From: Corynebacterium vitaeruminis DSM 20294
Lineage (GTDB): Bacteria > Actinomycetota > Actinomycetes > Mycobacteriales > Mycobacteriaceae
Direction: 5' to 3'
NCBI RefSeq assembly: GCF_000550805.1
Contig: NZ_CP004353.1
Span: 2,852,001 to 2,916,000 of the forward strand
DNA: 64,000 bases
The translations under genes were made by a program, and so were the position numbers. Under the pieces are notes generated by a model. It worked only from the letters and a program-made list of their open reading frames with translations, ran no database searches and was not told where the DNA came from. Below are positions 1 to 64,000 of this stretch, piece by piece (positions within the stretch are counted from its first letter, which is position 1; each line of letters starts with the position of its first letter).

Positions 1-1255
1 GGGCCTCAACGGGGCCGAGCTTATCGATAGACGCAAGGTCTCGGTCGAATGCAGATTCGAAGGAACCCGTCGCGCGCCCTGTGAGCTGGAGCAACACGCA
101 CCACCGGCGGACGGTGTGATTAATCTCAGCCTCCGTGTGGCCTTTCGCGCGCATGTCAAGGAACAGCGCATAGGAAAAATTGACCGCGTTGGTTGAGGTC
201 AACATTGACGGTGAGACAAACCCTGCCGACTTCAGTAGCGCGACGAACTTCTGGAATTCATATGGCCTAACGAAGCTCAATAGCGCCTTCTCAAAGGCGT
301 CGTACGCCAACGGGATACGTTCTGGCTCAAACTCTCGCGTCTCTGGGTTAATGCCAGACAGCTCACGGACCACTGAGTTCATCCGCCCGCGACGGAATCC
401 CAGAATGGCTGCCACACGAATGATGTCTACGTAACTGGGATCATAAAGATCTTCCGTATCATTCTTGAGCCAGGAAATCGCCCTCCAGTAGTCCGTTGCG
501 GCGAACTCGGAGTCTTGCTCAAGATCCTTGAAGGCTCCCGGGTGTACAGCGAGGTGTGCGAAGTAGTCGATGAGCTTGCGCAGGTTACGCCCCTGCTCTC
601 CGTTCGCGGAGATTTTGCTCATGACAAAGTCCGCCGCCGAGAGCGGAACGCCCTTTGAGTTAATTCGAACGAAAATCTCGGCAACGGTCTCGATATCGAG
701 ATCGTCGTTGAGGGAGATGATGCCGATCTGCGACTCAACTAGAGCATTTAGTTTTTGCAAGGAGGCATAAACCTTGTCCTCATCTGCCTCAGGGTTTCGG
801 GACATGTAATCACGAAGCGCGGCAAGGCTCGCGGGCTTGTTAACCTGCTCGGAGATGTCGTAAATCCACTCCGGCTGCTTCCTGAGGACCGGCGTGGCCG
901 TCTCAAACGACTCCGTCTGTGGGTTGAAGGCGATGATCACCCGCTCTGTCTTGTAGTTCTTGTTGATCACTTCCTCGCCTGCAATTGCCGCCCGCAGGGC
1001 CGTCACTCGTTGCTGTCCATCGATCAGAATATGCTGGTAGCCAGCATTCCCGCCGCCTTTGACCGGCACAGCCTTTGACTGCCAAGTAATGAGATACCCC
1101 ACGGGGAAACCACGGTAGAGGGAATCCATGAGATCACGAACCTTGGTCTTCGACCAAACAAAAGGCCTCTGCATCTCGGGGATTGCGATGTTGTCGCTTT
1201 CGATCCAACTAAGCAAAGTCTTAACCGAATGCTGGTTTACCGCGTACTGCGCCAT
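1..1255 (-). CDS. DUF262 domain protein (GmrS-like), 3' end beyond window
   Basis: The minus-strand frame opens with ATG at 1255-1253 behind a GAAGGA ribosome site and stays open to the left edge, about 418 codons, so the C-terminus is missing. The first 40 residues carry the DUF262 signature (IPEMQRPFVW, then a GFPVGYLITW stretch). Near residue 78 is IDGQQR, the nucleotide-handling motif of GmrS/DndB-like DUF262 domains, and near residue 210 is a conserved NSKGVPLSAADF block. DUF262 proteins, often with a DUF1524 His-Asn nuclease half, act in type IV-like restriction of modified DNA. The nuclease half would lie outside the window and cannot be judged. It diverges from the SNF2/Mrr genes. The family call is strong; the role in defence is inferred from family and neighbours. 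Confidence 0.85.
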   Translation of the reverse strand, partial: MAQYAVNQHSVKTLLSWIESDNIAIPEMQRPFVWSKTKVRDLMDSLYRGFPVGYLITWQSKAVPVKGGGNAGYQHILIDGQQRVTALRAAIAGEEVINKNYKTERVIIAFNPQTESFETATPVLRKQPEWIYDISEQVNKPASLAALRDYMSRNPEADEDKVYASLQKLNALVESQIGIISLNDDLDIETVAEIFVRINSKGVPLSAADFVMSKISANGEQGRNLRKLIDYFAHLAVHPGAFKDLEQDSEFAATDYWRAISWLKNDTEDLYDPSYVDIIRVAAILGFRRGRMNSVVRELSGINPETREFEPERIPLAYDAFEKALLSFVRPYEFQKFVALLKSAGFVSPSMLTSTNAVNFSYALFLDMRAKGHTEAEINHTVRRWCVLLQLTGRATGSFESAFDRDLASIDKLGPVEA

Positions 1256-2024
1256 CTCATTCCTTCTCTTGAAAGTCATCCTGATCGCTGAAGATTCCAG
1301 ACTGATCTTAACAACGCGGAGGGAATTACCTGCCCAAAGAGCGCAATTTGAGAAGATTCCGGCGTTTTTCTCCTGCAACTTCTGATCCCAGCATTCTCTC
1401 GTTTCCAAACCTTTGAAAGTGACGTATCAAGCCCCCGAATCTTGGGCTGAATTCTGAGTAGCTGCCAAGCGAGTTCGGTTGGAGACGCATATTGCCTGAC
1501 CCAAGCGCGAGGTGATGGGCAGTCATAACCCAATCTCGGTGGAGGTCGGAATCAGCGAGAGTTCTCCATTTTTCTCATAGAACATGGAGGCCTCGCATCT
1601 CAACCGGCTGGGATGCATCTTAGGCATGGCTGGGGAGTTTGACACTCTTTCCACTCGGCGAGGAGGAGACATCGGATGTCTTTCCAGCAAGGTCCATCGC
1701 CCTGCGGAGACACTCTAACCAGAGTCATTCAAATCTCGTACAGATCTGACGGTTCTTTTTGACCAACGATGCCAGAATAAAGGCTAACCTATATGACACA
1801 GGCCCAGCTATCCGGTGGGGTCTGTCTTCATGCACGCCTATGCGCCACGAGGTTCAATGCACTTTCCCTCACACCGCCCCCCCTCAAGGCGGTTCTTCTA
1901 CTCCGGCTTCTACGACGGTCTTAAGGCCTCGCGGCAATTACGAAATCCGTAGCAAGCCAAGTAGAGAGCCTCGTGCTACCTAAGATTTGAATTTCCAGAA
2001 AGAAAGCCTAGCCTCCGTCTCCCC
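1256..2024. other. Intergenic region between divergent defence genes
   Basis: This 769-base stretch separates the divergent DUF262 and SNF2 genes. Short open frames exist on both strands, but none has a convincing ribosome site or recognisable protein. It is more AT-rich than the chromosomal core. It must hold the two divergent promoters. I see no tRNA, repeat or obvious gene remnant. Confidence 0.5.
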
Positions 2025-4817
2025 ATGATTTCGCAAGTCCATATCACCGACGAAAGACTGACAAAGCTTCGAGAGCTGCTGGAACAAGCAGAAAATATTC
2101 GAGGTGAACTCGAAAAGCTAAACAACAAGTTCTCGATCCGTCGGAAACTACAACTTAGTGTAGGAGGCAAAGATTTCCTCTTGATCCCCGCAAATGAGAT
2201 AACTCTTCCGGAAACCTTGGCGATCAGGAGCAAGTATCGTAAGGATGTACCTAACCTTATGGACGAGATCAGCTCGCAAATCTCTGCTAATGCGAAGTTG
2301 ATTGAAGACTTAAACGCCTATAGGTCGGCTGCGATCACTAGCGTACCGACGCCGCCAAAAGGATTCTTCAAAAGGCTTACATGGTCGCAACCGACAACTT
2401 GGCCAGAACTCGAAAGCTATCGAAAAGCCATCAGAAGCGTTTTCGAACACCCCACGAGGTCCGAGCTGCGCAGTTTCGTCAAAGGTTGGGATCCAAACAT
2501 TGAAGTCGAGCTAAAAGAGGCCTTTACTCTTGGCAAGGGAGGGTATCAACTCAAACCAGAATATGAAGCTTCTCTTAAGCGCGCTGCTCATTGTTCTCCG
2601 AATGCTTCTGTCACATTGATCGCAGGCGACCACCTAGGTCGTGCGCTTAAAGCATGTGAGGATTTCACGAGCCAATCAAAGCCAAGCCAAGATAGTGGGG
2701 AAAACGCCACCGTTAGGGATATCCGCCAGCTTCTAGAAAGCTTGCGCCACGATCGTGCGGTTTCAATAATCGACCGTCTTGGAACGGAGAAACTACGCGA
2801 AGCAACCACCGAAAAATTGCGCTTGCCCTCAGGTCTTTCTGAGCGCGGAATCCGCTCCGTCGGTGACGTGTATCGGGCGAAGCTCCATCGTCTGCAAAGC
2901 ATTCCGGGCATCGGCGAGCAAACCGCCTCGCGTATGAAAGCAGCAGCACAATCGCTTTACAACGAAGAACACAACTCAAATGACTACAGAATCGGCAGCT
3001 CAGGTGCCCCAGCCGAGAGGGAAATTGTTGCGTTACTTCGCGAATACCAAACGAAACTAGAGTCGACCGACAGAATTCGTCCACTATTCGATGCTTATGC
3101 AAGACCGTTCAGAAGACTAGTCATTAACGTCGACTGCCGCTCCAGAGATTTCATTCTGGTCGCACCCACCAAGGCCGATCAAAATGAGCTTCTTACAAGC
3201 CTAACCAAGCTAGGCGCCTGCAACCTAAGAACCCAACGCGCATCTTGGAGCCCTAGTGAATTGAGCTTGGCCTGGAAGGACTATCTTTCTCGTCCTGCAG
3301 AATTCCAGGCGCTCCTAGCCAAGCTACTTGGAGTTGATTCGACGGACGCGGGCCTCGAGTACTTAGACAAAGACACAATTGAGGCTATTCGCCGACTTAA
3401 TCTGGACACAAGCTTAATGCGTGACAGCTACCTCCGTGGCTATCAGCTGTTTGCCGCAAAGTTCTTGGTAGTACAACGCAAAATGCTGCTCGGTGACGAA
3501 ATGGGTCTAGGCAAGACCCTGCAAGCAATCTCCGCGGCCGCCCATGTCTGCGCCAAGAACAAAATGCGCAAGGGAACTGCCCGCGTCCTCATTGTGGCTC
3601 CCGCCTCACTCTTGATCAACTGGGAGCGTGAAATTCAGAAATTCTCGCTGCTGAGGGCATTCGTCGCACATGGTCAGCAGCGCGCCAGCGCCTCAAAGGA
3701 GTGGAATACTCGGGGCGGCATGCTCATCACGACGTATGAAACCTTAAGAACATTGGATCTTCGTGAGCCCACAATGGTGATTGTGGATGAGGCCCACATG
3801 ATTAAGAATCCTGAGGCCCAGCGAACCAAGGCAGTGGTGGAGCAGCTCGAAGTAGCAGAGTACGCGATGCTTATGACCGGAACCCCCATTGAGAACAAGC
3901 TCGATGAGTTTTCCACCCTGCTAACTTTGCTAGATCCCGAGATGGGGCAGGAAAGCAGCAAAGTCACGAGCCCCAGAGAATTCAAGAGGATCATTGCCCC
4001 GTTATATCTTCGACGCAACCAATCCGATGTGCTCGATGAACTTCCCGAAAAAGTGGAAGCAACGGACTGGGTTGAGCTCACCCAACGAGATCGAGAAATC
4101 TATCGCGAAGCGATTGTAGACGGTGCTTGGATGGCGGCGCGCCGCGCCGCCATGATCAGCGGGCCCAATTCGGCAAAAATGACCCGCATCCGAGAGCTTG
4201 TAGAGGAAGCTAGGGAAGAGGGCCGAAATGTCCTCATCTTTAGTTACTTCAGGGATGTCCTCGATCTGCTTCAACGAGAATTTCACCAATGCAGCGTCGG
4301 CATAATTGACGGCAGCGTTTCAGCGGGACGCCGGCAAAAGCTTGTCGATGCTCTAGGGAATTCCGGTCATTTGTTGCTCGCACAGATCACAGCTGGCGGC
4401 GTGGGATTGAACATCCAACATTCCAGCGTGGTCATCTTCACAGAGGTGCAGGTCAAACCAAGTTTAGAGGATCAAGCTATCGCGCGTTCCCACCGCATGG
4501 GCCAGATTAACGTTGTAAACGTCCATCGCATCGCGGGGCGCAACACCATAGACGAACGACTGCTTGAAATCGTCGCGAACAAACGTGAAGTATTCAACAA
4601 GTTTGCCAGGGAAGCAGAATCCGCGCGCATTTACGACGCCAAGGACATCACCGAAATCAAGATCGCTCAATCCATTATTGAGAGCGAGCGTATTCGTTTA
4701 GGCATCCGTTCCACTACACCCGTAACTATCGGAAATCCAACCGATTCCGGCCAAAACGCATCGCCATCAGCAAAGAGTCCGAGCAGATCCGCGCAATCGA
4801 AACGGAACAATCGCTAG
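2025..4817 (+). CDS. SNF2-family DEAH helicase with internal helix-hairpin-helix
   Basis: This 930-residue protein has an SNF2/RapA-type ATPase in its C-terminal half. Walker A lies in GDEMGLGKT near residue 490, the Walker B box is VDEAH near residue 585, MTGTPIENK is motif III, and the helicase C lobe (motif VI: RSHRMGQ) follows near residues 720-840. The N-terminal half is not a known helicase part: it starts with a coiled-coil-like stretch and contains an HhH motif near residues 285-310 (SIPGIGEQTASRM), which suggests structure-specific DNA binding. The last 40 residues are low-complexity and basic. The Mrr-type nuclease gene follows 176 bp downstream on the same strand. SNF2 proteins translocate on DNA, and in defence systems (DISARM and others) they work with nucleases. 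No strong ribosome site precedes the ATG, so the start is uncertain. Confidence 0.85.
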   Translation: MISQVHITDERLTKLRELLEQAENIRGELEKLNNKFSIRRKLQLSVGGKDFLLIPANEITLPETLAIRSKYRKDVPNLMDEISSQISANAKLIEDLNAYRSAAITSVPTPPKGFFKRLTWSQPTTWPELESYRKAIRSVFEHPTRSELRSFVKGWDPNIEVELKEAFTLGKGGYQLKPEYEASLKRAAHCSPNASVTLIAGDHLGRALKACEDFTSQSKPSQDSGENATVRDIRQLLESLRHDRAVSIIDRLGTEKLREATTEKLRLPSGLSERGIRSVGDVYRAKLHRLQSIPGIGEQTASRMKAAAQSLYNEEHNSNDYRIGSSGAPAEREIVALLREYQTKLESTDRIRPLFDAYARPFRRLVINVDCRSRDFILVAPTKADQNELLTSLTKLGACNLRTQRASWSPSELSLAWKDYLSRPAEFQALLAKLLGVDSTDAGLEYLDKDTIEAIRRLNLDTSLMRDSYLRGYQLFAAKFLVVQRKMLLGDEMGLGKTLQAISAAAHVCAKNKMRKGTARVLIVAPASLLINWEREIQKFSLLRAFVAHGQQRASASKEWNTRGGMLITTYETLRTLDLREPTMVIVDEAHMIKNPEAQRTKAVVEQLEVAEYAMLMTGTPIENKLDEFSTLLTLLDPEMGQESSKVTSPREFKRIIAPLYLRRNQSDVLDELPEKVEATDWVELTQRDREIYREAIVDGAWMAARRAAMISGPNSAKMTRIRELVEEAREEGRNVLIFSYFRDVLDLLQREFHQCSVGIIDGSVSAGRRQKLVDALGNSGHLLLAQITAGGVGLNIQHSSVVIFTEVQVKPSLEDQAIARSHRMGQINVVNVHRIAGRNTIDERLLEIVANKREVFNKFAREAESARIYDAKDITEIKIAQSIIESERIRLGIRSTTPVTIGNPTDSGQNASPSAKSPSRSAQSKRNNR

Positions 4818-4993
4818 TTTAAGGAGGAAGAAAACACGCGACACCACAAGCGGAATTAACTGCGAGACCAATCGGCTTGCTCCAGTTTCGCGTATGCAAC
4901 CTATCCAAGTACTAAGACCGCACTATGTCCTCTGTCTTACCTAAACTATTTTTAGTTATTTTTCCAAGACAACCGAAAGGATAGGCTCAGCAC

Positions 4994-5941
4994 ATGACTC
5001 TAGAACAAATTCCCACAATTGATGGTTTTAGGCCACTTATCCTTCGTGTCCTCAATGACAAGGAGGCTCGTCCGGTACAAGAAATCGTGACCCTGGTCGC
5101 AGACCTCGTTGGGCTTAGTCAAGATGCTCGCGCGGAAAGGGTGCCTTCAGGGGAGAAGCGCTATGCAAACCGAATCAATTGGGGACTATCGTCACTTACA
5201 CAAGCAGGTCTTCTTGTTCGTCCAAAGAGAGCTTGGTACCAAATCACTGATGATGGTTTAGCCGTGGATAGGCGTGGGTTGACCACATATTCTGAAAAGG
5301 ATCTGTTGGAATGGCCCAAATGGGTCGCCTACCAGGAGGAAATCTCCACACGCAAGAAGCCACAAGACAGTGAGCTCCCCGCATCTATATCCACGATCGG
5401 TGTGGACGTTGATGAACCTGAAGAAATCATGGCCAACAAGAGCCGCGACTTCAATTCACTAGTAGAAACCAATCTTCGGCGTCGGCTTCAAGAGTCCTCC
5501 CCCGCATTCTTCGAAAAGGCCGTTCTCGAGTTGCTCTGGGCTATGGGTTACGGTGGCGCCCACGGCTCCAAAGAACATCTTGGTCAAAGTGGCGATGGAG
5601 GTATCGACGGCGTTATCCGTCAAGATACTCTTGGATTGTCTAAGGTATACGTGCAGGCCAAACGCTACTCGGACGGCAACAACGTTGGCAGCGGAGAGAT
5701 CCGTAACTTTATTGGTGCACTTGACTCAAAGGGATCGAATCAAGGTGTGTTCATCACCTCATCGAAATTCGCACCAGCTGCAACAACTACTGCAAACAAT
5801 TACCGACACGGCACTATTGTCCTTATCGACGGCATCGAGCTAACCCGCCTTATGCTTGCCTACGGCGTAGCCGTGCAAACCCACCGCATCTACACGCTTT
5901 ATGAGATCGACGAGGACTTTTTTGACGACTCGGACACATAA
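4994..5941 (+). CDS. mrr: Mrr-type restriction endonuclease
   Basis: The protein has 315 residues. The N-terminal ~110 residues form a winged-helix Mrr_N domain (PVQEIVTLVADLV, then RINWGLSSLTQAGLL). The C-terminal half is the Mrr catalytic PD-(D/E)xK fold: FFEKAVLELLWAMGYGGAHG, the metal-binding Asp in GDGGIDGVI near residue 199, and the QAKRY motif near residue 220, where Gln replaces the first acidic residue as is usual in Mrr. Mrr enzymes cut methylated DNA (type IV restriction). A good AAAGGA ribosome site precedes the ATG. It sits downstream of the SNF2 helicase and may be cotranscribed, so it could be that helicase's nuclease partner; this is inference. Confidence 0.9.
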   Translation: MTLEQIPTIDGFRPLILRVLNDKEARPVQEIVTLVADLVGLSQDARAERVPSGEKRYANRINWGLSSLTQAGLLVRPKRAWYQITDDGLAVDRRGLTTYSEKDLLEWPKWVAYQEEISTRKKPQDSELPASISTIGVDVDEPEEIMANKSRDFNSLVETNLRRRLQESSPAFFEKAVLELLWAMGYGGAHGSKEHLGQSGDGGIDGVIRQDTLGLSKVYVQAKRYSDGNNVGSGEIRNFIGALDSKGSNQGVFITSSKFAPAATTTANNYRHGTIVLIDGIELTRLMLAYGVAVQTHRIYTLYEIDEDFFDDSDT

Positions 5942-6312
5942 AGCGCAGTAATTCGCCCCGGACTGCCTTTGAATACAAAGGTCCTAAGCCTAAACAATCT
6001 AAAGGAGTACAGCCTTGGCATTCCGAACCTCCATATTTTCTGATGCGATTTGCCGGTTACATCAGCTGAGAAGTCAAGACACTGGTGCCCTCGGACATTT
6101 TCAGAACAGACAGCTCAGCTGCTAGTTCTGAATATCAGCCTCAATTCTGTGGCAAGAAGCCTCAGATTTGGGCTACTTTTGCACCTTTACTGAGACCTCG
6201 ACACACGACAGGTGTTTTCCGAAATAATTCCTCGCTCACAGACTCGGCATATGGCCGTAGTAAGAGCAGCCAATCGTCGGATTAGGGTTTGGAAATCTAA
6301 CAAGAGGCCAAC
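5942..6312. other. Intergenic region up to the IS21-family insertion
   Basis: These 371 bases run from the mrr stop to the left end of the IS21-family element. No recognisable gene is present. One short TTG-started frame follows a good AAAGGAG near 6003, but it resembles nothing I know. The last five bases (CCAAC, 6308-6312) are the target-site duplicate of the insertion. Confidence 0.5.
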
Positions 6313-6321
6313 TGTCAGCGG

Positions 6322-6365
6322 CGGTTGAAATGTAGCCCAGTTTCGACGGTTGAAATGTAGCCCAG
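6322..6365. repeat. IS21 left-end tandem subterminal repeats
   Basis: Two copies of CGGTTGAAATGTAGCCCAG (6322-6340 and 6347-6365) are spaced 6 bp apart just inside the TGTCAG terminus. They are the inverted counterpart of the repeats at 9857-9902 and are presumed transposase (IstA) binding sites. Confidence 0.85.
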
Positions 6366-6378
6366 TTTTTGTGTGTGG

Positions 6379-7176
6379 TTAGTTTATCTGGTGTTCTCGC
6401 TCGGCGGCGATCGAGGGGAGTATGTCTTCATGTCCTGTGATGCGGTAGCTGTTTCCTTTGTGGGTGAAGATTTCCGCGTGGTGGACTATTCGGTCAATCA
6501 TTGCCGCTGCGATAGTCGCGTCACCGAAGCATTCACCCCACCTGGAAAACGGCAGGTTAGATGTCATGATGAGCGAGGCTTTCTCGTATCTGGTCGACAC
6601 TAGCTGGAAGAACAGGTTGGCGGCTTCGGCTTCTATGGGGATGTAGCCCACCTCGTCGACGATGATGAGGTCATAACGGCCCAGCTTGGCTAAGAGTTTC
6701 GGCAGACTACCTGTGGAGTGGGCGTGGGTGAGTTGCTGCACCCAGCCGGCTGCGGTATCGAACAGGACTCGGTGGCCGTGCCGTGCAGCGATGACCCCTA
6801 GCCCGATGGCCAGGTGGGTTTTCCCTGTCCCGGGTGGGCCGAGGAAGATGACATTGCAGCCTTGAGCAATCCACGCAGATGTCTCCAACCGGGCGATTTT
6901 GGCCCGGTCGATGGCTGGCTGAACCATAAAGTCAAAGTCTTCAATAGTCTTGATGTGGGGAAAGCCTGCACGCTTAATCCGTGCCTGCGCCCCTGATGCC
7001 TGACGGGCTGAAGCCTCAACAGACAAGACAGCGGCTAGGTACTCTTCATAGGTCCACCCACCGTCACGGGCTTGTTCGGCCGTGTCATGGTAGGTGCTGC
7101 GGATGCGTGGGGCTTTGAGCACTGTGGCGATGTGGGCTAGCTCGGCATCGATTTGCTTGTAATTGATGGCGCTCAT
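6379..7176 (-). CDS. istB: IstB-type transposition helper ATPase
   Basis: The 265-residue AAA+ ATPase of the IS21 element has Walker A GPPGTGKT near residue 113 and Walker B LIIVDEVGY near residue 172, with sensor-like MTSNLPFSRWGE further on. IstB assembles on DNA and licenses IstA for target integration. The ATG overlaps the istA stop codon (ATGA), the standard translational coupling of IS21 elements. The gene is full length and apparently intact, but its partner istA is interrupted, so the element cannot transpose on its own. Confidence 0.95.
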   Translation of the reverse strand: MSAINYKQIDAELAHIATVLKAPRIRSTYHDTAEQARDGGWTYEEYLAAVLSVEASARQASGAQARIKRAGFPHIKTIEDFDFMVQPAIDRAKIARLETSAWIAQGCNVIFLGPPGTGKTHLAIGLGVIAARHGHRVLFDTAAGWVQQLTHAHSTGSLPKLLAKLGRYDLIIVDEVGYIPIEAEAANLFFQLVSTRYEKASLIMTSNLPFSRWGECFGDATIAAAMIDRIVHHAEIFTHKGNSYRITGHEDILPSIAAEREHQIN

Positions 7177-7835
7177 GCCGAGTACTCCTGCCAGCCGGTC
7201 AGTCGGTCATAGACGTTTAAGTCCGCCGTTTCTACGACAATGTCTCCTAGACGCGGTGTGGGTTGTGCAAGCTGTTGGCGCATCTGTTTCGCCAACCTCT
7301 GATGCTGCGGGTCGGTGACCGTGTGGTTTTTGCCCCACACCCTTTCGTGGTCGGCAACAATCAACCCGGTGCCATCGGTAACTAGTACCCGATCGAGTTG
7401 TACAAAGATGGTGACAATCTTGCCGATGGCTGAAGGCGATACCGAGTACCGATTAGCGTCCACAGACACGTAGTAGTTCCTCGGTAACCGTACCTGCCTG
7501 GTCAAACCGGTCTGCGGTGGATACGGGGGAAGCGGATTCATAGCAGCCTTGTCGACTACCCATCGGTCTACCGGGCGTTGCGCCAAGCTGGCGTGCACAC
7601 GAGTGTTCGCAATCGTGTCAATCCACCCATCAAGCTGTGCTTGCGCGTCCTGATGATCGGCAAAGTGCCGGCCGGGGAAAAACGATGTTTTCAGGTACTC
7701 GTTGTGGCGTTCGACAATGCCTTTCGTTTCCGGATCCCTCGGCGGGGCTTGTTTGATGCGCACACCCAACGTGCCGGAAAACCCGACGACCTGATCGACG
7801 AGGCGTTTCTGGCCGATGCCGGATTCGTGATCCCA

Positions 7836-9271
7836 GAGAGTGTCTGATGGTTTGTGTGTGGGTGCCCGACCCGCATAAGGAGATAGACCAGAATGATGAC
7901 TGTGGCACGACGAGACCCAGCCGATAAGGCCAAGATTGACGCAATCGAGCAGAAGCTGCTTGCTAACCCAGAAATCGCGAAGTTGATTGATGAGCTCGGT
8001 ACCTCTACCACTGATGCGAACGACCTAGTTCGAGGCATGTTACAGGCCTCGATTACAAGGGGTTTGAACGCTGAAATGGATGCCCACCTGGGGTATCAGG
8101 CTGGTGATCGAGACGGTAAAGCCGCTGTCGGTACGGATAATCACCGAAACGGCAGCTACCCGAAGACCATTGACTCGAACTACGGGCCGGTCACCGTGGA
8201 CGTCCCAAGAGACAGAGCTGGCACGTTTGTCCCCACGATGGTGCCGAAAGGCTCGAGGCGTTTAACCGATATCGATGATCTGATCATCAGCTTGTACGCA
8301 GGTGGCATGACAATCCGTGATATCCAGCATCATCTCGCCACCACGATGGGTGTGGATATCTCCCACGAGACAATCTCGGCGATTACCGACGCCGTACTTG
8401 ATGAAGTCATGGTGTGGCAAAACCGCCAGTTGGATGAGTTCTACCCAGTCATCTTCCTTGACGCGTTGCGAATCAAGGTCCGTGATGGGGGCCGTGTGAT
8501 CAACAAGTCTGCGTACATGGCCATCGGAGTGGATCTCGAAGGAATCAAGCACATCCTGGGCTTGTGGATCGCCAAGGAGGAAGGAGCATCGTTGTGGGCC
8601 CAGGTGTGTTCCAACCTCGCTAACCGCGGTGTCAAAGATGTCTTCATCGTCTGCTGCGACGGGCTCAAAGGCCTACCAGAAGCCGTGGAATCCACCTGGC
8701 CTGGGTCCATGGTTCAAACGTGTATCGTGCACCTGATCAGGGCGGCAAATAGGTGGGTTTCCTACGGGGATCGTAGGGCCGTATCTGCAGCGTTGAAAAA
8801 GGTCTACACCGCACCGGATGAGCCAACCGCTGCCGCAGCCTTGGATGAGTTCGAGGCGTCTGAACTAGGTGAGAAGTACCCGAGGTCGGTGAAGGTGTGG
8901 CGGGATGCGTGGGAGAGGTTTACCCCGTTTCTGCAGTTCCCACCGGCTGCGAGGAAGGTGATCTATACGACGAACTCGATTGAATCTTTCAATAATGAGC
9001 TGCGGAAGGCCACCCGGAACAGGGTGCAGTTCACTAATGATGAGTCAGCGATGAAGACGCTGTGGCTGATGATCTGCCATATCGAAGACAAACGAGCAGT
9101 CAAGCGGGCTAGGGAAGGCAAACGCGTCTCCGCCTCTGCTGGCCGGCTCGTGGAAGGTGGACGGGTTGCCGGATGGAAACACGCCATCAACCAGATGGCT
9201 GTGGCCTACCCCGACCGCTTCGACAAATACATGTAAGATTCAGCCCCACACACAAACAACTTGACACCCTC
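7836..9271 (+). mobile_element. IS256-family insertion sequence, 1436 bp
   Basis: The ends are imperfect inverted repeats: GAGAGTGTCTGATGGTTTGT at 7836, and GAGGGTGTCAAGTTGTTTGT read inward from 9271 on the minus strand. Both continue into TGTGTGGG. An 8-bp direct repeat TGATCCCA flanks them (7828-7835 and 9272-9279). One transposase gene fills the element. The 8-bp target duplication and transposase type fit IS256. It looks complete and potentially active. Confidence 0.95.
7893..9236 (+). CDS. IS256-family (mutator-type) transposase
   Basis: The 447-residue DDE transposase has the catalytic residues in FLDALRIKV, VCCDGLKGLPEA and YTTNSIESFNNELRK, the mutator-type arrangement. The N-terminal third has the usual IS256 pattern (RNGSYPKTIDSNYGPVTVDV and VPRDRAGTFVP). 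It starts at ATG 7893 or 7896 behind a GGAGAT ribosome site. The reading frame is intact and its stop lies 35 bp before the right inverted repeat, so the element could still move. Confidence 0.95.
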   Translation: MMTVARRDPADKAKIDAIEQKLLANPEIAKLIDELGTSTTDANDLVRGMLQASITRGLNAEMDAHLGYQAGDRDGKAAVGTDNHRNGSYPKTIDSNYGPVTVDVPRDRAGTFVPTMVPKGSRRLTDIDDLIISLYAGGMTIRDIQHHLATTMGVDISHETISAITDAVLDEVMVWQNRQLDEFYPVIFLDALRIKVRDGGRVINKSAYMAIGVDLEGIKHILGLWIAKEEGASLWAQVCSNLANRGVKDVFIVCCDGLKGLPEAVESTWPGSMVQTCIVHLIRAANRWVSYGDRRAVSAALKKVYTAPDEPTAAAALDEFEASELGEKYPRSVKVWRDAWERFTPFLQFPPAARKVIYTTNSIESFNNELRKATRNRVQFTNDESAMKTLWLMICHIEDKRAVKRAREGKRVSASAGRLVEGGRVAGWKHAINQMAVAYPDRFDKYM

Positions 9272-9856
9272 TGATCCCACAACAGTTGCTTGGGTACTAC
9301 GCCAAAACGTTGCTGAAGCAACAGCCACATCCCAGACACCAGATCACCGGTTGTCCTAGTGGGAAGAACACACGCGGCCATGAACCTGGAATACGATGCC
9401 ACCATCACCAACACCGGGAACACCCCCGCGTGACCGTGCGTATCGGGGATACCGTCATCGGGGAACATGAGGTCACATTGAATCTGCACACCTGGCTTAT
9501 GGTCGAGGGCATCGACTGGGTCGTGGGGGAGATACTCGGGGCGAATTCGCCGGATGTTTTCCCTAAACCACGACATCGAGCCCTGCCAGGCGACGCGCTG
9601 TGCAATAACCGTGGCTTTCATATCAGGGACCTCGTCGAGCAAGGCCCTAACTTCCAGTTCCACCTCGTCAAACGCGGTCTTTTGTGGAGCTCGTTTCGAA
9701 TACGACGCAGGTGTGTTGCTGGCTAAGGCCCGCTCTACCGTCTTTTTCGCGCAGCCAACTGTTGCTGCGATCTTGCGAATCGACATGCCATCTTTGCGCA
9801 AAATCCTGATCTGCGCCCAATCATCCATGCAAATCACCCATCCAATTCTTCTCGGA

Positions 9857-9902
9857 TGGGCTACTTTTCCACCGTCATTCTTGGGCTACTTTTCCACCGT
9901 CA
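9857..9902. repeat. IS21 right-end tandem subterminal repeats
   Basis: Two copies of TGGGCTACTTTTCCACCGTCA (9857-9877 and 9882-9902) abut the CTGACA terminus at 9908. They are the inverted, slightly diverged counterpart of the left-end repeats. Confidence 0.85.
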
Positions 9903-10112
9903 CTGACACCAACAACTTCACGTCGCATTCACTACCCTGCTGCAAATGGCAGCCCAGCATCAGGTGGTAGATGGAACTGGAAGTTCACCAAAGGCCGTAG
10001 GCTAACAAGACTACGAAAAGCCGGAACAGGCAATTTGAAACTTAACCATTTTTGCTTTTAGGTCGACTCTTCGGCGAGAAGAAGCAGAAGACAGGGGCGA
10101 TCGAGTTTTCTC

Positions 10113-12668
10113 TCACACGAGCGGTCGCACCACTCCGTCCATCGAAACGAGGTCGGCAAGCGACTCGGCGCGCTTAATGTCGCCCTCGAAGGCGAGCACG
10201 TAGCCCCATGCTTGGCCGATGAACTCCGGGTGGGCGACGAGCATCCTCAAGACCTTTTCGGTCGCAGAACGCTTGGCCAGCACCACCGCGTCGTCGCGCA
10301 TGTCCTCGCGCTTGCCCTCGATAATCCAAAAGGTCCCAACCTTGTCACAGACCACAAAGTCGGGAATGTAGTTGTCCCTCGTCGTGTACGCAATATGCGC
10401 TCCGGACTCTGGGTAAATGCGCGTCCACCACTTTACGTCCGAGTCATAGTTCAACATGTACGCAAGCGCATACTCCGCCGAGTAGGAGTCGAACTTTGCG
10501 GCCTCAAACAAACCTTTGTTCCACGTGCCGTAGTGGCGACCGGGCATAAAGCCCGTGGATTGCTTTGTTGCGTTGTGCCCAACGGCAAGCTGCTCAAACA
10601 CCTTCTCACCCAAGGGCAGTTCATACGAGCGTGTCACCGGCACTCGCTGCGGGCGCACCTCAACTTCCGTCAGCGTGTTCTTTGTCGCGGCCTTCTTCGA
10701 CTCTTCGGCAACCAAGCGACACAGCACCTCCACCGCAGACTGCTTCGCCTTCTCCGTCCATTGGGTAATGCCCGTCGCCTCCATGAACCTCGGAACAATC
10801 GACAAGCGAAGCTGCGTGTCGTTGTCTTTGGTCGGTTCAATGCCGCGTGAATGAACCACCCTCCGGATCAACTCGCGCTTCACGGCCTCCGTAGACTGAC
10901 GGAAACTCGGCACCGCCTGGCGGTCGAGCTGGTCACCGGCAAGGCTACCTTCTTCGGTAGCGACAATGGCGGTGCGCTCCAACTGCTCTTTAGCGTCATG
11001 CACCTTCTTCGCCGCGTCCTCAACCGCCTGCAATTCAATATCCACCAAAGCGAACGCGCGCTTCGTCTCCACCATGGCCGACGTGGGGAACAAGAACGAC
11101 GTGTCAGCGAACTGCTCGTTGACCCTCACCGTCACCGGCTTCACCACAACAGGCGGCACAATAGGCTTGTCGTCACCAAGAGGAGCAACGACCAACGGGT
11201 TCGGCACCGAAGCAGGGTACGGCGACGTCGCACCGCCATCCGTCTCGATGCCCGTCTCGGTGGGCAAACCACCACCCGTTGAGGTTTCCAAACCGCCGCC
11301 GAACGGCGAAACGCTATTCCCACCGGGAACCGCGTCGGGGTCTACCAGCGTCGGCTGCTTAGGCATGTCCTCTTCGATACCGAACTCGCGCAGCACATTC
11401 TCCGACTCAAGAAGAGACACGAAGCTCTTGTGGGAAATAATGTCCAGCTGGTCAATAGCCGGTTCGTTCGTCTTCTTCTCAAACGGCAACCGCAACCCGC
11501 GACCCATGACCTGTTGGGTCAGCACCTCCGACCCCATTGCGCGCAGGGTGCACATGACCGCGATCCTCTTCGTGTCCCAACCCTCGCGCAGCTTATTCAC
11601 CGACACAATGGCACGAATAGGCGAGTGGTCAGCGTCCAAATTCGCCAAGAGTGCCTGCGTCGCTGCGTCGTCGTGCTGGTTGTCCACCTGCAAGACCGAA
11701 CGCCCCAACGTCGGGCTGTCCGGGAAGTGGGTGTTCTTGAGGTATTCCGTCGTTTCCGTTGCGTGGTTCACATCGGAACACACCACAAACAGCAACGGTT
11801 TCGTCTGCTTACCCTCGGGGTGACGGGCGCGGTAGTCGGCGTACTGCTCTTCTTTGAAGCGTAATAGCGACACCGCGTCTTGAAGCTGGCGTTCCGACGA
11901 GTCGTAACCAGACTTCCGGTACACCAACACCGGCTGCTTCACGTAGCCGTCCACAATGGCGCGCCACAGCGGGTACTTGAACACAATGTCATCGTTGCTG
12001 TCCGGGGACGCGGTAAGCCCCACGGTGACCGCAGGTTTCAGGTTCGTCAGCGACGAACGGAACACCTTCGCCGACGAGCCAAACAGGTGCGACTCGTCCG
12101 CAATGACCACGAGGTCGTCCATGTCGATAAGCCGCTGCGCCAAGACACCAGTGTCCTCCTGGAACAAGTAGACCTTGCGGCGTGCCGCTTCCATGCCTGT
12201 TGCAACAGACTTACCACCCTCTTTTGGCGGGAACAGCTGTTGCACGTTGAACACGAACACAGTCGAAGCACCACCGTCGCCAAACAGGTTCTCTTGTGTT
12301 CCGACAACAGTAAGCTCGCGCATACTGTCCGGGGTCACCACACGCGGCGGAACCTCGAAACCACCGACATAGCGGTTCGAGCCTTCTCGAAGGTCACGCA
12401 CCGTCTTGTCTTGAACGACCGTGCCGGGAGTAACGACCATGACGTTTCGCACGCTCTGCCTGCGCAGGTACTCAATGAACGAAGCCATGACATACGTCTT
12501 GCCGGCACCCGTCGCAAGGTTCATCACCAGTGGTTCCCGCGGGTCGAACTCGCCCGACTCAATGCGCTTTACCAGCGCAGACAGCGCTTCCACATTCGGG
12601 GTGCGCAGGTCGAACCTCGTTGCCAGTTCGGCGACAAGGTTCTCGTCATAGGAAACCGCAAAAGACAT
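10113..12668 (-). CDS. res: Type III restriction enzyme Res subunit
   Basis: The 851-residue helicase-nuclease subunit has Walker A in NLATGAGKT at residues 50-58 and the DEAD-like box in VVIADESHLF near residue 190. Helicase motif VI lies in QQVMGRGLRLP near residue 400. The C-terminal PD-(D/E)xK nuclease is YIPDFVVCDKVGTFWIIEGK near residue 770. Res hydrolyses ATP to travel along DNA and cuts when two unmethylated sites lie head-to-head, using Mod for recognition. The ATG lies 2 bp after the mod stop, so mod-res is one operon. A Gly/Pro-rich linker sits near residues 445-510. All key motifs are intact, so it should be functional. Confidence 0.95.
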   Translation of the reverse strand: MSFAVSYDENLVAELATRFDLRTPNVEALSALVKRIESGEFDPREPLVMNLATGAGKTYVMASFIEYLRRQSVRNVMVVTPGTVVQDKTVRDLREGSNRYVGGFEVPPRVVTPDSMRELTVVGTQENLFGDGGASTVFVFNVQQLFPPKEGGKSVATGMEAARRKVYLFQEDTGVLAQRLIDMDDLVVIADESHLFGSSAKVFRSSLTNLKPAVTVGLTASPDSNDDIVFKYPLWRAIVDGYVKQPVLVYRKSGYDSSERQLQDAVSLLRFKEEQYADYRARHPEGKQTKPLLFVVCSDVNHATETTEYLKNTHFPDSPTLGRSVLQVDNQHDDAATQALLANLDADHSPIRAIVSVNKLREGWDTKRIAVMCTLRAMGSEVLTQQVMGRGLRLPFEKKTNEPAIDQLDIISHKSFVSLLESENVLREFGIEEDMPKQPTLVDPDAVPGGNSVSPFGGGLETSTGGGLPTETGIETDGGATSPYPASVPNPLVVAPLGDDKPIVPPVVVKPVTVRVNEQFADTSFLFPTSAMVETKRAFALVDIELQAVEDAAKKVHDAKEQLERTAIVATEEGSLAGDQLDRQAVPSFRQSTEAVKRELIRRVVHSRGIEPTKDNDTQLRLSIVPRFMEATGITQWTEKAKQSAVEVLCRLVAEESKKAATKNTLTEVEVRPQRVPVTRSYELPLGEKVFEQLAVGHNATKQSTGFMPGRHYGTWNKGLFEAAKFDSYSAEYALAYMLNYDSDVKWWTRIYPESGAHIAYTTRDNYIPDFVVCDKVGTFWIIEGKREDMRDDAVVLAKRSATEKVLRMLVAHPEFIGQAWGYVLAFEGDIKRAESLADLVSMDGVVRPLV

Positions 12669-12670
12669 GG

Positions 12671-14518
12671 CTAGTTCTCCTCCTGGTCGTAGTCGAACGG
12701 GAACAGGTCAAGCGGCACCGCGACCACGCGGGAACCATTCTTAAACGTGCGGACGTGCTCACGCACGCCCTCGTCGAGCACCGTCGCAGCAATAACGGCA
12801 CTGTGGTTGCCGGGGAGGTTCGCCATAATGTCGTCCACCTTCCTACTGTCTAGGACACCCTCAACAACGCATAGCAACTCGCGGTTTCGCTTGCCAACAA
12901 AATAGGGGTTCTCGTCGCTTAAGAAGAAACCCAAGTGCGCCGCCAACGACCGGCACAGCACATCACCCGTCGCCTCGGGCGTAAGTATCGTGTACCCGAC
13001 CTCCGGGTCATAGTCGAAACACGTCGGCGAGAGCTTCGCAACGGTGAATGCACCGCCGCCGCGCCAGTTCACCGTGTCGGGGGACTTAGCGGTCTTGGAG
13101 AGGGCTTTCAGTAGTTTTACGTCGGCGGACTTCTTGAGAGCGTCGTTGTCCTTGAGGAGCTTGTTTAGCGCCGAGGTGAACTTCTGCGCCTCGTCCGCCG
13201 TCATGCCCTCCGGTAGTCCGTCCTCCGTTGCGTCCACACGCTCACCCTTGGACGTGGAAATACCACCCATGTCCTCGCCACGAATGACCTTCTCAAGACG
13301 CGGGCGAGTAAACCGATTGAACGTGTCCTCCACCAGCTCGCACGTCACCCAGCGCCGCCCCATTTTCTGCGCAACAGCGGCGGTCGTACCAGAACCAGCG
13401 AACACGTCCAACACAATGTCGCCGGGTTTCGTGGCAATGTGGATAATGCGCTCTAGTAGCCGTTCGGGCTTGGGAGTTGCAAAAACGTCACTCTTGGTAA
13501 AAAAGCTGGAGACATGACTTTTCGCTTCGTCGTTTGTACCCACCTCATTTGCCAACCAAGTTGTGGGCGGCACCAAGCCATCTTTTTCGTTTAAGAATGA
13601 CTTGACTCTAGGGCGTCCACTCCCGTTTTTCGGGAAATGAATTCTGCCGTCTCTTAACAATGCCTTGTAACCATCTTCAACTGATCCCCAGCAGCGGCCT
13701 TCAGGCGGAAGGTAAGTCACTCCAGTGGGAGTAGTTATTGAATACATCTGATTTGGGCGAAAACCCTGAGCAGTAAAAGGTGAGCTAGTCCAAGGACCCC
13801 GAGGATCTTGGTCGAGATTACACCCGTCCTCTTTTCTCAAGAGCTTATTTCTGTGCATTTTCCACTCAACGTTGTTGAGTTTTCCGTAAACCAAGATGGT
13901 GTCATGATCGCTACTGAACGCGGCACGATTTTCGCGAGTCGTTCGTTTTTGCCAAGAAATCTCAGCCAAGAAGTAATTCATGCCAAAAATCTCGTCCAAC
14001 AGCATTCTCATACGGTGGTTCTCCACGTCGTCGAGGTGCACCCAGATCGAGCCATCATCGCTGAGCAGGTTCCGCAGGTGAACAAGGCGGTCGCGCATCA
14101 TGGTCAACCACACGGAGTGTTCGAGGTTGTCCTCGTAGTTAGTGAACGTCTGCGCGGTGTTAAAGGGTGGGTCAATGTAGACGCACTTCACTTTGCCGAG
14201 GTACTTGGCCTTCAACTCGGGTACTCGGGTTAGCGCTTCGAGAACGTCTCCCGACTCGCCGAGAATAAGCAGGTTGTCTTCTTGTGGCGTGAGGTCGGCG
14301 CGCTCCGAATAAGTCGTGCCGTCTACCTTCTCGGCCTGCGAGCCGACAACCGTCTCTCCCATTTCAAGGTAGTGCGTCTCGCAGTAACGCGGATCACGAG
14401 GATCAACCCACGTGTAGCCATAGCGTCCACGTTCCGTCGGGATCAGTGCACGATCTTTGTTATACCAAGTCAGTTCTAGTTTTTGGGCGCTCACAAGCAA
14501 GGTCCTCGACGAGTTCAT
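12671..14518 (-). CDS. mod: Type III DNA methyltransferase Mod subunit
   Basis: The 615-residue N6-adenine methyltransferase is of the beta group: catalytic motif IV DPPFN is at residues 116-120 and the AdoMet-binding FAGSG is at 373-377. The segment between them (about 190-340) is the target-recognition domain. The DNA of that segment (roughly 13480-13950) is visibly more AT-rich than the rest of the gene, as expected for a swapped recognition domain. Mod methylates one strand of an asymmetric site and guides Res. ATG 14518 is the first in-frame start. The recognition sequence cannot be read from the protein. Confidence 0.95.
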   Translation of the reverse strand: MNSSRTLLVSAQKLELTWYNKDRALIPTERGRYGYTWVDPRDPRYCETHYLEMGETVVGSQAEKVDGTTYSERADLTPQEDNLLILGESGDVLEALTRVPELKAKYLGKVKCVYIDPPFNTAQTFTNYEDNLEHSVWLTMMRDRLVHLRNLLSDDGSIWVHLDDVENHRMRMLLDEIFGMNYFLAEISWQKRTTRENRAAFSSDHDTILVYGKLNNVEWKMHRNKLLRKEDGCNLDQDPRGPWTSSPFTAQGFRPNQMYSITTPTGVTYLPPEGRCWGSVEDGYKALLRDGRIHFPKNGSGRPRVKSFLNEKDGLVPPTTWLANEVGTNDEAKSHVSSFFTKSDVFATPKPERLLERIIHIATKPGDIVLDVFAGSGTTAAVAQKMGRRWVTCELVEDTFNRFTRPRLEKVIRGEDMGGISTSKGERVDATEDGLPEGMTADEAQKFTSALNKLLKDNDALKKSADVKLLKALSKTAKSPDTVNWRGGGAFTVAKLSPTCFDYDPEVGYTILTPEATGDVLCRSLAAHLGFFLSDENPYFVGKRNRELLCVVEGVLDSRKVDDIMANLPGNHSAVIAATVLDEGVREHVRTFKNGSRVVAVPLDLFPFDYDQEEN

Positions 14519-14834
14519 GCGTTATCGTTTAACAAAATCCCATACTATCGGAGGGGGTTAGTGATACCCATTTCGGTTGTACTTTCGAAAGAGTTTCCTT
14601 TCGCTTGATCCACTGTAGTCATAGCCGCGATGAAACGCGTGAGTTGATCACATGAAAATCCTGAAGGAAGACTTGCGAAGGCAGAGAATCCACTAGATGG
14701 CCTTCACCATGACTAAGAGGCGGTCACGAGACGTGTATCTTGCGGACGGGACTTTGAAAACAAGGCTGATAGTGCCTTCATAAGGCTCAGTTAGGAAATC
14801 ATGAATGCGGGAGTTCTTAGCTGTCGTCGTCTCC
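14519..14834. other. Intergenic region upstream of mod
   Basis: These 316 bases lie between the mod start and the stop of the next minus-strand gene. They hold the mod promoter (a TAGTAT-like -10 lies about 30 bp upstream of its ATG on the minus strand). No further gene is seen. Confidence 0.45.
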
Positions 14835-15713
14835 CTACGCTTCAATGTTTTGCTGGAAGTCGTTGAGCATACGTCCTAATCCAATGAGCCGATCTATAGA
14901 AAAACGTAGACCCTCCAACAGGTCTGAGGTTGCATTTGAGTCGCGATACTTTGCCAAGGCAAACCCTCCCGCAGTGACGGCCCTGGCCGCTTCAAAAGCG
15001 AAAAACAAACTATCCAGCTCCAACTGAGTTGGGTTTACTCCCGCAACAAGGAACTGATAGTAGGCACGCCAAGCATTGTGGTGGGTGTAACTGCACAAAT
15101 CACCGTAAAGGTCCTCGCCAATCACCCCGTTGAGCGTCATACGCACCATATCCGAATAGCTGACATCCTCTTGTTTTAGTTCAAGAATGGTGTGCTTTGC
15201 GGTGTATCGCTGCACTACAGTGTTCAATTCCTGGTGCAACTCAGCGAGTCCACCCAGAGTATGCACTTTGTCGCGGGTCATTCCGCTGCGGATGGCTCGG
15301 GCTGCCCGGACCGTTCGAACCTCTGGCGAATCTTCGTCACGGTTAATAAACAGCAGCAGTGCGACGTTCTCAATACAACTGCGGGCGAGGGGAGCCACCG
15401 TGGCCGGAGAAGTGAATCCGTGTTCCATCATCTGACCAATTTGGTGAAGATTTGCTCCTGCAACCTGAACAATTGCTCGGGAGAGCTCGTCAGGCAGGCG
15501 CGCAATGTTGCTAATCGAAGGGTCAAGGTTCTTGTTCACTGTATCGGTAGTTTCTGGCCCCCATTCGGGTGTCGAAGTACCGATCTTATTGACGAGATTG
15601 GCTATGCCGGTGACGAGGTAAAACACCTCATTCTTAAGGGCCGCCATCTGTGGATCGAGATTTGAAGGTTCGCTCGTGGTCATCATGAGTTTGATTGTGC
15701 CAGTTCTGGCCAA
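14835..15713 (-). CDS. All-helical protein of unknown function in the defence island
   Basis: The protein has up to 292 residues from a TTG at 15713; the tandem ATGs at 15686 and 15683 are equally plausible starts, as no start has a clear ribosome site. It looks mostly alpha-helical and soluble. Features are a central APLARSCIENVALLLFINRD segment, an RTVRAARAIRSG helix and a CSYTHHNAWRAYYQF motif. The pattern of an Arg/Glu-rich helix followed by a Tyr-Ser/Thr-x-His segment recalls DUF5677-type and HEPN-like proteins, but the match is weak. It has no catalytic signature I can name. It stands upstream of mod-res on the same strand, 316 bp away. A defence-accessory role is only suggested by position. 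Confidence 0.6.
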   Translation of the reverse strand: MARTGTIKLMMTTSEPSNLDPQMAALKNEVFYLVTGIANLVNKIGTSTPEWGPETTDTVNKNLDPSISNIARLPDELSRAIVQVAGANLHQIGQMMEHGFTSPATVAPLARSCIENVALLLFINRDEDSPEVRTVRAARAIRSGMTRDKVHTLGGLAELHQELNTVVQRYTAKHTILELKQEDVSYSDMVRMTLNGVIGEDLYGDLCSYTHHNAWRAYYQFLVAGVNPTQLELDSLFFAFEAARAVTAGGFALAKYRDSNATSDLLEGLRFSIDRLIGLGRMLNDFQQNIEA

Positions 15714-15784
15714 AGGCCTCGTTTACCGTGTGGGGTCACTGTGAGCTGTTGTCGCTGTGAGCATCGGGATGCACACGCCAAGTA

Positions 15785-15817
15785 GGGCGGAGCCAACCCC
15801 CTCGGCTGGCTCCGCCC
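15785..15817. terminator. Hairpin beyond the leuS 3' fragment
   Basis: GGGCGGAGCCA (15785-15795) pairs perfectly with TGGCTCCGCCC (15807-15817) around an 11-base loop. It lies just past the stop codon of the decayed leuS copy, in terminator position for the minus strand, but without a clear T-run on that side. Confidence 0.55.
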
Positions 15818-15840
15818 GCTTTAGCGTCGACAAGCAACTG

Positions 15841-16011
15841 CTACTTCACCACCAGATTCACCATGCGCCCCGGCACGACGATCTGCTTGACCAGGTTCTT
15901 GCCCTCCACGTGCGCCTGCACGTTGGCATCGGCGAGCACGCGCTCGGCGAAGGCGTCCTGCGCGGCGTCCGCCGACATCATCACGCGGGCGCTCGGCTTG
16001 CCGGTGATCCG
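15841..16011 (-). pseudogene. Duplicate leuS 3' end (C-terminal ~55 codons only)
   Basis: Read on the minus strand, this segment encodes a close copy of the last residues of Leu[32 protein letters not shown] and a TAG stop. Upstream is a diverged stretch (KPSARVMMSADAAQDAFAER against [19 protein letters not shown] in the real gene). Homology to the true leuS end (17229-17400) stops abruptly around 16011. The rest of leuS is absent and no start codon belongs to it. The scattered substitutions, many synonymous, suggest that the two copies separated long ago or came from different strains. It marks one edge of a rearrangement next to leuS. Confidence 0.9.
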
Positions 16012-16135
16012 AGTTAGGACTTCCCAATCAAGATCGGCAAAGGGCAGGTTAGTCCTCTCCTATTCCCAATGGCGTCAATTCAGTGTAAAATCCCTGTTCC
16101 CAGCCTTTAAGTACGTAGGCCCCGGAAGGAGCATC

Positions 16136-16702
16136 GTGGCCAACATTCTTGACGTCGGGCAGTACATCGTCGAACTGCGCGGCGGCAGGGTTGATAGGCA
16201 CAAGCTGGCCAAGCTTTGTTTCTTCGCTCAGGGGTGGCATTTGGCGTGGACTGGGAAGCCTCTCACGGACAGTCGCTTCCAAGCTTGGAAGTTTGGGCCT
16301 GTGCCCACAGAGCTCGGCCGGTTCAGTATGGTGGCCGAGGGGTCGAATGATGTGACGGGAATCGTCAACGGTGACTCTTCACGTCTGAGCGACTACGAAC
16401 ACGCGGTGATCGCCAGCATCGTCGATTTCTACGGCGACATGGATTTCGCTACCTTGACGAAGCTCAGCCATGGCCTGTCGTGGGAAGAGGCTCGCCAAGG
16501 TATTCCCGAGAATGCTCCTTCGAGTGAGAACCTCAGCGTCACCACCATGCTGGAGGAATTCTCCCATCTGGTTCATGACGGCGGGGAGCTGCCGCAGGCC
16601 CCCACGCTTAACGAGGATCTTGATCTTGAGGCGGCCTTGGCAGCCTCCGAGCTGGTTGAGGCCGATTGGAAAGCAACCTTTCACCTCTTGGCCACCCGTT
16701 AA
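16136..16702 (+). CDS. Panacea-domain (DUF4065, SocA/GepA-like) antitoxin
   Basis: The protein has 188 residues from a GTG start preceded by GAAGGAG. The N-terminal ~130 residues match the Panacea/DUF4065 domain: DVGQYIVELRGGRVDRHKLA, LCFFAQGWHLAWTGKPLTDS, then the hallmark FQAWKFGPVPTEL. The tail is acidic. Panacea proteins are antitoxins that pair with many unrelated toxins, including Fic/Doc types, and they also occur as SocA-like adaptors. The gene lies between two leuS 3' ends, and the next gene, 3 bp downstream, is a broken Fic/Doc-like toxin. The domain call is confident; the antitoxin role is inferred from family and neighbour. Confidence 0.85.
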   Translation: MANILDVGQYIVELRGGRVDRHKLAKLCFFAQGWHLAWTGKPLTDSRFQAWKFGPVPTELGRFSMVAEGSNDVTGIVNGDSSRLSDYEHAVIASIVDFYGDMDFATLTKLSHGLSWEEARQGIPENAPSSENLSVTTMLEEFSHLVHDGGELPQAPTLNEDLDLEAALAASELVEADWKATFHLLATR

Positions 16703-16705
16703 CCC

Positions 16706-17166
16706 GTGACCATCGCTAACGAAGAAGAGTGGGTTCAGCTACTCACGATCCTTGCCCTCAGGCTCAACCAAGAGTGCGGAACGCGGCAGAATGGCTCGTC
16801 CCATGATGAATACGCGGGATTCGATTAAAATGAAGGCGCTTTGAGTTCTGCCATCGCAGCCCCATTTCAAAGCGTTTTCGGTCCACGTTATGAATCGGTT
16901 TACGACCGCGCAGCCGCGTTGATGGCTCACGCATTTAGAGACGGGATAAGCGGACCGCTCTCAAGCGGTCCTTGGTGTATCTCACCATGAGGAGTTTCAG
17001 GGTGGTGCCTCCCAACGCTGAGCTTGGTGCTCAGCTCGTTGAGGAGTGCGTGCTGGCCAACGGCAGCCAGTTCGAACAGGTGGTCGTCGAGGTCAGCACA
17101 CGCCTCATCGCTTGGGCAGCTCCAGACCGGATTGCGCGCGGGCATCGAAGGAATGCCCGAGGGTGA
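16706..17166 (+). pseudogene. Broken Fic/Doc-family toxin gene
   Basis: A GTG 3 bp after the Panacea stop opens a frame (TIANEEEWVQLLTILALRLN) that meets an in-frame TAA at 16826. Beyond it the same frame continues as NEGALSSAIAAPFQSVFG, then YESVYDRAAALMAHAFRDG, a Doc-like pattern: xSAixxPxxxFG, then the KAAAL helix, then H-x-F-x-D-G. The active-site NxxR part is missing and the frame ends at 16990. In another frame, VPPNAELGAQLVEECVLANG and on to 17166 look like the C-terminal helices of the same family. So one stop and one deletion or frameshift have inactivated the gene. The assignment is by eye from a degraded sequence. Confidence 0.55.
16952..16971. other. Small hairpin in the toxin remnant
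   Basis: GGACCGCT (16952-16959) and AGCGGTCC (16964-16971) form an 8-bp perfect hairpin with loop CTCA. It sits where the Fic active-site region should be and may mark the deletion point. The T-run is too weak for a terminator call. Confidence 0.35.
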
Positions 17167-17201
17167 AAAAGGCGAGGCCACCGGCATGGGTTGGCCTCGG
17201 C
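17166..17201 (-). terminator. leuS: leuS terminator
   Basis: On the minus strand CCGAGGCCA and TGGCCTCG form a stem about 30 bp after the leuS stop. It is followed by a run of five T (AAAAA at 17166-17170 on the plus strand). This is a typical intrinsic terminator. Confidence 0.8.
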
Positions 17202-17228
17202 TTGAGCTATCGCTAGGTTTCCTAGCCC

Positions 17229-20096
<2,868 letters not shown>

Positions 20097-20187
20097 GGGT
20101 AAACATAATAGTCGCTCCCCGCCCGGCACGCGCTCATCAGTGCACCGTTACCTGCCGAAACCCGGTTTTCAGGCGTCGGTGTTGCTC

Positions 20188-20205
20188 GCTTTCCGACGCC
20201 TACGG
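20188..20205 (+). repeat. Copy of a dispersed 18-bp motif
   Basis: GCTTTCCGACGCCTACGG. This is one of five copies in the window of GCTTNYCGACGCCTACGG (others at 30122, 40617 inverted, 40865 and 53664). This copy is intergenic, between leuS and hrtA. Confidence 0.6.
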
Positions 20206-20317
20206 CTCGTGGCGTTTGTATCCCCGAGATGACCCTCAATGATGGAATGTTTCCGGCACCCCGTGGGAGAGTAATAATCCCAGTTCAGGGCGTTTATCGG
20301 GCCGGGACGGGCGGCGT

Positions 20318-20381
20318 ATTCCATCATTCTTGATGGAATGATTAAATCATTTTGGAGGGGTTCCAAAATGATTTAATCATT
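20318..20381. repeat. Two adjacent palindromes, one a 20-bp perfect inverted repeat
   Basis: ATTCCATCA and TGATGGAAT (20318-20326 and 20331-20339) form one hairpin. Overlapping it, AATGATTAAATCATTTTGGA (20337-20356) and its exact complement (20362-20381) form a 20-bp perfect stem around GGGGT. The segment is far more AT-rich than its surroundings. It lies just after the hrtA stop, so it may terminate hrtBA transcription. However, the arm contains a nested AATGATTAAATCATT palindrome, and half of the first palindrome recurs at 20240, which also fits a remnant of a small mobile repeat. Confidence 0.7.
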
Positions 20382-20393
20382 GGCGCATCGGGC

Positions 20394-21098
20394 TCACGCC
20401 GCCGGCAGCTTGTCGAGCACCCGCGGGCGGCCGTCGACCATCTCCACGACCTGGTCGGCGGCGGCGAGCTGGCTGCGGTCGTGGGTGATCATCATGGTGG
20501 CCACGCCGAACTCGTCGGTGACCCGGCGCAGCAGCTCGACGATCTCGCGCGAGAGGCGCTGGTCGAGGGCGCTGGTCGGCTCGTCGGCGAGCAGGAGCTC
20601 GGGGCTGCCCATGAGCGCGCGGGCGATGTTGACGCGCTGGCGCTGGCCGCCGGACAGCTCCGCGGTGCGGCGTTTGCCGAAGCCCTTGAGCCCCACCTTC
20701 TCCAGCAGCTCGTCGGCGCGCTCGGCCCGGGCCTTGAGCCTCCCGCGGCGCAGGCCGCGGATGTGGTCGGTGATGAGGAGCTGCTCGCGGGCGGTGAGCG
20801 ATCCGAGCAGGTTGGGGGACTGGAAGACCACGCCGATGTGGTCGCGGCGAATGGCGGTGCGCTTCTTCTCGCTGGCGTCGTGCACCGGGATGCCCGCGAC
20901 CTCCACCTCGCCGCTGGTGGGGGTGACCAGCGCACCGGCGACCGAGAGCAGCGTGGACTTTCCGGAGCCGGACTCGCCGACCACCGCGGTGAGCTGTCCC
21001 GGGAGCAGCTCGAGGGAGGCGTGGTCGAGGGCGGTGACGGTGCTGGTGCCGTCGGGGTAGACGACGGAGACGCCGCGCAGGGAGAGGACGGGGTTCAT
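20394..21098 (-). CDS. hrtA: Haem-export ABC transporter ATPase HrtA
   Basis: The 234-residue ABC ATPase is of the MacB/LolD type: Walker A GESGSGKST near residue 43, signature LSGGQRQRV near residue 147, Walker B LLLADEPTSALD. ATG 21098 follows a GGAGCG ribosome site. The gene comes 32 bp after hrtB on the minus strand, and the pair is divergent from a NarL-type two-component system. This is exactly the corynebacterial hrtBA/chrSA arrangement, in which HrtBA exports excess haem and ChrA activates it. The symbol rests on this synteny and on domain type, as MacB-like transporters look alike. Confidence 0.8.
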   Translation of the reverse strand: MNPVLSLRGVSVVYPDGTSTVTALDHASLELLPGQLTAVVGESGSGKSTLLSVAGALVTPTSGEVEVAGIPVHDASEKKRTAIRRDHIGVVFQSPNLLGSLTAREQLLITDHIRGLRRGRLKARAERADELLEKVGLKGFGKRRTAELSGGQRQRVNIARALMGSPELLLADEPTSALDQRLSREIVELLRRVTDEFGVATMMITHDRSQLAAADQVVEMVDGRPRVLDKLPAA

Positions 21099-21130
21099 GA
21101 TTTTTCGCTCCTTATATATAGGTACGGGTT

Positions 21131-22195
21131 CTAGACTGCGGCGCCGAGGGCGGCCATCGGCTCGACCTTGGTGGTCTGGCGCACGGCGATGAGTGCGCCG
21201 ACGATTCCCAAGCCAAACACCCCGGCCGCGGGGACGAGGACGGTGGACCAGCTGAGCAGGAAGGGGACGCTGCCCTGGACGAGGGCTCCCAGGCCAAGTC
21301 CCACGAGCGCACCGAGTCCCGTACCCGCGGCGAGCACGATCGCGGCCTGGGTCAGGGCGTCGATAAGCACATAAGAAGGAGAGGCGCCGAGCGCGCGAAG
21401 AACGGCGATGTCGCGCGTGCGCTGGAGCGTCCACACGGTGAGGAAGGAGATGGTCACCAGCGCGGAGATGCCGTAGAGGAAGCCCTGCATGCTGGTCAGC
21501 GACGAGCGTTCGGACGTGTAGGCGGCAAGGCCCTGGTAGGAGCCCTTCGTGTCGGTGATGGCGGTGTGGGTGTCGGCGGCCATCTGCTGCCACTGGTCCT
21601 TGGTGGCGTCGCCGTACGCGACGAGCACGGTGCCAGCGTCTTGGGTGTGGTTGACCGCCTGCCACGTGGCGGTATCTACCCAGACGGCGGGGGAGTGGCT
21701 GTAGTACTCGTTGTCCACGATCTGTCCCACCTCCACCTTCTGCCCGGCGAGCGCGATGGTATCGCCAGCGTGAATGCCCAGCTTGTCGGCCACCTCTCGC
21801 GCGACGTTGGCCTTCTCGCTCACGGTCGCGCCCGCGGCGGTGGTCCCGTCCGGCAGGCCCATGACGGCGACAGGCTCGGCGCCGCTTCCAGCCTCCAAGC
21901 GCGTCTGCCCCACGCCCAGCGGCAGCGCGCTCACGCCATCGCTTGTTGCAAGCTGCTTTGCGACGCCAAGGTCTGCGACCGAATTGCTAAACGACACCTC
22001 CGGGTTGTCGGTGTACGGGTCGCTAAACACGACGGCGTCCGCGCCCAGCGAGTCGAGCGCCGAGGTGTTGCGGCTGGCGAGCCCCTGGGTGAGCCCGGTG
22101 AGCATGACGATGAGCAGGGTGATGAACATGGTGACGCTGCCGATGAGCAGGAAGCGCCCGCCCGCGGTGCGGATCTCGCGGAGACTGAGGAACAT
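21131..22195 (-). CDS. hrtB: Haem-export ABC transporter permease HrtB
   Basis: The 354-residue FtsX/MacB-type permease has one transmembrane helix at residues 15-37 (LLIGSVTMFITLLIVMLTG), a ~200-residue extracytoplasmic domain, then three C-terminal helices with the FtsX pattern (TLQRTRDIAVLRALGASPSY). In HrtB, haem is taken from the membrane and expelled with HrtA's ATPase. It is the first gene of the minus-strand operon and its promoter faces chrS. The length fits HrtB of other corynebacteria. The haem specificity is inferred from synteny with chrSA. Confidence 0.8.
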   Translation of the reverse strand: MFLSLREIRTAGGRFLLIGSVTMFITLLIVMLTGLTQGLASRNTSALDSLGADAVVFSDPYTDNPEVSFSNSVADLGVAKQLATSDGVSALPLGVGQTRLEAGSGAEPVAVMGLPDGTTAAGATVSEKANVAREVADKLGIHAGDTIALAGQKVEVGQIVDNEYYSHSPAVWVDTATWQAVNHTQDAGTVLVAYGDATKDQWQQMAADTHTAITDTKGSYQGLAAYTSERSSLTSMQGFLYGISALVTISFLTVWTLQRTRDIAVLRALGASPSYVLIDALTQAAIVLAAGTGLGALVGLGLGALVQGSVPFLLSWSTVLVPAAGVFGLGIVGALIAVRQTTKVEPMAALGAAV

Positions 22196-22282
22196 GGGTG
22201 GTTCTCCTTTTCTTACTTCTCTTTGCTACCCATTTCACCGTTTTCGCAGGCCAGCCGCATCGACCGGCTGGGTTTTATTGCG

Positions 22283-22300
22283 ATCAACCGTGTGGTTGAT
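22283..22300. promoter_or_regulatory. Inverted repeat in the hrtB-chrS intergenic region
   Basis: ATCAACC-GTGT-GGTTGAT is a perfect 7-bp inverted repeat about 90 bp upstream of hrtB and 65 bp upstream of chrS. It is the clearest dyad in the divergent promoter region, so it is a candidate ChrA (NarL-type) operator. No experiment is implied by the sequence itself. Confidence 0.45.
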
Positions 22301-22363
22301 TCGTCATCGGCTACCTGGCGGCTGGGTGGCTACTTGCCGCGCGCAGCCAGTAGCGTTAGGGGT

Positions 22364-23647
22364 GTGAACGACTCTGCGCCTCTAGCCCCAACGCCCACCG
22401 AGATCGACGCCACCCGCGCGCTCAGCCGGATCATGATCTTCCTGCGCGTGAGCCTGCACATCGTCTTCGCCTTCCTCCTGGGCTTCGCGGTGGTGCAAAA
22501 CGTCGCCGCCGGAAACGGCTCGTGGCGGCTTATCACCGCGGCGGGCGTGCTCGCGGGCGTCTACATGGCGGGCACCACCTGGGAGAACCGGCGGGCGCAC
22601 TCGCTCGTGGCCGTGGAGGACACCGACCGCCGCTGGGCGATCCTCGCCGCGTGCTGGCTGGCGGTGGTGCTTGCGCTGTGGGTGGGGCTGGTGGCGTTGT
22701 CCATGGACTTCGTCTGGCTGCTGTTCCCCCTGGTCTTCCTCATCCTCCACATCCTGCCCACCGGGGTGGCGATCGTGGGCGTGGCCGCCGCGTGGGCGGT
22801 GGCGGCGTTTCTTCCCGCCTGGCTGCACACGCCGTCGTGGAACGTGGCCAACGTGGTGGGCCCGCTCATCGGCACGGTCTTCGCCATCGGCGTCTACTTC
22901 ACCTACCGGGCGCTCGGCCGCGAGGTGCAGACCCACGCGCTGCTCACCCAACAGCTGCTCTCCGCGCAGCAGCAGCTGGCCATGAGCGAGCACCAGGCCG
23001 GCCGGATGGAGGAGCGCGAGCGGCTCTCCCGCGAGATCCACGACACCGTCGCCCAGGGGCTGAGCTCCATCGTCCTGGTCTCGCGCGCGGCGCGCTCCAA
23101 CCTGCAGAAGGGCAACCTGGAGGAGCTGTCCGCCCAGCTCGACACCATCAACGAGCAGGCGAGCACCTCGCTCGCCGAGGCCCGCCGCTTCGTCCGCGAC
23201 CTCGCTTCGCCGGATCTGACCCAGTCGCTTCCCGAGGCTCTGGAGAAGGTCGTCGCCCGCACGCGCGCCCGCCAGGGGGCGCTGGGTGAACCGCTCGACC
23301 TCGCGCTCAACGTGGTCGGAGAGATCGACCCCGCCGCCGTCCCCGAGCCCGTCTCGCGCACGATGGTGCGCGTGGCCCAGGAGGCGCTCAACAACGTCGT
23401 TAAGCACGCCCACGCATCGAAGGTCGTGGTCACGCTCGGGCTCTGGGACGATCAGCTCAGCCTCGACGTGGTGGACAACGGCTCCGGCTTCGATCCCGCG
23501 ACCGCCAGCGGCTACGGGTTGCCCGGGGTCAGGGCGCGCGTGGCGGACCTCGCCGGCACCGTTACAATCGAATCAGCACCAGAATCCGGCACCGCGCTGG
23601 CCTGCTCGATCCCGCTCACATCCCGTTCGACCTCGGCGGAAGGTTAG
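22364..23647 (+). CDS. chrS: Haem-sensing histidine kinase ChrS
   Basis: The 427-residue NarX/HisKA_3-type kinase starts at GTG 22364, with no separate strong ribosome site, perhaps on a leaderless mRNA. The N-terminal ~165 residues form about six transmembrane helices without an extracytoplasmic domain. A coiled coil (LLTQQLLSAQQQLAMSEHQA) leads to the phospho-acceptor His in SREIHDTVAQGL and an HATPase with VVDNGSGFD and GYGLPGVRARV. Membrane-embedded sensing with few loops is typical of ChrS/HrrS. The gene is divergent from hrtBA and 3 bp ahead of chrA. The haem signal is inferred from cassette structure. Confidence 0.8.
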   Translation: MNDSAPLAPTPTEIDATRALSRIMIFLRVSLHIVFAFLLGFAVVQNVAAGNGSWRLITAAGVLAGVYMAGTTWENRRAHSLVAVEDTDRRWAILAACWLAVVLALWVGLVALSMDFVWLLFPLVFLILHILPTGVAIVGVAAAWAVAAFLPAWLHTPSWNVANVVGPLIGTVFAIGVYFTYRALGREVQTHALLTQQLLSAQQQLAMSEHQAGRMEERERLSREIHDTVAQGLSSIVLVSRAARSNLQKGNLEELSAQLDTINEQASTSLAEARRFVRDLASPDLTQSLPEALEKVVARTRARQGALGEPLDLALNVVGEIDPAAVPEPVSRTMVRVAQEALNNVVKHAHASKVVVTLGLWDDQLSLDVVDNGSGFDPATASGYGLPGVRARVADLAGTVTIESAPESGTALACSIPLTSRSTSAEG

Positions 23648-23650
23648 ATC

Positions 23651-24268
23651 ATGAAGCCCATTGCAGTCATGCTTATCGACGACCACCCCGTGGTGCGCGC
23701 CGGCTTACGTTCTATCGTGGACGGGTTCGACGACGTCCGCGTGGTCGCCGAGGCCTCTAACGGGGACGGCATCACCCCGGAGTCCCTCGCCGAGCAGGGC
23801 ATCGACGTGGTCGTGACCGACATCCAGATGCCCGGCACCGACGGCATCACCCTCACCCAGCGGCTTGCCGAGGCCGGCCCGCCGGTGCTCATCCTCACCA
23901 CCTACGACACCGAGGCCGACATCGTTGCCGCCGTCGAGGCCGGCGCGATGGGCTACCTGCTCAAGGACGCGCCGGAGGAGACTCTGCACGCGGCCATCCT
24001 GGCCACCGCCCGCCGCGAGCGCACGCTGGCTCCCGAGGTGGCCAGCGCGCTGATGAACCGCATCTCCAAGCCGCGCCAGGCGCTGTCTGCCAGGGAGATT
24101 GAGATCCTCCAGGCCCTCGAGTCGGGCGCGACGAATCGCCAGCTCGCGGCCAGCCTGTTCATCTCCGAAGCCACCGTGAAGACGCATTTGGTCCACATTT
24201 ACTCGAAATTGGGCGTCGACAATCGCACCGCGGCGATCACGACGGCCCGTCAGATGAAGCTCATTTAG
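23651..24268 (+). CDS. chrA: NarL-type response regulator ChrA
   Basis: The 205-residue regulator has a receiver domain with the acidic pocket in MLIDDHP, phospho-acceptor Asp in VVTDIQMPG near residue 57, conserved Thr and Lys (LILTTYD, YLLKDAP), and a C-terminal LuxR helix-turn-helix (LSAREIEILQALESGATNRQ, then SEATVKTHLVHIYSKLGV). It starts 3 bp after chrS, so the two are cotranscribed. By synteny it is the activator of the divergent hrtBA genes. Confidence 0.85.
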   Translation: MKPIAVMLIDDHPVVRAGLRSIVDGFDDVRVVAEASNGDGITPESLAEQGIDVVVTDIQMPGTDGITLTQRLAEAGPPVLILTTYDTEADIVAAVEAGAMGYLLKDAPEETLHAAILATARRERTLAPEVASALMNRISKPRQALSAREIEILQALESGATNRQLAASLFISEATVKTHLVHIYSKLGVDNRTAAITTARQMKLI

Positions 24269-25123
24269 ACCCATATAGGGGTAGTTTAGGGCCCCTTTGG
24301 TCTGACCACGAGAATCCTTTTTCGCGGCTTTGTCGGAGTGAAAAGCCTTAGGGGAACTCATTTTTCGGGCCCATTGTATTAATTATACATAAGCCGGAGC
24401 TGTGTGTTTATTAGCTTACGGGGCCAATGTTTACGCCCTGTCGTTCGCCGGAGCCACATCGTTACATTCATCGAAGAATTCTCTTTCCGTCTAGTACACC
24501 TCGAATCAACCTCGACCGCCGGCGTGGAGACCGCGCCAAGAACGCCCTGCTGCAAGCTTGAGGCGTCCTCTCGTTCCAGATCTTGAGACCCCATCCGCTC
24601 CGCAGGCACCACAGCCGCCACCCACCGCCGACCTTTTGGCCACAAACCCATTTTCATATCATTTCCATTACTTTTGCGACTTCATTCCGACAAGACTTTC
24701 AGGCAACCGATCCTGCTCCGAGACCTTCCGACACGGACGCGCGATCTTCCGCCACCAAGGCGTCTGACACGAGTCGCCATTCCATAATTCTCAAGGCATT
24801 CGATGGCCCCTCGACCAATCATTGGCGAAACGAGAATAACCTATTTCGGGGGTGATATTGACTCGCGCAGAACGCCTCGTGTTGCCGTGACCAGCACGTT
24901 GTCGACACCGAGTTGAACGCTGTACGGTCGTTCCGGAGCGGAATTCTTCTTATTCTGTTTTCACTATGTGGCAATACTTTTCACACATAAGTGATAGCGA
25001 TTGACCTAGTTCCCTTTTCAACTAAATCCGCTTTTCCCTTGTTAGTGGGCACCGATCTTGATTAGATTCGAAGTCAACGGGAGCACAAGTTCTCGGTCAA
25101 ACTTCAATCCGAAAGGAAAGAAC
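24269..25123. other. Long non-coding region before the small-gene array
   Basis: In 855 bases after chrA I find no gene with a plausible start and composition. The sequence is more AT-rich than the core, especially around 24370-24410 and 24640-24680. The last 120 bases contain the promoter and leader of the first small gene, with TTGATTAGATTCG near 25060 and the ribosome site GAAAGGAAAG at 25111. Confidence 0.5.
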
Positions 25124-25219
25124 ATGTCCTCTGATATCCTCGACTACTTCGTTAACATCGCCGGTACTGCTTTCTGTGGCATCGTTGCCCTGCTGAACAG
25201 CATCATCTCCCTGCCGTAA
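25124..25219 (+). CDS. Small hydrophobic protein, 31 aa (group A)
   Basis: A strong GAAAGGAAAG ribosome site precedes an ATG and a 31-codon frame ending TAA. The peptide starts MSSDILDYFV and ends SIISLP. It has two acidic residues near the N-terminus, one Cys at residue 18 and otherwise alternating hydrophobic and small residues, so it could form one amphipathic or membrane helix. It lacks a cleavable signal peptide. It is paralogous to the gene at 25661. Size, lack of a signal and a Ser-rich start recall the corynebacterial mycomembrane peptides PorA/PorH, but sequence identity is not evident. Clear hairpins follow at 25237 and 25321. Confidence 0.65.
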   Translation: MSSDILDYFVNIAGTAFCGIVALLNSIISLP

Positions 25220-25236
25220 TAGCGCTTAGTGCGCCG

Positions 25237-25256
25237 CATCCGTTCGCGGATGTGTA
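25237..25256 (+). other. Hairpin after the first small gene
   Basis: CGCATCCG-TTCG-CGGATGTG forms an 8-bp stem with a UUCG loop 18 bp after the stop codon. Confidence 0.5.
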
Positions 25257-25320
25257 GATGGCACGCAAACCAAGCGTTCGTCTCTCCAGTTGGGTGGGCG
25301 CTTGGTATCGATTGACAAAG

Positions 25321-25359
25321 CCTCGTCACTTGGCGGTTTCCGCCAGTGGGGGGCTTTTT
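25321..25359 (+). terminator. Intrinsic terminator of the first small gene
   Basis: TGGCGG-TTT-CCGCCA extended by CAC/GTG forms a stable stem followed by a GC-rich stretch and TTTTT at 25355-25359. Confidence 0.75.
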
Positions 25360-25660
25360 GCGTGCCTTGAATCTGCATCACCCACGATTCATCACACTCC
25401 TACAACGGAATACCTGCGGCCCAGGCAATAACCTCCGGCAACAGATCATGCTTGACAGCCCTAGCCTGAAATTCTTTCCGATACAAACACATCTAGGAAC
25501 CGTTAACGGAAACTCAGTGTTTTTCAAATAAAGTGATAGACCTCTCCCTTTTCTGTATCAAAACATCTGGTTTTTCTATTGTTTCCGCATGTGAGAGCAG
25601 TTAAATTCAGAAGTAGCCGGAGCAACCGCTCCAACCCCACCCACCAGAAAGGAAGAGATC
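25360..25660. other. Leader region of the second small gene
   Basis: About 300 bases without a recognisable gene. The last 80 bases form the promoter and leader of the gene at 25661, including the ribosome site AGAAAGGAAGAG. Confidence 0.45.
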
Positions 25661-25756
25661 ATGTCCGCTGAAATCCTTGGCTACCTTGGAGGCATCGTCT
25701 TCACGGCCCTGCTTTCTCTCTACAACATCCTCGCCACCATCATCGCATTGCCTTGA
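25661..25756 (+). CDS. Small hydrophobic protein, 31 aa (group A)
   Basis: This is a paralog of the gene at 25124, with the same length, the same ending (ALP against SLP) and a shared pattern: MS, small, acidic, IL, x, Tyr, then IV and a Leu/Ile-rich helix. It starts MSAEILGYLG. It has a single acidic residue and no basic one, and only the N-terminus is polar. A strong AGAAAGGAAGAG ribosome site lies 5 bp upstream. It is followed by a 19-bp hairpin terminator. The duplicated, separately transcribed arrangement supports a real gene. Function is unknown; a secreted or outer-membrane peptide is a reasonable guess. Confidence 0.65.
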   Translation: MSAEILGYLGGIVFTALLSLYNILATIIALP

Positions 25757-25770
25757 TCTCGGTGAGGCAA

Positions 25771-25812
25771 CAGAGACCTCGCCGTCCCGGATTCGGGATG
25801 GCGAGGTCTCTG
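25771..25812 (+). terminator. Hairpin terminator of the second small gene
   Basis: A 19-bp stem with one G-U pair (CAGAGACCTCGCCGTCCCG, 25771-25789, with its complement at 25794-25812) and loop GATT lies 14 bp after the stop. It is very stable, with no long T-run. Confidence 0.75.
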
Positions 25813-26217
25813 CTTATCGCCCGTAATTCTTGACCGCACCCGCCTATTTCAAGGCTTGAAAAGTCACCTGTACTTTTCGTTCGAGGCTCTTACACAATCT
25901 CCCTAAGCGCCTTGACCTGCACTTTCGCCGATGCCTCCCCAAGAGACAGCCGATTGGCAGGGTCCTGCCAGACAGACTTCTTGCCCCTCGTGCGGCGGTT
26001 CTGTTTGACCCAAAAACTTGCCTATGCGCTGGCGATTCGCGCGCCTTGAAGCAAGCTGCGAATGCTCACAGCGAACTTCTAAATTTCGATTAATTTCTTG
26101 TTTTCGCAGGTAGAGAGGATTTCAAGGGTCCTTGCCGTTGTCCGATGCCGCTGGTTTACTCGTTCTCAGCGGCGGCAAACAGCAGTCGCGTTACCAGACC
26201 TACGAAGGGATAAACCC
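25813..26217. other. Leader region of the third small gene
   Basis: About 400 bases without a recognisable gene. From 26104 it contains TTCGCAGGTAGAGAGG, the same box that precedes the Met-Phe-Asp-Gln genes at 27062, 27541 and 28107, so it probably starts the promoter region of the gene at 26218. Confidence 0.5.
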
Positions 26218-26301
26218 ATGAGCTCTTACGTTACTAACCTGTTCGACACCATCGTCAGCGCTATCTCCCACGTCTTCAACGCTGTCATCTCCTCCCGCTA
26301 A
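26218..26301 (+). CDS. Small amphipathic peptide, 27 aa
   Basis: A 27-codon frame (MSSYVTNLFDTIVSAISHVF, ending ISSR) starts behind GAAGGGAT. It can form one amphipathic helix with a Ser-rich polar face, one Asp, one His and a C-terminal Arg. It resembles phenol-soluble-modulin-like or PorA-like peptides in character, not in sequence. It shares an upstream box with the three Gln-rich genes that follow and the same end pattern (SSR) as the first of them. A hairpin follows 47 bp downstream. Confidence 0.6.
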   Translation: MSSYVTNLFDTIVSAISHVFNAVISSR

Positions 26302-26348
26302 GTCGGGCAGCCACGGCATCTCCTTGAGAGTGTCGAGGGATAGCTGAA

Positions 26349-26364
26349 GCCCGCTTCGGCGGGC
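26349..26364 (+). other. Hairpin after the third small gene
   Basis: GCCCGC-TTCG-GCGGGC forms a tight hairpin with a UUCG tetraloop. A second one (CCCACG at 26468 pairing with CGTGGG at 26486) followed by CCTTT may be the actual terminator. Confidence 0.55.
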
Positions 26365-26837
26365 GAGGTTAAGGGTTGAATCTAGGGAGCGTAGCTCCCA
26401 GAAGTTTTCCGCAAAGTCCACAGTTAGGCGCGTCTGCCAGCTGTGGGTTCTTTGCGTTTGCACGGGTCCCACGTTTCGTTCGAAGCGTGGGCCTTTGCCG
26501 TACCTAGGCTCTCACCTCCCATTGCCCGCCTCGGCCACGCTGGTTCGCGCGTCGCTAGAGTTATCCCGCAACTTGGTGGTCATGTGCAAACAGATTGTGG
26601 TTAAGCATGGGCGGGGTTTCGCGGGAGTTCGAATACATCCGGCAAGACGCTTCGCAGGCGCCCAGTGCTGCAAGACCTCGGTGTCTGTTATTCAACGCTG
26701 GCGTAGGGGAGGTCCCCGACCGCCTAACCCCTCGGCAAACGCTGTTCCCGTTGGCTCCATCCATCTCTCCCCATACCTCTGTGAAGCGGCTGCCATTTTC
26801 ACGCCCCTCAGCCGACCCGGCGGGGAGGTGATGGCAG

Positions 26838-26951
26838 ATGGGCAAGCGACAACTCCCAATCGTTATCATTGCGCTCAACTTAACGGAACGTGAAGGTGAG
26901 CTAGGCGCCAAAAGGCCCATTTTCATCGATCTCCAAAACACCTCGCAGTGA
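26838..26951 (+). CDS. Possible 37-aa protein in the small-gene array
   Basis: An ATG nine bases after GGGAGG opens a 37-codon frame (MGKRQLPIVIIALNLTEREG to a TGA at 26949). It has a basic start, a hydrophobic stretch and then a charged tail. It has no paralog in the window, and its only support is the ribosome site and lack of stops, so it may be chance. The rest of 26302-27060 shows no gene. Confidence 0.22.
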   Translation: MGKRQLPIVIIALNLTEREGELGAKRPIFIDLQNTSQ

Positions 26952-27061
26952 GCTCGCAGCAACACTTTTTCGACGCATTTCCATCACCGATCGCGGTGGC
27001 AATGACATGCATTTTCTTCGCGCCGAGGGCACTTCAAGCTGGCTCCAAGGTTCGGTGTTTG

Positions 27062-27145
27062 CGCAGGTCAAGGCGGTTTTGTCCGCCATTGACGGTTCCG
27101 TTGACCAGGCCTACCATTCAAGTCATCGGCAGCAAGAGCTACCAC
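27062..27145 (+). promoter_or_regulatory. Conserved upstream region, copy 1 (Met-Phe-Asp-Gln genes)
   Basis: Order of elements: GCAGGT box, TTGACC (-35-like), then TACCATTCA and GTCATCGGCAGCA just before the leader. Copies 2 and 3 lie at 27541 and 28107. Of the three, this copy has the most changes. Confidence 0.6.
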
Positions 27146-27173
27146 TTCTACTTCCCACTCAGAGGAGACAACA

Positions 27174-27317
27174 ATGTTCGACCAGCTTTCCCAGATCGCA
27201 GAGCACGTCCAGAACCTGCAGCAGTTCAACCCGGCTCAGCAGATCCAGCAGTTCGTCCCGCAGGTTACCGAGCACCTCAACCCCAGCAACTGGCTGGTCT
27301 CCCTGTCCTCCCGGTAG
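27174..27317 (+). CDS. Gln-rich small protein, 47 aa (group B)
   Basis: The frame starts MFDQLSQIAEHVQNLQQFNP behind AGAGGAG and ends SLSSR. Six of the first 20 residues are Gln, and an AQQIQQFVPQV repeat follows. The peptide is helical and amphipathic, with no signal peptide, no Cys and few charges. It is the first of three paralogs in tandem (27174, 27660, 28216), each with the same start (MFDQ), a central FNPxQ block, a Trp and its own promoter repeat and hairpin. The repeats and the conserved protein pattern make these real genes. I do not recognise the family. A surface or mycomembrane role is conjecture. Confidence 0.72.
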   Translation: MFDQLSQIAEHVQNLQQFNPAQQIQQFVPQVTEHLNPSNWLVSLSSR

Positions 27318-27343
27318 TCGGCAACTGATCTAGTTATCTACCC

Positions 27344-27381
27344 AAGCCGCCCCTTGGCGCTCATGCGTCAGGGGGCGGCTT
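27344..27381 (+). terminator. Hairpin after the first MFDQ gene
   Basis: AAGCCGCCCC (27344-27353) pairs with GGGGCGGCTT (27372-27381). It lies 26 bp after the stop. There is no long T-run. Confidence 0.6.
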
Positions 27382-27540
27382 ACGCATGCGGGCCACGGGT
27401 CTGCGCGCATTCCTACCAAGCTTGCAGATGCTTCACAGCCACCCGACGAACCAAGCAAATCGGGCGCAAAGAGGGACCTTCTACCTCGGGGTTTGCGATC
27501 CTGTCAGCACTCCAAGCCAGCTCCAAACTAATCCATTTAC

Positions 27541-27615
27541 GCAGGTAGCGGCGTTTTTTGGGTCCGTTGACCGGCCTCTTGCCCGGTCCTAGTATTCACT
27601 TCATCGGCAGCAACC
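27541..27615 (+). promoter_or_regulatory. Conserved upstream region, copy 2
   Basis: GCAGGTAGCGGCGTTTTTTG, then GTCCGTTGACCGG (-35-like TTGACC), TAGTATTCA (-10-like TAGTAT) and TTCATCGGCAGCAA. It is nearly the same as copy 3. An inverted repeat GACCGG/CCGGTC lies between -35 and -10 (27571-27591) and could be an operator. Confidence 0.65.
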
Positions 27616-27659
27616 GCCGCCGACAATAACGACACTTTCCTTGTGAAGGAGAAATCACT

Positions 27660-27791
27660 ATGTTCGATCAGTTCAACCACATCGCTGAGCAGTTCCAGCA
27701 CTTCAACCCGTTCCAGCAGGTCCAGCAGTGGGGCGCACAGGTCCAGCAGAACTTCCAGCCGCAGAACTGGTTCAACGGCTTCCGTCGCTAA
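27660..27791 (+). CDS. Gln-rich small protein, 43 aa (group B)
   Basis: Second MFDQ paralog: it starts MFDQFNHIAEQFQHFNPFQQ, carries QQWGAQVQQNFQPQNW and ends FNGFRR. It is richer in aromatic residues than its neighbours (six Phe, two Trp) with a basic C-terminus. The ribosome site is GAAGGAG, 8 bp upstream. It has its own promoter repeat and a strong terminator. There is no signal peptide and no known domain. Confidence 0.72.
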   Translation: MFDQFNHIAEQFQHFNPFQQVQQWGAQVQQNFQPQNWFNGFRR

Positions 27792-27815
27792 GCGCACGCC
27801 AAGACTCTTTGAAAG

Positions 27816-27866
27816 CCCCATCCCCGGCGTTCTCCCTCGCCGCGGGATGGGGTCTTTTCGTTTTAT
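27816..27866 (+). terminator. Terminator after the second MFDQ gene
   Basis: CCCCATCCC (27816-27824) pairs with GGGATGGGG (27844-27852), followed by TCTTTTCGTTTT. This is a good intrinsic terminator. Confidence 0.8.
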
Positions 27867-28106
27867 TGTCCACAATGAAAACTGTACGTTCGCTGTATGC
27901 CCTTTGGGTGGACGCCAACGGCACGTCGGCAAGCGAGTAGCAAACGCTCAGCGCTTTGACCTGCGACTTTCACTCTCCTGCAATCTTGGCAGGGTTTTCG
28001 CAGTCAAGCCGATTTCGCTGACGTACCGAGCTTCGGAATCTGCCCCTGAGCTGCGGTTTTAAGATTTTGACAGAACTTCCAAGTTTCTCCAAACTTCGGC
28101 ATTTGT

Positions 28107-28180
28107 GCAGGTAGAAGGCTTTTTTCGACCCGTTGACCGGATTAGGGAGCGGTCGTAGTATTCAACTCATCGGCAGCACA
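28107..28180 (+). promoter_or_regulatory. Conserved upstream region, copy 3
   Basis: GCAGGTAGAAGGCTTTTTTC, CCGTTGACCGG, TAGTATTCA and CTCATCGGCAGCA, in the same spacing as copy 2. GACCGG..GCGGTC again forms an imperfect dyad between the -35-like and -10-like boxes. Confidence 0.65.
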
Positions 28181-28215
28181 AGCGCCGTGTTTCTACTAAT
28201 CAAGGAGATTCCTCC

Positions 28216-28356
28216 ATGTTCGATCAGATTCCCCAGATCGCAGAGCACGTCCAGAACCTGCAGCAGTTCAACCCGGTCCAGCACATCCAGCAGTGGGCAC
28301 CGCAGGTGCCGCAGTTCTTCCAGCCGCGCGGTTGGGTCCCGGGCCTTTCCTCCTAG
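28216..28356 (+). CDS. Gln-rich small protein, 46 aa (group B)
   Basis: Third MFDQ paralog: it starts MFDQIPQIAEHVQNLQQFNP, nearly the same first 20 residues as the gene at 27174, then VQHIQQWAPQVPQFFQPRGW and GLSS. Proline content is higher, so the C-terminal half is unlikely to be one helix. The ribosome site is CAAGGAG, 10 bp upstream. Its close match in DNA to the first paralog over residues 8-20 suggests recent duplication or gene conversion. Confidence 0.72.
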   Translation: MFDQIPQIAEHVQNLQQFNPVQHIQQWAPQVPQFFQPRGWVPGLSS

Positions 28357-28370
28357 TATTTAGCGGTTAG

Positions 28371-28411
28371 GGTCTGCGTGGCGTAGCTTCCCCTATGCCA
28401 TACGGCGGACC
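28371..28411 (+). terminator. Hairpin after the third MFDQ gene
   Basis: GGTCTGC pairs with GCGGACC, and inside GCGTAG pairs with CTATGC around CTTCCC. It lies 15 bp after the stop. Confidence 0.55.
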
Positions 28412-28442
28412 GTCCGGAGAGAGTTTCTGAATAGACGCATAA

Positions 28443-28568
28443 AGCTTCGTCCTTCGACCTTGGGGGTTCACCTCCTGTGATCCGAGGCGAAAGACGAAGG
28501 AGGCTCGGGCCGATGGGAGTCCCGAGCTTGAAGACCCAAGGACTTGTGGGAGTCCTTGGGTCTTTCCT
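28443..28568 (+). ncRNA. Three-hairpin structured segment, candidate small RNA
   Basis: Three hairpins follow each other without a reading frame. CTTCGTC (28445) pairs with GACGAAG (28493). GCTCGGG (28503) pairs with CCCGAGC (28521). GACCCAAGGACT (28533) pairs perfectly with AGTCCTTGGGTC (28551-28562), followed by TTTCCTT. The second and third loops both show GATGGGAG/TGTGGGAG, i.e. a shared GGGAGU end. The last hairpin works as a terminator for a plus-strand transcript, and for the minus-strand DUF1846 gene it could also serve as one. I cannot match it to a named RNA family. The minus-strand loops (CUCCC) would be C-rich as in some sRNAs. Confidence 0.45.
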
Positions 28569-28584
28569 TATGCCCGCGGGCTAG

Positions 28585-30078
28585 CTAGCGCTTCTGGTAC
28601 AGCGACTTCTTCTGGAACTTCGGGTCGCTGGTGACCAGCACCCCGAGGTTGCGGAAGATGCCCTCGTCCACCGAGCCCAGGATGGTGGTGGTGTGGGCGA
28701 TGCAGCCCTTGAGGTGCTGCAGGTGATCGAGGGCCCGGCGCGCCTCCTCGTTCGTCGAGGCCGACACCGACAGCGCGATGAGCACCTCGTCGGTGTGCAG
28801 GCGCGGGTTGTGGCTGCCCAGGTGCTGGATCTTCAGCGTCTTGATCGGCTCGATCGACTCCGGGGAGAGCAGGTGGCTCTCGTCCGGGATGCTGGCCAGG
28901 TGTTTCAGCGCGTTGAGCAGCATCGCGGCGGAGCAGCCGAGGAGGGCGGAGGTGCGCCCGGTGATGATGGTGTCGTCGTCAAGCTGGATGGCGCAGGCGG
29001 GCTCGCCGGTCTCCTCCGCACGGGCGCGGGCCACGCCGACGACGGCGCGGTCGGTGGCCTTGATTTTCGCCTTGGCCATGACCACCGCCGCGCGGTCCGA
29101 CTGGGTGGAGTCCAACCTGCCTCTGGCCTCGTCGACAAGCGCCTTGAAGTAGCGGCGAATGATCTCTTGGCGGCTGGCCTCGCGGCAGACCTCGTCGTCG
29201 ACGATGCAGAAGCCCGCCATGTTCACGCCCATGTCGGTGGGGGACTGGTACGGGGTGGTGCCGGTGAGCTTCTCCAGGAGCACCTTGAGCAGCGGGAACG
29301 CCTCCACGTCGCGGTTGTAGTTGACCGTGGACTCGCCGTAGGCGCTGAGGTGGAAGTGGTCGATGACGTTGGCGTCGTTGAGGTCGACCGTCGCGGCCTC
29401 GTAGGCCAGGTTGACCGGGTGATCCAGCGGCAGGTTCCAGATGGGGAAAGTCTCAAACTTGGCGTACCCGGCCGATCCGCCGCGCTGGTACTCGTGGTAG
29501 ACCTGCGAGAGGCAGGTGGCCAACTTGCCGGAGCCCGGCCCCGGGGCGGTGACCACCACGAGGTCGCGGGTGGTTTCGGCGAACTCGTTGCGGCCGAGCC
29601 CCTCCTCGGAGACGATGAAGTCGGTGTCCGAGGGGTAGCCCGGGATGACGCGGTGGCGGAACACCTTCATGCCGAGGCGTTCCAAGCGCTCCTTGAACTC
29701 GGCCGCCTGGCGGTTGTCGTCCTCCATCTGCGTGAGCACCACGTTTTCCACGAGGAAGCCGCGGCCGCGGAAGACGTCGACTAGGCGCAGCACGTCCTCG
29801 TCGTAGGTGATGCCGAGGTCCGCGCGCACCTTGTTGCGCTGCAGGTCCTTGGCGTTGATGCACACGAGGATCTCCACCTCGTCCTTGATCCGGTCGAGCA
29901 TCGCGATCTTGTTGTCCGGGGTGAACCCAGGCAACACGCGCGAGGCGTGCATGTCGTCGAAGAGCTTGCCGCCCATCTCCAGGTACAGCTTGCCCCCGAT
30001 TTTCTCCCGGCGCGCTTTGATGTGCTCCGATTGCAAGTCGATGTATTTTTCGCGATCGAAGCCGATCCCGTGCGCCAT
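28585..30078 (-). CDS. DUF1846 family protein
   Basis: The 497-residue cytosolic protein matches DUF1846 throughout: [40 protein letters not shown], the [18 protein letters not shown] loop near residue 185 (P-loop-like) and the metal- or nucleotide-region CIVDDEV. The family is widespread in Firmicutes and Actinobacteria. Structures are known but the reaction is not established. ATG 30078 is the first start. It stands alone on the minus strand. The RNA-like hairpins at 28443-28568 lie just downstream. Confidence 0.93.
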
Positions 30079-30121
30079 GTAGCATTCCCTTCCGAGGTCC
30101 GTTTTGGGTTTAGTTTAATTC

Positions 30122-30139
30122 GCTTACCGACGCCTACGG
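30122..30139 (+). repeat. Copy of the dispersed 18-bp motif
   Basis: GCTTACCGACGCCTACGG, in the divergent promoter region between the DUF1846 and CDF-like genes. Confidence 0.6.
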
Positions 30140-30162
30140 TAACCGGAATAGAATCAGCAACT

Positions 30163-30825
30163 ATGACTTCAGCCTCCGCAGCTCGCGATGACTTTGACAG
30201 CGATGACGATGACAATGACGACGATGAGATCAACGCCGCTAACCTCACCAGCCACTCCCGCAAGATCGTGGCCATCGTTGCGGGTCTGAACCTGCTCGGC
30301 TTCGCCGGGGAGGTCATCATCGCCTCCATCATCGGCTCGGCCTCGCTTTTCGCCGACGCCGCCGACTTCCTCGAGGATTTCCTCATCAACCTGCTCGTGC
30401 TCACCGCCCTCGGCTGGTCAGTGGCCTCGCGCCGCAAGGCCTCGGTGGGTTTGGCAGGACTCATCCTCATTCCCGCGCTCGCCGCGTTCGGCACGGCGAT
30501 CTGGAAAATCATCACCGGCACCCCGCCAGAGGCCTTTACCTTGTCCGGCACCGCCATCGCCGCCGGACTCATCAACCTCGTCTGCGCGCTCCTGCTGCTC
30601 TCCCTGCGCAACGGCGGGGAGGCGCTGGTGCGCGGGGCCTGGCTGGCCGCGCGCAATGACGTGCTCGCCAACATCCTCATCCTTGCCGCGGGCATCGTCA
30701 CCATCTTTTGGGCCACCATCTGGCCGGACGTGGTGGTGGGCATCATCATCGGTTTGATCAACCTTGGCGCGGCCAAGGAGGTCTTGGAGCAGGCCCGGGC
30801 GGAAGTCCCAGAGCTCGAAGACTAA
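30163..30825 (+). CDS. CDF-like membrane protein
   Basis: The 220-residue protein starts with an Asp-rich cytoplasmic tail (DDFDSDDDDNDDDE), then has about six transmembrane helices. The pattern FADAADFLEDFLINLLVL in the second helix and AARNDVLANILILAAG in the fifth match the paired metal-site helices of cation diffusion facilitators. CDF proteins export Zn, Co or similar ions in exchange for protons. The second-site histidines of classical CDF (HxxxD) are replaced here: FADAADFLED keeps Asp, and RNDVLAN keeps Asn-Asp. The C-terminal cytoplasmic domain is missing. So it is a short, variant CDF and its substrate is unknown. Confidence 0.75.
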   Translation: MTSASAARDDFDSDDDDNDDDEINAANLTSHSRKIVAIVAGLNLLGFAGEVIIASIIGSASLFADAADFLEDFLINLLVLTALGWSVASRRKASVGLAGLILIPALAAFGTAIWKIITGTPPEAFTLSGTAIAAGLINLVCALLLLSLRNGGEALVRGAWLAARNDVLANILILAAGIVTIFWATIWPDVVVGIIIGLINLGAAKEVLEQARAEVPELED

Positions 30826-30898
30826 CTCCCTGCGCTGAAATGGCGCGCTTCCCAGCCAAAGCGGAAAGCGCGCCATTATTTTTTGCTCAAAGCATCAT

Positions 30899-31570
30899 TT
30901 ACGCAATGCTGCTGACCGGATCCTGGCCATCAATAAAGGCCAGCGGGCTAGCCGGGAACTCCTCCCGGCCTGCAACCTCCGCAATCACCTGCGCCACCAG
31001 CTCACGCGCAGTGTGCGTGCCCGCGGCCGGAGAATCATCAGCCACCACCTCGATACCCACGGCTGGCTCATCTGTCAGCGACGAAGGGCCAAGAATGAGA
31101 TAGTCCAGCTTGCTCGCACCCAGGCGCAGATCCACCGCCTTCTTCGCCTTCACATAGGCATCCCACGAGCTACCGTCATTGGACTCCTCGCGCAGCGTGG
31201 CCCCGAGGTAGGAGATCATGACATAACGCGGCGGACGATCCATCGACTCCAACGCGTCAATGGTGGCAAGGGCGCCGTCACGGTCAATATCCAGCGTCGC
31301 CTGCGCGCCCGCGCGCCCACCGTTGCCCGCACCCCAGATCACCAGATCGTAGTTGCTAAAAAGCTCGGCCCAATCAGCAGCTGCTTGCTTGGTCAGATCG
31401 CGTACCACCACGCCCGCACCGAGTGCTTCCAACTCCGGAGCGTAGGCGGGATTGCGCACCAGCGAATCCACGCTGTGGCCTGCCTGCACCAGCAAGGGAG
31501 TGGCCAGCAGCGCTACCTTGCCGTGGCCACCGATATAGAGAATCTTGCTTGCAGTCGTGTTTGTTGTCAT
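30899..31570 (-). CDS. NAD(P)-binding atypical SDR protein
   Basis: The 223-residue protein has a Rossmann start (KILYIGGHGKVALLATPLLV), the GxxGxxG-like motif of NmrA/atypical SDR proteins, YVMISYLGA and a YVKAKKAVD segment with the usual Tyr-x3-Lys arrangement. It ends in a typical SDR-a5 C-terminus. It probably binds NADP(H); the substrate is unknown. The ATG at 31570 is better than upstream starts, as the extension would lack conservation. It is monocistronic on the minus strand. Confidence 0.85.
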   Translation of the reverse strand: MTTNTTASKILYIGGHGKVALLATPLLVQAGHSVDSLVRNPAYAPELEALGAGVVVRDLTKQAAADWAELFSNYDLVIWGAGNGGRAGAQATLDIDRDGALATIDALESMDRPPRYVMISYLGATLREESNDGSSWDAYVKAKKAVDLRLGASKLDYLILGPSSLTDEPAVGIEVVADDSPAAGTHTARELVAQVIAEVAGREEFPASPLAFIDGQDPVSSIA

Positions 31571-31777
31571 GGCGCCCAACCTACCACCGTTGGTGCGAAC
31601 TGCTCGGGGCACCTCGGCATCACCTCATTCACGAGGGCCGCATGATCCTGCTTCGATAGGCGCACAGACGACCCAGCTTTGTCTCTTCTCCCACACGTCT
31701 AAGCGGGCAACTGCCTCCCCGACTAGGAGCCACACTGCTTGTGCACGCTTTCCGATTCGCGTGCGATGCACAAGCCT

Positions 31778-33316
31778 TTAGTAGTTCAGCTGCGCCATCA
31801 TGCCGGTTGCCATGTGGTAGCCGTTGTGGCAGTGGAACACCCAGTCGCCGGGGTTGTTGGCTATCAGCTCCGCGTTCACGGACTGGCCGGGCAGGATCAA
31901 GATGGTGTCCTTGCGCAGGCCCCCATTGTCCGGCAGGGACCAGGTATGACCGTGGATGTGCATCGGGTGCGCCATGGCAGTGGTGTTGCGCATGGTCATC
32001 AGCACGCGCTGGCCGGAATTGACCGTGGCTAGGGTGTCGCCGTCAATGGACATTCCCCACTTATACGGCATCATCTGTCCGGTCAGTTCCACATCCAGAC
32101 GGACGTCGGGTTCGCCTGAGGCAAGACGCGCGGAGTCGGCAGCGACGAGATCAGTCAGGAATGCCGCAGGGGCTTCGAGCTGCACGAAGCTGGCCTCGGG
32201 ACTGGGGGCCTCACCGGAGGCGGTGCGCACCAGCGCAAAGGCGCGCCCGTCTTTGCCGGCCGCGAGCGCGGTTAGCGGGAACACCCCGTCGGCAAGCGTG
32301 ACCTCAACGTCGGCACGCTCACCCATGCCAAGGTAGAAGGAATCGACCTGCTTGGGCACGACCGGATAACCGTCGGTAGCAATGACAGTCATCGAGTGCC
32401 CGCCGAGGGCGACTTTGAAGATGGTATCGGCGCCGGCGTTGATAAAACGCAGCCGGGCCTTCTGACCGACCTTGGCCTCAAAGGTGCGGCAGGCCGCCGG
32501 AATGCGCTCATTGAGCAGGTAATGCGGGTAGGCCAGATCGCCCGCGTCGCCGCCGAGCGCAGGATCGCCCGGGCCTGCGTGCATGCCCGCCATGGCTGCC
32601 GACGCCGCACCGGCCGAAGGTGTACTTGCAGATTCCGTCGTGGCGGCCATGTTGTGCATGGAATGATCCATGCCCTCCATCGAGGCGCCACTCGTGCCGC
32701 TCATTGAGTCAAACATGGCTAGCTGCTCATCCGGGGTGTGCCCATCGATGCCATCAAGCCAATCGTCGAGGAAGATCGTCCATTCGACGTCATAATCACC
32801 CGGATCGGAAGGATCGCGCACGATCAAAGGAGCGTGCAAGCCGCGGTCGAGCTGAATGCCGCTATGTGAATGGTAGAAATACGTGCCCGAATGCGGCACC
32901 TGAAAGCTGTAGGTAAAGGCCTCACCGGGCTCGATGGGGTCTTGGGTAATACCAGGGACGCCATCGGATGCCATGGGCACCGCCAGTCCGTGCCAGTGGA
33001 TGGAGGTGGACTCCGGGAGCTGATTGTCGATGTCGACCTGCAGGATGTCCCCGGCGGTGACCTCGATGGTGGGGTTGCCGTCTTGCGACTCATAGCCCCA
33101 GGTGCTGGCTTCAATTCCGCCGAGATCAATACTGCGCTGTTTCGCCACGAGCTTCTTGTGAACCGCGGGATCAGGCAACACCGAGGGGGTGGGGAAGGCT
33201 TTGGTGACAGACGGGCTCGAGGAGGAGCCACCCGTTTGCCCGCCGCAGGCGGCAAGGGTGACCCCACCCGCAATGCCGAGGCCGCCGAGGAGGAATTGCC
33301 GTCTCGTGACATTCAT
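31778..33316 (-). CDS. copO: Multicopper oxidase (CopO-type)
   Basis: The 512-residue secreted protein starts with a twin-arginine signal and lipobox-like end (TRRQFLLGGLGIAGGVTLAAC). All copper ligands are visible: HWHG, HSHSG, HPMHIHGH and HCHNGYHMATGM. A Met/His-rich insert near residues 205-250 (MEGMDHSMHNMAA and MAGMHAGPG) fits periplasmic Cu(I) binding. It oxidises Cu(I) to less toxic Cu(II). It lies 23 bp after the CueP-like gene and divergent from copRS, the layout known from C. glutamicum copO/copRS. Intact. Confidence 0.9.
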   Translation of the reverse strand: MNVTRRQFLLGGLGIAGGVTLAACGGQTGGSSSSPSVTKAFPTPSVLPDPAVHKKLVAKQRSIDLGGIEASTWGYESQDGNPTIEVTAGDILQVDIDNQLPESTSIHWHGLAVPMASDGVPGITQDPIEPGEAFTYSFQVPHSGTYFYHSHSGIQLDRGLHAPLIVRDPSDPGDYDVEWTIFLDDWLDGIDGHTPDEQLAMFDSMSGTSGASMEGMDHSMHNMAATTESASTPSAGAASAAMAGMHAGPGDPALGGDAGDLAYPHYLLNERIPAACRTFEAKVGQKARLRFINAGADTIFKVALGGHSMTVIATDGYPVVPKQVDSFYLGMGERADVEVTLADGVFPLTALAAGKDGRAFALVRTASGEAPSPEASFVQLEAPAAFLTDLVAADSARLASGEPDVRLDVELTGQMMPYKWGMSIDGDTLATVNSGQRVLMTMRNTTAMAHPMHIHGHTWSLPDNGGLRKDTILILPGQSVNAELIANNPGDWVFHCHNGYHMATGMMAQLNY

Positions 33317-33339
33317 TACTGGGTTGATTTCCCTTCTGC

Positions 33340-33966
33340 TTAGGAGAGCTTGAGTGTGGTGACGCAGGTAGCACCGTCGGCGGTGGAATCGAAGTCAACC
33401 GTGCCCGTCTTGCCTTCGGACTGGACGGTGATCGTTCCCGTAGTCTCCTCCGGCACCCAGAACCCGGCGAAGCCGTTGTCAAAGGTCGTGGTGTCCTCGT
33501 CGATGAGCGTGTTTCCGTCCTTGTCCGTGAAGGTGACGTGGATCGGGGTGTTGGCCAGCTCCCCCTTGCAGGTGGTCAGGCTGTGGTAGAAGCAATCGTG
33601 CGTCTGGAACTCATAGGGGGCCACGGAGATGTAGGTGGTGTTGTCCGGAAGCGGGAGGCTGAGAAACTCCTCCTTATTGTTCGCGTTGGCAATCTGAAGC
33701 TCGTCCGGGCGCACAGATGCCCGCAGGTCGCTGGGGCGATCCGCCACCACCAGGCGATCGAGCTCGTCGATGATCGTGGTCGCGTCCTTGTCCTGCAGCT
33801 CGTACTTGGCAAGCAGCTCGTTGGCGCCGGCTGAGGAGCTGCTTGATGCGGAGGCGTTCGACGCTGCAGAGTCAGCTTGCTCGCTGCCGCAGGCTGTCAG
33901 CCCTACGAAGCTGGCTGCAGCGGTCAGAATCGATAGCGTTGCGATTGTTGCTTGCCGACGTTTCAC
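33340..33966 (-). CDS. CueP-like copper-binding lipoprotein
   Basis: The 208-residue protein has a GTG start behind GGAGAAG and a lipoprotein signal ending LTACGS. After a Ser/Ala linker the mature domain has the CueP pattern (LLAKYELQDKDATTIIDELD, LPDNTTYISVAPY, CFYHSLTTCKGEL, GNTLIDEDTTTFDNGFAGFW). The two Cys of CFYHSLTTC correspond to the CueP metal or redox pair. CueP stores or relays periplasmic copper. It is the first gene of the cueP-copO operon. Confidence 0.85.
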   Translation of the reverse strand: MKRRQATIATLSILTAAASFVGLTACGSEQADSAASNASASSSSSAGANELLAKYELQDKDATTIIDELDRLVVADRPSDLRASVRPDELQIANANNKEEFLSLPLPDNTTYISVAPYEFQTHDCFYHSLTTCKGELANTPIHVTFTDKDGNTLIDEDTTTFDNGFAGFWVPEETTGTITVQSEGKTGTVDFDSTADGATCVTTLKLS

Positions 33967-34273
33967 GGCTTCTCCTTGGTTGCTTGCTCGAGGTCAGCCA
34001 CTAACGCGGAAGCGTCATGCGTGGCACGGGACTTGAGGAAGTTCTAACACCCCCGAGGTGAGAAAAGTAAGGCCGTACCTCACCCGTGGCGCACCCCTTC
34101 GATCGTAAGTGGTGATCTCCCTCACACACATTGGGAGGGCACGCCGAACACGGAGCTGAAAAGCCCAGCCTGTGACGCCTTGTCACCGTCGGAAAGCAAG
34201 AAAACTCGGGCACAGATGGTGAATATGAAGATTATGTAAAGATTGCCCGGGTGATACTGGCGATACTGGAGTA
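33967..34273. other. Divergent promoter region, cueP-copO / copRS
   Basis: This 307-base region carries a GAGGTGAG..CCTCACC dyad (34055-34083) in addition to the CopR-like box at 34226. It contains no gene. Confidence 0.6.
34226..34245 (+). promoter_or_regulatory. CopR-like direct repeat
   Basis: TGAAGATTA-TG-TAAAGATTG is two 9-bp half sites with a 2-bp gap. It matches, with few changes, the CopR box known from C. glutamicum (TGAAGATTT repeated with 2-bp spacing). It lies 29 bp before the copR start and probably controls both directions. Confidence 0.75.
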
Positions 34274-34999
34274 ATGACCCTTCCGACACAGCCGGAGCAA
34301 TACGTGCTCATCGTCGAAGACGAAAGGCCCCTATCGAAGATGATCGCGGCCTACCTCGAGCGGGCAGGATTTCGCGTGGGACAGGAATTCACAGGCCCCG
34401 ACGCGGTCGCCACCGCCCGCCTGACCGCGCCCGATGTCATCATCCTCGACCTCGGCCTGCCCGGGATGGACGGGCTCGAGGTATGCCAGAAAATCCGCGA
34501 GTTTTCCGACTGCTACATCCTCATGCTCACCGCCCGGGGTGCCGAAGAAGACCGGATAACGGGGCTGACTACCGGGGCGGATGACTACCTCTCCAAGCCC
34601 TTTAGCGTGCGCGAGCTCGTCACCCGCATTCACACGCTTCTGCGGCGCCCCCGCGCCCGGCAAGCCACCAAGGAAACGGCCAGCACAGCGATAGATCCGG
34701 CACACACAGTAGTCGAGGATCTCACCATCGACACCGCCGCCCATCAGGCCTGGTGTGCAGGCCGCGAGGTGGCACTCACCAAACTCGAGTTTGACCTGTT
34801 GCAGGCACTGGCCACCAAACCCGGCCAGGTGCTCAGCCGCGAGGAACTGGTCGCAACCGTGTGGGAGACGGACTGGATAGGGGAGGAGCGCGTCGTCGAC
34901 GTGCATGTAGGCAATGTCAGGCGCAAGCTCGCAAGCCACGGCAGCCGCGCCACCATCGCCACCGTGCGCGGGGTCGGCTACCGAATGGGACAGCCATGA
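34274..34999 (+). CDS. copR: Copper-responsive response regulator CopR
   Basis: The 241-residue OmpR-type regulator has a receiver domain with IVEDER, phospho-acceptor Asp in VIILDLGLPGMDGLE near residue 56 and the Lys of YLSKPFS, and a winged helix at the C-terminus (LTKLEFDLLQALATKPGQVL to VDVHVGNVRRKL and RGVGYRMGQ). Its ATG has little ribosome-site signal. The copS ATG overlaps its stop. Function in copper sensing is assigned from the divergent copO and cueP genes and from the CopR-like box upstream. Confidence 0.88.
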   Translation: MTLPTQPEQYVLIVEDERPLSKMIAAYLERAGFRVGQEFTGPDAVATARLTAPDVIILDLGLPGMDGLEVCQKIREFSDCYILMLTARGAEEDRITGLTTGADDYLSKPFSVRELVTRIHTLLRRPRARQATKETASTAIDPAHTVVEDLTIDTAAHQAWCAGREVALTKLEFDLLQALATKPGQVLSREELVATVWETDWIGEERVVDVHVGNVRRKLASHGSRATIATVRGVGYRMGQP

Positions 35000-36219
35000 A
35001 CCGAGTACCGCTCAGCATCAGATTTCTCTTGGCTCAAATCGCCGTTGCGGCGGCGAGCCTGCTGGCGGCCGGGGCAATCGCCCTTGTTATCGGGCCGCGG
35101 CTGTTCCACGAGCACCTGCTCATGGCGGGCCTGTCAGATCCCTCCAGTGAGCTCACCCACGTCGAGCAGGCCTACCGCGATGCCGGGGCGGCTACCCTTT
35201 CGGTTGCGATCATTGTCGCCTCCCTGTGCGCCGGTGTCGCCGGGTGGCTTTTGTCGCTGCGCATCAAGCGCCCCCTCACCGAGCTCACCCGCGCAGCCTC
35301 GGACGTGGCCCAGGGACGTTACGCTACCCGGGTGCCTACCGACGTCGCCCGTGCCGCAGGCCCCGAGATGGCCATGCTCACCAGCGCCTTTAACATCATG
35401 GCCGAGCGTATCGACAACACCGAGGCGCTGCGCCGGCAGCTCCTTTCCGATCTCGCCCACGAGATGGCCACGCCGGTGTCCGTGCTCGGCGTGTATTGCG
35501 AGGGGCTTCAGGACGACGTCGTGGAGTGGAACCAAGAGACCCAAGACGTCTTCGACGAACAACTAGGACGCCTCAAGCGCCTCATTGCCGACATCGACGA
35601 GGTCTCCCGCGCGCAGGAGCGGCGCATCGAATTGCACCGGCAACCGATCTCCCTAGCGGAGCTGGTGCAGGTGACTTACTCCTCCTATCGCGAGCCCTAC
35701 GCCACCAAAGGGGTCCAGCTCCACCTGCGCGCCATCCCACAGCAATGGGTGGTCAACGCCGATAGGCAAAGGCTCGGGCAGGTACTGGGCAACCTCCTAG
35801 CCAACGCCCTGCGCCATACGCCGCCGGGTGGCACGGTCACCATCTTTGCCGAAGGGCCCGGTATCGAGAGTTCCATTGTTTCAGGCGACGGCGCGGGCGG
35901 AGTGGGGGATGGGGTCGTGCCTGTTGCGCACGCGGGCAGCGGAGGGAGTGCCGCTACCGGCATGGTGCGCATAGGAGTCAGCGACACCGGAGAGGGCCTG
36001 AGCCCCGACCAGCAGGCGCGGGTGTTCGAGCGTTTCTATCGCGGGGACGGTGCCCGCAGCACCTCCGGTGGAGGATCCGGCGTTGGGCTGACCATCGCCC
36101 GTGGGCTCGTCGAGGCTCACGGCGGAACGCTGTCCGTAACCTCACCCGGCCTCGGCAAGGGAGCGACCTTCACCTTCACGCTTCCCCTGGGTGAGGGGAT
36201 GCCGAACAGCACGCAGTAG
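34996..36219 (+). CDS. copS: Copper-sensing histidine kinase CopS
   Basis: The 407-residue kinase has two transmembrane helices (residues 9-32 and 63-85) around a very short, ~30-residue external loop, a HAMP domain (RIKRPLTELTRAASDVAQGR), phospho-acceptor His in LSDLAHEMATPVSVL, N-box NLLANALRHTPPGG and the ATP lid DTGEGLSPDQQARVFERFYR. A Gly/Val-rich insert of ~30 residues (near residue 300) lies between N-box and G1-box. It overlaps copR by four bases. It senses copper at the cell surface by analogy with C. glutamicum CopS. Confidence 0.88.
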   Translation: MNRVPLSIRFLLAQIAVAAASLLAAGAIALVIGPRLFHEHLLMAGLSDPSSELTHVEQAYRDAGAATLSVAIIVASLCAGVAGWLLSLRIKRPLTELTRAASDVAQGRYATRVPTDVARAAGPEMAMLTSAFNIMAERIDNTEALRRQLLSDLAHEMATPVSVLGVYCEGLQDDVVEWNQETQDVFDEQLGRLKRLIADIDEVSRAQERRIELHRQPISLAELVQVTYSSYREPYATKGVQLHLRAIPQQWVVNADRQRLGQVLGNLLANALRHTPPGGTVTIFAEGPGIESSIVSGDGAGGVGDGVVPVAHAGSGGSAATGMVRIGVSDTGEGLSPDQQARVFERFYRGDGARSTSGGGSGVGLTIARGLVEAHGGTLSVTSPGLGKGATFTFTLPLGEGMPNSTQ

Positions 36220-36246
36220 CGTTTCGGGCAGCCGGCAACTGGCCGA

Positions 36247-36262
36247 TGTTTCACGTGAAACA
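36247..36262. other. parS site 1
   Basis: TGTTTCACGTGAAACA, a perfect match to the bacterial parS consensus bound by ParB. It is intergenic, behind copS, and its last bases form part of the terminator stem. Confidence 0.93.
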
Positions 36263-36300
36263 CCCCGCCTCCCTCATTCTTATGAGGGAGGCGGGGTGTT
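36259..36300. terminator. Bidirectional terminator, copS / DAACS symporter
   Basis: A 19-bp perfect stem (36259-36277 with 36282-36300; inner part CCGCCTCCCTCAT) and loop TCTT, flanked by AAA and TTATT. It lies between convergent genes and overlaps parS site 1 by four bases. Confidence 0.85.
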
Positions 36301-36318
36301 ATTGCGTATAGCTACAGG

Positions 36319-37563
36319 TTAGTCCTGCTCGTCGAGGCCAGAGATGGCAGCAGCGAGGCCGAGATCGTCCTCGTCGTCAAGTTCGGAGCGCTCGATGTTG
36401 CCCTTGGCAAACTTGTCGACGACCATCGCAATGGCGCCGTCGCCAGTGACGTTACAAGCGGTGCCGAAGGAGTCGATGGCGATGTAGGCGGCAATCATGA
36501 GTGCAACCTGATCGTCGTTAAAGCCCAGGCTGGAGGAAAGCAGGCCGACCGCGGCCATGATGGCGCCACCAGGAACGCCCGGCGCGGCAACCATCGTCAC
36601 GCCCAGCATGAGGATGAAGCCGACGGCGGTGCCCAGCGGAATATCCATGCCGTCCATGAACATGATGGCGAAGGCGAACAGCGTAATCTTCATCATCGAG
36701 CCGGACAGGTGGATGGTCGCGCACAGCGGGATGACGAAGCCCGCGACCGACTTGGAGATGCCGTTCTTGCGGGCACACTCGTAGGTGAGCGGGATGGTTG
36801 CGGCCGAAGACGAGGTGCCCAGCGCGGTGAAGTAGGCGGGCATCATGTTCTTCAGCGCGCGCAGCGGGTTCTTGCCCGCGATGGAACCGGCGGCGGTGAA
36901 CTGCAGCAGCAGGAGGACGAAGCTCATGCAGATGGCGAGAACTAGGACCTTGGCGAAGGCGGAGAGAGTGTCCACCAGGTTGCCGTTCATGCCCAAAGAC
37001 AGGAACATGCCGAAGATGTAGATCGGCAGCAGGGGCACGATGAAGGAGGAGATCACCTTCATGACCACGCGGCGCAGGTCGGCGACGCCGCCGTAGAGGG
37101 TATCGGACTTCACGCTGGTCATCGCCACGCCCACGACGAAGGCGAGGATGAGTGCGGTCATGACCTCCATCGGGGCCGGCATGTCGACCTTGATGAACGG
37201 CTGCAGCGCGCCCTCCTCGATGTCGGAGACGGTCACCTTCGCGTGCCCCGCGAGCAGGGTGGGGTAGAGGGCGGTGGCCACGCCCCAGGCGATGAGCCCG
37301 GAGACCAGCGCGGAGCCGTAGGCGATGCCCGTGGTGATCGCCAGCCACTTGCCCGCCCCGCGACCCAGGCCCGCGATGGCCGGGGTGATGAGCGCGAAGA
37401 TGAGGACCGGGACGAAGAAGCTCAGGAAGTTACCGAACAGCCCGTTGAAGGTGACGAACACGCGGGCCAGCGGCACTGGGAAGAAGAAGCTGCACACGAT
37501 GCCCAGGATGATCGCGACGACGATCCTGAACAGCAGCGACGATGACAGTCGTTTGAAGTCCAT
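36319..37563 (-). CDS. Dicarboxylate/amino acid:cation symporter (DAACS family)
   Basis: The 414-residue membrane protein has the EAAT/GltPh fold signatures: LGTSSSAATIPLTYECARKN (serine-rich hairpin), GFVIPLCATIHLSGSMMKI, then VPGGAIMAAVGLLSS and DSFGTACNVTGDGAIAMVVD with the substrate and sodium-binding Asp/Asn residues. It imports a dicarboxylate or an amino acid such as Ser/Thr or Glu with Na+. It is closest in feel to SstT/DctA types, but the substrate cannot be fixed. The C-terminus is acidic. It is monocistronic; an upstream region of 370 bp holds its promoter. Confidence 0.9.
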   Translation of the reverse strand: MDFKRLSSSLLFRIVVAIILGIVCSFFFPVPLARVFVTFNGLFGNFLSFFVPVLIFALITPAIAGLGRGAGKWLAITTGIAYGSALVSGLIAWGVATALYPTLLAGHAKVTVSDIEEGALQPFIKVDMPAPMEVMTALILAFVVGVAMTSVKSDTLYGGVADLRRVVMKVISSFIVPLLPIYIFGMFLSLGMNGNLVDTLSAFAKVLVLAICMSFVLLLLQFTAAGSIAGKNPLRALKNMMPAYFTALGTSSSAATIPLTYECARKNGISKSVAGFVIPLCATIHLSGSMMKITLFAFAIMFMDGMDIPLGTAVGFILMLGVTMVAAPGVPGGAIMAAVGLLSSSLGFNDDQVALMIAAYIAIDSFGTACNVTGDGAIAMVVDKFAKGNIERSELDDEDDLGLAAAISGLDEQD

Positions 37564-37935
37564 GATGAAACCTTTGTGAGATTCGTGTGATTATGCGGTT
37601 GGGAAAGTCCCATCATTCCCACTGCGGGTGGCGTGGGGCGTGGGCTCAAAAAACACGCGCTGGCGCCGCGACTTGGGGCGAGGCCCTTTGGCCGGTGCGC
37701 CGTCCCGAAGCTCGATCGATCAAGCTCGGGGGCGGGTTAAGGCATAATTTACGCGGTGGGAAACGAATTACCTATTCATATATAGGTTTCGGGCTGCGAA
37801 ATTTCTCACTTTTGCAGGCTTAAAGCCACATCAAAGCGCCCGGATGGTCAATGCGGGCACCAACCCAACGCCACGGGGGAGAGGCCGCCCGCGCGGAGTG
37901 CGAGCACGGCGCGGGAGGGGGATAGAGTAGGTGCC
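37564..37935. other. Intergenic region, divergent promoters
   Basis: 372 bases between the symporter and the SdpI-like gene. No gene is seen. An AT-rich patch (37740-37800) includes CATATATAGG. Promoters for both genes must lie here. Confidence 0.45.
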
Positions 37936-38388
37936 ATGATCATCGGCATTATCCTCTCCGTCTTGGGCATCGCCCTCTTTGTCATCGGCGCGCTAGCGTG
38001 GACCCGGCGCCTCCCCGGCAACTCGGTGGTGGGCATCAAGGTCCCCGAGGTGCGCAAGTCCGAAGAGGTCTGGAAGGCATCGCACCAGGTCGCGGGCCCG
38101 GTGTGGGTGGTGGCCGCCATCGCGTGGATCCTCGGCGCCTTCCTCGCGTTCATCGCCACCGGCTGGATGTGGATCCTGCCCGCACTGGCGTTTGTCGGCG
38201 GCATCATCCTGCTCAGCGTTGGCGCGAACTACGGCGCCCGCACCGCGGTGCTTCTCGACGAGCATCTCAACGCCGAGGACGGCTGCGAGGACGGAAGCTG
38301 CGACTGCGGCGACGGCGGCTGCGGGAGCGCCCCCGCCCAGGTCGACCTCGACGCGGCCCGGCGCGCGGCCAGCGCCCAGGACAGCTAG
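37936..38388 (+). CDS. SdpI-family membrane protein
   Basis: The 150-residue protein has three transmembrane helices (residues 3-22, 53-75, 81-99) and the SdpI signature RLPGNSVVGIKVPEVRKSEE, VWKASHQVAGP in the loop between helices 1 and 2. In Bacillus, SdpI is an immunity protein and signal receiver; most actinobacterial members have no known role. The C-terminal tail has a Cys-rich acidic stretch (DGCEDGSCDCGDGGCG), which could bind metal. It precedes the trp operon. Confidence 0.8.
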   Translation: MIIGIILSVLGIALFVIGALAWTRRLPGNSVVGIKVPEVRKSEEVWKASHQVAGPVWVVAAIAWILGAFLAFIATGWMWILPALAFVGGIILLSVGANYGARTAVLLDEHLNAEDGCEDGSCDCGDGGCGSAPAQVDLDAARRAASAQDS

Positions 38389-38425
38389 GCACCTCCGTTT
38401 CCTCCCCCGCCTTCGCCGTGTCCCC

Positions 38426-38454
38426 TTGCACGGGACAAAGAAGGTGGGGTAATT
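38426..38454 (+). promoter_or_regulatory. trp operon promoter
   Basis: TTGCAC (38426-38431), a 17-bp spacer, then GTAATT (38449-38454). It lies right before the leader peptide, so transcription would start close to the GTG at 38463 and the leader could be translated from a leaderless mRNA. Confidence 0.6.
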
Positions 38455-38462
38455 TTTCTTTC

Positions 38463-38501
38463 GTGAACACATCGATGCGTAACTGGTGGTGGCGCGCTTA
38501 A
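38463..38501 (+). CDS. trpL: trp leader peptide TrpL
   Basis: The 12-codon frame GTG..TAA encodes NTSMRNWWWRA after the initiator. Three Trp codons in a row mark an attenuation leader: when charged tRNA-Trp is scarce the ribosome stalls here and the downstream terminator does not form. An alternative start is the ATG at 38475. It sits 35 bp upstream of the attenuator hairpin. Confidence 0.9.
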   Translation: MNTSMRNWWWRA

Positions 38502-38535
38502 CCGGCGGGCCATTGTGGTGCATCAATTTTTCCTT

Positions 38536-38576
38536 GGCTCGCACAAGCTTCTTCGACGAAGCGGCGGGCCTTTTTT
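38536..38576 (+). terminator. trp attenuator terminator
   Basis: GGCTCGC (38536) pairs with GCGGGCC (38564-38570), enclosing the inner hairpin GCTTC-TTCGAC-GAAGC, followed by TTTTTT (38571-38576). A stalled ribosome at the Trp codons would favour the alternative fold with the GGCGGGCC repeat at 38504. Confidence 0.85.
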
Positions 38577-38659
38577 GCTAGCAGGAACTGGCCAAGCCGC
38601 AGAAGTTGAAGAGGCGACAACCCCCATAGAACCAACTTCTTGAAAGGCTTTAGCAGATA

Positions 38660-40012
<1,353 letters not shown>

Positions 40013-40060
40013 GCAATTACCGGTCGCCTTATAGAATGGGCCGGAAGCGAAAGGTATTTT

Positions 40061-41608
40061 ATGATCGTCGATAAGCGAGAAGTGCGCTATCACGAGGACG
40101 CCTCGGCGTTGTTCGCCCACTTGGGCGGCCTCGATGCGCAGGACTCGGTGCTGCTGGAGTCCAGCGACATCGAGTCGAAGAAGAACACCATGTGTGTGGC
40201 CATCCTGTCCGCGGCCGTGCGGGTGACCTGCGTGGGGCAGGAGGTGACGGCGGAGGCGCTCACCGACACCGGTAGGGCCATCGTCGAGCGGCTGCGCGGC
40301 CAGCTGTCCGGGTACGTCACCGCGGGCGCGGGGGACACCGTGACCTTCGGCTTCTCGCTGTCCGACGAGCACGACGAGCGCCGTCGCCTCCAGGCGCCCA
40401 GCACGGCCGAGGTGCTGCGCAAGCTGCAGCTCGACGCGGGCTACGCGGGCGAGTACCTGCCCTTCCTCGGCGGCGGCTTCGCCTTCGACTACCTCGACAC
40501 CTTCGAGAAGCTGCCCGCAGTCGGCCCGGGCCCCAACACCTACCCCGACTACCAGTTCCTCGTGGCGGAGACCTACCTGGTCATCGATCACCTTTCTCGC
40601 ACCGCCGAGGTGGAAGCCGTAGGCGTCGACAAGCACGAGCTAGACGCCCGCCTCGACGACCTCGCTGACCGCATCGCGAGCGCCCCGACCTCCTACGACG
40701 AGCCCGCGACCAGCGCCGATGGGCCGCTGAAGGTGCTCGCGACGGTGACCGACGACGACTTCCGCGACCAGGTCAAGGCGCTCAAGGGCAACATTTACGA
40801 CGGCGACATCTACCAGGTCGTGCCCGCGCGCGCCTTCGAGATGACCTGCACCGACGCTTTCGCCGCTTATCGACGCCTACGGTCGACCAACCCCAGCCCC
40901 TATATGTTCTACGTGCGCGGCCTGGCGGCGGGCAAGACCTACGAGCTCATCGGCGCCTCGCCGGAGTCCAACCTCAAGTTCGATGTCGACACCCGCGAGG
41001 TGCAGCTGTACCCGATCGCCGGGACCCGGCCGCGCGGGCTCAATCCCGACGGCACGGTCAACCACGAGCTCGACATCCGCGCCGAGCTGGACATGCGCAC
41101 CGACGCCAAGGAGATCGCCGAGCACACGATGCTCGTGGACCTGGCCCGCAACGACCTGGCCCGCGTCGCGGTGCCCGCCACCCGCCGGGTCGCCGACCTG
41201 CTGCAGGTGGACCGCTACTCGCGCGTCATGCACCTGGTCAGCCGCGTGACCGCGACGCTGGATCCCGACTTCGACGCGCTCGACGCCTACCGCGCGTGCA
41301 TGAACATGGGCACGCTGACCGGCGCACCAAAATTGCGCGCAATGGAATTGCTGCGTGGAGTCGAGGGGACCCGGCGCGGCTCCTACGGCGGCGCCGTGGG
41401 GTACCTGCGCGGCGACGGCTCCATGGACACCTGCATCGTCATCCGCTCCGCCTTCATCCAGGACGGCAAGGCCATCGTGCAGGCGGGCGCGGGCGTGGTT
41501 CGCGACTCGGTCCCGCAGTCGGAGGCCGACGAGACGCTGCACAAGGCCTACGCGGTGATCAACGCCATCGCCCTGGCACAGGGAACGACCCCGGAGGTTA
41601 TCCGCTAA
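40061..41608 (+). CDS. trpE: Anthranilate synthase component I
   Basis: The 515-residue TrpE starts at ATG 40061 behind GAAAGG. The tryptophan feedback site LLESS lies in DSVLLESSDIESKK near residue 30. The chorismate-binding core carries PSPYMFYVRG, IGASPESNLKF, AGTRPRG, DLARNDLARVA and TGAPKLRAMELL. With TrpG it converts chorismate and glutamine to anthranilate. Its stop overlaps the trpG start (TAATG). A shared dispersed repeat occurs twice inside it (40617 and 40865) without breaking the frame. Confidence 0.97.
   Translation: MIVDKREVRYHEDASALFAHLGGLDAQDSVLLESSDIESKKNTMCVAILSAAVRVTCVGQEVTAEALTDTGRAIVERLRGQLSGYVTAGAGDTVTFGFSLSDEHDERRRLQAPSTAEVLRKLQLDAGYAGEYLPFLGGGFAFDYLDTFEKLPAVGPGPNTYPDYQFLVAETYLVIDHLSRTAEVEAVGVDKHELDARLDDLADRIASAPTSYDEPATSADGPLKVLATVTDDDFRDQVKALKGNIYDGDIYQVVPARAFEMTCTDAFAAYRRLRSTNPSPYMFYVRGLAAGKTYELIGASPESNLKFDVDTREVQLYPIAGTRPRGLNPDGTVNHELDIRAELDMRTDAKEIAEHTMLVDLARNDLARVAVPATRRVADLLQVDRYSRVMHLVSRVTATLDPDFDALDAYRACMNMGTLTGAPKLRAMELLRGVEGTRRGSYGGAVGYLRGDGSMDTCIVIRSAFIQDGKAIVQAGAGVVRDSVPQSEADETLHKAYAVINAIALAQGTTPEVIR
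40617..40634 (-). repeat. Inverted copy of the dispersed 18-bp motif
   Basis: Minus-strand GCTTGTCGACGCCTACGG, inside trpE in a region between the feedback domain and the chorismate core. Confidence 0.6.
40865..40882 (+). repeat. Copy of the dispersed 18-bp motif
   Basis: GCTTATCGACGCCTACGG inside trpE, just before the PSPYMF motif. It encodes the residues AAYRRLRST together with the flanks. Confidence 0.6.
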
Positions 41609-42243
41609 TGAACCGCAACCAGGACATCCACGTCGTCCTCTTGGACAACCACGACTCCTTCGTCTACAACCTGGTCGACGCCTTCGCCGTGGGCGGCTAC
41701 CGCTGCACGGTGTTCCGCAACACGGTCTCCGGGGAGGAGATCCTCGCCGCCGAACCGGACCTCATCGTGCTCTCGCCCGGGCCCGGCCACCCGCTGGAGG
41801 CGGGCAACATGATGCGCCTCATCGAGGCGACTATCGGGAAGATCCCGCTCCTGGGCATCTGCCTGGGCTTCCAGGCGCTGCTGGAGCACTTCGGCGGCAA
41901 GGTCGGCCCGTGCGGGCCGGTGCACGGCACCACCGACCGGATGACGCTCACCGAGGCGGGGCTTGAAAGCCCCATCTTCGCCGACCTCACCGTCGACGCC
42001 GGGCCGGAGAACGGCTTCCAGGGCACGAAGGTGCCGATCGCCCGCTACCACTCGCTGGGCTGCACGCAGGCCGATAAGCTGGTCTCGCTGGGCACCTGCG
42101 ACTCGGAGATCGGCGAGGTCATCATGGCCGCGCAGACCCCGGACGGAAAGGGCATCGGCCTGCAGTTCCACCCGGAGTCGGTGCTCTCCCCGAAGGGGCC
42201 GATCATCCTCGATCGCTGCATCGAGGCGCTTCTTAACGCTTAG
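41608..42243 (+). CDS. trpG: Anthranilate synthase component II (glutamine amidotransferase)
   Basis: The 211-residue class I amidotransferase has DNHDSFVYNLVD at the start, LSPGPGHP, the catalytic Cys in LGICLGFQALLEHFGG near residue 86, and the His/Glu pair in LQFHPESVLSPKG. It supplies ammonia from glutamine to TrpE. It is coupled to trpE by a one-base overlap. It is a stand-alone TrpG, not fused to TrpD as in E. coli. Confidence 0.97.
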   Translation: MNRNQDIHVVLLDNHDSFVYNLVDAFAVGGYRCTVFRNTVSGEEILAAEPDLIVLSPGPGHPLEAGNMMRLIEATIGKIPLLGICLGFQALLEHFGGKVGPCGPVHGTTDRMTLTEAGLESPIFADLTVDAGPENGFQGTKVPIARYHSLGCTQADKLVSLGTCDSEIGEVIMAAQTPDGKGIGLQFHPESVLSPKGPIILDRCIEALLNA

Positions 42244-42278
42244 TTTTCATTGCACACAATAGTAACGAGGTAAATTTT

Positions 42279-43307
42279 ATGTCCACCGCAGAACACGTCG
42301 AGAAGCTCATCGCCTTCCTCGATAACTTTGAGCCCACCATCGAGGAAGCAGAGGAGGTCTTCCGCCCGCTGACCTTCGGCGAGTACGAGGACATCCACAT
42401 CGCGGCCCTTCTGGCCACCCTGCGCACCCGCGGGGAGACCTTCGCTGACGTCGTGGGCGCCGCCCGCGCCTTCCTCGATGCCGCACGCCCGTTCCCCGTC
42501 AGTGGGGAAGGGGTGCTGGACACCGCCGGCACCGGCGGCGACGGCGCCAACACCATCAACATCACCACCGGTGCCTCGCTCATCGCGGCCGCTGGCGGCT
42601 GCAAGGTGGTCAAGTGCGGCAACCGCTCCGTGAGCTCCAAGTCGGGCTCCGCGGATGTCCTCGAGGCGCTCAACATCTCGCTCGACCTCGACCCCGAGCG
42701 CGCCGTGCGCCAGTTCGAGGCCTCCAACTTCACCTTCCTGTTCGCGCCCGCCTACCACCCGGCGATCGCGCACGTCATGCCGGTTCGCCGCGCGCTGAAG
42801 GTGCCCACCATCTTCAACACCCTGGGCCCGATCCTCTCCCCGGTGCGCCCGCAGTTCCAGATCATGGGCATCGCGAAGCCGGAGATGGGTCAGATGATCG
42901 CGGAGGTCTTCCGCGAGCTCGGCCGCGACCGCGCGCTCGTCGTCCACGGCGCGGGCACCGACGAGATCGCGGTGCATGGCACCACGCAGGTCTGGGAGCT
43001 GCGCGACGGCGAGATCACCCACTACGAGCTCACCCCCTCCGACCTGGGCGTGGGCACCTACCAGCTGTCCGACCTGGCCGGCGGCGACGGCACCGAGAAC
43101 GCCCGCCTCATGCGCGAGAGCTTCGCCGGCCGCGGCCCGCAGGCCCACCGCGACGCCCTGGCCGCCAACGCGGGAGCGATGTTCTACCTCCACGGCAAGA
43201 CCGAGACCATCAAGGAGGGCGTGGAGCTGGCCAAGTCGCTGCTAGAGTCCGGCGCGGTGAACAAGTGGCTGCAGTTCCACGAGGAGGCCAACTATGGCGG
43301 AAAGTAA
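42279..43307 (+). CDS. trpD: Anthranilate phosphoribosyltransferase
   Basis: The 342-residue enzyme transfers phosphoribose from PRPP to anthranilate. Visible motifs are DTAGTGGDGANTINITTGAS (PRPP/Mg site), KCGNRSVSSKSGSADVLEAL (anthranilate site), and HGAGTDEIA. It starts behind GAGG and its end overlaps trpCF by 14 bases, indicating translational coupling. Confidence 0.97.
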   Translation: MSTAEHVEKLIAFLDNFEPTIEEAEEVFRPLTFGEYEDIHIAALLATLRTRGETFADVVGAARAFLDAARPFPVSGEGVLDTAGTGGDGANTINITTGASLIAAAGGCKVVKCGNRSVSSKSGSADVLEALNISLDLDPERAVRQFEASNFTFLFAPAYHPAIAHVMPVRRALKVPTIFNTLGPILSPVRPQFQIMGIAKPEMGQMIAEVFRELGRDRALVVHGAGTDEIAVHGTTQVWELRDGEITHYELTPSDLGVGTYQLSDLAGGDGTENARLMRESFAGRGPQAHRDALAANAGAMFYLHGKTETIKEGVELAKSLLESGAVNKWLQFHEEANYGGK

Positions 43308-44706
43308 GCTTCCCACCGTCCTCGAGGGCATCGTCTCGGCGCGCCGCACGCACCTGGATGAGATTCGGGCTCGGATCGCCCACGTAGACGTCGACAAGCT
43401 AGAAAAATCGGACCGGAGCCTCTTCGACAACCTCTACGGCCACAAGAACGCCTTCATCATGGAGTGCAAGTCGGCCTCGCCGTCGCTGGGACTCATCCGC
43501 GGCGATTACCACCCAGGCGACATCGCGCGCGTCTATTCGCGCTACGCGGCGGGCATCTCGGTGCTGTGCGAGCCGGAGCGCTTCCACGGCGACTACAACC
43601 ACCTCGCCACCGTGCGCGCGTCGACCCACCTGCCGGTGCTGTGCAAGGACTTCATCATCGACAAGGTGCAGATCCACGCCGCCCGTTACTTCGGCGCCGA
43701 TGCCATCCTGCTCATGCTTTCGGTGCTTGACGACGAGGCCTACGGCACGCTTGCCGCGGAGGCCGAGCGCTTCGGCCTCGATGTGCTCACCGAGATCATC
43801 GACGAGGAAGAGGTCGAGCGCGCGACGAGGCTCGGCGCGAAGATCTTCGGCATCAACCACCGCAACCTGCACGATCTCTCCATCGACCTGTCCCGTTCCG
43901 GGCGGCTAGCCGGGCTTGCGCCGGAAGGGGTGGCGATCGTCTCCGAGTCCGGCATCCGCGACGTGCAGACCGTCCGCGCGCTCGGTGGGCACTCCAACGC
44001 CTTCCTCGTGGGCTCGCAACTGACCAGCCAGCCGGACGTCGACGCGGCCGCCCGCGAGCTGGTCTACGGGCCGAACAAGGTGTGCGGCCTTCGCTCCGGA
44101 ACCGCCGCCCAGGCAGCACGCGCGGCTGGCGCGATCTACGGAGGCCTCATCTTCGAGGAGGCGTCTTCCCGCAATGTTTCACGTGAAACATCGGAGGAAA
44201 TCATCGCCGCCGAGCCCGGCCTGCGTTTCGTGGCCGTCTCCCGCCACACGAGCGGCTGGGAGGAGCTGGCCTTCCCGGGCATCGCCGCGCTGCAGATTCA
44301 CGCGCCCTACCAGGGCTCCGTCGAGGCCGAGCGTGCGCTCGTCGCCTCGGTTCGCGCGGTGGCGGGGGGGCGGGAGGTGTGGCGCGCCGTCTCCATGAGC
44401 GCACCTTCCGCCGGCGAGCTGGCTCGCGCCCTCGCGGACGACGTGGATCGGCTCGTGCTCGACGCGGGCGACGGCGGTACCGGCGAGAGCTTCGACTGGT
44501 CGACGATCCCGGACGAGGTCAAGGCCAAGTCACTGCTCGCTGGCGGCCTGGGCCTGGACAACGTCTCGGCGGCCCTTGAGGTCGGCTGCGCTGGCCTCGA
44601 CCTCAACTCCGGACTGGAATACCCCGCGGGTGCGGGCGTGTGGGCCGGGCACAAGGACGCCGCGGCCATCGCCTCGGCCTTCCGAACTATCCGCAGCTTC
44701 TATTAA
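43294..44706 (+). CDS. trpCF: Fused indole-3-glycerol-phosphate synthase / PRA isomerase
   Basis: The 470-residue bifunctional protein is of the enteric type. The N-terminal IGPS half has MECKSASPSLGLIR, LCKDFIIDKVQIHAAR and FGINHRNLHDLSIDL, with catalytic Lys and Glu residues in place. The C-terminal isomerase half starts at NKVCGLRSGTAAQAARAAGA and includes AVSRHTSGWEELA and LDLNSGLEYPAGAG. The fusion fits the proposed acquisition of the corynebacterial trp operon from an enteric-like donor. A complete parS site is embedded in the isomerase coding region, where it encodes NVSRETS. Confidence 0.96.
   Translation: MAESKLPTVLEGIVSARRTHLDEIRARIAHVDVDKLEKSDRSLFDNLYGHKNAFIMECKSASPSLGLIRGDYHPGDIARVYSRYAAGISVLCEPERFHGDYNHLATVRASTHLPVLCKDFIIDKVQIHAARYFGADAILLMLSVLDDEAYGTLAAEAERFGLDVLTEIIDEEEVERATRLGAKIFGINHRNLHDLSIDLSRSGRLAGLAPEGVAIVSESGIRDVQTVRALGGHSNAFLVGSQLTSQPDVDAAARELVYGPNKVCGLRSGTAAQAARAAGAIYGGLIFEEASSRNVSRETSEEIIAAEPGLRFVAVSRHTSGWEELAFPGIAALQIHAPYQGSVEAERALVASVRAVAGGREVWRAVSMSAPSAGELARALADDVDRLVLDAGDGGTGESFDWSTIPDEVKAKSLLAGGLGLDNVSAALEVGCAGLDLNSGLEYPAGAGVWAGHKDAAAIASAFRTIRSFY
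44175..44190. other. parS site 2
   Basis: TGTTTCACGTGAAACA, perfect consensus, within the trpF part of trpCF. ParB-parS loading inside trpCF is also known from C. glutamicum, where parS sites cluster near the origin. Confidence 0.93.
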
Positions 44707-44726
44707 TAATTCCAAAGGACTAGACA

Positions 44727-45980
<1,254 letters not shown>

Positions 45981-45982
45981 CC

Positions 45983-46819
45983 ATGAGCCGCTACGAGAAG
46001 CTATTCGCCGACCTCGCCTCCCGCGGCGAGGGCGCGTTCGTCCCCTTCGTCATGCTCGGCGATCCGACCCCCGCCGACTCGCTGGAGATCATCCGCACGC
46101 TGGTCAACGCCGGTGCGGACGCCCTCGAGCTCGGCGTGCCGTTCTCCGACCCGGTCGCCGACGGCCCGACCATCCAGAAGTCCCACCTGCGCGCGCTCGA
46201 CAACGGCGCCACCGTGGATGGGTCGCTGAAGCTTATCCGTCAGATCCGCGCGGAGTTCCCCGACCTGCCGCTGGGCATGCTCATCTACGGCAACGTCCCG
46301 TTCACCCGCGGGCTCGAGCCCTTCTACCAGGAGTTCAAGGACGCGGGCGCGGACAGCATCCTGCTTCCCGACGTCCCCGTCCGCGAGGGCAAGCCGTTCA
46401 TCGCGGCCGCCAAGAAGGCCGGCATCGCCCCGATCTTCATCGCCCCGGCCCAGGCCAGCGAGGCCACCCTCGAGGGCGTCGCCGCGCACTCCGAGGGCTA
46501 CATCTACGCCATCTCCCGCGACGGCGTCACCGGCACCGAGCGCGAGTCCAAGACCACCGGCCTAAAGGACGTCGTGGCCAACGTGACCCGCTTTGGCGGC
46601 GCCCCGGTGCTGCTCGGCTTCGGCATCTCGACCCCGCAGCACGTGGCCGACGCCATCGCCGCGGGCGCCTCGGGTGCCATCACGGGCTCCGCGATCACCA
46701 AGATCATCGAGTCGCACTGCGTAGGCTCCCACCCCGAACCCGCCCGCGTCACCGACCTCGAGGGGCTCAAGAAGGAGCTCGCCGAGTTCGTCTCCGCGAT
46801 GAAGCAGGCCACCCGCTAG
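45983..46819 (+). CDS. trpA: Tryptophan synthase alpha chain
   Basis: The 278-residue TIM barrel has the catalytic Glu in ALELGVPFSDPVADGP near residue 50 and Asp in LLPDVPVRE, the phosphate loop GFGISTPQHV and the flexible loop ISRDGVTGTE. It splits indole-glycerol phosphate to indole for TrpB. It is the last gene of the operon, followed by a strong terminator. Confidence 0.97.
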   Translation: MSRYEKLFADLASRGEGAFVPFVMLGDPTPADSLEIIRTLVNAGADALELGVPFSDPVADGPTIQKSHLRALDNGATVDGSLKLIRQIRAEFPDLPLGMLIYGNVPFTRGLEPFYQEFKDAGADSILLPDVPVREGKPFIAAAKKAGIAPIFIAPAQASEATLEGVAAHSEGYIYAISRDGVTGTERESKTTGLKDVVANVTRFGGAPVLLGFGISTPQHVADAIAAGASGAITGSAITKIIESHCVGSHPEPARVTDLEGLKKELAEFVSAMKQATR

Positions 46820-46833
46820 GTTGGCAGGTGTGC

Positions 46834-46860
46834 GCCCAGGCCTTTTGGCCTGGGCTTTTT
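46834..46860 (+). terminator. trp operon terminator
   Basis: GCCCAGGCC-TTTT-GGCCTGGGC followed by TTTTT, 14 bp after the trpA stop. Confidence 0.93.
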
Positions 46861-46984
46861 GCTTTTCGACGGCCGAAGGCCACTCAGCAATGCCCAAGCC
46901 AGAGAGTTTTGGTAGGGGTTGCAGATATAACTGAAACCCTGCTACCGTTCTGCTCAACCGCACTCTAGGAGGGGCACCGCAATC

Positions 46985-47410
46985 ATGAGCACCTTGCCAC
47001 AGGATTCGCTTCGCTTGAGCGAGGAAGACCAGATTCTTGTTAGAGAGTTCGCCGAGCAGCTCGAAGGCGGCTCGCCTTCGTTTACCGCAAACGGGGGCAT
47101 GCGCGTCCCGCAGGAGCTCAACGCTGTCTTTGCCACCGTCTTGAAGGCCATTTGCGATGGCCGTGCCATCAGCATTTCAACGATGCCCCCACGTATCACC
47201 ACCACGACGGCGGCCTCACTCCTAGGCGTCTCTCGTCCAACGGTGATGAAGTACATCCGCAACGGTAGGCTCTCCGCCACCATGGTCGGTTCGCACCACC
47301 GGCTGGATACCAAGGAGGTACTCAGGCTTCTGGAGGAGAAGAAGGAAGAGCAACGTCAAGCCGTATTCGACCTCATGTACCTTGAACAGGGATCTTCTGA
47401 GCAGGCGTAG
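46985..47410 (+). CDS. Helix-turn-helix antitoxin (excisionase-like), PIN partner
   Basis: The 141-residue protein has a C-terminal MerR/excisionase-type helix-turn-helix (TTTTAASLLGVSRPTVMKYI, then VGSHHRLDTKEVLRLLEEKK). This type of regulator commonly sits in front of a PIN-domain toxin in actinobacteria and acts as DNA-binding antitoxin. The N-terminal half is acidic and may bind the toxin. It is intact, unlike the PIN gene that follows 27 bp later. Confidence 0.82.
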   Translation: MSTLPQDSLRLSEEDQILVREFAEQLEGGSPSFTANGGMRVPQELNAVFATVLKAICDGRAISISTMPPRITTTTAASLLGVSRPTVMKYIRNGRLSATMVGSHHRLDTKEVLRLLEEKKEEQRQAVFDLMYLEQGSSEQA

Positions 47411-47437
47411 ACACCCACCATCGCCTAGGATCTTTTC

Positions 47438-47650
47438 ATGTCCTACGTGCCGGTCGAAAATTCTGTGTTGCCGGATGCCAACATCTGGTGTTCGGCAACA
47501 TTACATGCGTGGTTCGGCCTCCTGGCGGCAGAAACCCGCGGCTCATGGCAGTTTTATTACACCGAGGACATCCTCGCGGAGGCTATCTACCATAGGCGAA
47601 CACCTTTTCCAGTCTCAAGAATGCCGGGTGCTCAGGATTTGCCGAGGTAG
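47438..47650 (+). pseudogene. Truncated PIN-domain toxin
   Basis: The first ~50 residues fit a PIN-domain RNase (LPDANIWCSATLHAWFGLLA, with the first catalytic Asp, then FYYTEDILAEAIYHRR). After residue 52 the similarity stops and the frame ends at 70 residues, whereas such toxins usually have about 180-200. No continuation with the other acidic residues is found in any frame downstream, so the 3' two-thirds are deleted. The toxin must be inactive. Confidence 0.8.
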
Positions 47651-47918
47651 TTCGTTGCCGACTTCAGGCGATTGGATAGTGACTAAACATCCTCCTACGC
47701 TCAAAACCTGATCGTTTAACTCTTAAACAATGCGGTTTTGCGGCCTAGGCCCCGCCCCACTCATGATCTACTTCCTCTTGCTTAAATGGGCTAACAGTAG
47801 GGAGGGGACTCGGGCCCGTTACCGGCACACCGAGAGCCCGTCCCTATTACGCCTTGAGCCGCGCCGCTATCGCTTTGATAGCCGCTTTTGGCAGCCAAGG
47901 CCCCAGAACGCCCACTTT

Positions 47919-49184
47919 CTAATAGCGCCGTCGGTTGGCAGAATCCACCAGTCCTGGGATGAGTGCGACATCGAGCATCCACCAAAGACCCGCGCCGCCC
48001 ACCGTGAGCAACTGGAGGACACCACCGACATTCTCGCCCAGGTAGAAGCGGTGCGCGCCAAAGAAGCCCAAGAACAGCCACAGAACGTATGCGACCACAA
48101 TGTTCTTTTCCCCGTAAGGAATAGGTGCCGGAGCCGCATAGGCTGAGTTGTTGTAGATGTTGTTGACGATCTGGGGAGCTGGCTGCGGCTGGACAAACTG
48201 CTGGCCCACGAATCCCTGCTGCACCGAGTTTTGAGCATTCGGCCATGGTTGATTCTGTGGGGAGTTGGCCACCTGGCCGTATGGATTTGCCTGATTACTG
48301 GCTGCCACCGGCGGCTGTTGCTGCGGAGCGGGACGGGCCGTGTTGCCTTGCCAGGCATCAGGGACGAAGTAGGTCTCACCCTGCTCGACAAGTCGAGACA
48401 GCGGGTTGATCTTCGGAAAACTCAGGAAATCCACGTCCAGCTGATCGGCGGTTGCGCCGTAGATGACGGCCTGCGGAGACTGCCGAGTCCCGCCGACGAG
48501 CCCGCGAACCACGAGGCTAAGGCCCATGTTCTGCATCTGCTCAACGGCGCTAAGCAGCCCTGCGCTGGATGTCTGGGGAACGGTGCCGACAGGCCGCCCA
48601 TTCAAGCGGACTTGGATCACAGGTTCGCCTTCTGGCGAAAATGCCTGGTGGAGGGTAAACAGCACGAGAGCCTCGCCCGTCTGTGGGAGGTACGCGCTCA
48701 TTCCATGCTCTTCACCCGGAATCTTCAACAGAGGAATGCCTTCGCCCCAGGGGAGCAGGGCCCAGGACTCAAAGGGAGGGGCATTAACCGGGACAACGGT
48801 GCCGGGTCGCCCGAGGGCTAATGAAACGTTGGCGTCTGGGCTCTCCCCGTAGGTATTTGTGCCGGGAACAAGCCGTGCAGTGGTGACTGGCCTGAGCGCG
48901 GTCGCTGCGATGCGCGCCAATTCCGGCCAATAAGCAGCAGCGGTCGATTCGGGGAGGTAACCGAGAACTTGGTCGTTAAACCGAATCGAAACCGCCTGAT
49001 TGCGCCCCAACATCGGGTTGTCGGGCTCCAACACGAGTTCAACGGAAAAGTAGCGATTCCCATCGCTGTCCGGAGACACGTTTGCAAGGACCTGCTGGAT
49101 GACGTGCGGGTAATTCCTGCAACCCACAACGTCTTGGCCAAACCACATCGTTCGGGGCCGAATGTCATAGGTGGGGTATTTCAC
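47919..49184 (-). CDS. HIRAN-like / TM2 domain membrane protein
   Basis: The 421-residue protein starts at GTG 49184 behind GGAGATAAG. Residues 20-100 (FSVELVLEPDNPMLGRNQAV, then NDQVLGYLPESTAAAYWPEL) resemble a HIRAN domain, and a second, similar half follows (VIQVRLNGRPVGTVPQTSSA). A long Gln/Pro/Asn-rich linker leads to a C-terminal TM2 domain: two helices with LWLFLGFFGAHRFYLGENVG and WWMLDVALIPGLVD. The TM2 part is certain. HIRAN is judged by eye and would be unusual on a membrane protein. Function unknown. Confidence 0.75.
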   Translation of the reverse strand: MKYPTYDIRPRTMWFGQDVVGCRNYPHVIQQVLANVSPDSDGNRYFSVELVLEPDNPMLGRNQAVSIRFNDQVLGYLPESTAAAYWPELARIAATALRPVTTARLVPGTNTYGESPDANVSLALGRPGTVVPVNAPPFESWALLPWGEGIPLLKIPGEEHGMSAYLPQTGEALVLFTLHQAFSPEGEPVIQVRLNGRPVGTVPQTSSAGLLSAVEQMQNMGLSLVVRGLVGGTRQSPQAVIYGATADQLDVDFLSFPKINPLSRLVEQGETYFVPDAWQGNTARPAPQQQPPVAASNQANPYGQVANSPQNQPWPNAQNSVQQGFVGQQFVQPQPAPQIVNNIYNNSAYAAPAPIPYGEKNIVVAYVLWLFLGFFGAHRFYLGENVGGVLQLLTVGGAGLWWMLDVALIPGLVDSANRRRY

Positions 49185-49411
49185 TTCTTATCTCCTAGAG
49201 GGTTGGTTTGAGTTCCTTGGGCGGGGCCGAGAATCATGCATGAGAGGGATTCTTTTGGGGATTGTATAAGGCGGGGGAACATCGATCACAATTTGAGGAT
49301 TCCGCTCGAATGACCGTTCGAGTATCAAATGGGAGCCGTATCGTTACGCTTCTCCTCGACCCCTTGTAAACAACATTGCACGCGATCCTTCTTCGAGAGT
49401 CGAACGCTTGA

Positions 49412-49440
49412 TTGTCCACGGGACATCCATGCTGTTAAAT
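49412..49440 (+). promoter_or_regulatory. Promoter of a leaderless gene
   Basis: TTGTCC, a 17-bp spacer and TTAAAT (49435-49440). The ATG at 49447 lies 6 bp after the -10 box, so the mRNA would start at or next to the start codon. Confidence 0.6.
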
Positions 49441-49446
49441 AGCCCT

Positions 49447-50010
49447 ATGGACGACGCACGTTTGCAAGCAAAGACCGGCCGCACCGGTCTCCAGTGGATC
49501 GAGTACCTCGAGAAGGTCTCCGGCAAGGACATTAATAACATTGCGCACAAGGAGATGGCACTTCTTGTTATTGACGCTGGCATCGAGCCGTGGTGGGCAC
49601 AGGGCGTGACCATTAGCGTCGAGCAGCAGATCGGCCGACGCGTGGTGGGGCAGACGTGCAACGGGACCTACTCGGCCTCGGCGAGCAAGACCCTCAACGG
49701 CGACTGGCTCGAACTCTTCGATAAGTTCGTCGCCTTCATGAGCGAGAACTACGAACTCATCCCGATCCCGGCGGCCGGGGAGCCCCGCACCACCGAGAGC
49801 GAGAAGTGGCGGTACTGGAAGATCGATCTCGAGGACGGCTCCAAGGTGTCCATCAACTGCTCGCCCAAGAGCGCCAAGGACGGTACCCCGAAGGGTTCCT
49901 TCGGGGTAAGCCACGACAAGCTCGAGTCGCTCGAGTCCCGAGATGAGCTCAAATCCTTCTGGCAGGAGCTTCTCGGCCGCTTTGCCAAAACCGTCACAGT
50001 GACGAAATAG
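49447..50010 (+). CDS. Conserved hypothetical protein (DUF4287-like)
   Basis: The 187-residue soluble protein includes DDARLQAKTGRTGLQWIEYL at the start and PWWAQGVTISVEQQIGRRVV with GQTCNGTYSASASKTL in the middle. The same elements occur in proteins with a DUF4287 N-terminus and an Hsp90-activator-like (SRPBCC) partner domain. The C-terminal half (KWRYWKIDLEDGSKVSINCS) looks like a beta-rich SRPBCC fold. The ATG at 49447 is chosen because the promoter fits a leaderless start. The reaction or ligand is unknown. Confidence 0.7.
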   Translation: MDDARLQAKTGRTGLQWIEYLEKVSGKDINNIAHKEMALLVIDAGIEPWWAQGVTISVEQQIGRRVVGQTCNGTYSASASKTLNGDWLELFDKFVAFMSENYELIPIPAAGEPRTTESEKWRYWKIDLEDGSKVSINCSPKSAKDGTPKGSFGVSHDKLESLESRDELKSFWQELLGRFAKTVTVTK

Positions 50011-50127
50011 CTTCGCCTGGCAAGGTGCCGAGAAAGGGGAGTGGAAGTGGTTTTCTCGCCCCCCGGAAGGCACCCCACTTTAGCGTCGACAAGCGACGTG
50101 CGAGCGCCAGGTGACATACTAGGAACC

Positions 50128-50514
50128 ATGACTCAGAACACTCAGCCATTCCAGTGCTCGCGCCGCATGTTCCTCGTGGGCACCGCCACCACCTTCGCGG
50201 GCGCGCTGCTGGCCGCGTGCGGCAGCGCCAAGGAGGTCAACTCCGTCGCAGTGAAGGACGTCCCCGTGGGCAGCGCGGTGATCGTGGGCAAGTACATCGT
50301 GGCGCAGCCGACCGAGGGGGAGTACAAGGCGTATTCGACTACCTGCCCCCACGCGGGCGCGCCCATCACCGAGGTGAACGGCGACATCGTGCGCTGCACC
50401 CAGCACGGCTCGGAGTTCAGCATCAAGGACGGCTCGGTCGTCCAGGGCCCCGCGCGCGACCCACTGAAGAGCGCGACGGCGAAGGTCGATGGCGACAGCG
50501 TCGCGCTGAGCTAG
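50128..50514 (+). CDS. Rieske [2Fe-2S] lipoprotein
   Basis: The 128-residue protein has a twin-arginine-like, lipobox signal (CSRRMFLVGTATTFAGALLA then ACGS), so it is exported and probably lipid-anchored. The Rieske cluster ligands are in CPHAG (Cys-x-His) and CTQHGSEF (Cys-x2-His). It contains no catalytic domain, so it acts as an electron carrier. Partner unknown; the neighbouring cyd genes do not normally need one. Confidence 0.88.
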   Translation: MTQNTQPFQCSRRMFLVGTATTFAGALLAACGSAKEVNSVAVKDVPVGSAVIVGKYIVAQPTEGEYKAYSTTCPHAGAPITEVNGDIVRCTQHGSEFSIKDGSVVQGPARDPLKSATAKVDGDSVALS

Positions 50515-50760
50515 GGCGGCCACGGATCAGGGCCTGGGGACACCCGACGGTGACCTCAGGCCTATTTTCATGCCTATATAGATACACATGGATATAGGAT
50601 CGTCGATTTTCAATTAGCGCCACAAGGTGTGTTTTTATTCGAAAGGACGAGAACGTATAACCCCGAACGGTTAGCCCCTTAAGTGGTCAATCGGAACTAA
50701 GCGGGCGCAGGCAGCGACTACTAATATACCCCCTACCGTATATCGAAAGTCTGTTGCTTC

Positions 50761-52245
50761 ATGGATGTAGTCGACATATCTCGGTGGCAATTCGGAATTA
50801 CCACCGTTTATCACTTTCTTTTCGTCCCCCTGACCATCGGGCTCGCACCCCTAGTAGCCCTCATGCAGACGCTGTGGACCACGACGAAGAAGGAGTCCTG
50901 GTACCGCGCGACGCGCTTCTTCGGCACCCTATTCCTCGTCAACTTCGCCATGGGCGTGGTCACCGGCATCGTCCAGGAATTCCAGTTCGGAATGAACTGG
51001 TCCGAGTACTCCCGCTACGTCGGCGACGTGTTCGGCGCGCCGCTGGCCTTCGAGGGTCTGGCCGCGTTCTTCGTGGAATCCACCTTCCTCGGCCTGTGGA
51101 TCTTCGGGTGGGGGAGGCTCCCGAAGTGGGTCCACCTCGCCTGCATCTGGCTCGTGGCCATCGCCGTGAACCTCTCCGCATACTTCATCATCGTGGCCAA
51201 CTCGTTCATGCAGCACCCCGTCGGTGCCGTGTACAACCCGGATACCGGGCGCGCGGAGCTCACCGATATCTGGGCACTGCTGACCAATTCCACCGCGCTT
51301 GCCGCCTGGCCTCACACCGTGTCCGGCTCGCTGCTCACCGGCGGCACCTTCCTCGCTGGCATCGCCGGTTGGTGGATGATCCGGGAGCGCAAAAACCCCG
51401 ACGGTGCAGCGCTGTGGCGCCCGGCCGCGCGACTAGGCATGTGGGTCACCGGGCTCAGCGCCATCGCACTGTTCGCCACGGGCGACATCCAGGCCAAGCT
51501 CATGTTCGTCCAGCAGCCGATGAAGATGGCCGCGGCCGAGTCCCTCTGCAAGACGCAGACCGACCCGAGCTTCTCCGTCCTTTCCGTGGGAACCCACAAC
51601 AACTGCGACTCCGTGCAGCACCTCATCGAGGTGCCCGGGGTCTTGAGCTTCCTCGCGGGGAGTAAGTTCTCCGGCGTCACCCTCCAGGGCGTGGAAGACC
51701 TGCAGCAGAAGTACGAGGCCCTCTACGGCCCGGGCAACTACTCGCCCAACCTGTTCGTCACCTACTGGTCCTTCCGAATGATGATCGGCCTGCTCGTGGG
51801 CTCACTGCTGCTCATGGTCGTGGGCCTCTGGCTCACCCGCAAGAAGGCCATGCAGGCGGGCAGGGAGCCCAGCGCGCGGGTGCTGAAGTGGTTCAGGTGG
51901 CTCACGCTGGCCGCGATCCCGTTCCCGTTCCTAGCGAACTCCGCTGGCTGGATCTTCACCGAGATGGGCCGCCAGCCGTGGGTGGTCGCGCCGAACCCCA
52001 ACTCCGACCAGCCCATTCACCTCATCGTGGATTTCGGCGTGTCCAACCACGCGGCGTGGACGGTGTGGTTCTCGCTCATCGGATTCACCCTCGTGTATGG
52101 CGCGCTCGCCGTGGTGTGGTTCTGGCTCATGCGCAGAAAGGTCCTCGAGGGGCCGCTTCCGACCGGGGCGAGCAAAGACATCGCCGCGGACACCTACGGA
52201 CCGGACAGCGAGGAGCTCGCGCCGCTGTCGTTTAAGGAGGCCTAG
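50761..52245 (+). CDS. cydA: Cytochrome bd oxidase subunit I
   Basis: The 494-residue quinol oxidase subunit starts MDVVDISRWQFGITTVYHFL, with the haem b595 His near residue 18. The GRQPW motif (MGRQPWVV near residue 403) and the quinol-loop region (residues 250-330, with a short Q-loop) are present. It oxidises menaquinol and reduces oxygen in the cell membrane. It is the first gene of cydABDC. The 246-bp upstream region must hold the promoter. Confidence 0.96.
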   Translation: MDVVDISRWQFGITTVYHFLFVPLTIGLAPLVALMQTLWTTTKKESWYRATRFFGTLFLVNFAMGVVTGIVQEFQFGMNWSEYSRYVGDVFGAPLAFEGLAAFFVESTFLGLWIFGWGRLPKWVHLACIWLVAIAVNLSAYFIIVANSFMQHPVGAVYNPDTGRAELTDIWALLTNSTALAAWPHTVSGSLLTGGTFLAGIAGWWMIRERKNPDGAALWRPAARLGMWVTGLSAIALFATGDIQAKLMFVQQPMKMAAAESLCKTQTDPSFSVLSVGTHNNCDSVQHLIEVPGVLSFLAGSKFSGVTLQGVEDLQQKYEALYGPGNYSPNLFVTYWSFRMMIGLLVGSLLLMVVGLWLTRKKAMQAGREPSARVLKWFRWLTLAAIPFPFLANSAGWIFTEMGRQPWVVAPNPNSDQPIHLIVDFGVSNHAAWTVWFSLIGFTLVYGALAVVWFWLMRRKVLEGPLPTGASKDIAADTYGPDSEELAPLSFKEA

Positions 52246-52248
52246 GCC

Positions 52249-53232
52249 ATGGATCTCAACACAGTCTGGTTCATCCTCATCGCCGTCCTCTTCGCGGGTT
52301 ACTTCGTCCTCGAGGGCTTCGACTTCGGCGTAGGCATGCTGCTGCCCTTCCTCGGCAGGAAGGAGCGCGACGCCGCGCTCAAGGCCATCGGCCCGGTCTG
52401 GGACGGAAACGAGGTCTGGCTCATCACCGCTGGCGGCGCGCTGTTCGCCGCCTTCCCCGAGTGGTACGCCACGATGTTCTCGGGCTTCTACCTCCCGCTG
52501 TTCATCATTCTCATCTCGCTCATCCTGCGCGGCGTCGGGCTCGAGTGGCGCGGGAAGATCCACTCGCAGGCCTGGCGGGACCGGTGCGACATCGGCATCG
52601 GCATCGGATCGTGGGTGCCGTCGCTGCTGTGGGGCGTGGCCTTCGCCAACATCGTTCGGGGTGTGCCCATCGACTCGGCGCGCCAGATAGACACCGGGCT
52701 CGGCACGCTGGCCGGGCTGCTCAACCCCTTCGGCCTGCTCGGGGGAACGGCGTTCATTCTGCTCTTCTTCCTCCACGGCGCGCTTTTCCTCGGGCTCAAG
52801 GCCGAGGAACCGCTGCGCTCCCGGGCGCACGGGATGGCCACCAAGGCGCTCATCCCGGCAATCCTCGTCGTCGGCGGCTTCGGCCTGTGGCTGCAGCTTA
52901 TGTCGGGTAAGCCCGGAACCTGGGCCGCGCTCGCTGTGGCCGCGGTGACACTCGTCGCCGCGGGGGCGAGCGTGTGGAAGGACAGGGATGGCCTCGCCTT
53001 CGCATCCACCGCGCTGGCGGTGCTGGCCGTCGTGGCGCTCTTCTTCGGCTCCCTGTTCCCGAACCTCATGCCGTCGTCCCTCGACGCGGCGGGGACCCTT
53101 GACATCCACAACGCCGCGAGCACCCACTACACGCTCGTGGTCATGACGTGGGCGGCTGGGTTCATCACCCCGCTGGTGATCCTCTACCAGGGCTGGACCT
53201 ATTGGGTCTTCCGGAAGCGGGTGACCGTCTAG
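52249..53232 (+). CDS. cydB: Cytochrome bd oxidase subunit II
   Basis: The 327-residue membrane protein has eight or nine helices: MDLNTVWFILIAVLFAGYFV, LEGFDFGVGMLLPF and WDGNEVWLITAGGALFAAFP are canonical CydB stretches. It follows cydA by 3 bp and is required for assembly of the oxidase. cydD starts one base after its stop. Confidence 0.96.
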   Translation: MDLNTVWFILIAVLFAGYFVLEGFDFGVGMLLPFLGRKERDAALKAIGPVWDGNEVWLITAGGALFAAFPEWYATMFSGFYLPLFIILISLILRGVGLEWRGKIHSQAWRDRCDIGIGIGSWVPSLLWGVAFANIVRGVPIDSARQIDTGLGTLAGLLNPFGLLGGTAFILLFFLHGALFLGLKAEEPLRSRAHGMATKALIPAILVVGGFGLWLQLMSGKPGTWAALAVAAVTLVAAGASVWKDRDGLAFASTALAVLAVVALFFGSLFPNLMPSSLDAAGTLDIHNAASTHYTLVVMTWAAGFITPLVILYQGWTYWVFRKRVTV

Positions 53233-53233
53233 C

Positions 53234-54781
53234 ATGTCTTCCGGACCGATCGACGTTCGACTCCTGCGGGTCAGCCCCGCGGCGGCGAAGTACGTCCTAG
53301 GAACCGGGATCGCCCAAGCCGCGGACACGAGCCTCATCGTGCTCCGCGGCTTCCTGCTTGGCGGGCTGGCGGCGGGGGCGATCACCGAATTTCCAATGTT
53401 TCACGTGAAACCATGGGTCATCGCTGGGCTCGTCGCCGTGGTCTGCGCCCAGGCCGCGGTCTCGTGGCTGCGCACCGTATGGGCGTCGAAAAGCGCCGGA
53501 AACGCCATTCACCAGCTGCGCAAGGCGGCAATGCGGGCGCTGGCCCGGCGCGACCCCCGCGAGGTGAGCGCCGACTCCGCGCGCTGGACGCTCACGCTCG
53601 GCCGCGAGCTCGAGGGGCTGCGGCCGTACCTCGCCGAGTACGTGCCAGCGCTTGTTGCCGTTTGCTTGTCGACGCCTACGGCCCTCGCTGTGATTTTCTA
53701 CCTCGACCGCCCGGCCGGCTGGCTCGCCCTGTGCACCGTGCCGCTCATCCCGCTGTTCATGGTCCTCATCGGAAGGCTGACGAGGGGGCACACCGAGGCT
53801 CGCCTGAGGGTCGCCAGCGCGCTCCAGCATCGATTGGCCGACATCCTGGGCGGTGCGACCACTCTGCGGCGGTACGGGCGGGAGGAGGCCCCGAGGCGCG
53901 AGCTCGAGCAGGCCGGACGCCGCCACGCGACCACCACCATGGGCGTGCTGCGGCTGGCCTTCCTGTCCTCGTTCGCGCTGGAATTGCTGGCGACACTGTC
54001 GGTGGCGCTCGTTGCGGTGTCGGTGGGGCTGCGCCTGGTCACGGGGAGCATCGAGCTGCGCCCGGCGCTCATCGTCCTCATCATCGTCCCGGAGGTCTAC
54101 GCCCCGCTGCGCGCCGTCGGGGCCAGCTTTCACGCGGCCGCCGACGGCATGGCCGCGGCATCCGCGGCGGTAGAGCTGTGCTCGGCCCCCGGCGCGGTGG
54201 GCGGCTACCGCTCGCTGGGGACCGAGGTGCGCTGCGAACGCCTCACCGTGCACGGCAGGGAAGGGGACACCCCGCGGGGCCTCACCTTCGAGGCGGCGCC
54301 CGGAACGATCACTGTGCTTCGCGGCGCCAACGGCTCCGGCAAGTCCACGGCGCTGCTCGCGATCGCGGGACTCCTGCCGGACGACTCCGTCGAGGGACAG
54401 GTAACCGCACCCGGGGACCTGGCCTACCTCCCCGCCGCGCCGGCGTACGTCAAGGGGACGGTGGGTGACAACGCGCGGCTCATGGGTTCCCCGTGGGAGG
54501 GCACCCGGGCCGCGATGGGACAACTGGGGTTGGAGGAATCGGAAGCAGATCCCTTCGAACTCTCGACGGGCCAGGCGCACCGCGTCGCCATCGCCCGCAC
54601 GCTCGCACACCCGCACGCGAGCACGCTGCTCCTCGACGAGCCGAGCGCCCACCTCAGCCCGGAGATCCTCCCCGCGCTGTGCGCCTTGTTGCGCCGCCTG
54701 GCGGGGGAGGGCGCGTGCGTGGTGGTCGCCAGCCACGACCCCAGGCTCGCGTCGATCGCGGACCAGGTGATCGAGCTATGA
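53234..54781 (+). CDS. cydD: ABC exporter CydD (thiol/haem-linked cytochrome bd assembly)
   Basis: The 515-residue half-transporter has six transmembrane helices in its N-terminal ~310 residues, then an ATPase with Walker A GANGSGKST, signature LSTGQAHRVAIARTL and Walker B TLLLDEPSAHL. With CydC it exports glutathione/cysteine-type thiols (or haem, still discussed) and is required for cytochrome bd. A parS site lies near the start, encoding MFHVKP, and an 18-bp dispersed repeat lies at 53664. Its stop overlaps the cydC start. Confidence 0.95.
   Translation: MSSGPIDVRLLRVSPAAAKYVLGTGIAQAADTSLIVLRGFLLGGLAAGAITEFPMFHVKPWVIAGLVAVVCAQAAVSWLRTVWASKSAGNAIHQLRKAAMRALARRDPREVSADSARWTLTLGRELEGLRPYLAEYVPALVAVCLSTPTALAVIFYLDRPAGWLALCTVPLIPLFMVLIGRLTRGHTEARLRVASALQHRLADILGGATTLRRYGREEAPRRELEQAGRRHATTTMGVLRLAFLSSFALELLATLSVALVAVSVGLRLVTGSIELRPALIVLIIVPEVYAPLRAVGASFHAAADGMAAASAAVELCSAPGAVGGYRSLGTEVRCERLTVHGREGDTPRGLTFEAAPGTITVLRGANGSGKSTALLAIAGLLPDDSVEGQVTAPGDLAYLPAAPAYVKGTVGDNARLMGSPWEGTRAAMGQLGLEESEADPFELSTGQAHRVAIARTLAHPHASTLLLDEPSAHLSPEILPALCALLRRLAGEGACVVVASHDPRLASIADQVIEL
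53397..53412. other. parS site 3 (one mismatch)
   Basis: TGTTTCACGTGAAACC: the last base differs from the consensus. It lies in cydD. Confidence 0.85.
53664..53681 (+). repeat. Copy of the dispersed 18-bp motif
   Basis: GCTTGTCGACGCCTACGG inside cydD, at the start of a transmembrane helix (encoding CLSTPTALA). Its inverted form at 40617 is identical. Confidence 0.6.
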
Positions 54782-56289
54782 GTGCGTTTCAGTCGCTTAT
54801 TTCCTTGCTCTCCAGCGCTGGCGTGCGTCGCCGCCAGGTGCTCGCCGCCGTCGCCCTGTCCACGGCGACGCTTTGTTCGGCGCTCGGCCTCACGGTCCTT
54901 TCCGGGTGGCTCATCACGCGCGCCTGGCAGATGCCGCCGGTGCTGGACCTCAGCGTCGCGATCACCGCCGTCCGCGCGCTCGGCATCTCCCGCGGCGCGC
55001 TCCGCTACGTGGACCGGCTCTACGCGCACCGTATCGCGCTCCGCGCGGAGTCTCGGCTTCGCTGCGTGCTTTTCGACGCCTCGCGGCCGGGGACCTCCGT
55101 GTCGGTGCGCGATGCCGATGTCCAGCGGATGACCGACGCCCTCGTGCGCTCGCTCGTTCCCTTCGGCACCGCCGCGGTCATGTCGGCGATCGCCGTCGCG
55201 TGGGCGGCGCTGCTGCAGCCATGGGCCGCCATCATCCTGCTTGCCGCCTTCGTGGTGCGCGGGGTCCTGGCACCCATGCTTGCGGCCCGTTCCGCGCGGG
55301 CGGTCGAGCAGGTGCGCGACCTCAACGTCGTGGAGGAGGCGCTCGGGCGGCTCACGAGAGATCGCGCCGAGTACACCCTCGCGGGTCGGCTCGGCGCATT
55401 GGAGGGCGAGGCCTCCCAGGCGTCACGGAAGGCGGCGGACTCGACGCAGCGCGCCTTGTCCCTCACCGCCGCATCCCGGGCGCTCGGCACCCTCGCCCAG
55501 GGCTTGGCCATCGCTGGCGTTGCCTGGGTGGGGCTCAACACCTATGCGGACGACCCGATGTGGCTGGGAATGCTCGTCCTCATCCCGCTCGCCAGCTTCG
55601 AGGCCCACGGCGGCCTCGACCAGGCGGCGGTCCACCTCGACGAGGCCTCCCGGACGGCGGTGCGCGTGAGCGGTGCGCTCCACGAGGAGCCAGCGCTGGG
55701 CCCGGCGCCTCGGGTACTCGACGTCTCGGCGGAGAACCTCCTCTGCGCGTACGGCGAGAGGCGCTGGACCCTCGACGCTCCCTTCGGATCCAGAATCATC
55801 CTCCGTGGCCCCTCAGGGATGGGGAAGTCGACCCTGCTGCGGACCCTGGCGGGGGAGCTACCGGCCCGGGATGGGCGTGTGCGGCCGAGCGCCCTGGCAC
55901 GGTACCACTCCGAGGACGAGTGGGTCTTTGCGACCACCATCCGCGAGAACCTGCTCCTTGCGAAGCCGGACGCCACGGACGCGGAGCTAGAAGCGGTGCT
56001 CGACGCGGTCGGCCTCGGGCTGCCCCTCGACCTGCTTCTCGAGGATGGCGCAGGCTCGCTTTCCTCCGGCCAGCGCCGACGCCTGCTGCTGGCCCGCGCC
56101 CTGATCAGCGACGCGCCGATCCTGCTCCTTGACGAGCCGACCGAGCACATCGCCGAGGAGGATGCCCGCGAGCTGCTCGCCATGCTGCAAGCACCGCGGC
56201 TACCCGGCACGCTCGAGGACCGAACGATCATCGCCGTCACCCACCTCGAGGACTCCGATGTTTCACGTGAAACATCGACGAGTCTGTGA
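54778..56289 (+). CDS. cydC: ABC exporter CydC
   Basis: The 503-residue partner of CydD overlaps it by four bases (ATGA). The N-terminal membrane part shows VLSGWLITRAWQMPPVLDLS and ALRYVDRLYAHRIALR, typical of CydC. The ATPase has Walker A GPSGMGKST, signature LSSGQRRRLLLARAL and Walker B ILLLDEPTEHI. The D-loop/switch region ends in ITHLEDSDVSRETSTSL, where the last residues come from an embedded parS site. The ABC Walker B Glu is intact. Confidence 0.95.
   Translation: MSAFQSLISLLSSAGVRRRQVLAAVALSTATLCSALGLTVLSGWLITRAWQMPPVLDLSVAITAVRALGISRGALRYVDRLYAHRIALRAESRLRCVLFDASRPGTSVSVRDADVQRMTDALVRSLVPFGTAAVMSAIAVAWAALLQPWAAIILLAAFVVRGVLAPMLAARSARAVEQVRDLNVVEEALGRLTRDRAEYTLAGRLGALEGEASQASRKAADSTQRALSLTAASRALGTLAQGLAIAGVAWVGLNTYADDPMWLGMLVLIPLASFEAHGGLDQAAVHLDEASRTAVRVSGALHEEPALGPAPRVLDVSAENLLCAYGERRWTLDAPFGSRIILRGPSGMGKSTLLRTLAGELPARDGRVRPSALARYHSEDEWVFATTIRENLLLAKPDATDAELEAVLDAVGLGLPLDLLLEDGAGSLSSGQRRRLLLARALISDAPILLLDEPTEHIAEEDARELLAMLQAPRLPGTLEDRTIIAVTHLEDSDVSRETSTSL
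56259..56274. other. parS site 4
   Basis: TGTTTCACGTGAAACA, perfect consensus, at the 3' end of cydC. Confidence 0.93.
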
Positions 56290-56344
56290 CACATATCGCT
56301 TCACGACGCCACAGGCGGCTGGCCCATGGCTAAACTAACTAGCT

Positions 56345-57325
56345 ATGCTCAGCAGATTGAAAAACCCGGATCCCCTGATCGTCCTGATCATATCCGCGGT
56401 CATCTTGGCCATCCTGTTCCCGGCCAGCGGCGCCTTCGCCGACTGGTTCTCGACGGCCGTGAAGATCGCCATCGCCCTGCTCTTCTACCTTTACGGTGCC
56501 CGCCTGTCCACACACGAGGCACTCGAGGGCCTGAAGAACTGGAAGCTGCACCTGACGATCCTGGCGTTCACCTTCGTGGTGTTCCCGATCATCGGCCTAG
56601 CCCTGCGTCCGATCCAGGGCCTCATCGGGCACGAGCTCTACCTCGGCATCCTCTACCTCACGCTGGTGCCCTCCACGGTGCAGTCGTCGGTGGCGTTTAC
56701 CTCCATCGCCCGCGGCAACGTGGCCGGGGCCATCGTTTCCGCCTCCGCCTCGAATCTCGCGGGCGTGGTGCTCACGCCGCTGCTGGTCATGCTGCTCATG
56801 AGCGGGGCGGCGACCGGAGGCGGGGGAGTGCACGTGGACACCAGCGTGTTCATGGACATCGCGATCCAGCTCCTCCTCCCGTTCGTACTCGGACAGCTGA
56901 CCCGCCGGTGGGTGAAGGGCATCGCCGCCAACAAGGCAACCAAGATCGTCGATCGCGGCTCGATCGCGATGGTCGTCTACTCGGCCTTCTCCGCGGGCAT
57001 GGTGGAGGGCATCTGGTCGACCGTGAGCGTGTGGCAGATCGTCTTCCTCGTCGCCTTCTCCGCGGCACTGGTGAGCTTCATGCTCTGGCTGAGCCGGGCG
57101 ATCAGCTCCCGTGCCGGATTCCCACGCAAGGACGTCATCGCCATCGAGTTCTGCGGGTCGAAGAAGTCGCTGGCCTCGGGCCTGCCGATGGCTGCGGTCA
57201 TCTTCGGCGGCGCGAACCTCGGCCTGTTGATCCTCCCGCTGATGATCTTCCACCAGGTCCAGCTCATGATCTGCTCCTGGCTCGCGGCCCGCTACGGCAG
57301 GCAGGCCGCCGAACAATCTGCATAA
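56345..57325 (+). CDS. Bile-acid:sodium symporter-like protein (SBF-like, YfeH type)
   Basis: The 326-residue integral membrane protein has about ten helices. Key stretches are YLYGARLSTHEALEGLKNWK, LTLVPSTVQSSVAFTSIARG, VSASASNLAGVVLTPLLVML and EFCGSKKSLASGLPMAAVIF, the pattern of SBF-like (PF13593) transporters. These are thought to use sodium to move organic anions. Substrate unknown. It stands alone between cydC and a convergent regulator gene, with a shared terminator. Confidence 0.9.
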   Translation: MLSRLKNPDPLIVLIISAVILAILFPASGAFADWFSTAVKIAIALLFYLYGARLSTHEALEGLKNWKLHLTILAFTFVVFPIIGLALRPIQGLIGHELYLGILYLTLVPSTVQSSVAFTSIARGNVAGAIVSASASNLAGVVLTPLLVMLLMSGAATGGGGVHVDTSVFMDIAIQLLLPFVLGQLTRRWVKGIAANKATKIVDRGSIAMVVYSAFSAGMVEGIWSTVSVWQIVFLVAFSAALVSFMLWLSRAISSRAGFPRKDVIAIEFCGSKKSLASGLPMAAVIFGGANLGLLILPLMIFHQVQLMICSWLAARYGRQAAEQSA

Positions 57326-57332
57326 AGCACCC

Positions 57333-57363
57333 AACCTCGCAGGCAGCACCTGCGAGGTTTTTT
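57333..57363. terminator. Terminator, SBF-like gene (bidirectional)
   Basis: ACCTCGCAGG-CAGCA-CCTGCGAGGT followed by TTTTTT on the plus strand. Confidence 0.92.
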
Positions 57364-58358
57364 CATGCCTCGATGCGGGTGGTCTCGCGCCAGATGGTCC
57401 GGGTGGGGACGGTCACGAGCTGGCCGGTCTCGCCCGCAACGAGCCGATCGAGCTCGCTGAGGGCCTGCATGCCGAGCTCGCGGAAGTTCTGGGCGATGGT
57501 GGTTAGCGACGGGGTGAGGTAGCGGGAGACGGTAAGGTCGTCGAAGCCGATCACCTGCACGTCCTCCGGCACGGAGAGCCCCGCCTCCCGCAGCGCACGC
57601 ATAGCACCGATGGCCATGTCGTCGTTTCCCACGACGATGGCGTCGGGCGCACCCTTTTCCAGCATCTGCTTGGCGGCGCCGTATCCGTCCTCGTTGGCCC
57701 AGCCCCAGCCGACGATCCAGTCCGGCTCGATGCCGGCGGCCTCGCAGGCGCGCCGGTAGCCGCCGAGCCGCAGGCGGGCATCCTCGCAGTGCATATCGCC
57801 GGTCAGGTTCACAATCCTGCGGGCGCCGCCCTCGATGAGCTGGCGTGTGGCCGCGTAGACCGCCGGTTCCTGATCGAAGGTCACCACGCTCATGTTGTGG
57901 CGGGGCTGCACCCCAGCGGCGATGGCGACGCAGGGGAGGGAGGTGCGCGCGAGGACGAACTCGAGCATGGAGGCCTCCGGGGCGAAGACGATGAGCCCCT
58001 TCACGTGAGAGCCTTGGAGGTAGTCGATGGCATCCAGCAGCTGGTCCTGCTCGTTCGCGGCCGTGGCGAATGCCAGGTATTCGTGGCGCTCGCGCACCGT
58101 CTTCTGCAGGTGGCCGAAGATCTCCGCGATACCGAAGCGCAATTCGCCGTCGACGAGGAAGCCCACGACGGTGGAGTGCTTCGCGGCCAGCTGCTTCGCA
58201 GCGAGGTTGATGGTGTAGCGCAGGTCCCTTGCCGCCGCCTCCACCTTCTCGCGCGTGTGATCGCTCACGGAGCCCGAGGAGTTGAGGACGCGGGACACCG
58301 TCTGAATGCTGACCCCCGCCAGCTCGGCGACGTCCTTCATCGTTGCCCTTCTCGCCAT
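57363..58358 (-). CDS. LacI-family transcriptional regulator
   Basis: The 331-residue regulator has the LacI DNA-binding head (MKDVAELAGVSIQTVSRVLN with the hinge RYTINLAAKQLAAKHS) and a periplasmic-binding-protein-like effector domain (VVGFLVDGELRFGIAEIFG, GNDDMAIGAMRALREAGL, IGFDDLTVSRYLTPSLTTI). It starts at ATG 58358 behind GAGGGG. Operator and effector are unknown; no sugar genes are next to it. It probably regulates itself. Confidence 0.94.
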   Translation of the reverse strand: MARRATMKDVAELAGVSIQTVSRVLNSSGSVSDHTREKVEAAARDLRYTINLAAKQLAAKHSTVVGFLVDGELRFGIAEIFGHLQKTVRERHEYLAFATAANEQDQLLDAIDYLQGSHVKGLIVFAPEASMLEFVLARTSLPCVAIAAGVQPRHNMSVVTFDQEPAVYAATRQLIEGGARRIVNLTGDMHCEDARLRLGGYRRACEAAGIEPDWIVGWGWANEDGYGAAKQMLEKGAPDAIVVGNDDMAIGAMRALREAGLSVPEDVQVIGFDDLTVSRYLTPSLTTIAQNFRELGMQALSELDRLVAGETGQLVTVPTRTIWRETTRIEA

Positions 58359-58488
58359 GATGAGACCCCTCTTGCCTGCAATCGACGCTTCGTAGAACCT
58401 GCTGTACGCCTCATTCTAGTGGGAACGCTGCCATTTTCTGGCGCTCACCCCCGACGCTGCACTTAGCCCCTCTTGTATGCTGTTACGC

Positions 58489-58803
58489 ATGAAGGAACTG
58501 CTCTACGTGCGCACAGAAATGACCATCCCGCAGGTGGGTACTAGCACCCACCTGGCGGAGCTTCGCCCGATCGATGCCCAGGCCTGCCAGCTCCTGCGCA
58601 TCATCCAGTTAGACCCCAACGAGGCCGTCCGCGGCGCGGGAACCCAGACCACCACGGTGGGGCTGGCCGCCGCGCCCGAGCCGATCGTGCCGCACCCGGA
58701 CACCTACTCCGAGTTCCCCGACATCACCGCGACCTACCTCGAGGCCGCCGACTTCGAGGCCCTGTGGACGGAGAGCGTGATCAAGTTCCCGGAGCTTAGC
58801 TAG
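58489..58803 (+). CDS. Small hypothetical protein (DUF6881-like)
   Basis: The protein has 104 residues from the ATG at 58489 (MKELLYVRTEMTIPQ); an ATG four codons upstream is possible. The layout of a YVRTE start, an acidic ending TATYLEAADFEALWTESV and a middle Pro-rich turn loosely fits DUF6881. It is soluble. It converges with the next gene, and the two stop codons overlap. Function unknown. Confidence 0.65.
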   Translation: MKELLYVRTEMTIPQVGTSTHLAELRPIDAQACQLLRIIQLDPNEAVRGAGTQTTTVGLAAAPEPIVPHPDTYSEFPDITATYLEAADFEALWTESVIKFPELS

Positions 58804-58979
58804 GCGACCTCCCTCAGCTCGACGCTCCGGGCGTGCTCGACGTGGCGGCACTGCAGGCAGGTCCACGTCCGGTGGGGCGGCCAGGACTGCGCATCCCAAC
58901 CGACGAGATAGGTACCGGGCTTGCGCGGGGCGTGGCACTGGGGACAGGTGGGCGGAACAACTTCGTAGACAACGCTCAT
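58800..58979 (-). CDS. Small zinc-ribbon protein
   Basis: The 59-residue protein has two Cys pairs (CPQC near residue 12 and CLQC near residue 43) in the spacing of a zinc ribbon, with Trp/Pro-rich sequence between. It starts at ATG 58979. Its stop overlaps that of the convergent gene on the plus strand. Role unknown; small zinc ribbons often bind nucleic acid or protein. Confidence 0.75.
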   Translation of the reverse strand: MSVVYEVVPPTCPQCHAPRKPGTYLVGWDAQSWPPHRTWTCLQCRHVEHARSVELREVA

Positions 58980-59022
58980 GACCCACACGCTAGAACACGC
59001 ACGCGACACGCACCCCCGAGCG

Positions 59023-59064
59023 CAAAAAAGGGCCCGCAACCAGCACTGACTCTGGTTGCGGGCC
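59023..59064 (-). terminator. Terminator of the cca-yqgE-brnFE operon
   Basis: On the minus strand GGCCCGCAACCAG (59052-59064) pairs with CTGGTTGCGGGCC, followed by CTTTTTT. It lies just after the brnE stop. Confidence 0.92.
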
Positions 59065-59078
59065 ACTTGCGCGAGCGA

Positions 59079-59441
59079 CTAGAACACGAGGTTGACGAGC
59101 ACCATGTAGATGGCCGTGCCACCGATGATCGACAGGCTCGCGTCCCTGCGCCACGCGTGGAGGGCCATCGTCGCCGCCACCGCGATGAGCGCCGCGCCGA
59201 GCCCGCCAGGTGCGGTCCGCGTGGAGTTAAGCGTGTACACCACGAGCACCACCATCACGCCCACCGGCATCGTCTTGGACAGAAGGCCCATGAGCGAGCT
59301 TCCCTGTAGCGCGCGAACGGCGGAGAAGGGGATCTGGCGCAGCGCCACGGTTACGATCGCCACGGGAACCAGCACGCCGAGGAACGTCGACAAGCGAACG
59401 CCTTCTGGAAGGCCCGCCGAGGCCAAGAGCAGTTCAGTCAT
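59079..59441 (-). CDS. brnE: Branched-chain amino acid exporter small subunit (AzlD/BrnE)
   Basis: The 120-residue protein with four transmembrane helices has the AzlD pattern: PVAIVTVALRQIPFSAVRAL, VGVMVVLVVYTLNS and a C-terminal helix GGTAIYMVLVNLVF. With BrnF it exports isoleucine, leucine, valine and methionine in corynebacteria. It overlaps the brnF 3' end by eight bases. Unlike C. glutamicum brnFE there is no lrp gene next to it. Confidence 0.88.
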   Translation of the reverse strand: MTELLLASAGLPEGVRLSTFLGVLVPVAIVTVALRQIPFSAVRALQGSSLMGLLSKTMPVGVMVVLVVYTLNSTRTAPGGLGAALIAVAATMALHAWRRDASLSIIGGTAIYMVLVNLVF

Positions 59442-60162
59442 CGGTGCCGCCCTTCTTCCAGGTCAGCGCCTCATCGACGCGCGGGGAGGAGTTGCGCAGC
59501 AGAAGGACCAGGAAATACAGGGTCAGCGCGATGATGAGCATCTGGCTCGGCGCGAGGACCGCGGCGCCGATGGCGAACAGCCCGGCGATGACCGGGAGCG
59601 AGTAGTCGCGGTTGGCCTTGAACGATTCCCATGCCAGGACGACGAAGAGCGCGGTGAGCGCGAAGTCCATGCCGTGGATGCCCTGGGGGATCGCCTGCCC
59701 GATCAGCGCGGCGATGGTGCCGGGGATGACCCACAGGCTCTGGCAGAGAAGCTGGATGGTCAGGATCTTCGCGCCCGAGGGGTTCCGGTCTTGGTCCGCG
59801 GAGACGATCGCGTAGGATTCGTCGGTCAGGGCGTAGGTGGAATAGGCGATCCCCAGCTTGTTCTTGATCGCGCGACGCGGGAAAGTGAGGCCGTAAAAGA
59901 TGTGCCGGAAGTTGACCATGAAGGCGGTCACGGCGGCGGAGACCGGACCAACGCCGCCAGTGACCAGGCCAATCGCCAAAAACTCCATAGATCCAGCATA
60001 AATGAGGATAGAAAAGATGGGTGCCCACCACCATTGGAAACCCGTTTGAGTAATCAGCAAGCCGAACGCGAGGCCGAGCGGGACGAGACCCAGGCCCACG
60101 GCCCAGGTCTCCTTGATGCCCGCCTTGATTTCCTCGCGAACGGACGTTTCACGTGAAACCAT
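59434..60162 (-). CDS. brnF: Branched-chain amino acid exporter large subunit (AzlC/BrnF)
   Basis: The 242-residue membrane protein has the AzlC signatures LGLVPLGLAFGLLITQTGFQ, YAGSMEFLAIGLVTGGVGPV, VNFRHIFYGLTFPRRA and YALTDESYAI. It is the channel-forming part of the exporter. Its ATG overlaps the yqgE stop (TGATG). Its first codons contain a parS site, giving MVSRETSVREE. Coupling to cca-yqgE instead of lrp suggests regulation different from that in C. glutamicum. Confidence 0.9.
   Translation of the reverse strand: MVSRETSVREEIKAGIKETWAVGLGLVPLGLAFGLLITQTGFQWWWAPIFSILIYAGSMEFLAIGLVTGGVGPVSAAVTAFMVNFRHIFYGLTFPRRAIKNKLGIAYSTYALTDESYAIVSADQDRNPSGAKILTIQLLCQSLWVIPGTIAALIGQAIPQGIHGMDFALTALFVVLAWESFKANRDYSLPVIAGLFAIGAAVLAPSQMLIIALTLYFLVLLLRNSSPRVDEALTWKKGGTDD
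60145..60160. other. parS site 5 (two end mismatches)
   Basis: CGTTTCACGTGAAACC keeps the central 14 bases GTTTCACGTGAAAC of parS. It is placed on the brnF start codon region. Confidence 0.8.
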
Positions 60163-60767
60163 CAGTTCTCGCTCACCTCGTCCGGGTAGGTGGAGTAGAG
60201 GGGCAGCGGCATCGGCTGGCGGCGCATGACGTCGCCCCAGATGTCCACGCTGCCCGGCGCGATCACATCGGAGGGGAGGGCGGGGGCGACGTACCAGTCG
60301 CCGCGCTCAATCTCCTCCTGCAGCTGCCCGGGCGCCCACTCGGCGTAGCCCGCGAACATCCGCATGCCCTGGACGTGGTCCTTGATCTGCTCCGGGTCCG
60401 AGCGGAGGTCGACGTGGACCAGCCGGTTTGCCAGCCGGTTGAAGTAGGGATGCTCCGCGATCTCCACGCCGGGCTTGGTCACGCCGAGGCCCACCACGGC
60501 CTGCTGGTTGAGCGGGCCGCCGATGTAGAGCGCCTGGGGCTTGGCCGCCAGCGGGGCCCACTCGGGCATGACATTGAACACGGCAACGTCCGAGCGTGCC
60601 GCGAGGTTCACGCCGAAGGTCGTGGAGGGGTTGTGCTCGAGCAGCATGATGACGCTGCGGGAGAACTCGTCGCTGGCCAGGCCCGGCGCGGCCACCAGCA
60701 GCATGCCCGAGGCCGGCTCGTTGCGGTCCATCGCGTTAAACAGGCGATCGGCGAACAGGTCTGCCAT
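60162..60767 (-). CDS. yqgE: UPF0301 / YqgE (AlgH-like) protein
   Basis: The 201-residue protein has the UPF0301 pattern throughout: GMLLVAAPGLASDEFSRSVI, MLLEHNPSTTFGVNL, YIGGPLNQQAVVGLG, VDLRSDPEQIKDHVQGMRMF and GYAEWAPGQLQEEIERGDWY. Structures are known but the biochemical role is not settled (AlgH regulates alginate in Pseudomonas). It starts at ATG 60767, 2 bp after the cca stop. Confidence 0.94.
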   Translation of the reverse strand: MADLFADRLFNAMDRNEPASGMLLVAAPGLASDEFSRSVIMLLEHNPSTTFGVNLAARSDVAVFNVMPEWAPLAAKPQALYIGGPLNQQAVVGLGVTKPGVEIAEHPYFNRLANRLVHVDLRSDPEQIKDHVQGMRMFAGYAEWAPGQLQEEIERGDWYVAPALPSDVIAPGSVDIWGDVMRRQPMPLPLYSTYPDEVSEN

Positions 60768-60769
60768 TA

Positions 60770-62245
60770 TCAGTTCTCCTTTTCCTTCTCCCACCACTCG
60801 CGCAGGGCGGCGATGGCCTCGTCCTTTTCCAACGGGCCGCGCTCGAGCCGCAGCTCCTTCATGAACGCCCACGCCTTGCCCACCTCCGGACCCGGCGCAA
60901 GTCCGAGGATCTCCATGATCTCGTTGCCGTCGAGGTCGGGGCGCACGCGAGCAAGGTCCTCCTTCGCGGCGATCTCCGCGATGCGCTCCTCGAGGGTGTC
61001 GTAGGTACGCTGGAGCCTCGCGGCCTTCTTCGGGTTGCGGGTCGTGCAGTCCGAGCGGACCAGCTTGTGCAGGCGGGGGAGCAGCTCCCCGGCGTCGGTG
61101 ACGTAGCGCCGCACCGCAGAGTCCGTCCACTCCACCTCGCCGTAGCCGTGGAAGCGCATGTGCAGGTACACCAGCTGGCTCACGTCCTGGGTCATCTGCT
61201 TGGAGTACTTGAGCTTCCGCATCCGCTTGCGCGCGAGCTTCGCGCCCACCAACTCATGGTGGTGGAAGGAGACGTGGCCCTCCTCGTTGAAGGCGCGGGT
61301 GGCCGGCTTGCCAATGTCGTGCAGCAGCGCGGCCCAGCGCAGCACGATGTCCGGCTCGCCATCCTCCTGGGCGATGGCCTGGCGCAGCACCTGCAGCGAG
61401 TGCGCGTAGACGTCCTTGTGCTGGCGGTGCTCGTCCTGGGTGAGCTTGAGCGCCGAGATCTCCGGGTAGACGATGTCCGCCAGCCCGGTGTCCACCATGA
61501 GGTCGATTCCCTTGGCCGGATCCTTCCCGGCAATGAGCTTGTCCAGCTCCACCTGCACACGCTCGGCCGTGATGCGGCCGATCTCCTCGGCCATGTCGGA
61601 CATGGCGGCACGCACGCGCTCCGCCACGTCGAAGCCCAGCTGGGAGACGAAGCGCGCCGCGCGCAGCATGCGCAGGGGATCGTCGTGGAAGCTCTGCTCC
61701 GGGGTCGCGGGCGTGTCGAGGACCCGCCCCACGAGGTCATCCATGCCGCCGACCGGGTCGTGGAACTCCATCGTCCCGTCGGGGCGGATCTCCACCGCCA
61801 TGGCGTTCACGCGGAAGTCGCGGCGGATGAGGTCGCCTTCCAGCGTGTCGCCGAACTGCACCTCGGGGTTGCGCGACTGGCCGTCGTAGGTGTCCGCGCG
61901 GAAGGTCGTGATCTCGATCTGCTGCCCGTGCTTCTCGGCCGAGACCGTCCCGTACTCGATGCCGGTATCCCAGACGACCTCCGCAAACTCTTCCAAGATT
62001 TGCTTGACGACGAGCGGTACCGCCTCGGTGGTGAAATCCAGGTCGTGGCCCAGGGTGCCGAGGAGCGCGTCGCGCACCGAGCCCCCGACGAGGTAGAGGC
62101 GGTGCCCCCGGTCGGCAAACAACCTCGCCAGCGGGCTGAGGAAGCCGCTCATCTGCCCGAGCGTCTCCTGGGCGCGCGCAAGCGCCGCGGCGCGATCGAG
62201 CTGGGGATTCGGGGTGTCGTGGGATTCGGGATTCACCCGAAACAT
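60770..62245 (-). CDS. cca: CCA tRNA nucleotidyltransferase / poly(A) polymerase family
   Basis: The 491-residue enzyme adds or repairs the 3' CCA of tRNAs. The class II nucleotidyltransferase head is LVGGSVRDALLGTLGHDLDF, with the DxD metal site DLD, then RRDFRVNAMAVE. An HD domain follows (LRWAALLHDIGKPATRAF with HHHELVGAKLA), as in actinobacterial Cca. ATG 62245 has a GGAAGG ribosome site. It heads the operon cca-yqgE-brnF-brnE and is divergent from the NUDIX gene, the arrangement found near corynebacterial oriC. Confidence 0.94.
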   Translation of the reverse strand: MFRVNPESHDTPNPQLDRAAALARAQETLGQMSGFLSPLARLFADRGHRLYLVGGSVRDALLGTLGHDLDFTTEAVPLVVKQILEEFAEVVWDTGIEYGTVSAEKHGQQIEITTFRADTYDGQSRNPEVQFGDTLEGDLIRRDFRVNAMAVEIRPDGTMEFHDPVGGMDDLVGRVLDTPATPEQSFHDDPLRMLRAARFVSQLGFDVAERVRAAMSDMAEEIGRITAERVQVELDKLIAGKDPAKGIDLMVDTGLADIVYPEISALKLTQDEHRQHKDVYAHSLQVLRQAIAQEDGEPDIVLRWAALLHDIGKPATRAFNEEGHVSFHHHELVGAKLARKRMRKLKYSKQMTQDVSQLVYLHMRFHGYGEVEWTDSAVRRYVTDAGELLPRLHKLVRSDCTTRNPKKAARLQRTYDTLEERIAEIAAKEDLARVRPDLDGNEIMEILGLAPGPEVGKAWAFMKELRLERGPLEKDEAIAALREWWEKEKEN

Positions 62246-62359
62246 CCTACCTTCCGCGATGCCCAAGTCCACGCGCGGCGGTCGCCCCCTATATATAAAG
62301 CCCCGGAATTGGCGGTTCATATGTGCCGATTGTGGGGCCGAGCGGTTACCATCAACGAG

Positions 62360-63157
62360 ATGAAGGAAAACGAGAGGTCGCAATCGGGCGGATCGTCCGA
62401 GAACAAGCGCCGGCGCCGCAAGCGTTCGCGCTCGCGCCGACGCGACCCTCAGCAGGGAAATTCCACCTCCGAGGCGAAGGGCTCCGGCGAGGCCGGGGCT
62501 TCGCGCGGGGAGAAGTCCGACAAGCCGAAGGCGTCGGAAAGCAATAGCCGACGCCGCAGGCGGCGCCGCGTCCCGGCGCGCGGAAACGAGAAGCGGCGTA
62601 CGAACCGCAACCAGCGCGGACGCGCCCCGCAGAAGTCGTACCCGTCCCACAAGATGGAAACGCGCGACGAGACCAGCGCTGGCGGGCTCGTCGTTTCCGG
62701 GCTGGCGGAGTCGGTGCAAGAGGACGGAAGCGTCGATCTCAGCCGCGTGTACGTCGCGCTCATCGGCCGGCTCGACCGGCGCGGGCGGCTGCTGTGGTCG
62801 ATGCCGAAGGGACACGTGGAACCCGGCGAGGACATCGCCGCCACCGCCGAACGCGAGGTCTGGGAGGAGACCGGCATCCACGGCGAGGTCTTCGCGGACC
62901 TTGGCGTGATCGACTACTGGTTCGTCTCCGAGGGGACCCGCATCCACAAGACGGTGCACCACCACCTGCTGCGCTACGTCGACGGCGACCTCAACGACGA
63001 GGATCCCGAGGTCACCGAGGTGGCGTGGATCCCGGCGTCCGCGCTCATCGAGCACTTCGCCTACGCCGACGAGCGCAAGCTCGCCCGCATCGCGCACGAC
63101 CTGCTGCCGCAGATGGCGGTGACGGAGCACGCCGCGGGAAGGATGACCCCGCGGTGA
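62360..63157 (+). CDS. NUDIX hydrolase with basic N-terminal tail
   Basis: The 265-residue protein starts with about 95 residues of Arg/Lys/Ser-rich low-complexity sequence (KRRRRKRSRSRRR and more), probably disordered and nucleic-acid-binding. The NUDIX domain follows: the box is GHVEPGEDIAATAEREVWEE then TG, with all Glu residues. It hydrolyses a nucleoside diphosphate derivative; substrate unknown. In corynebacteria this gene sits between cca and the DUF6049/murJ genes. Its stop overlaps the next start (GTGA). Confidence 0.92.
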   Translation: MKENERSQSGGSSENKRRRRKRSRSRRRDPQQGNSTSEAKGSGEAGASRGEKSDKPKASESNSRRRRRRRVPARGNEKRRTNRNQRGRAPQKSYPSHKMETRDETSAGGLVVSGLAESVQEDGSVDLSRVYVALIGRLDRRGRLLWSMPKGHVEPGEDIAATAEREVWEETGIHGEVFADLGVIDYWFVSEGTRIHKTVHHHLLRYVDGDLNDEDPEVTEVAWIPASALIEHFAYADERKLARIAHDLLPQMAVTEHAAGRMTPR

Positions 63158-64000
63158 ATTACGCACGCTCTACCGGATCGGCGCTGCTTCTCGCCTCGCT
63201 GATCTGTGCCACCGCGCAGTTTCCGGCGTCGGCGGACGCGCTCCTGCAGTCCCCGAAAGACGCCGCCGCCAGCGCGCGGTGGGTCAACCCGCAGCTGCGG
63301 CAGAACGAGGTCGACTCCAACCTCAAGGTCGAGCTCACCGAGGTCCCCTCGGCAATCAACCTGGGCGACAACCTCGTCGTGGCGATGAAGGTGACCAACA
63401 ACGGCAGCGAGTCCCTCAAGGTCTCCGACCTCGTGATCACCCCGCAGCACGCCGACGCCGAGACCTCGGCGACCCGCGTGCGCAAGGTTCTCGCCAGCGA
63501 TCCCTCGGCGTTCCCGTACGCCGCCACCGCCGACGTGGCTGGCACCGGGGGCACCGACGGCTCCCAGGCCCTCGCCCCAGGACAGACGGTCGAGCTGTCC
63601 GTCTCCGTCCCCACCGCGGTGGGGGAGGCGGGAAGCTTCGGGCTGGAGGGCGCCGGGTTCTACCCCGTGCTCATCGGCGTCAGCGACGGCGTCAACTACG
63701 CATCGAACAGGTTCCTGCTCTCGGTAGTCGACACGAAGAGCACCGATGACTCCGCCACGAACACGCAGGATGCCTCGCGGGAAGCGACGTCTAACACCCC
63801 GCAGGCAACCCCCTTAAGCATCCTTTACCCGCTCTCGGCGGAGGTCGACATCGTGGCGGGGGAGACGGGCGACGCGCCCCAGCGTTCCCCGCTCATCCTG
63901 AGCAGCGAGCAGCTCGCAAGCCAGCTCGCCGCGGGCGGGCGCATCGACTCGCTCGTCGACGCCTACAAGGAAAACACCGCCAAGAACCCGCAGCTCGCGC
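63154..64000 (+). CDS. DUF6049 family secreted/membrane protein, 3' end beyond window
   Basis: The frame opens at GTG 63154, overlapping the NUDIX stop, and runs open to the right edge (282 codons seen). An N-terminal signal peptide (STGSALLLASLICATAQFPA, then SADA) is followed by a beta-rich domain (LKVELTEVPSAINLGDNLVV, then MKVTNNGSESLKVSDLVITP) and a Thr/Ser/Asn-rich linker. Position between NUDIX and, presumably, murJ fits the DUF6049 protein of Mycobacteriales. It is expected to be anchored by a C-terminal helix outside the window. Confidence 0.88.
   Translation, partial: MNYARSTGSALLLASLICATAQFPASADALLQSPKDAAASARWVNPQLRQNEVDSNLKVELTEVPSAINLGDNLVVAMKVTNNGSESLKVSDLVITPQHADAETSATRVRKVLASDPSAFPYAATADVAGTGGTDGSQALAPGQTVELSVSVPTAVGEAGSFGLEGAGFYPVLIGVSDGVNYASNRFLLSVVDTKSTDDSATNTQDASREATSNTPQATPLSILYPLSAEVDIVAGETGDAPQRSPLILSSEQLASQLAAGGRIDSLVDAYKENTAKNPQLA

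Follow-up and report, generated by a model that had tools for sequence, protein, structure and literature searches.

A Corynebacterium vitaeruminis array of six small genes, including homologues of the Grt proteins of Corynebacterium glutamicum

Very small proteins are important components of the corynebacterial mycomembrane; their passage across the plasma membrane and their assembly are open questions (PMC12632848). In the mycomembrane porin PorH–PorA, two adjacent small proteins made without a signal sequence form a channel; ProtX (Cg2875) is likewise small and signal-less. Sites of mycoloylation given in PMC5310785 are PorH Ser56, in the sequence NFSS, and ProtX Ser37 of the pair Ser37, Ser38; the corynomycolate mass increments given there are about +478, +504 and +530 Da. 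GrtA, GrtB and GrtC of C. glutamicum, in turn, have been described as ‘glutamine-rich toxic proteins’ with an antisense RNA, AsgR (Maeda, Tanaka and Inui 2018, doi 10.1111/mmi.13951, as cited in PMC6563280), and the relevant sentence of that review terms grtABC–AsgR a type I toxin–antitoxin-like system with a role in the stress response.

Here we analyse a window of 64,000 nucleotides from C. vitaeruminis DSM 20294 (NZ_CP004353.1, positions 2,852,001 to 2,916,000), which contains an array of six tiny genes. This array is best explained as an expanded version of a Corynebacterium locus for two families of small proteins, made up of short, hydrophobic peptides of 26–31 residues (S family) and glutamine-rich proteins that begin with MFDQ (Q family).

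Six small genes in tandem

All six frames of 27–47 codons that an earlier note on this DNA had reported are present, in the order S, S, S, Q, Q, Q (coordinates include the stop codon; SD, ribosome site):

25124..25219, plus strand: 31A, S family, 31 residues (MSSDIL...), SD aaagga
25661..25756, plus strand: 31B, S family, 31 residues (MSAEIL...), SD aaagga
26218..26301, plus strand: 27-mer, S family, 27 residues (MSSYVTNLF...ISSR), with homologues and a weak SD
27174..27317, plus strand: MFDQ1, Q family (Grt), 47 residues, ending SLSSR
27660..27791, plus strand: MFDQ2, Q family (Grt), 43 residues, ending GFRR, with no Ser or Thr
28216..28356, plus strand: MFDQ3, Q family (Grt), 46 residues, ending GLSS

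These tiny ORFs are real genes, 31B being the least certain. Five ATG frames of 25–50 codons with a strict SD lie on the plus strand of the array region and none on the minus strand, against a chance expectation of 0.084 per strand and a maximum of 2 in 1,000 first-order Markov sequences. The strong ribosome site once ascribed to every gene thus holds for five; the 27-mer, preceded by acgaaggg, fails the strict test but is counted as real because it has homologues in other species. Between genomes G118 and G242, pN/pS is 0.08 for a grtA-like protein and 0.11 for a 26-residue S peptide, both values indicating selection on the protein. Between 31A and 31B, which are 42% identical, it is 0.66. 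Gene callers do not always miss such frames, as had been supposed; five Q homologues stand on the public record as ‘hypothetical protein’.

Codon adaptation to groEL2 reaches 0.68, 0.84 and 0.69 for MFDQ1, MFDQ2 and MFDQ3, 0.58 for the 27-mer and 0.57 for 31A; among 51 long ORFs the median is 0.32 and the 95th percentile 0.605, and 31B, at 0.30, is no better than that median. High adaptation of the window Q genes fits an abundant product. It is less marked in C. glutamicum-type Q copies (0.53–0.63, with a 95th percentile of 0.661 that derives from 12 ORFs only). Since the organism’s own porA- and porH-like genes score only 0.45 and 0.43, high codon adaptation is no porin signature here.

Two families, one of them Grt

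Judged by profile comparison, the MFDQ proteins are homologues of C. glutamicum GrtA, GrtB and GrtC, and the Q family is not new. They share with these proteins the MFDQ start, a Gln-rich composition, paralogous copies and homologous sequence, which does not bear out the earlier impression of an unknown family and lends substance to the term ‘toxin-like’ used for it. The genome carries, besides MFDQ1–3, a fourth copy, MFDQ4, at C1:1226074. Aligned with four grtA-like proteins of other genomes by hhalign, these four copies give a probability of 95 and an E value of 3.8e-8 over a match covering the N-terminal 20–23 residues only. A 13-row profile (A6), itself including rows from other genomes, retrieves at E 4e-4 a C. 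glutamicum protein recorded as GrtB (P0020); 2 of 52 residues distinguish it from the second MFDQ gene of G118. A profile built from the window only (A1) did not list the grtA-bearing other genomes at E 0.01. Ten of 242 genus genomes match A6, six strongly and four weakly (G095, G173, G185 and G246).

Intact-looking Q proteins are 43–62 residues long; the four copies of this genome contain 18–28% Gln, with GRAVY values of −0.47 to −1.09 (−0.81 for the grtA-like protein of G118). An AlphaFold model of MFDQ1, of low confidence (pLDDT 65.7, pTM 0.23), shows three helices. PADLOC returned no match for the seven proteins, and plasmid tblastn searches with MFDQ1 and 31A returned none either; genome contig scans with short Gln-rich queries confirmed no locus and are probably false negatives.

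The S family comprises the 27-mer and both 31-mers. Because hhalign joins the 31-mers with the 26- and 27-residue peptides (probability 80, E 1.4e-5), the previous grouping into a pair, a trio and a lone 27-mer gives way to two families; alignment of 31A with the 26-mer profile has p=0.0008 (5,000 shuffles). With an E threshold of 0.1, the 27-mer alone finds 6 of the 242 genus genomes, all inspected, and the S profile A7 finds 23, five of them strongly (<1e-13). One weak A7 match, in G138, is a 30-residue ORF with an SD; at another, in G003, there is no matching small ORF with an SD. Homologues of the 31-mers appear in 9 of the 242 genomes at the same threshold and are strong only in their own genome. 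The best match elsewhere (G202, L015, E 0.0085) was rejected, as it lies inside a longer frame with no comparable small gene, and tblastn of 31B against phages gave no match.

In four genomes (G118, G242, G094 and G079) a 26-residue S peptide lies 31–56 bp 5′ of a grtA-like gene, and S and Q are therefore a putative bicistron resembling porH–porA. Within the window, S and Q are hundreds of base pairs apart. Average masses calculated for the unmodified chains are about 2733 Da for the 26-mer and 6596 Da for the grtA-like protein, values that a formyl group or removal of Met would alter. We found no mention of an S partner of Grt in the literature searched, which did not extend to the full text of Maeda 2018. 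Amphipathic helices are found in 31A, the 27-mer, MFDQ1, MFDQ3 and MFDQ4 (shuffle p 0.003–0.032), and amphipathicity is not significant in 31B (p 0.074), MFDQ2 (0.173) or the G118 grtA-like protein (0.070). The earlier picture of a real, expanded small-protein family with several amphipathic members is upheld.

Promoters, leaders and hairpins

Unlike grtABC, each Q copy of the window seems to form a single-gene unit behind a promoter-like site of its own; a fourth copy is found elsewhere in the genome, and S peptides stand alongside. The following elements flank the genes:

25061..25092, plus strand: leader of 31A, scoring 12.5 against the MFDQ leader profile
25317..25357, plus strand: terminator-like hairpin 3′ of 31A, −25.2 kcal/mol, with a T tail
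25771..25812, plus strand: hairpin 3′ of 31B, −40.3 kcal/mol
26101..26122, plus strand: GCAGGT box at the 27-mer
26153..26184, plus strand: possible leader match of the 27-mer, score 4.9, p=0.044
27058–27079, 27536–27557 and 28102–28123: further copies of the GCAGGT box
27089..27117, plus strand: promoter-like site of MFDQ1, TTGACG-17-TACCAT, from the scan, leader conserved
27344..27381, plus strand: hairpin 3′ of MFDQ1, −36.0 kcal/mol, no T tail
27567..27595, plus strand: promoter-like site of MFDQ2, TTGACC-17-TAGTAT, from the scan, leader conserved
27815..27853, plus strand: terminator-like hairpin 3′ of MFDQ2, −31.2 kcal/mol, with a T tail
28133..28161, plus strand: promoter-like site of MFDQ3, TTGACC-17-TAGTAT, from the scan, leader conserved

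The promoter scan of the array yielded four sites against 2.0 expected. MFDQ1–3 are the only ones of the six genes with a site that passes, and the sole minus-strand site, at 24410, lies far upstream; the scan found none at the MFDQ 3′ ends and none opposite C. glutamicum-type grt genes either, so that it carries no information on an antisense RNA. Promoter region and leader are common to MFDQ1–4. The leader score of 31A was reached by 0 of 500 shuffles (best of 28 control genes, 5.5), that of the 27-mer is marginal, being exceeded by 1 of the 28, and no MFDQ-type leader was found at 31B by the same profile comparison. The description of the copies as differently regulated accordingly holds in part only: 31A and, marginally, the 27-mer share the leader of MFDQ1–4, and 31B does not.

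The upstream box TTNGYGCAGGTNRNNGNNTT was rejected as a specific regulator site: allowing up to one mismatch, it occurs at 10–24 sites per genome in six genomes, against 0–4 for its reversed sequence as a control, and most of these sites lie away from S and Q genes. Tested against 300 shuffles at the 1% level, a hairpin is present 3′ of 31A, 31B, MFDQ1 and MFDQ2 and absent 3′ of the 27-mer and MFDQ3, so the hairpin formerly assigned to each gene is found after four. An Rfam search of 20–32 kb gave two sub-threshold miRNA-type matches only, both outside the array.

Comparison with mycomembrane proteins

Most members of both families have Ser-Ser at or near the C terminus. Among 31 distinct Q proteins, which are not independent because many are close variants, 27 have Ser-Ser within the last four residues and 18 have it exactly at the terminus; the corresponding counts among 306 long control ORFs are 6 and 1. 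The 27 tails include four SSIG, five SSx and one (P0024) on an unrelated-looking tail. The 31-mers end in LP and so have no C-terminal Ser-Ser. MFDQ2, which has the best codon usage despite containing no Ser or Thr, cannot itself be O-mycoloylated.

PorH ends in [FL]SS in 4 of the 6 genomes where it was found, as do most Q and S members. Resemblance to PorA/PorH, previously drawn from size, amphipathicity and the missing signal peptide, thus extends to organization and to the C-terminal Ser-Ser, but not to detectable homology. Neither NCBIfam model (NF033925, NF033938) was hit by the six window peptides or MFDQ4, and hhalign probabilities were 0.1–0.6; PorA and PorH of G118, as controls, scored 83.5 and 39.5 bits, above the cut-offs, and the organism’s own PorA- and PorH-like proteins scored 22.6 bits each, below them. 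Aligned globally with the latter PorH-like protein, MFDQ1 reached z 5.6, and we make no claim of homology because profile comparisons failed to back it (probabilities 0.3 and 0.1). Furthermore, these separate porH- and porA-like genes lie beside groEL2, at about 2.5147–2.5171 Mb of C1, whereas the array, at 2.877–2.880 Mb, does not. ProtX is set apart by its description, as its Ser positions (3, 10, 21, 32, 37 and 38) do not fit Q or S.

PF00756, a family that includes mycoloyltransferases but is not specific to them, has 13 matches in this genome and is also matched in 12 of 14 control genomes. We recognized no Grt protein among the entries that the O-mycoloylome paper tabulates (its Table 1), taking the gene tags as they stand, and the paper describes small proteins as hard to detect. 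Cgl3015 (S54) of that table was rejected as a Grt candidate: residue 54 of the grtA-like protein is not Ser, and the tag is unmatched. Elsewhere in the literature, a published title and a review sentence give Grt as toxins with an antisense RNA, which stands against an envelope reading.

Discussion

We tentatively favour, at somewhat less than an even chance, the view that S and Q form a pair of abundant, helical peptides destined for the mycomembrane, their toxicity being a side-effect. Both would be expressed at a high level, lack a signal sequence and be exported by the PorA/PorH/ProtX route; a Cmt1-type mycoloyltransferase may O-mycoloylate the C-terminal Ser-Ser, and the resulting helical assemblies would insert in the mycomembrane and change its permeability. 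The inhibition of growth by overexpression that is the likely origin of the Grt name would represent misplaced membrane activity. It is possible, with the balance tilted against it, that the Grt ‘toxins’ have been misread altogether and form, with an overlooked partner of 26–31 residues, a two-component, signal-less, O-mycoloylated helical mycomembrane assembly, in C. glutamicum too and amplified here.

A type I toxin–antitoxin-like system, in which Q would be intracellular toxins under an antisense RNA, released on stress, and S extra small toxins, draws on the homology of Q to Grt, on the review wording on grtABC–AsgR (PMC6563280) and on the sub-threshold likeness of 31A to the Fst toxin (NCBIfam NF033608; 13.4 bits, cut-off 26), a model that no other peptide of the set hit. 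We hold it to be rather unlikely: the window copies use the codons of highly expressed genes, which is unusual for a silenced toxin, MFDQ1–3 have separate promoter-like sites and the conserved Ser-Ser tail is left unexplained. That same tail, together with the strongly hydrophobic peptide adjoining Q in four genomes, makes it improbable that these are cytosolic stress-related proteins that bind protein or RNA and have no membrane role, although the Q family is polar, with negative GRAVY, and Gln-rich. Tandem expansion and the amphipathic helices of the five peptides named above would also suit secreted or surface peptides acting on other cells, of a bacteriocin or modulin type, and just upstream lie a LuxR-type two-component pair and an FtsX-type permease gene (21131–22195) that could sense or export peptides; a Pfam search of four flanking proteins revealed no immunity or leader-peptidase gene, and we consider this account quite improbable.

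The S/Q array illustrates how a real family of 26–31 codons slips past searches. If the favoured mycomembrane reading is true, the model species C. glutamicum would gain a further system through a conserved S–Q pair that shares the tail of PorH and ProtX; this pair would also supply new candidate substrates for the export route of small mycomembrane proteins and recast a published toxin–antitoxin-like system.

A gene array of two peptide families

The 4.3 kb of the window without a conventional gene, between the LuxR-type response regulator gene and the DUF1846 protein gene, contain all six small frames claimed by the earlier note. We divide them into an S family (31A, 31B and the 27-mer) and a Q family (MFDQ1–MFDQ3):

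23651–24268: LuxR-type response regulator gene, left flank of the array
25124–25219, plus strand: 31A
25661–25756, plus strand: 31B
26218–26301, plus strand: 27-mer
27174–27317, plus strand: MFDQ1
27660–27791, plus strand: MFDQ2
28216–28356, plus strand: MFDQ3
28585–30078, minus strand: DUF1846 protein gene, right flank of the array

A strict Shine–Dalgarno filter recovers five small frames on the plus strand of the array and none on the minus strand, against a mean of 0.084 frames per strand (maximum 2) in 1000 first-order Markov sequences. The strong ribosome site proposed for all six thus holds for five; that of the 27-mer is weak, and its candidacy as a gene is supported by homologues nonetheless. 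Upstream, the array is adjoined by genes for an FtsX-type permease and a two-component pair of the HisKA_3/LuxR type (21131–24268).

Judged from sequence, the six frames look translated. Codon adaptation (CAI) to groEL2, which itself scores 0.776, is 0.68, 0.84, 0.69 and 0.56 for MFDQ1, MFDQ2, MFDQ3 and MFDQ4 (a distant copy in the same genome), and 0.58, 0.57 and 0.30 for the 27-mer, 31A and 31B, against a median of 0.32 and a 95th percentile of 0.605 in 51 long ORFs of this genome, among which some shadow ORFs may remain. Because of its CAI, 31B has the weakest support of the six. In G118, which is C. glutamicum as judged from its PorA and PorH, a 26-codon S gene and three MFDQ genes reach 0.53–0.63, all under the 95th percentile, which is 0.661 in a set of just 12 ORFs. 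Comparing G118 with a second genome, G242, gives a pN/pS of 0.08 (grtA-like gene) and 0.11 (26-mer); it is 0.44–0.71 among the MFDQ paralogues of C. vitaeruminis and 0.66 for 31A/31B, the latter weak evidence taken alone.

Q proteins and the Grt family

A first Q profile matched 2 of 242 genus genomes at E 0.01 (the source genome and G214). A widened profile, partly circular because it already held rows from other genomes, matched 10 of 242 at E ≤0.1, six of them strongly (G000, G214, G079, G094, G118 and G242). Free of this circularity, hhalign of the four own copies against four grtA-like proteins from other genomes gave a probability of 95 and E 3.8e-8 over the first 20–23 residues (95.5 and 1.5e-8 with a wider set, A3). 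Among 5.8 billion proteins the Q profile found 26 matches at E ≤0.1; the six with a named source are all Corynebacterium (sp. SCR221107, callunae (two), deserti, suranareeae and glutamicum). Two of 52 residues separate the C. glutamicum record (P0020), labelled 'type I toxin-antitoxin system antitoxin GrtB', from the product of the second MFDQ gene of G118. The MFDQ proteins, matching Grt by profile and by this record, are therefore members of a known, already published family, and the earlier view that the sequences were unfamiliar fails for them. The title of a 2018 paper by Maeda et al. calls GrtB a toxic protein, so the 'antitoxin' label is likely a mislabel. One 55-residue relative of MFDQ3 (P0007) has an extra Gln-rich stretch inserted, suggesting length variation.

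A conserved S partner

Searching with the 27-mer gave matches in 6 of 242 genomes at E ≤0.1, its own counted. In G118, G242, G094 and G079 the match is a 26-residue frame ending AVVLSS, whose stop lies 31–56 bp upstream of a grtA-like MFDQ gene; three MFDQ genes stand in a row at this locus in G118 and two in G242. G138 (30 residues, ending FLSS) and G017 (29 residues) each carry a lone S relative with a good ribosome site. No MFDQ gene was found among the small ORFs listed near these lone peptides, which lie in two other Corynebacterium genomes:

L073, 4159–4251: S-like peptide MSSLFGYFYNILLTVKDSIVDLFSAVFLSS
L074, 4444–4533: S-like peptide MFELISTLFDVLVGAISGAFQAIVAAIKG

Both 31-mers belong with the 26/27-mers: hhalign gave a probability of 80 (E 1.4e-5), and shuffle tests against the 26-mer profile gave p 0.0008 (31A) and 0.0036 (31B), with helical periodicity lost in the shuffles; pairwise, 31B against the 27-mer was non-significant (p 0.167). 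We accordingly read the array, in the order S, S, S, Q, Q, Q, as one two-part locus, amplified and split into single genes.

Leaders and hairpins

MFDQ4, at C1:1226074 on the same chromosome, has the promoter region and leader of MFDQ1–3. Allowing ≤3 mismatches, TAGTATTCANNTCATCGGCAGCA has four sites in the whole genome, solely at the four MFDQ genes (reversed control, 0), and over 124 nt of upstream sequence MFDQ2 shares 61% identity with MFDQ1 and 70% with MFDQ3. A leader profile of MFDQ1–4 matches G214 (score 14.3) and the 31A leader (12.5; reached by 0 of 500 shuffles, with 5.5 the highest of 28 control genes), marginally the 27-mer leader (4.9, p 0.044), and not 31B, porH or the 26-mers of G118, G242, G094 and G079. 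A GCAGGT box upstream of the 27-mer and MFDQ1–3 is a genuine repeat; as an array-specific element it was rejected, being non-specific across the genome.

The hairpin claimed earlier for every gene is strong after 31A, 31B, MFDQ1 and MFDQ2, as also after MFDQ4, but not after the 27-mer or MFDQ3. Palindromes TGTTTCACGTGAAACA, which we take to resemble parS, lie at 36247, 44175, 53397, 56259 and 60145 of the window, two window sites having 1 and 2 mismatches; none lies in the array itself. Others lie just 3′ of grt genes in extracted loci L067 (5429 and 5709, part of a terminator-like hairpin), L068 (5894) and L069 (6135).

C-terminal Ser-Ser and a possible envelope function

PMC12632848 describes PorH, PorA and ProtX of C. 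glutamicum as small, without identifiable Sec signal and O-mycoloylated by Cmt1 (MytC); surface assembly of PorH requires PorA, and one mycoloylated partner of either kind suffices. PorH is modified at Ser56, in a C-terminal NFSS with which PorB likewise ends, and ProtX at Ser37 of Ser37-Ser38 (PMC5310785). In 27 of 31 distinct Q sequences the final four residues include Ser-Ser (terminal in 18, with one residue after it in 5, as SSIG in 4; P0024 is counted though its tail is deviant), against 6 of 306 long ORFs of the examined loci. MFDQ2, P0019, P0022 and P0025 lack it, their tails deviating from the rest. The four 26-mers end LSS, the 27-mer ends ISSR, and PorH ends [FL]SS in 4 of the 6 genomes where one was found.

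The likeness to PorA/PorH raised earlier extends to the Ser-Ser tail and the pairing of small genes, but not to homology, none being detectable by profile comparison. The genome's own por-like genes sit apart from the array, beside groEL2 (C1 about 2514652–2515023; CAI 0.45 and 0.43 for the porA- and porH-like genes); at E about 1e-4, under NCBIfam cut-offs, they were identified by place too:

L077, 5653–5763: PorA-like gene, 36 aa
L077, 5830–6024: PorH-like gene, 64 aa, with three LSS motifs towards the C terminus

We tentatively regard an envelope-directed S–Q assembly as the most likely function, because of the Ser-Ser tails, S–Q adjacency, amphipathicity of most members, low-confidence helical prediction and codon bias; helical S and Q would go to the envelope as a two-part assembly. 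Counted against it are the lack of detectable PorA/PorH homology, the separate por-like genes, the 31-mers (31A and 31B), which have no Ser-Ser tail, and MFDQ2, which contains neither Ser nor Thr, although a single modified partner is sufficient in PorA–PorH. The genome has 13 PF00756 matches, which are no proof of a Cmt1 orthologue, and we recognised no Grt protein in the O-mycoloylome Table 1, its tags not mapped to genes. The main rival, the published toxin–antitoxin-like role (grtABC–AsgR type), comes with the Grt membership of the Q proteins and seems rather unlikely. Our literature search, with most subscription papers, including the 2018 Grt paper, lying outside it, gave no mention of the conserved S partner, of the leader that S genes share with Q genes in C. 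vitaeruminis, or of the Ser-Ser tail as a connection with mycoloylated proteins. Envelope assembly and toxicity can be compatible, provided that membrane-active helices are toxic to the cell when made in excess.
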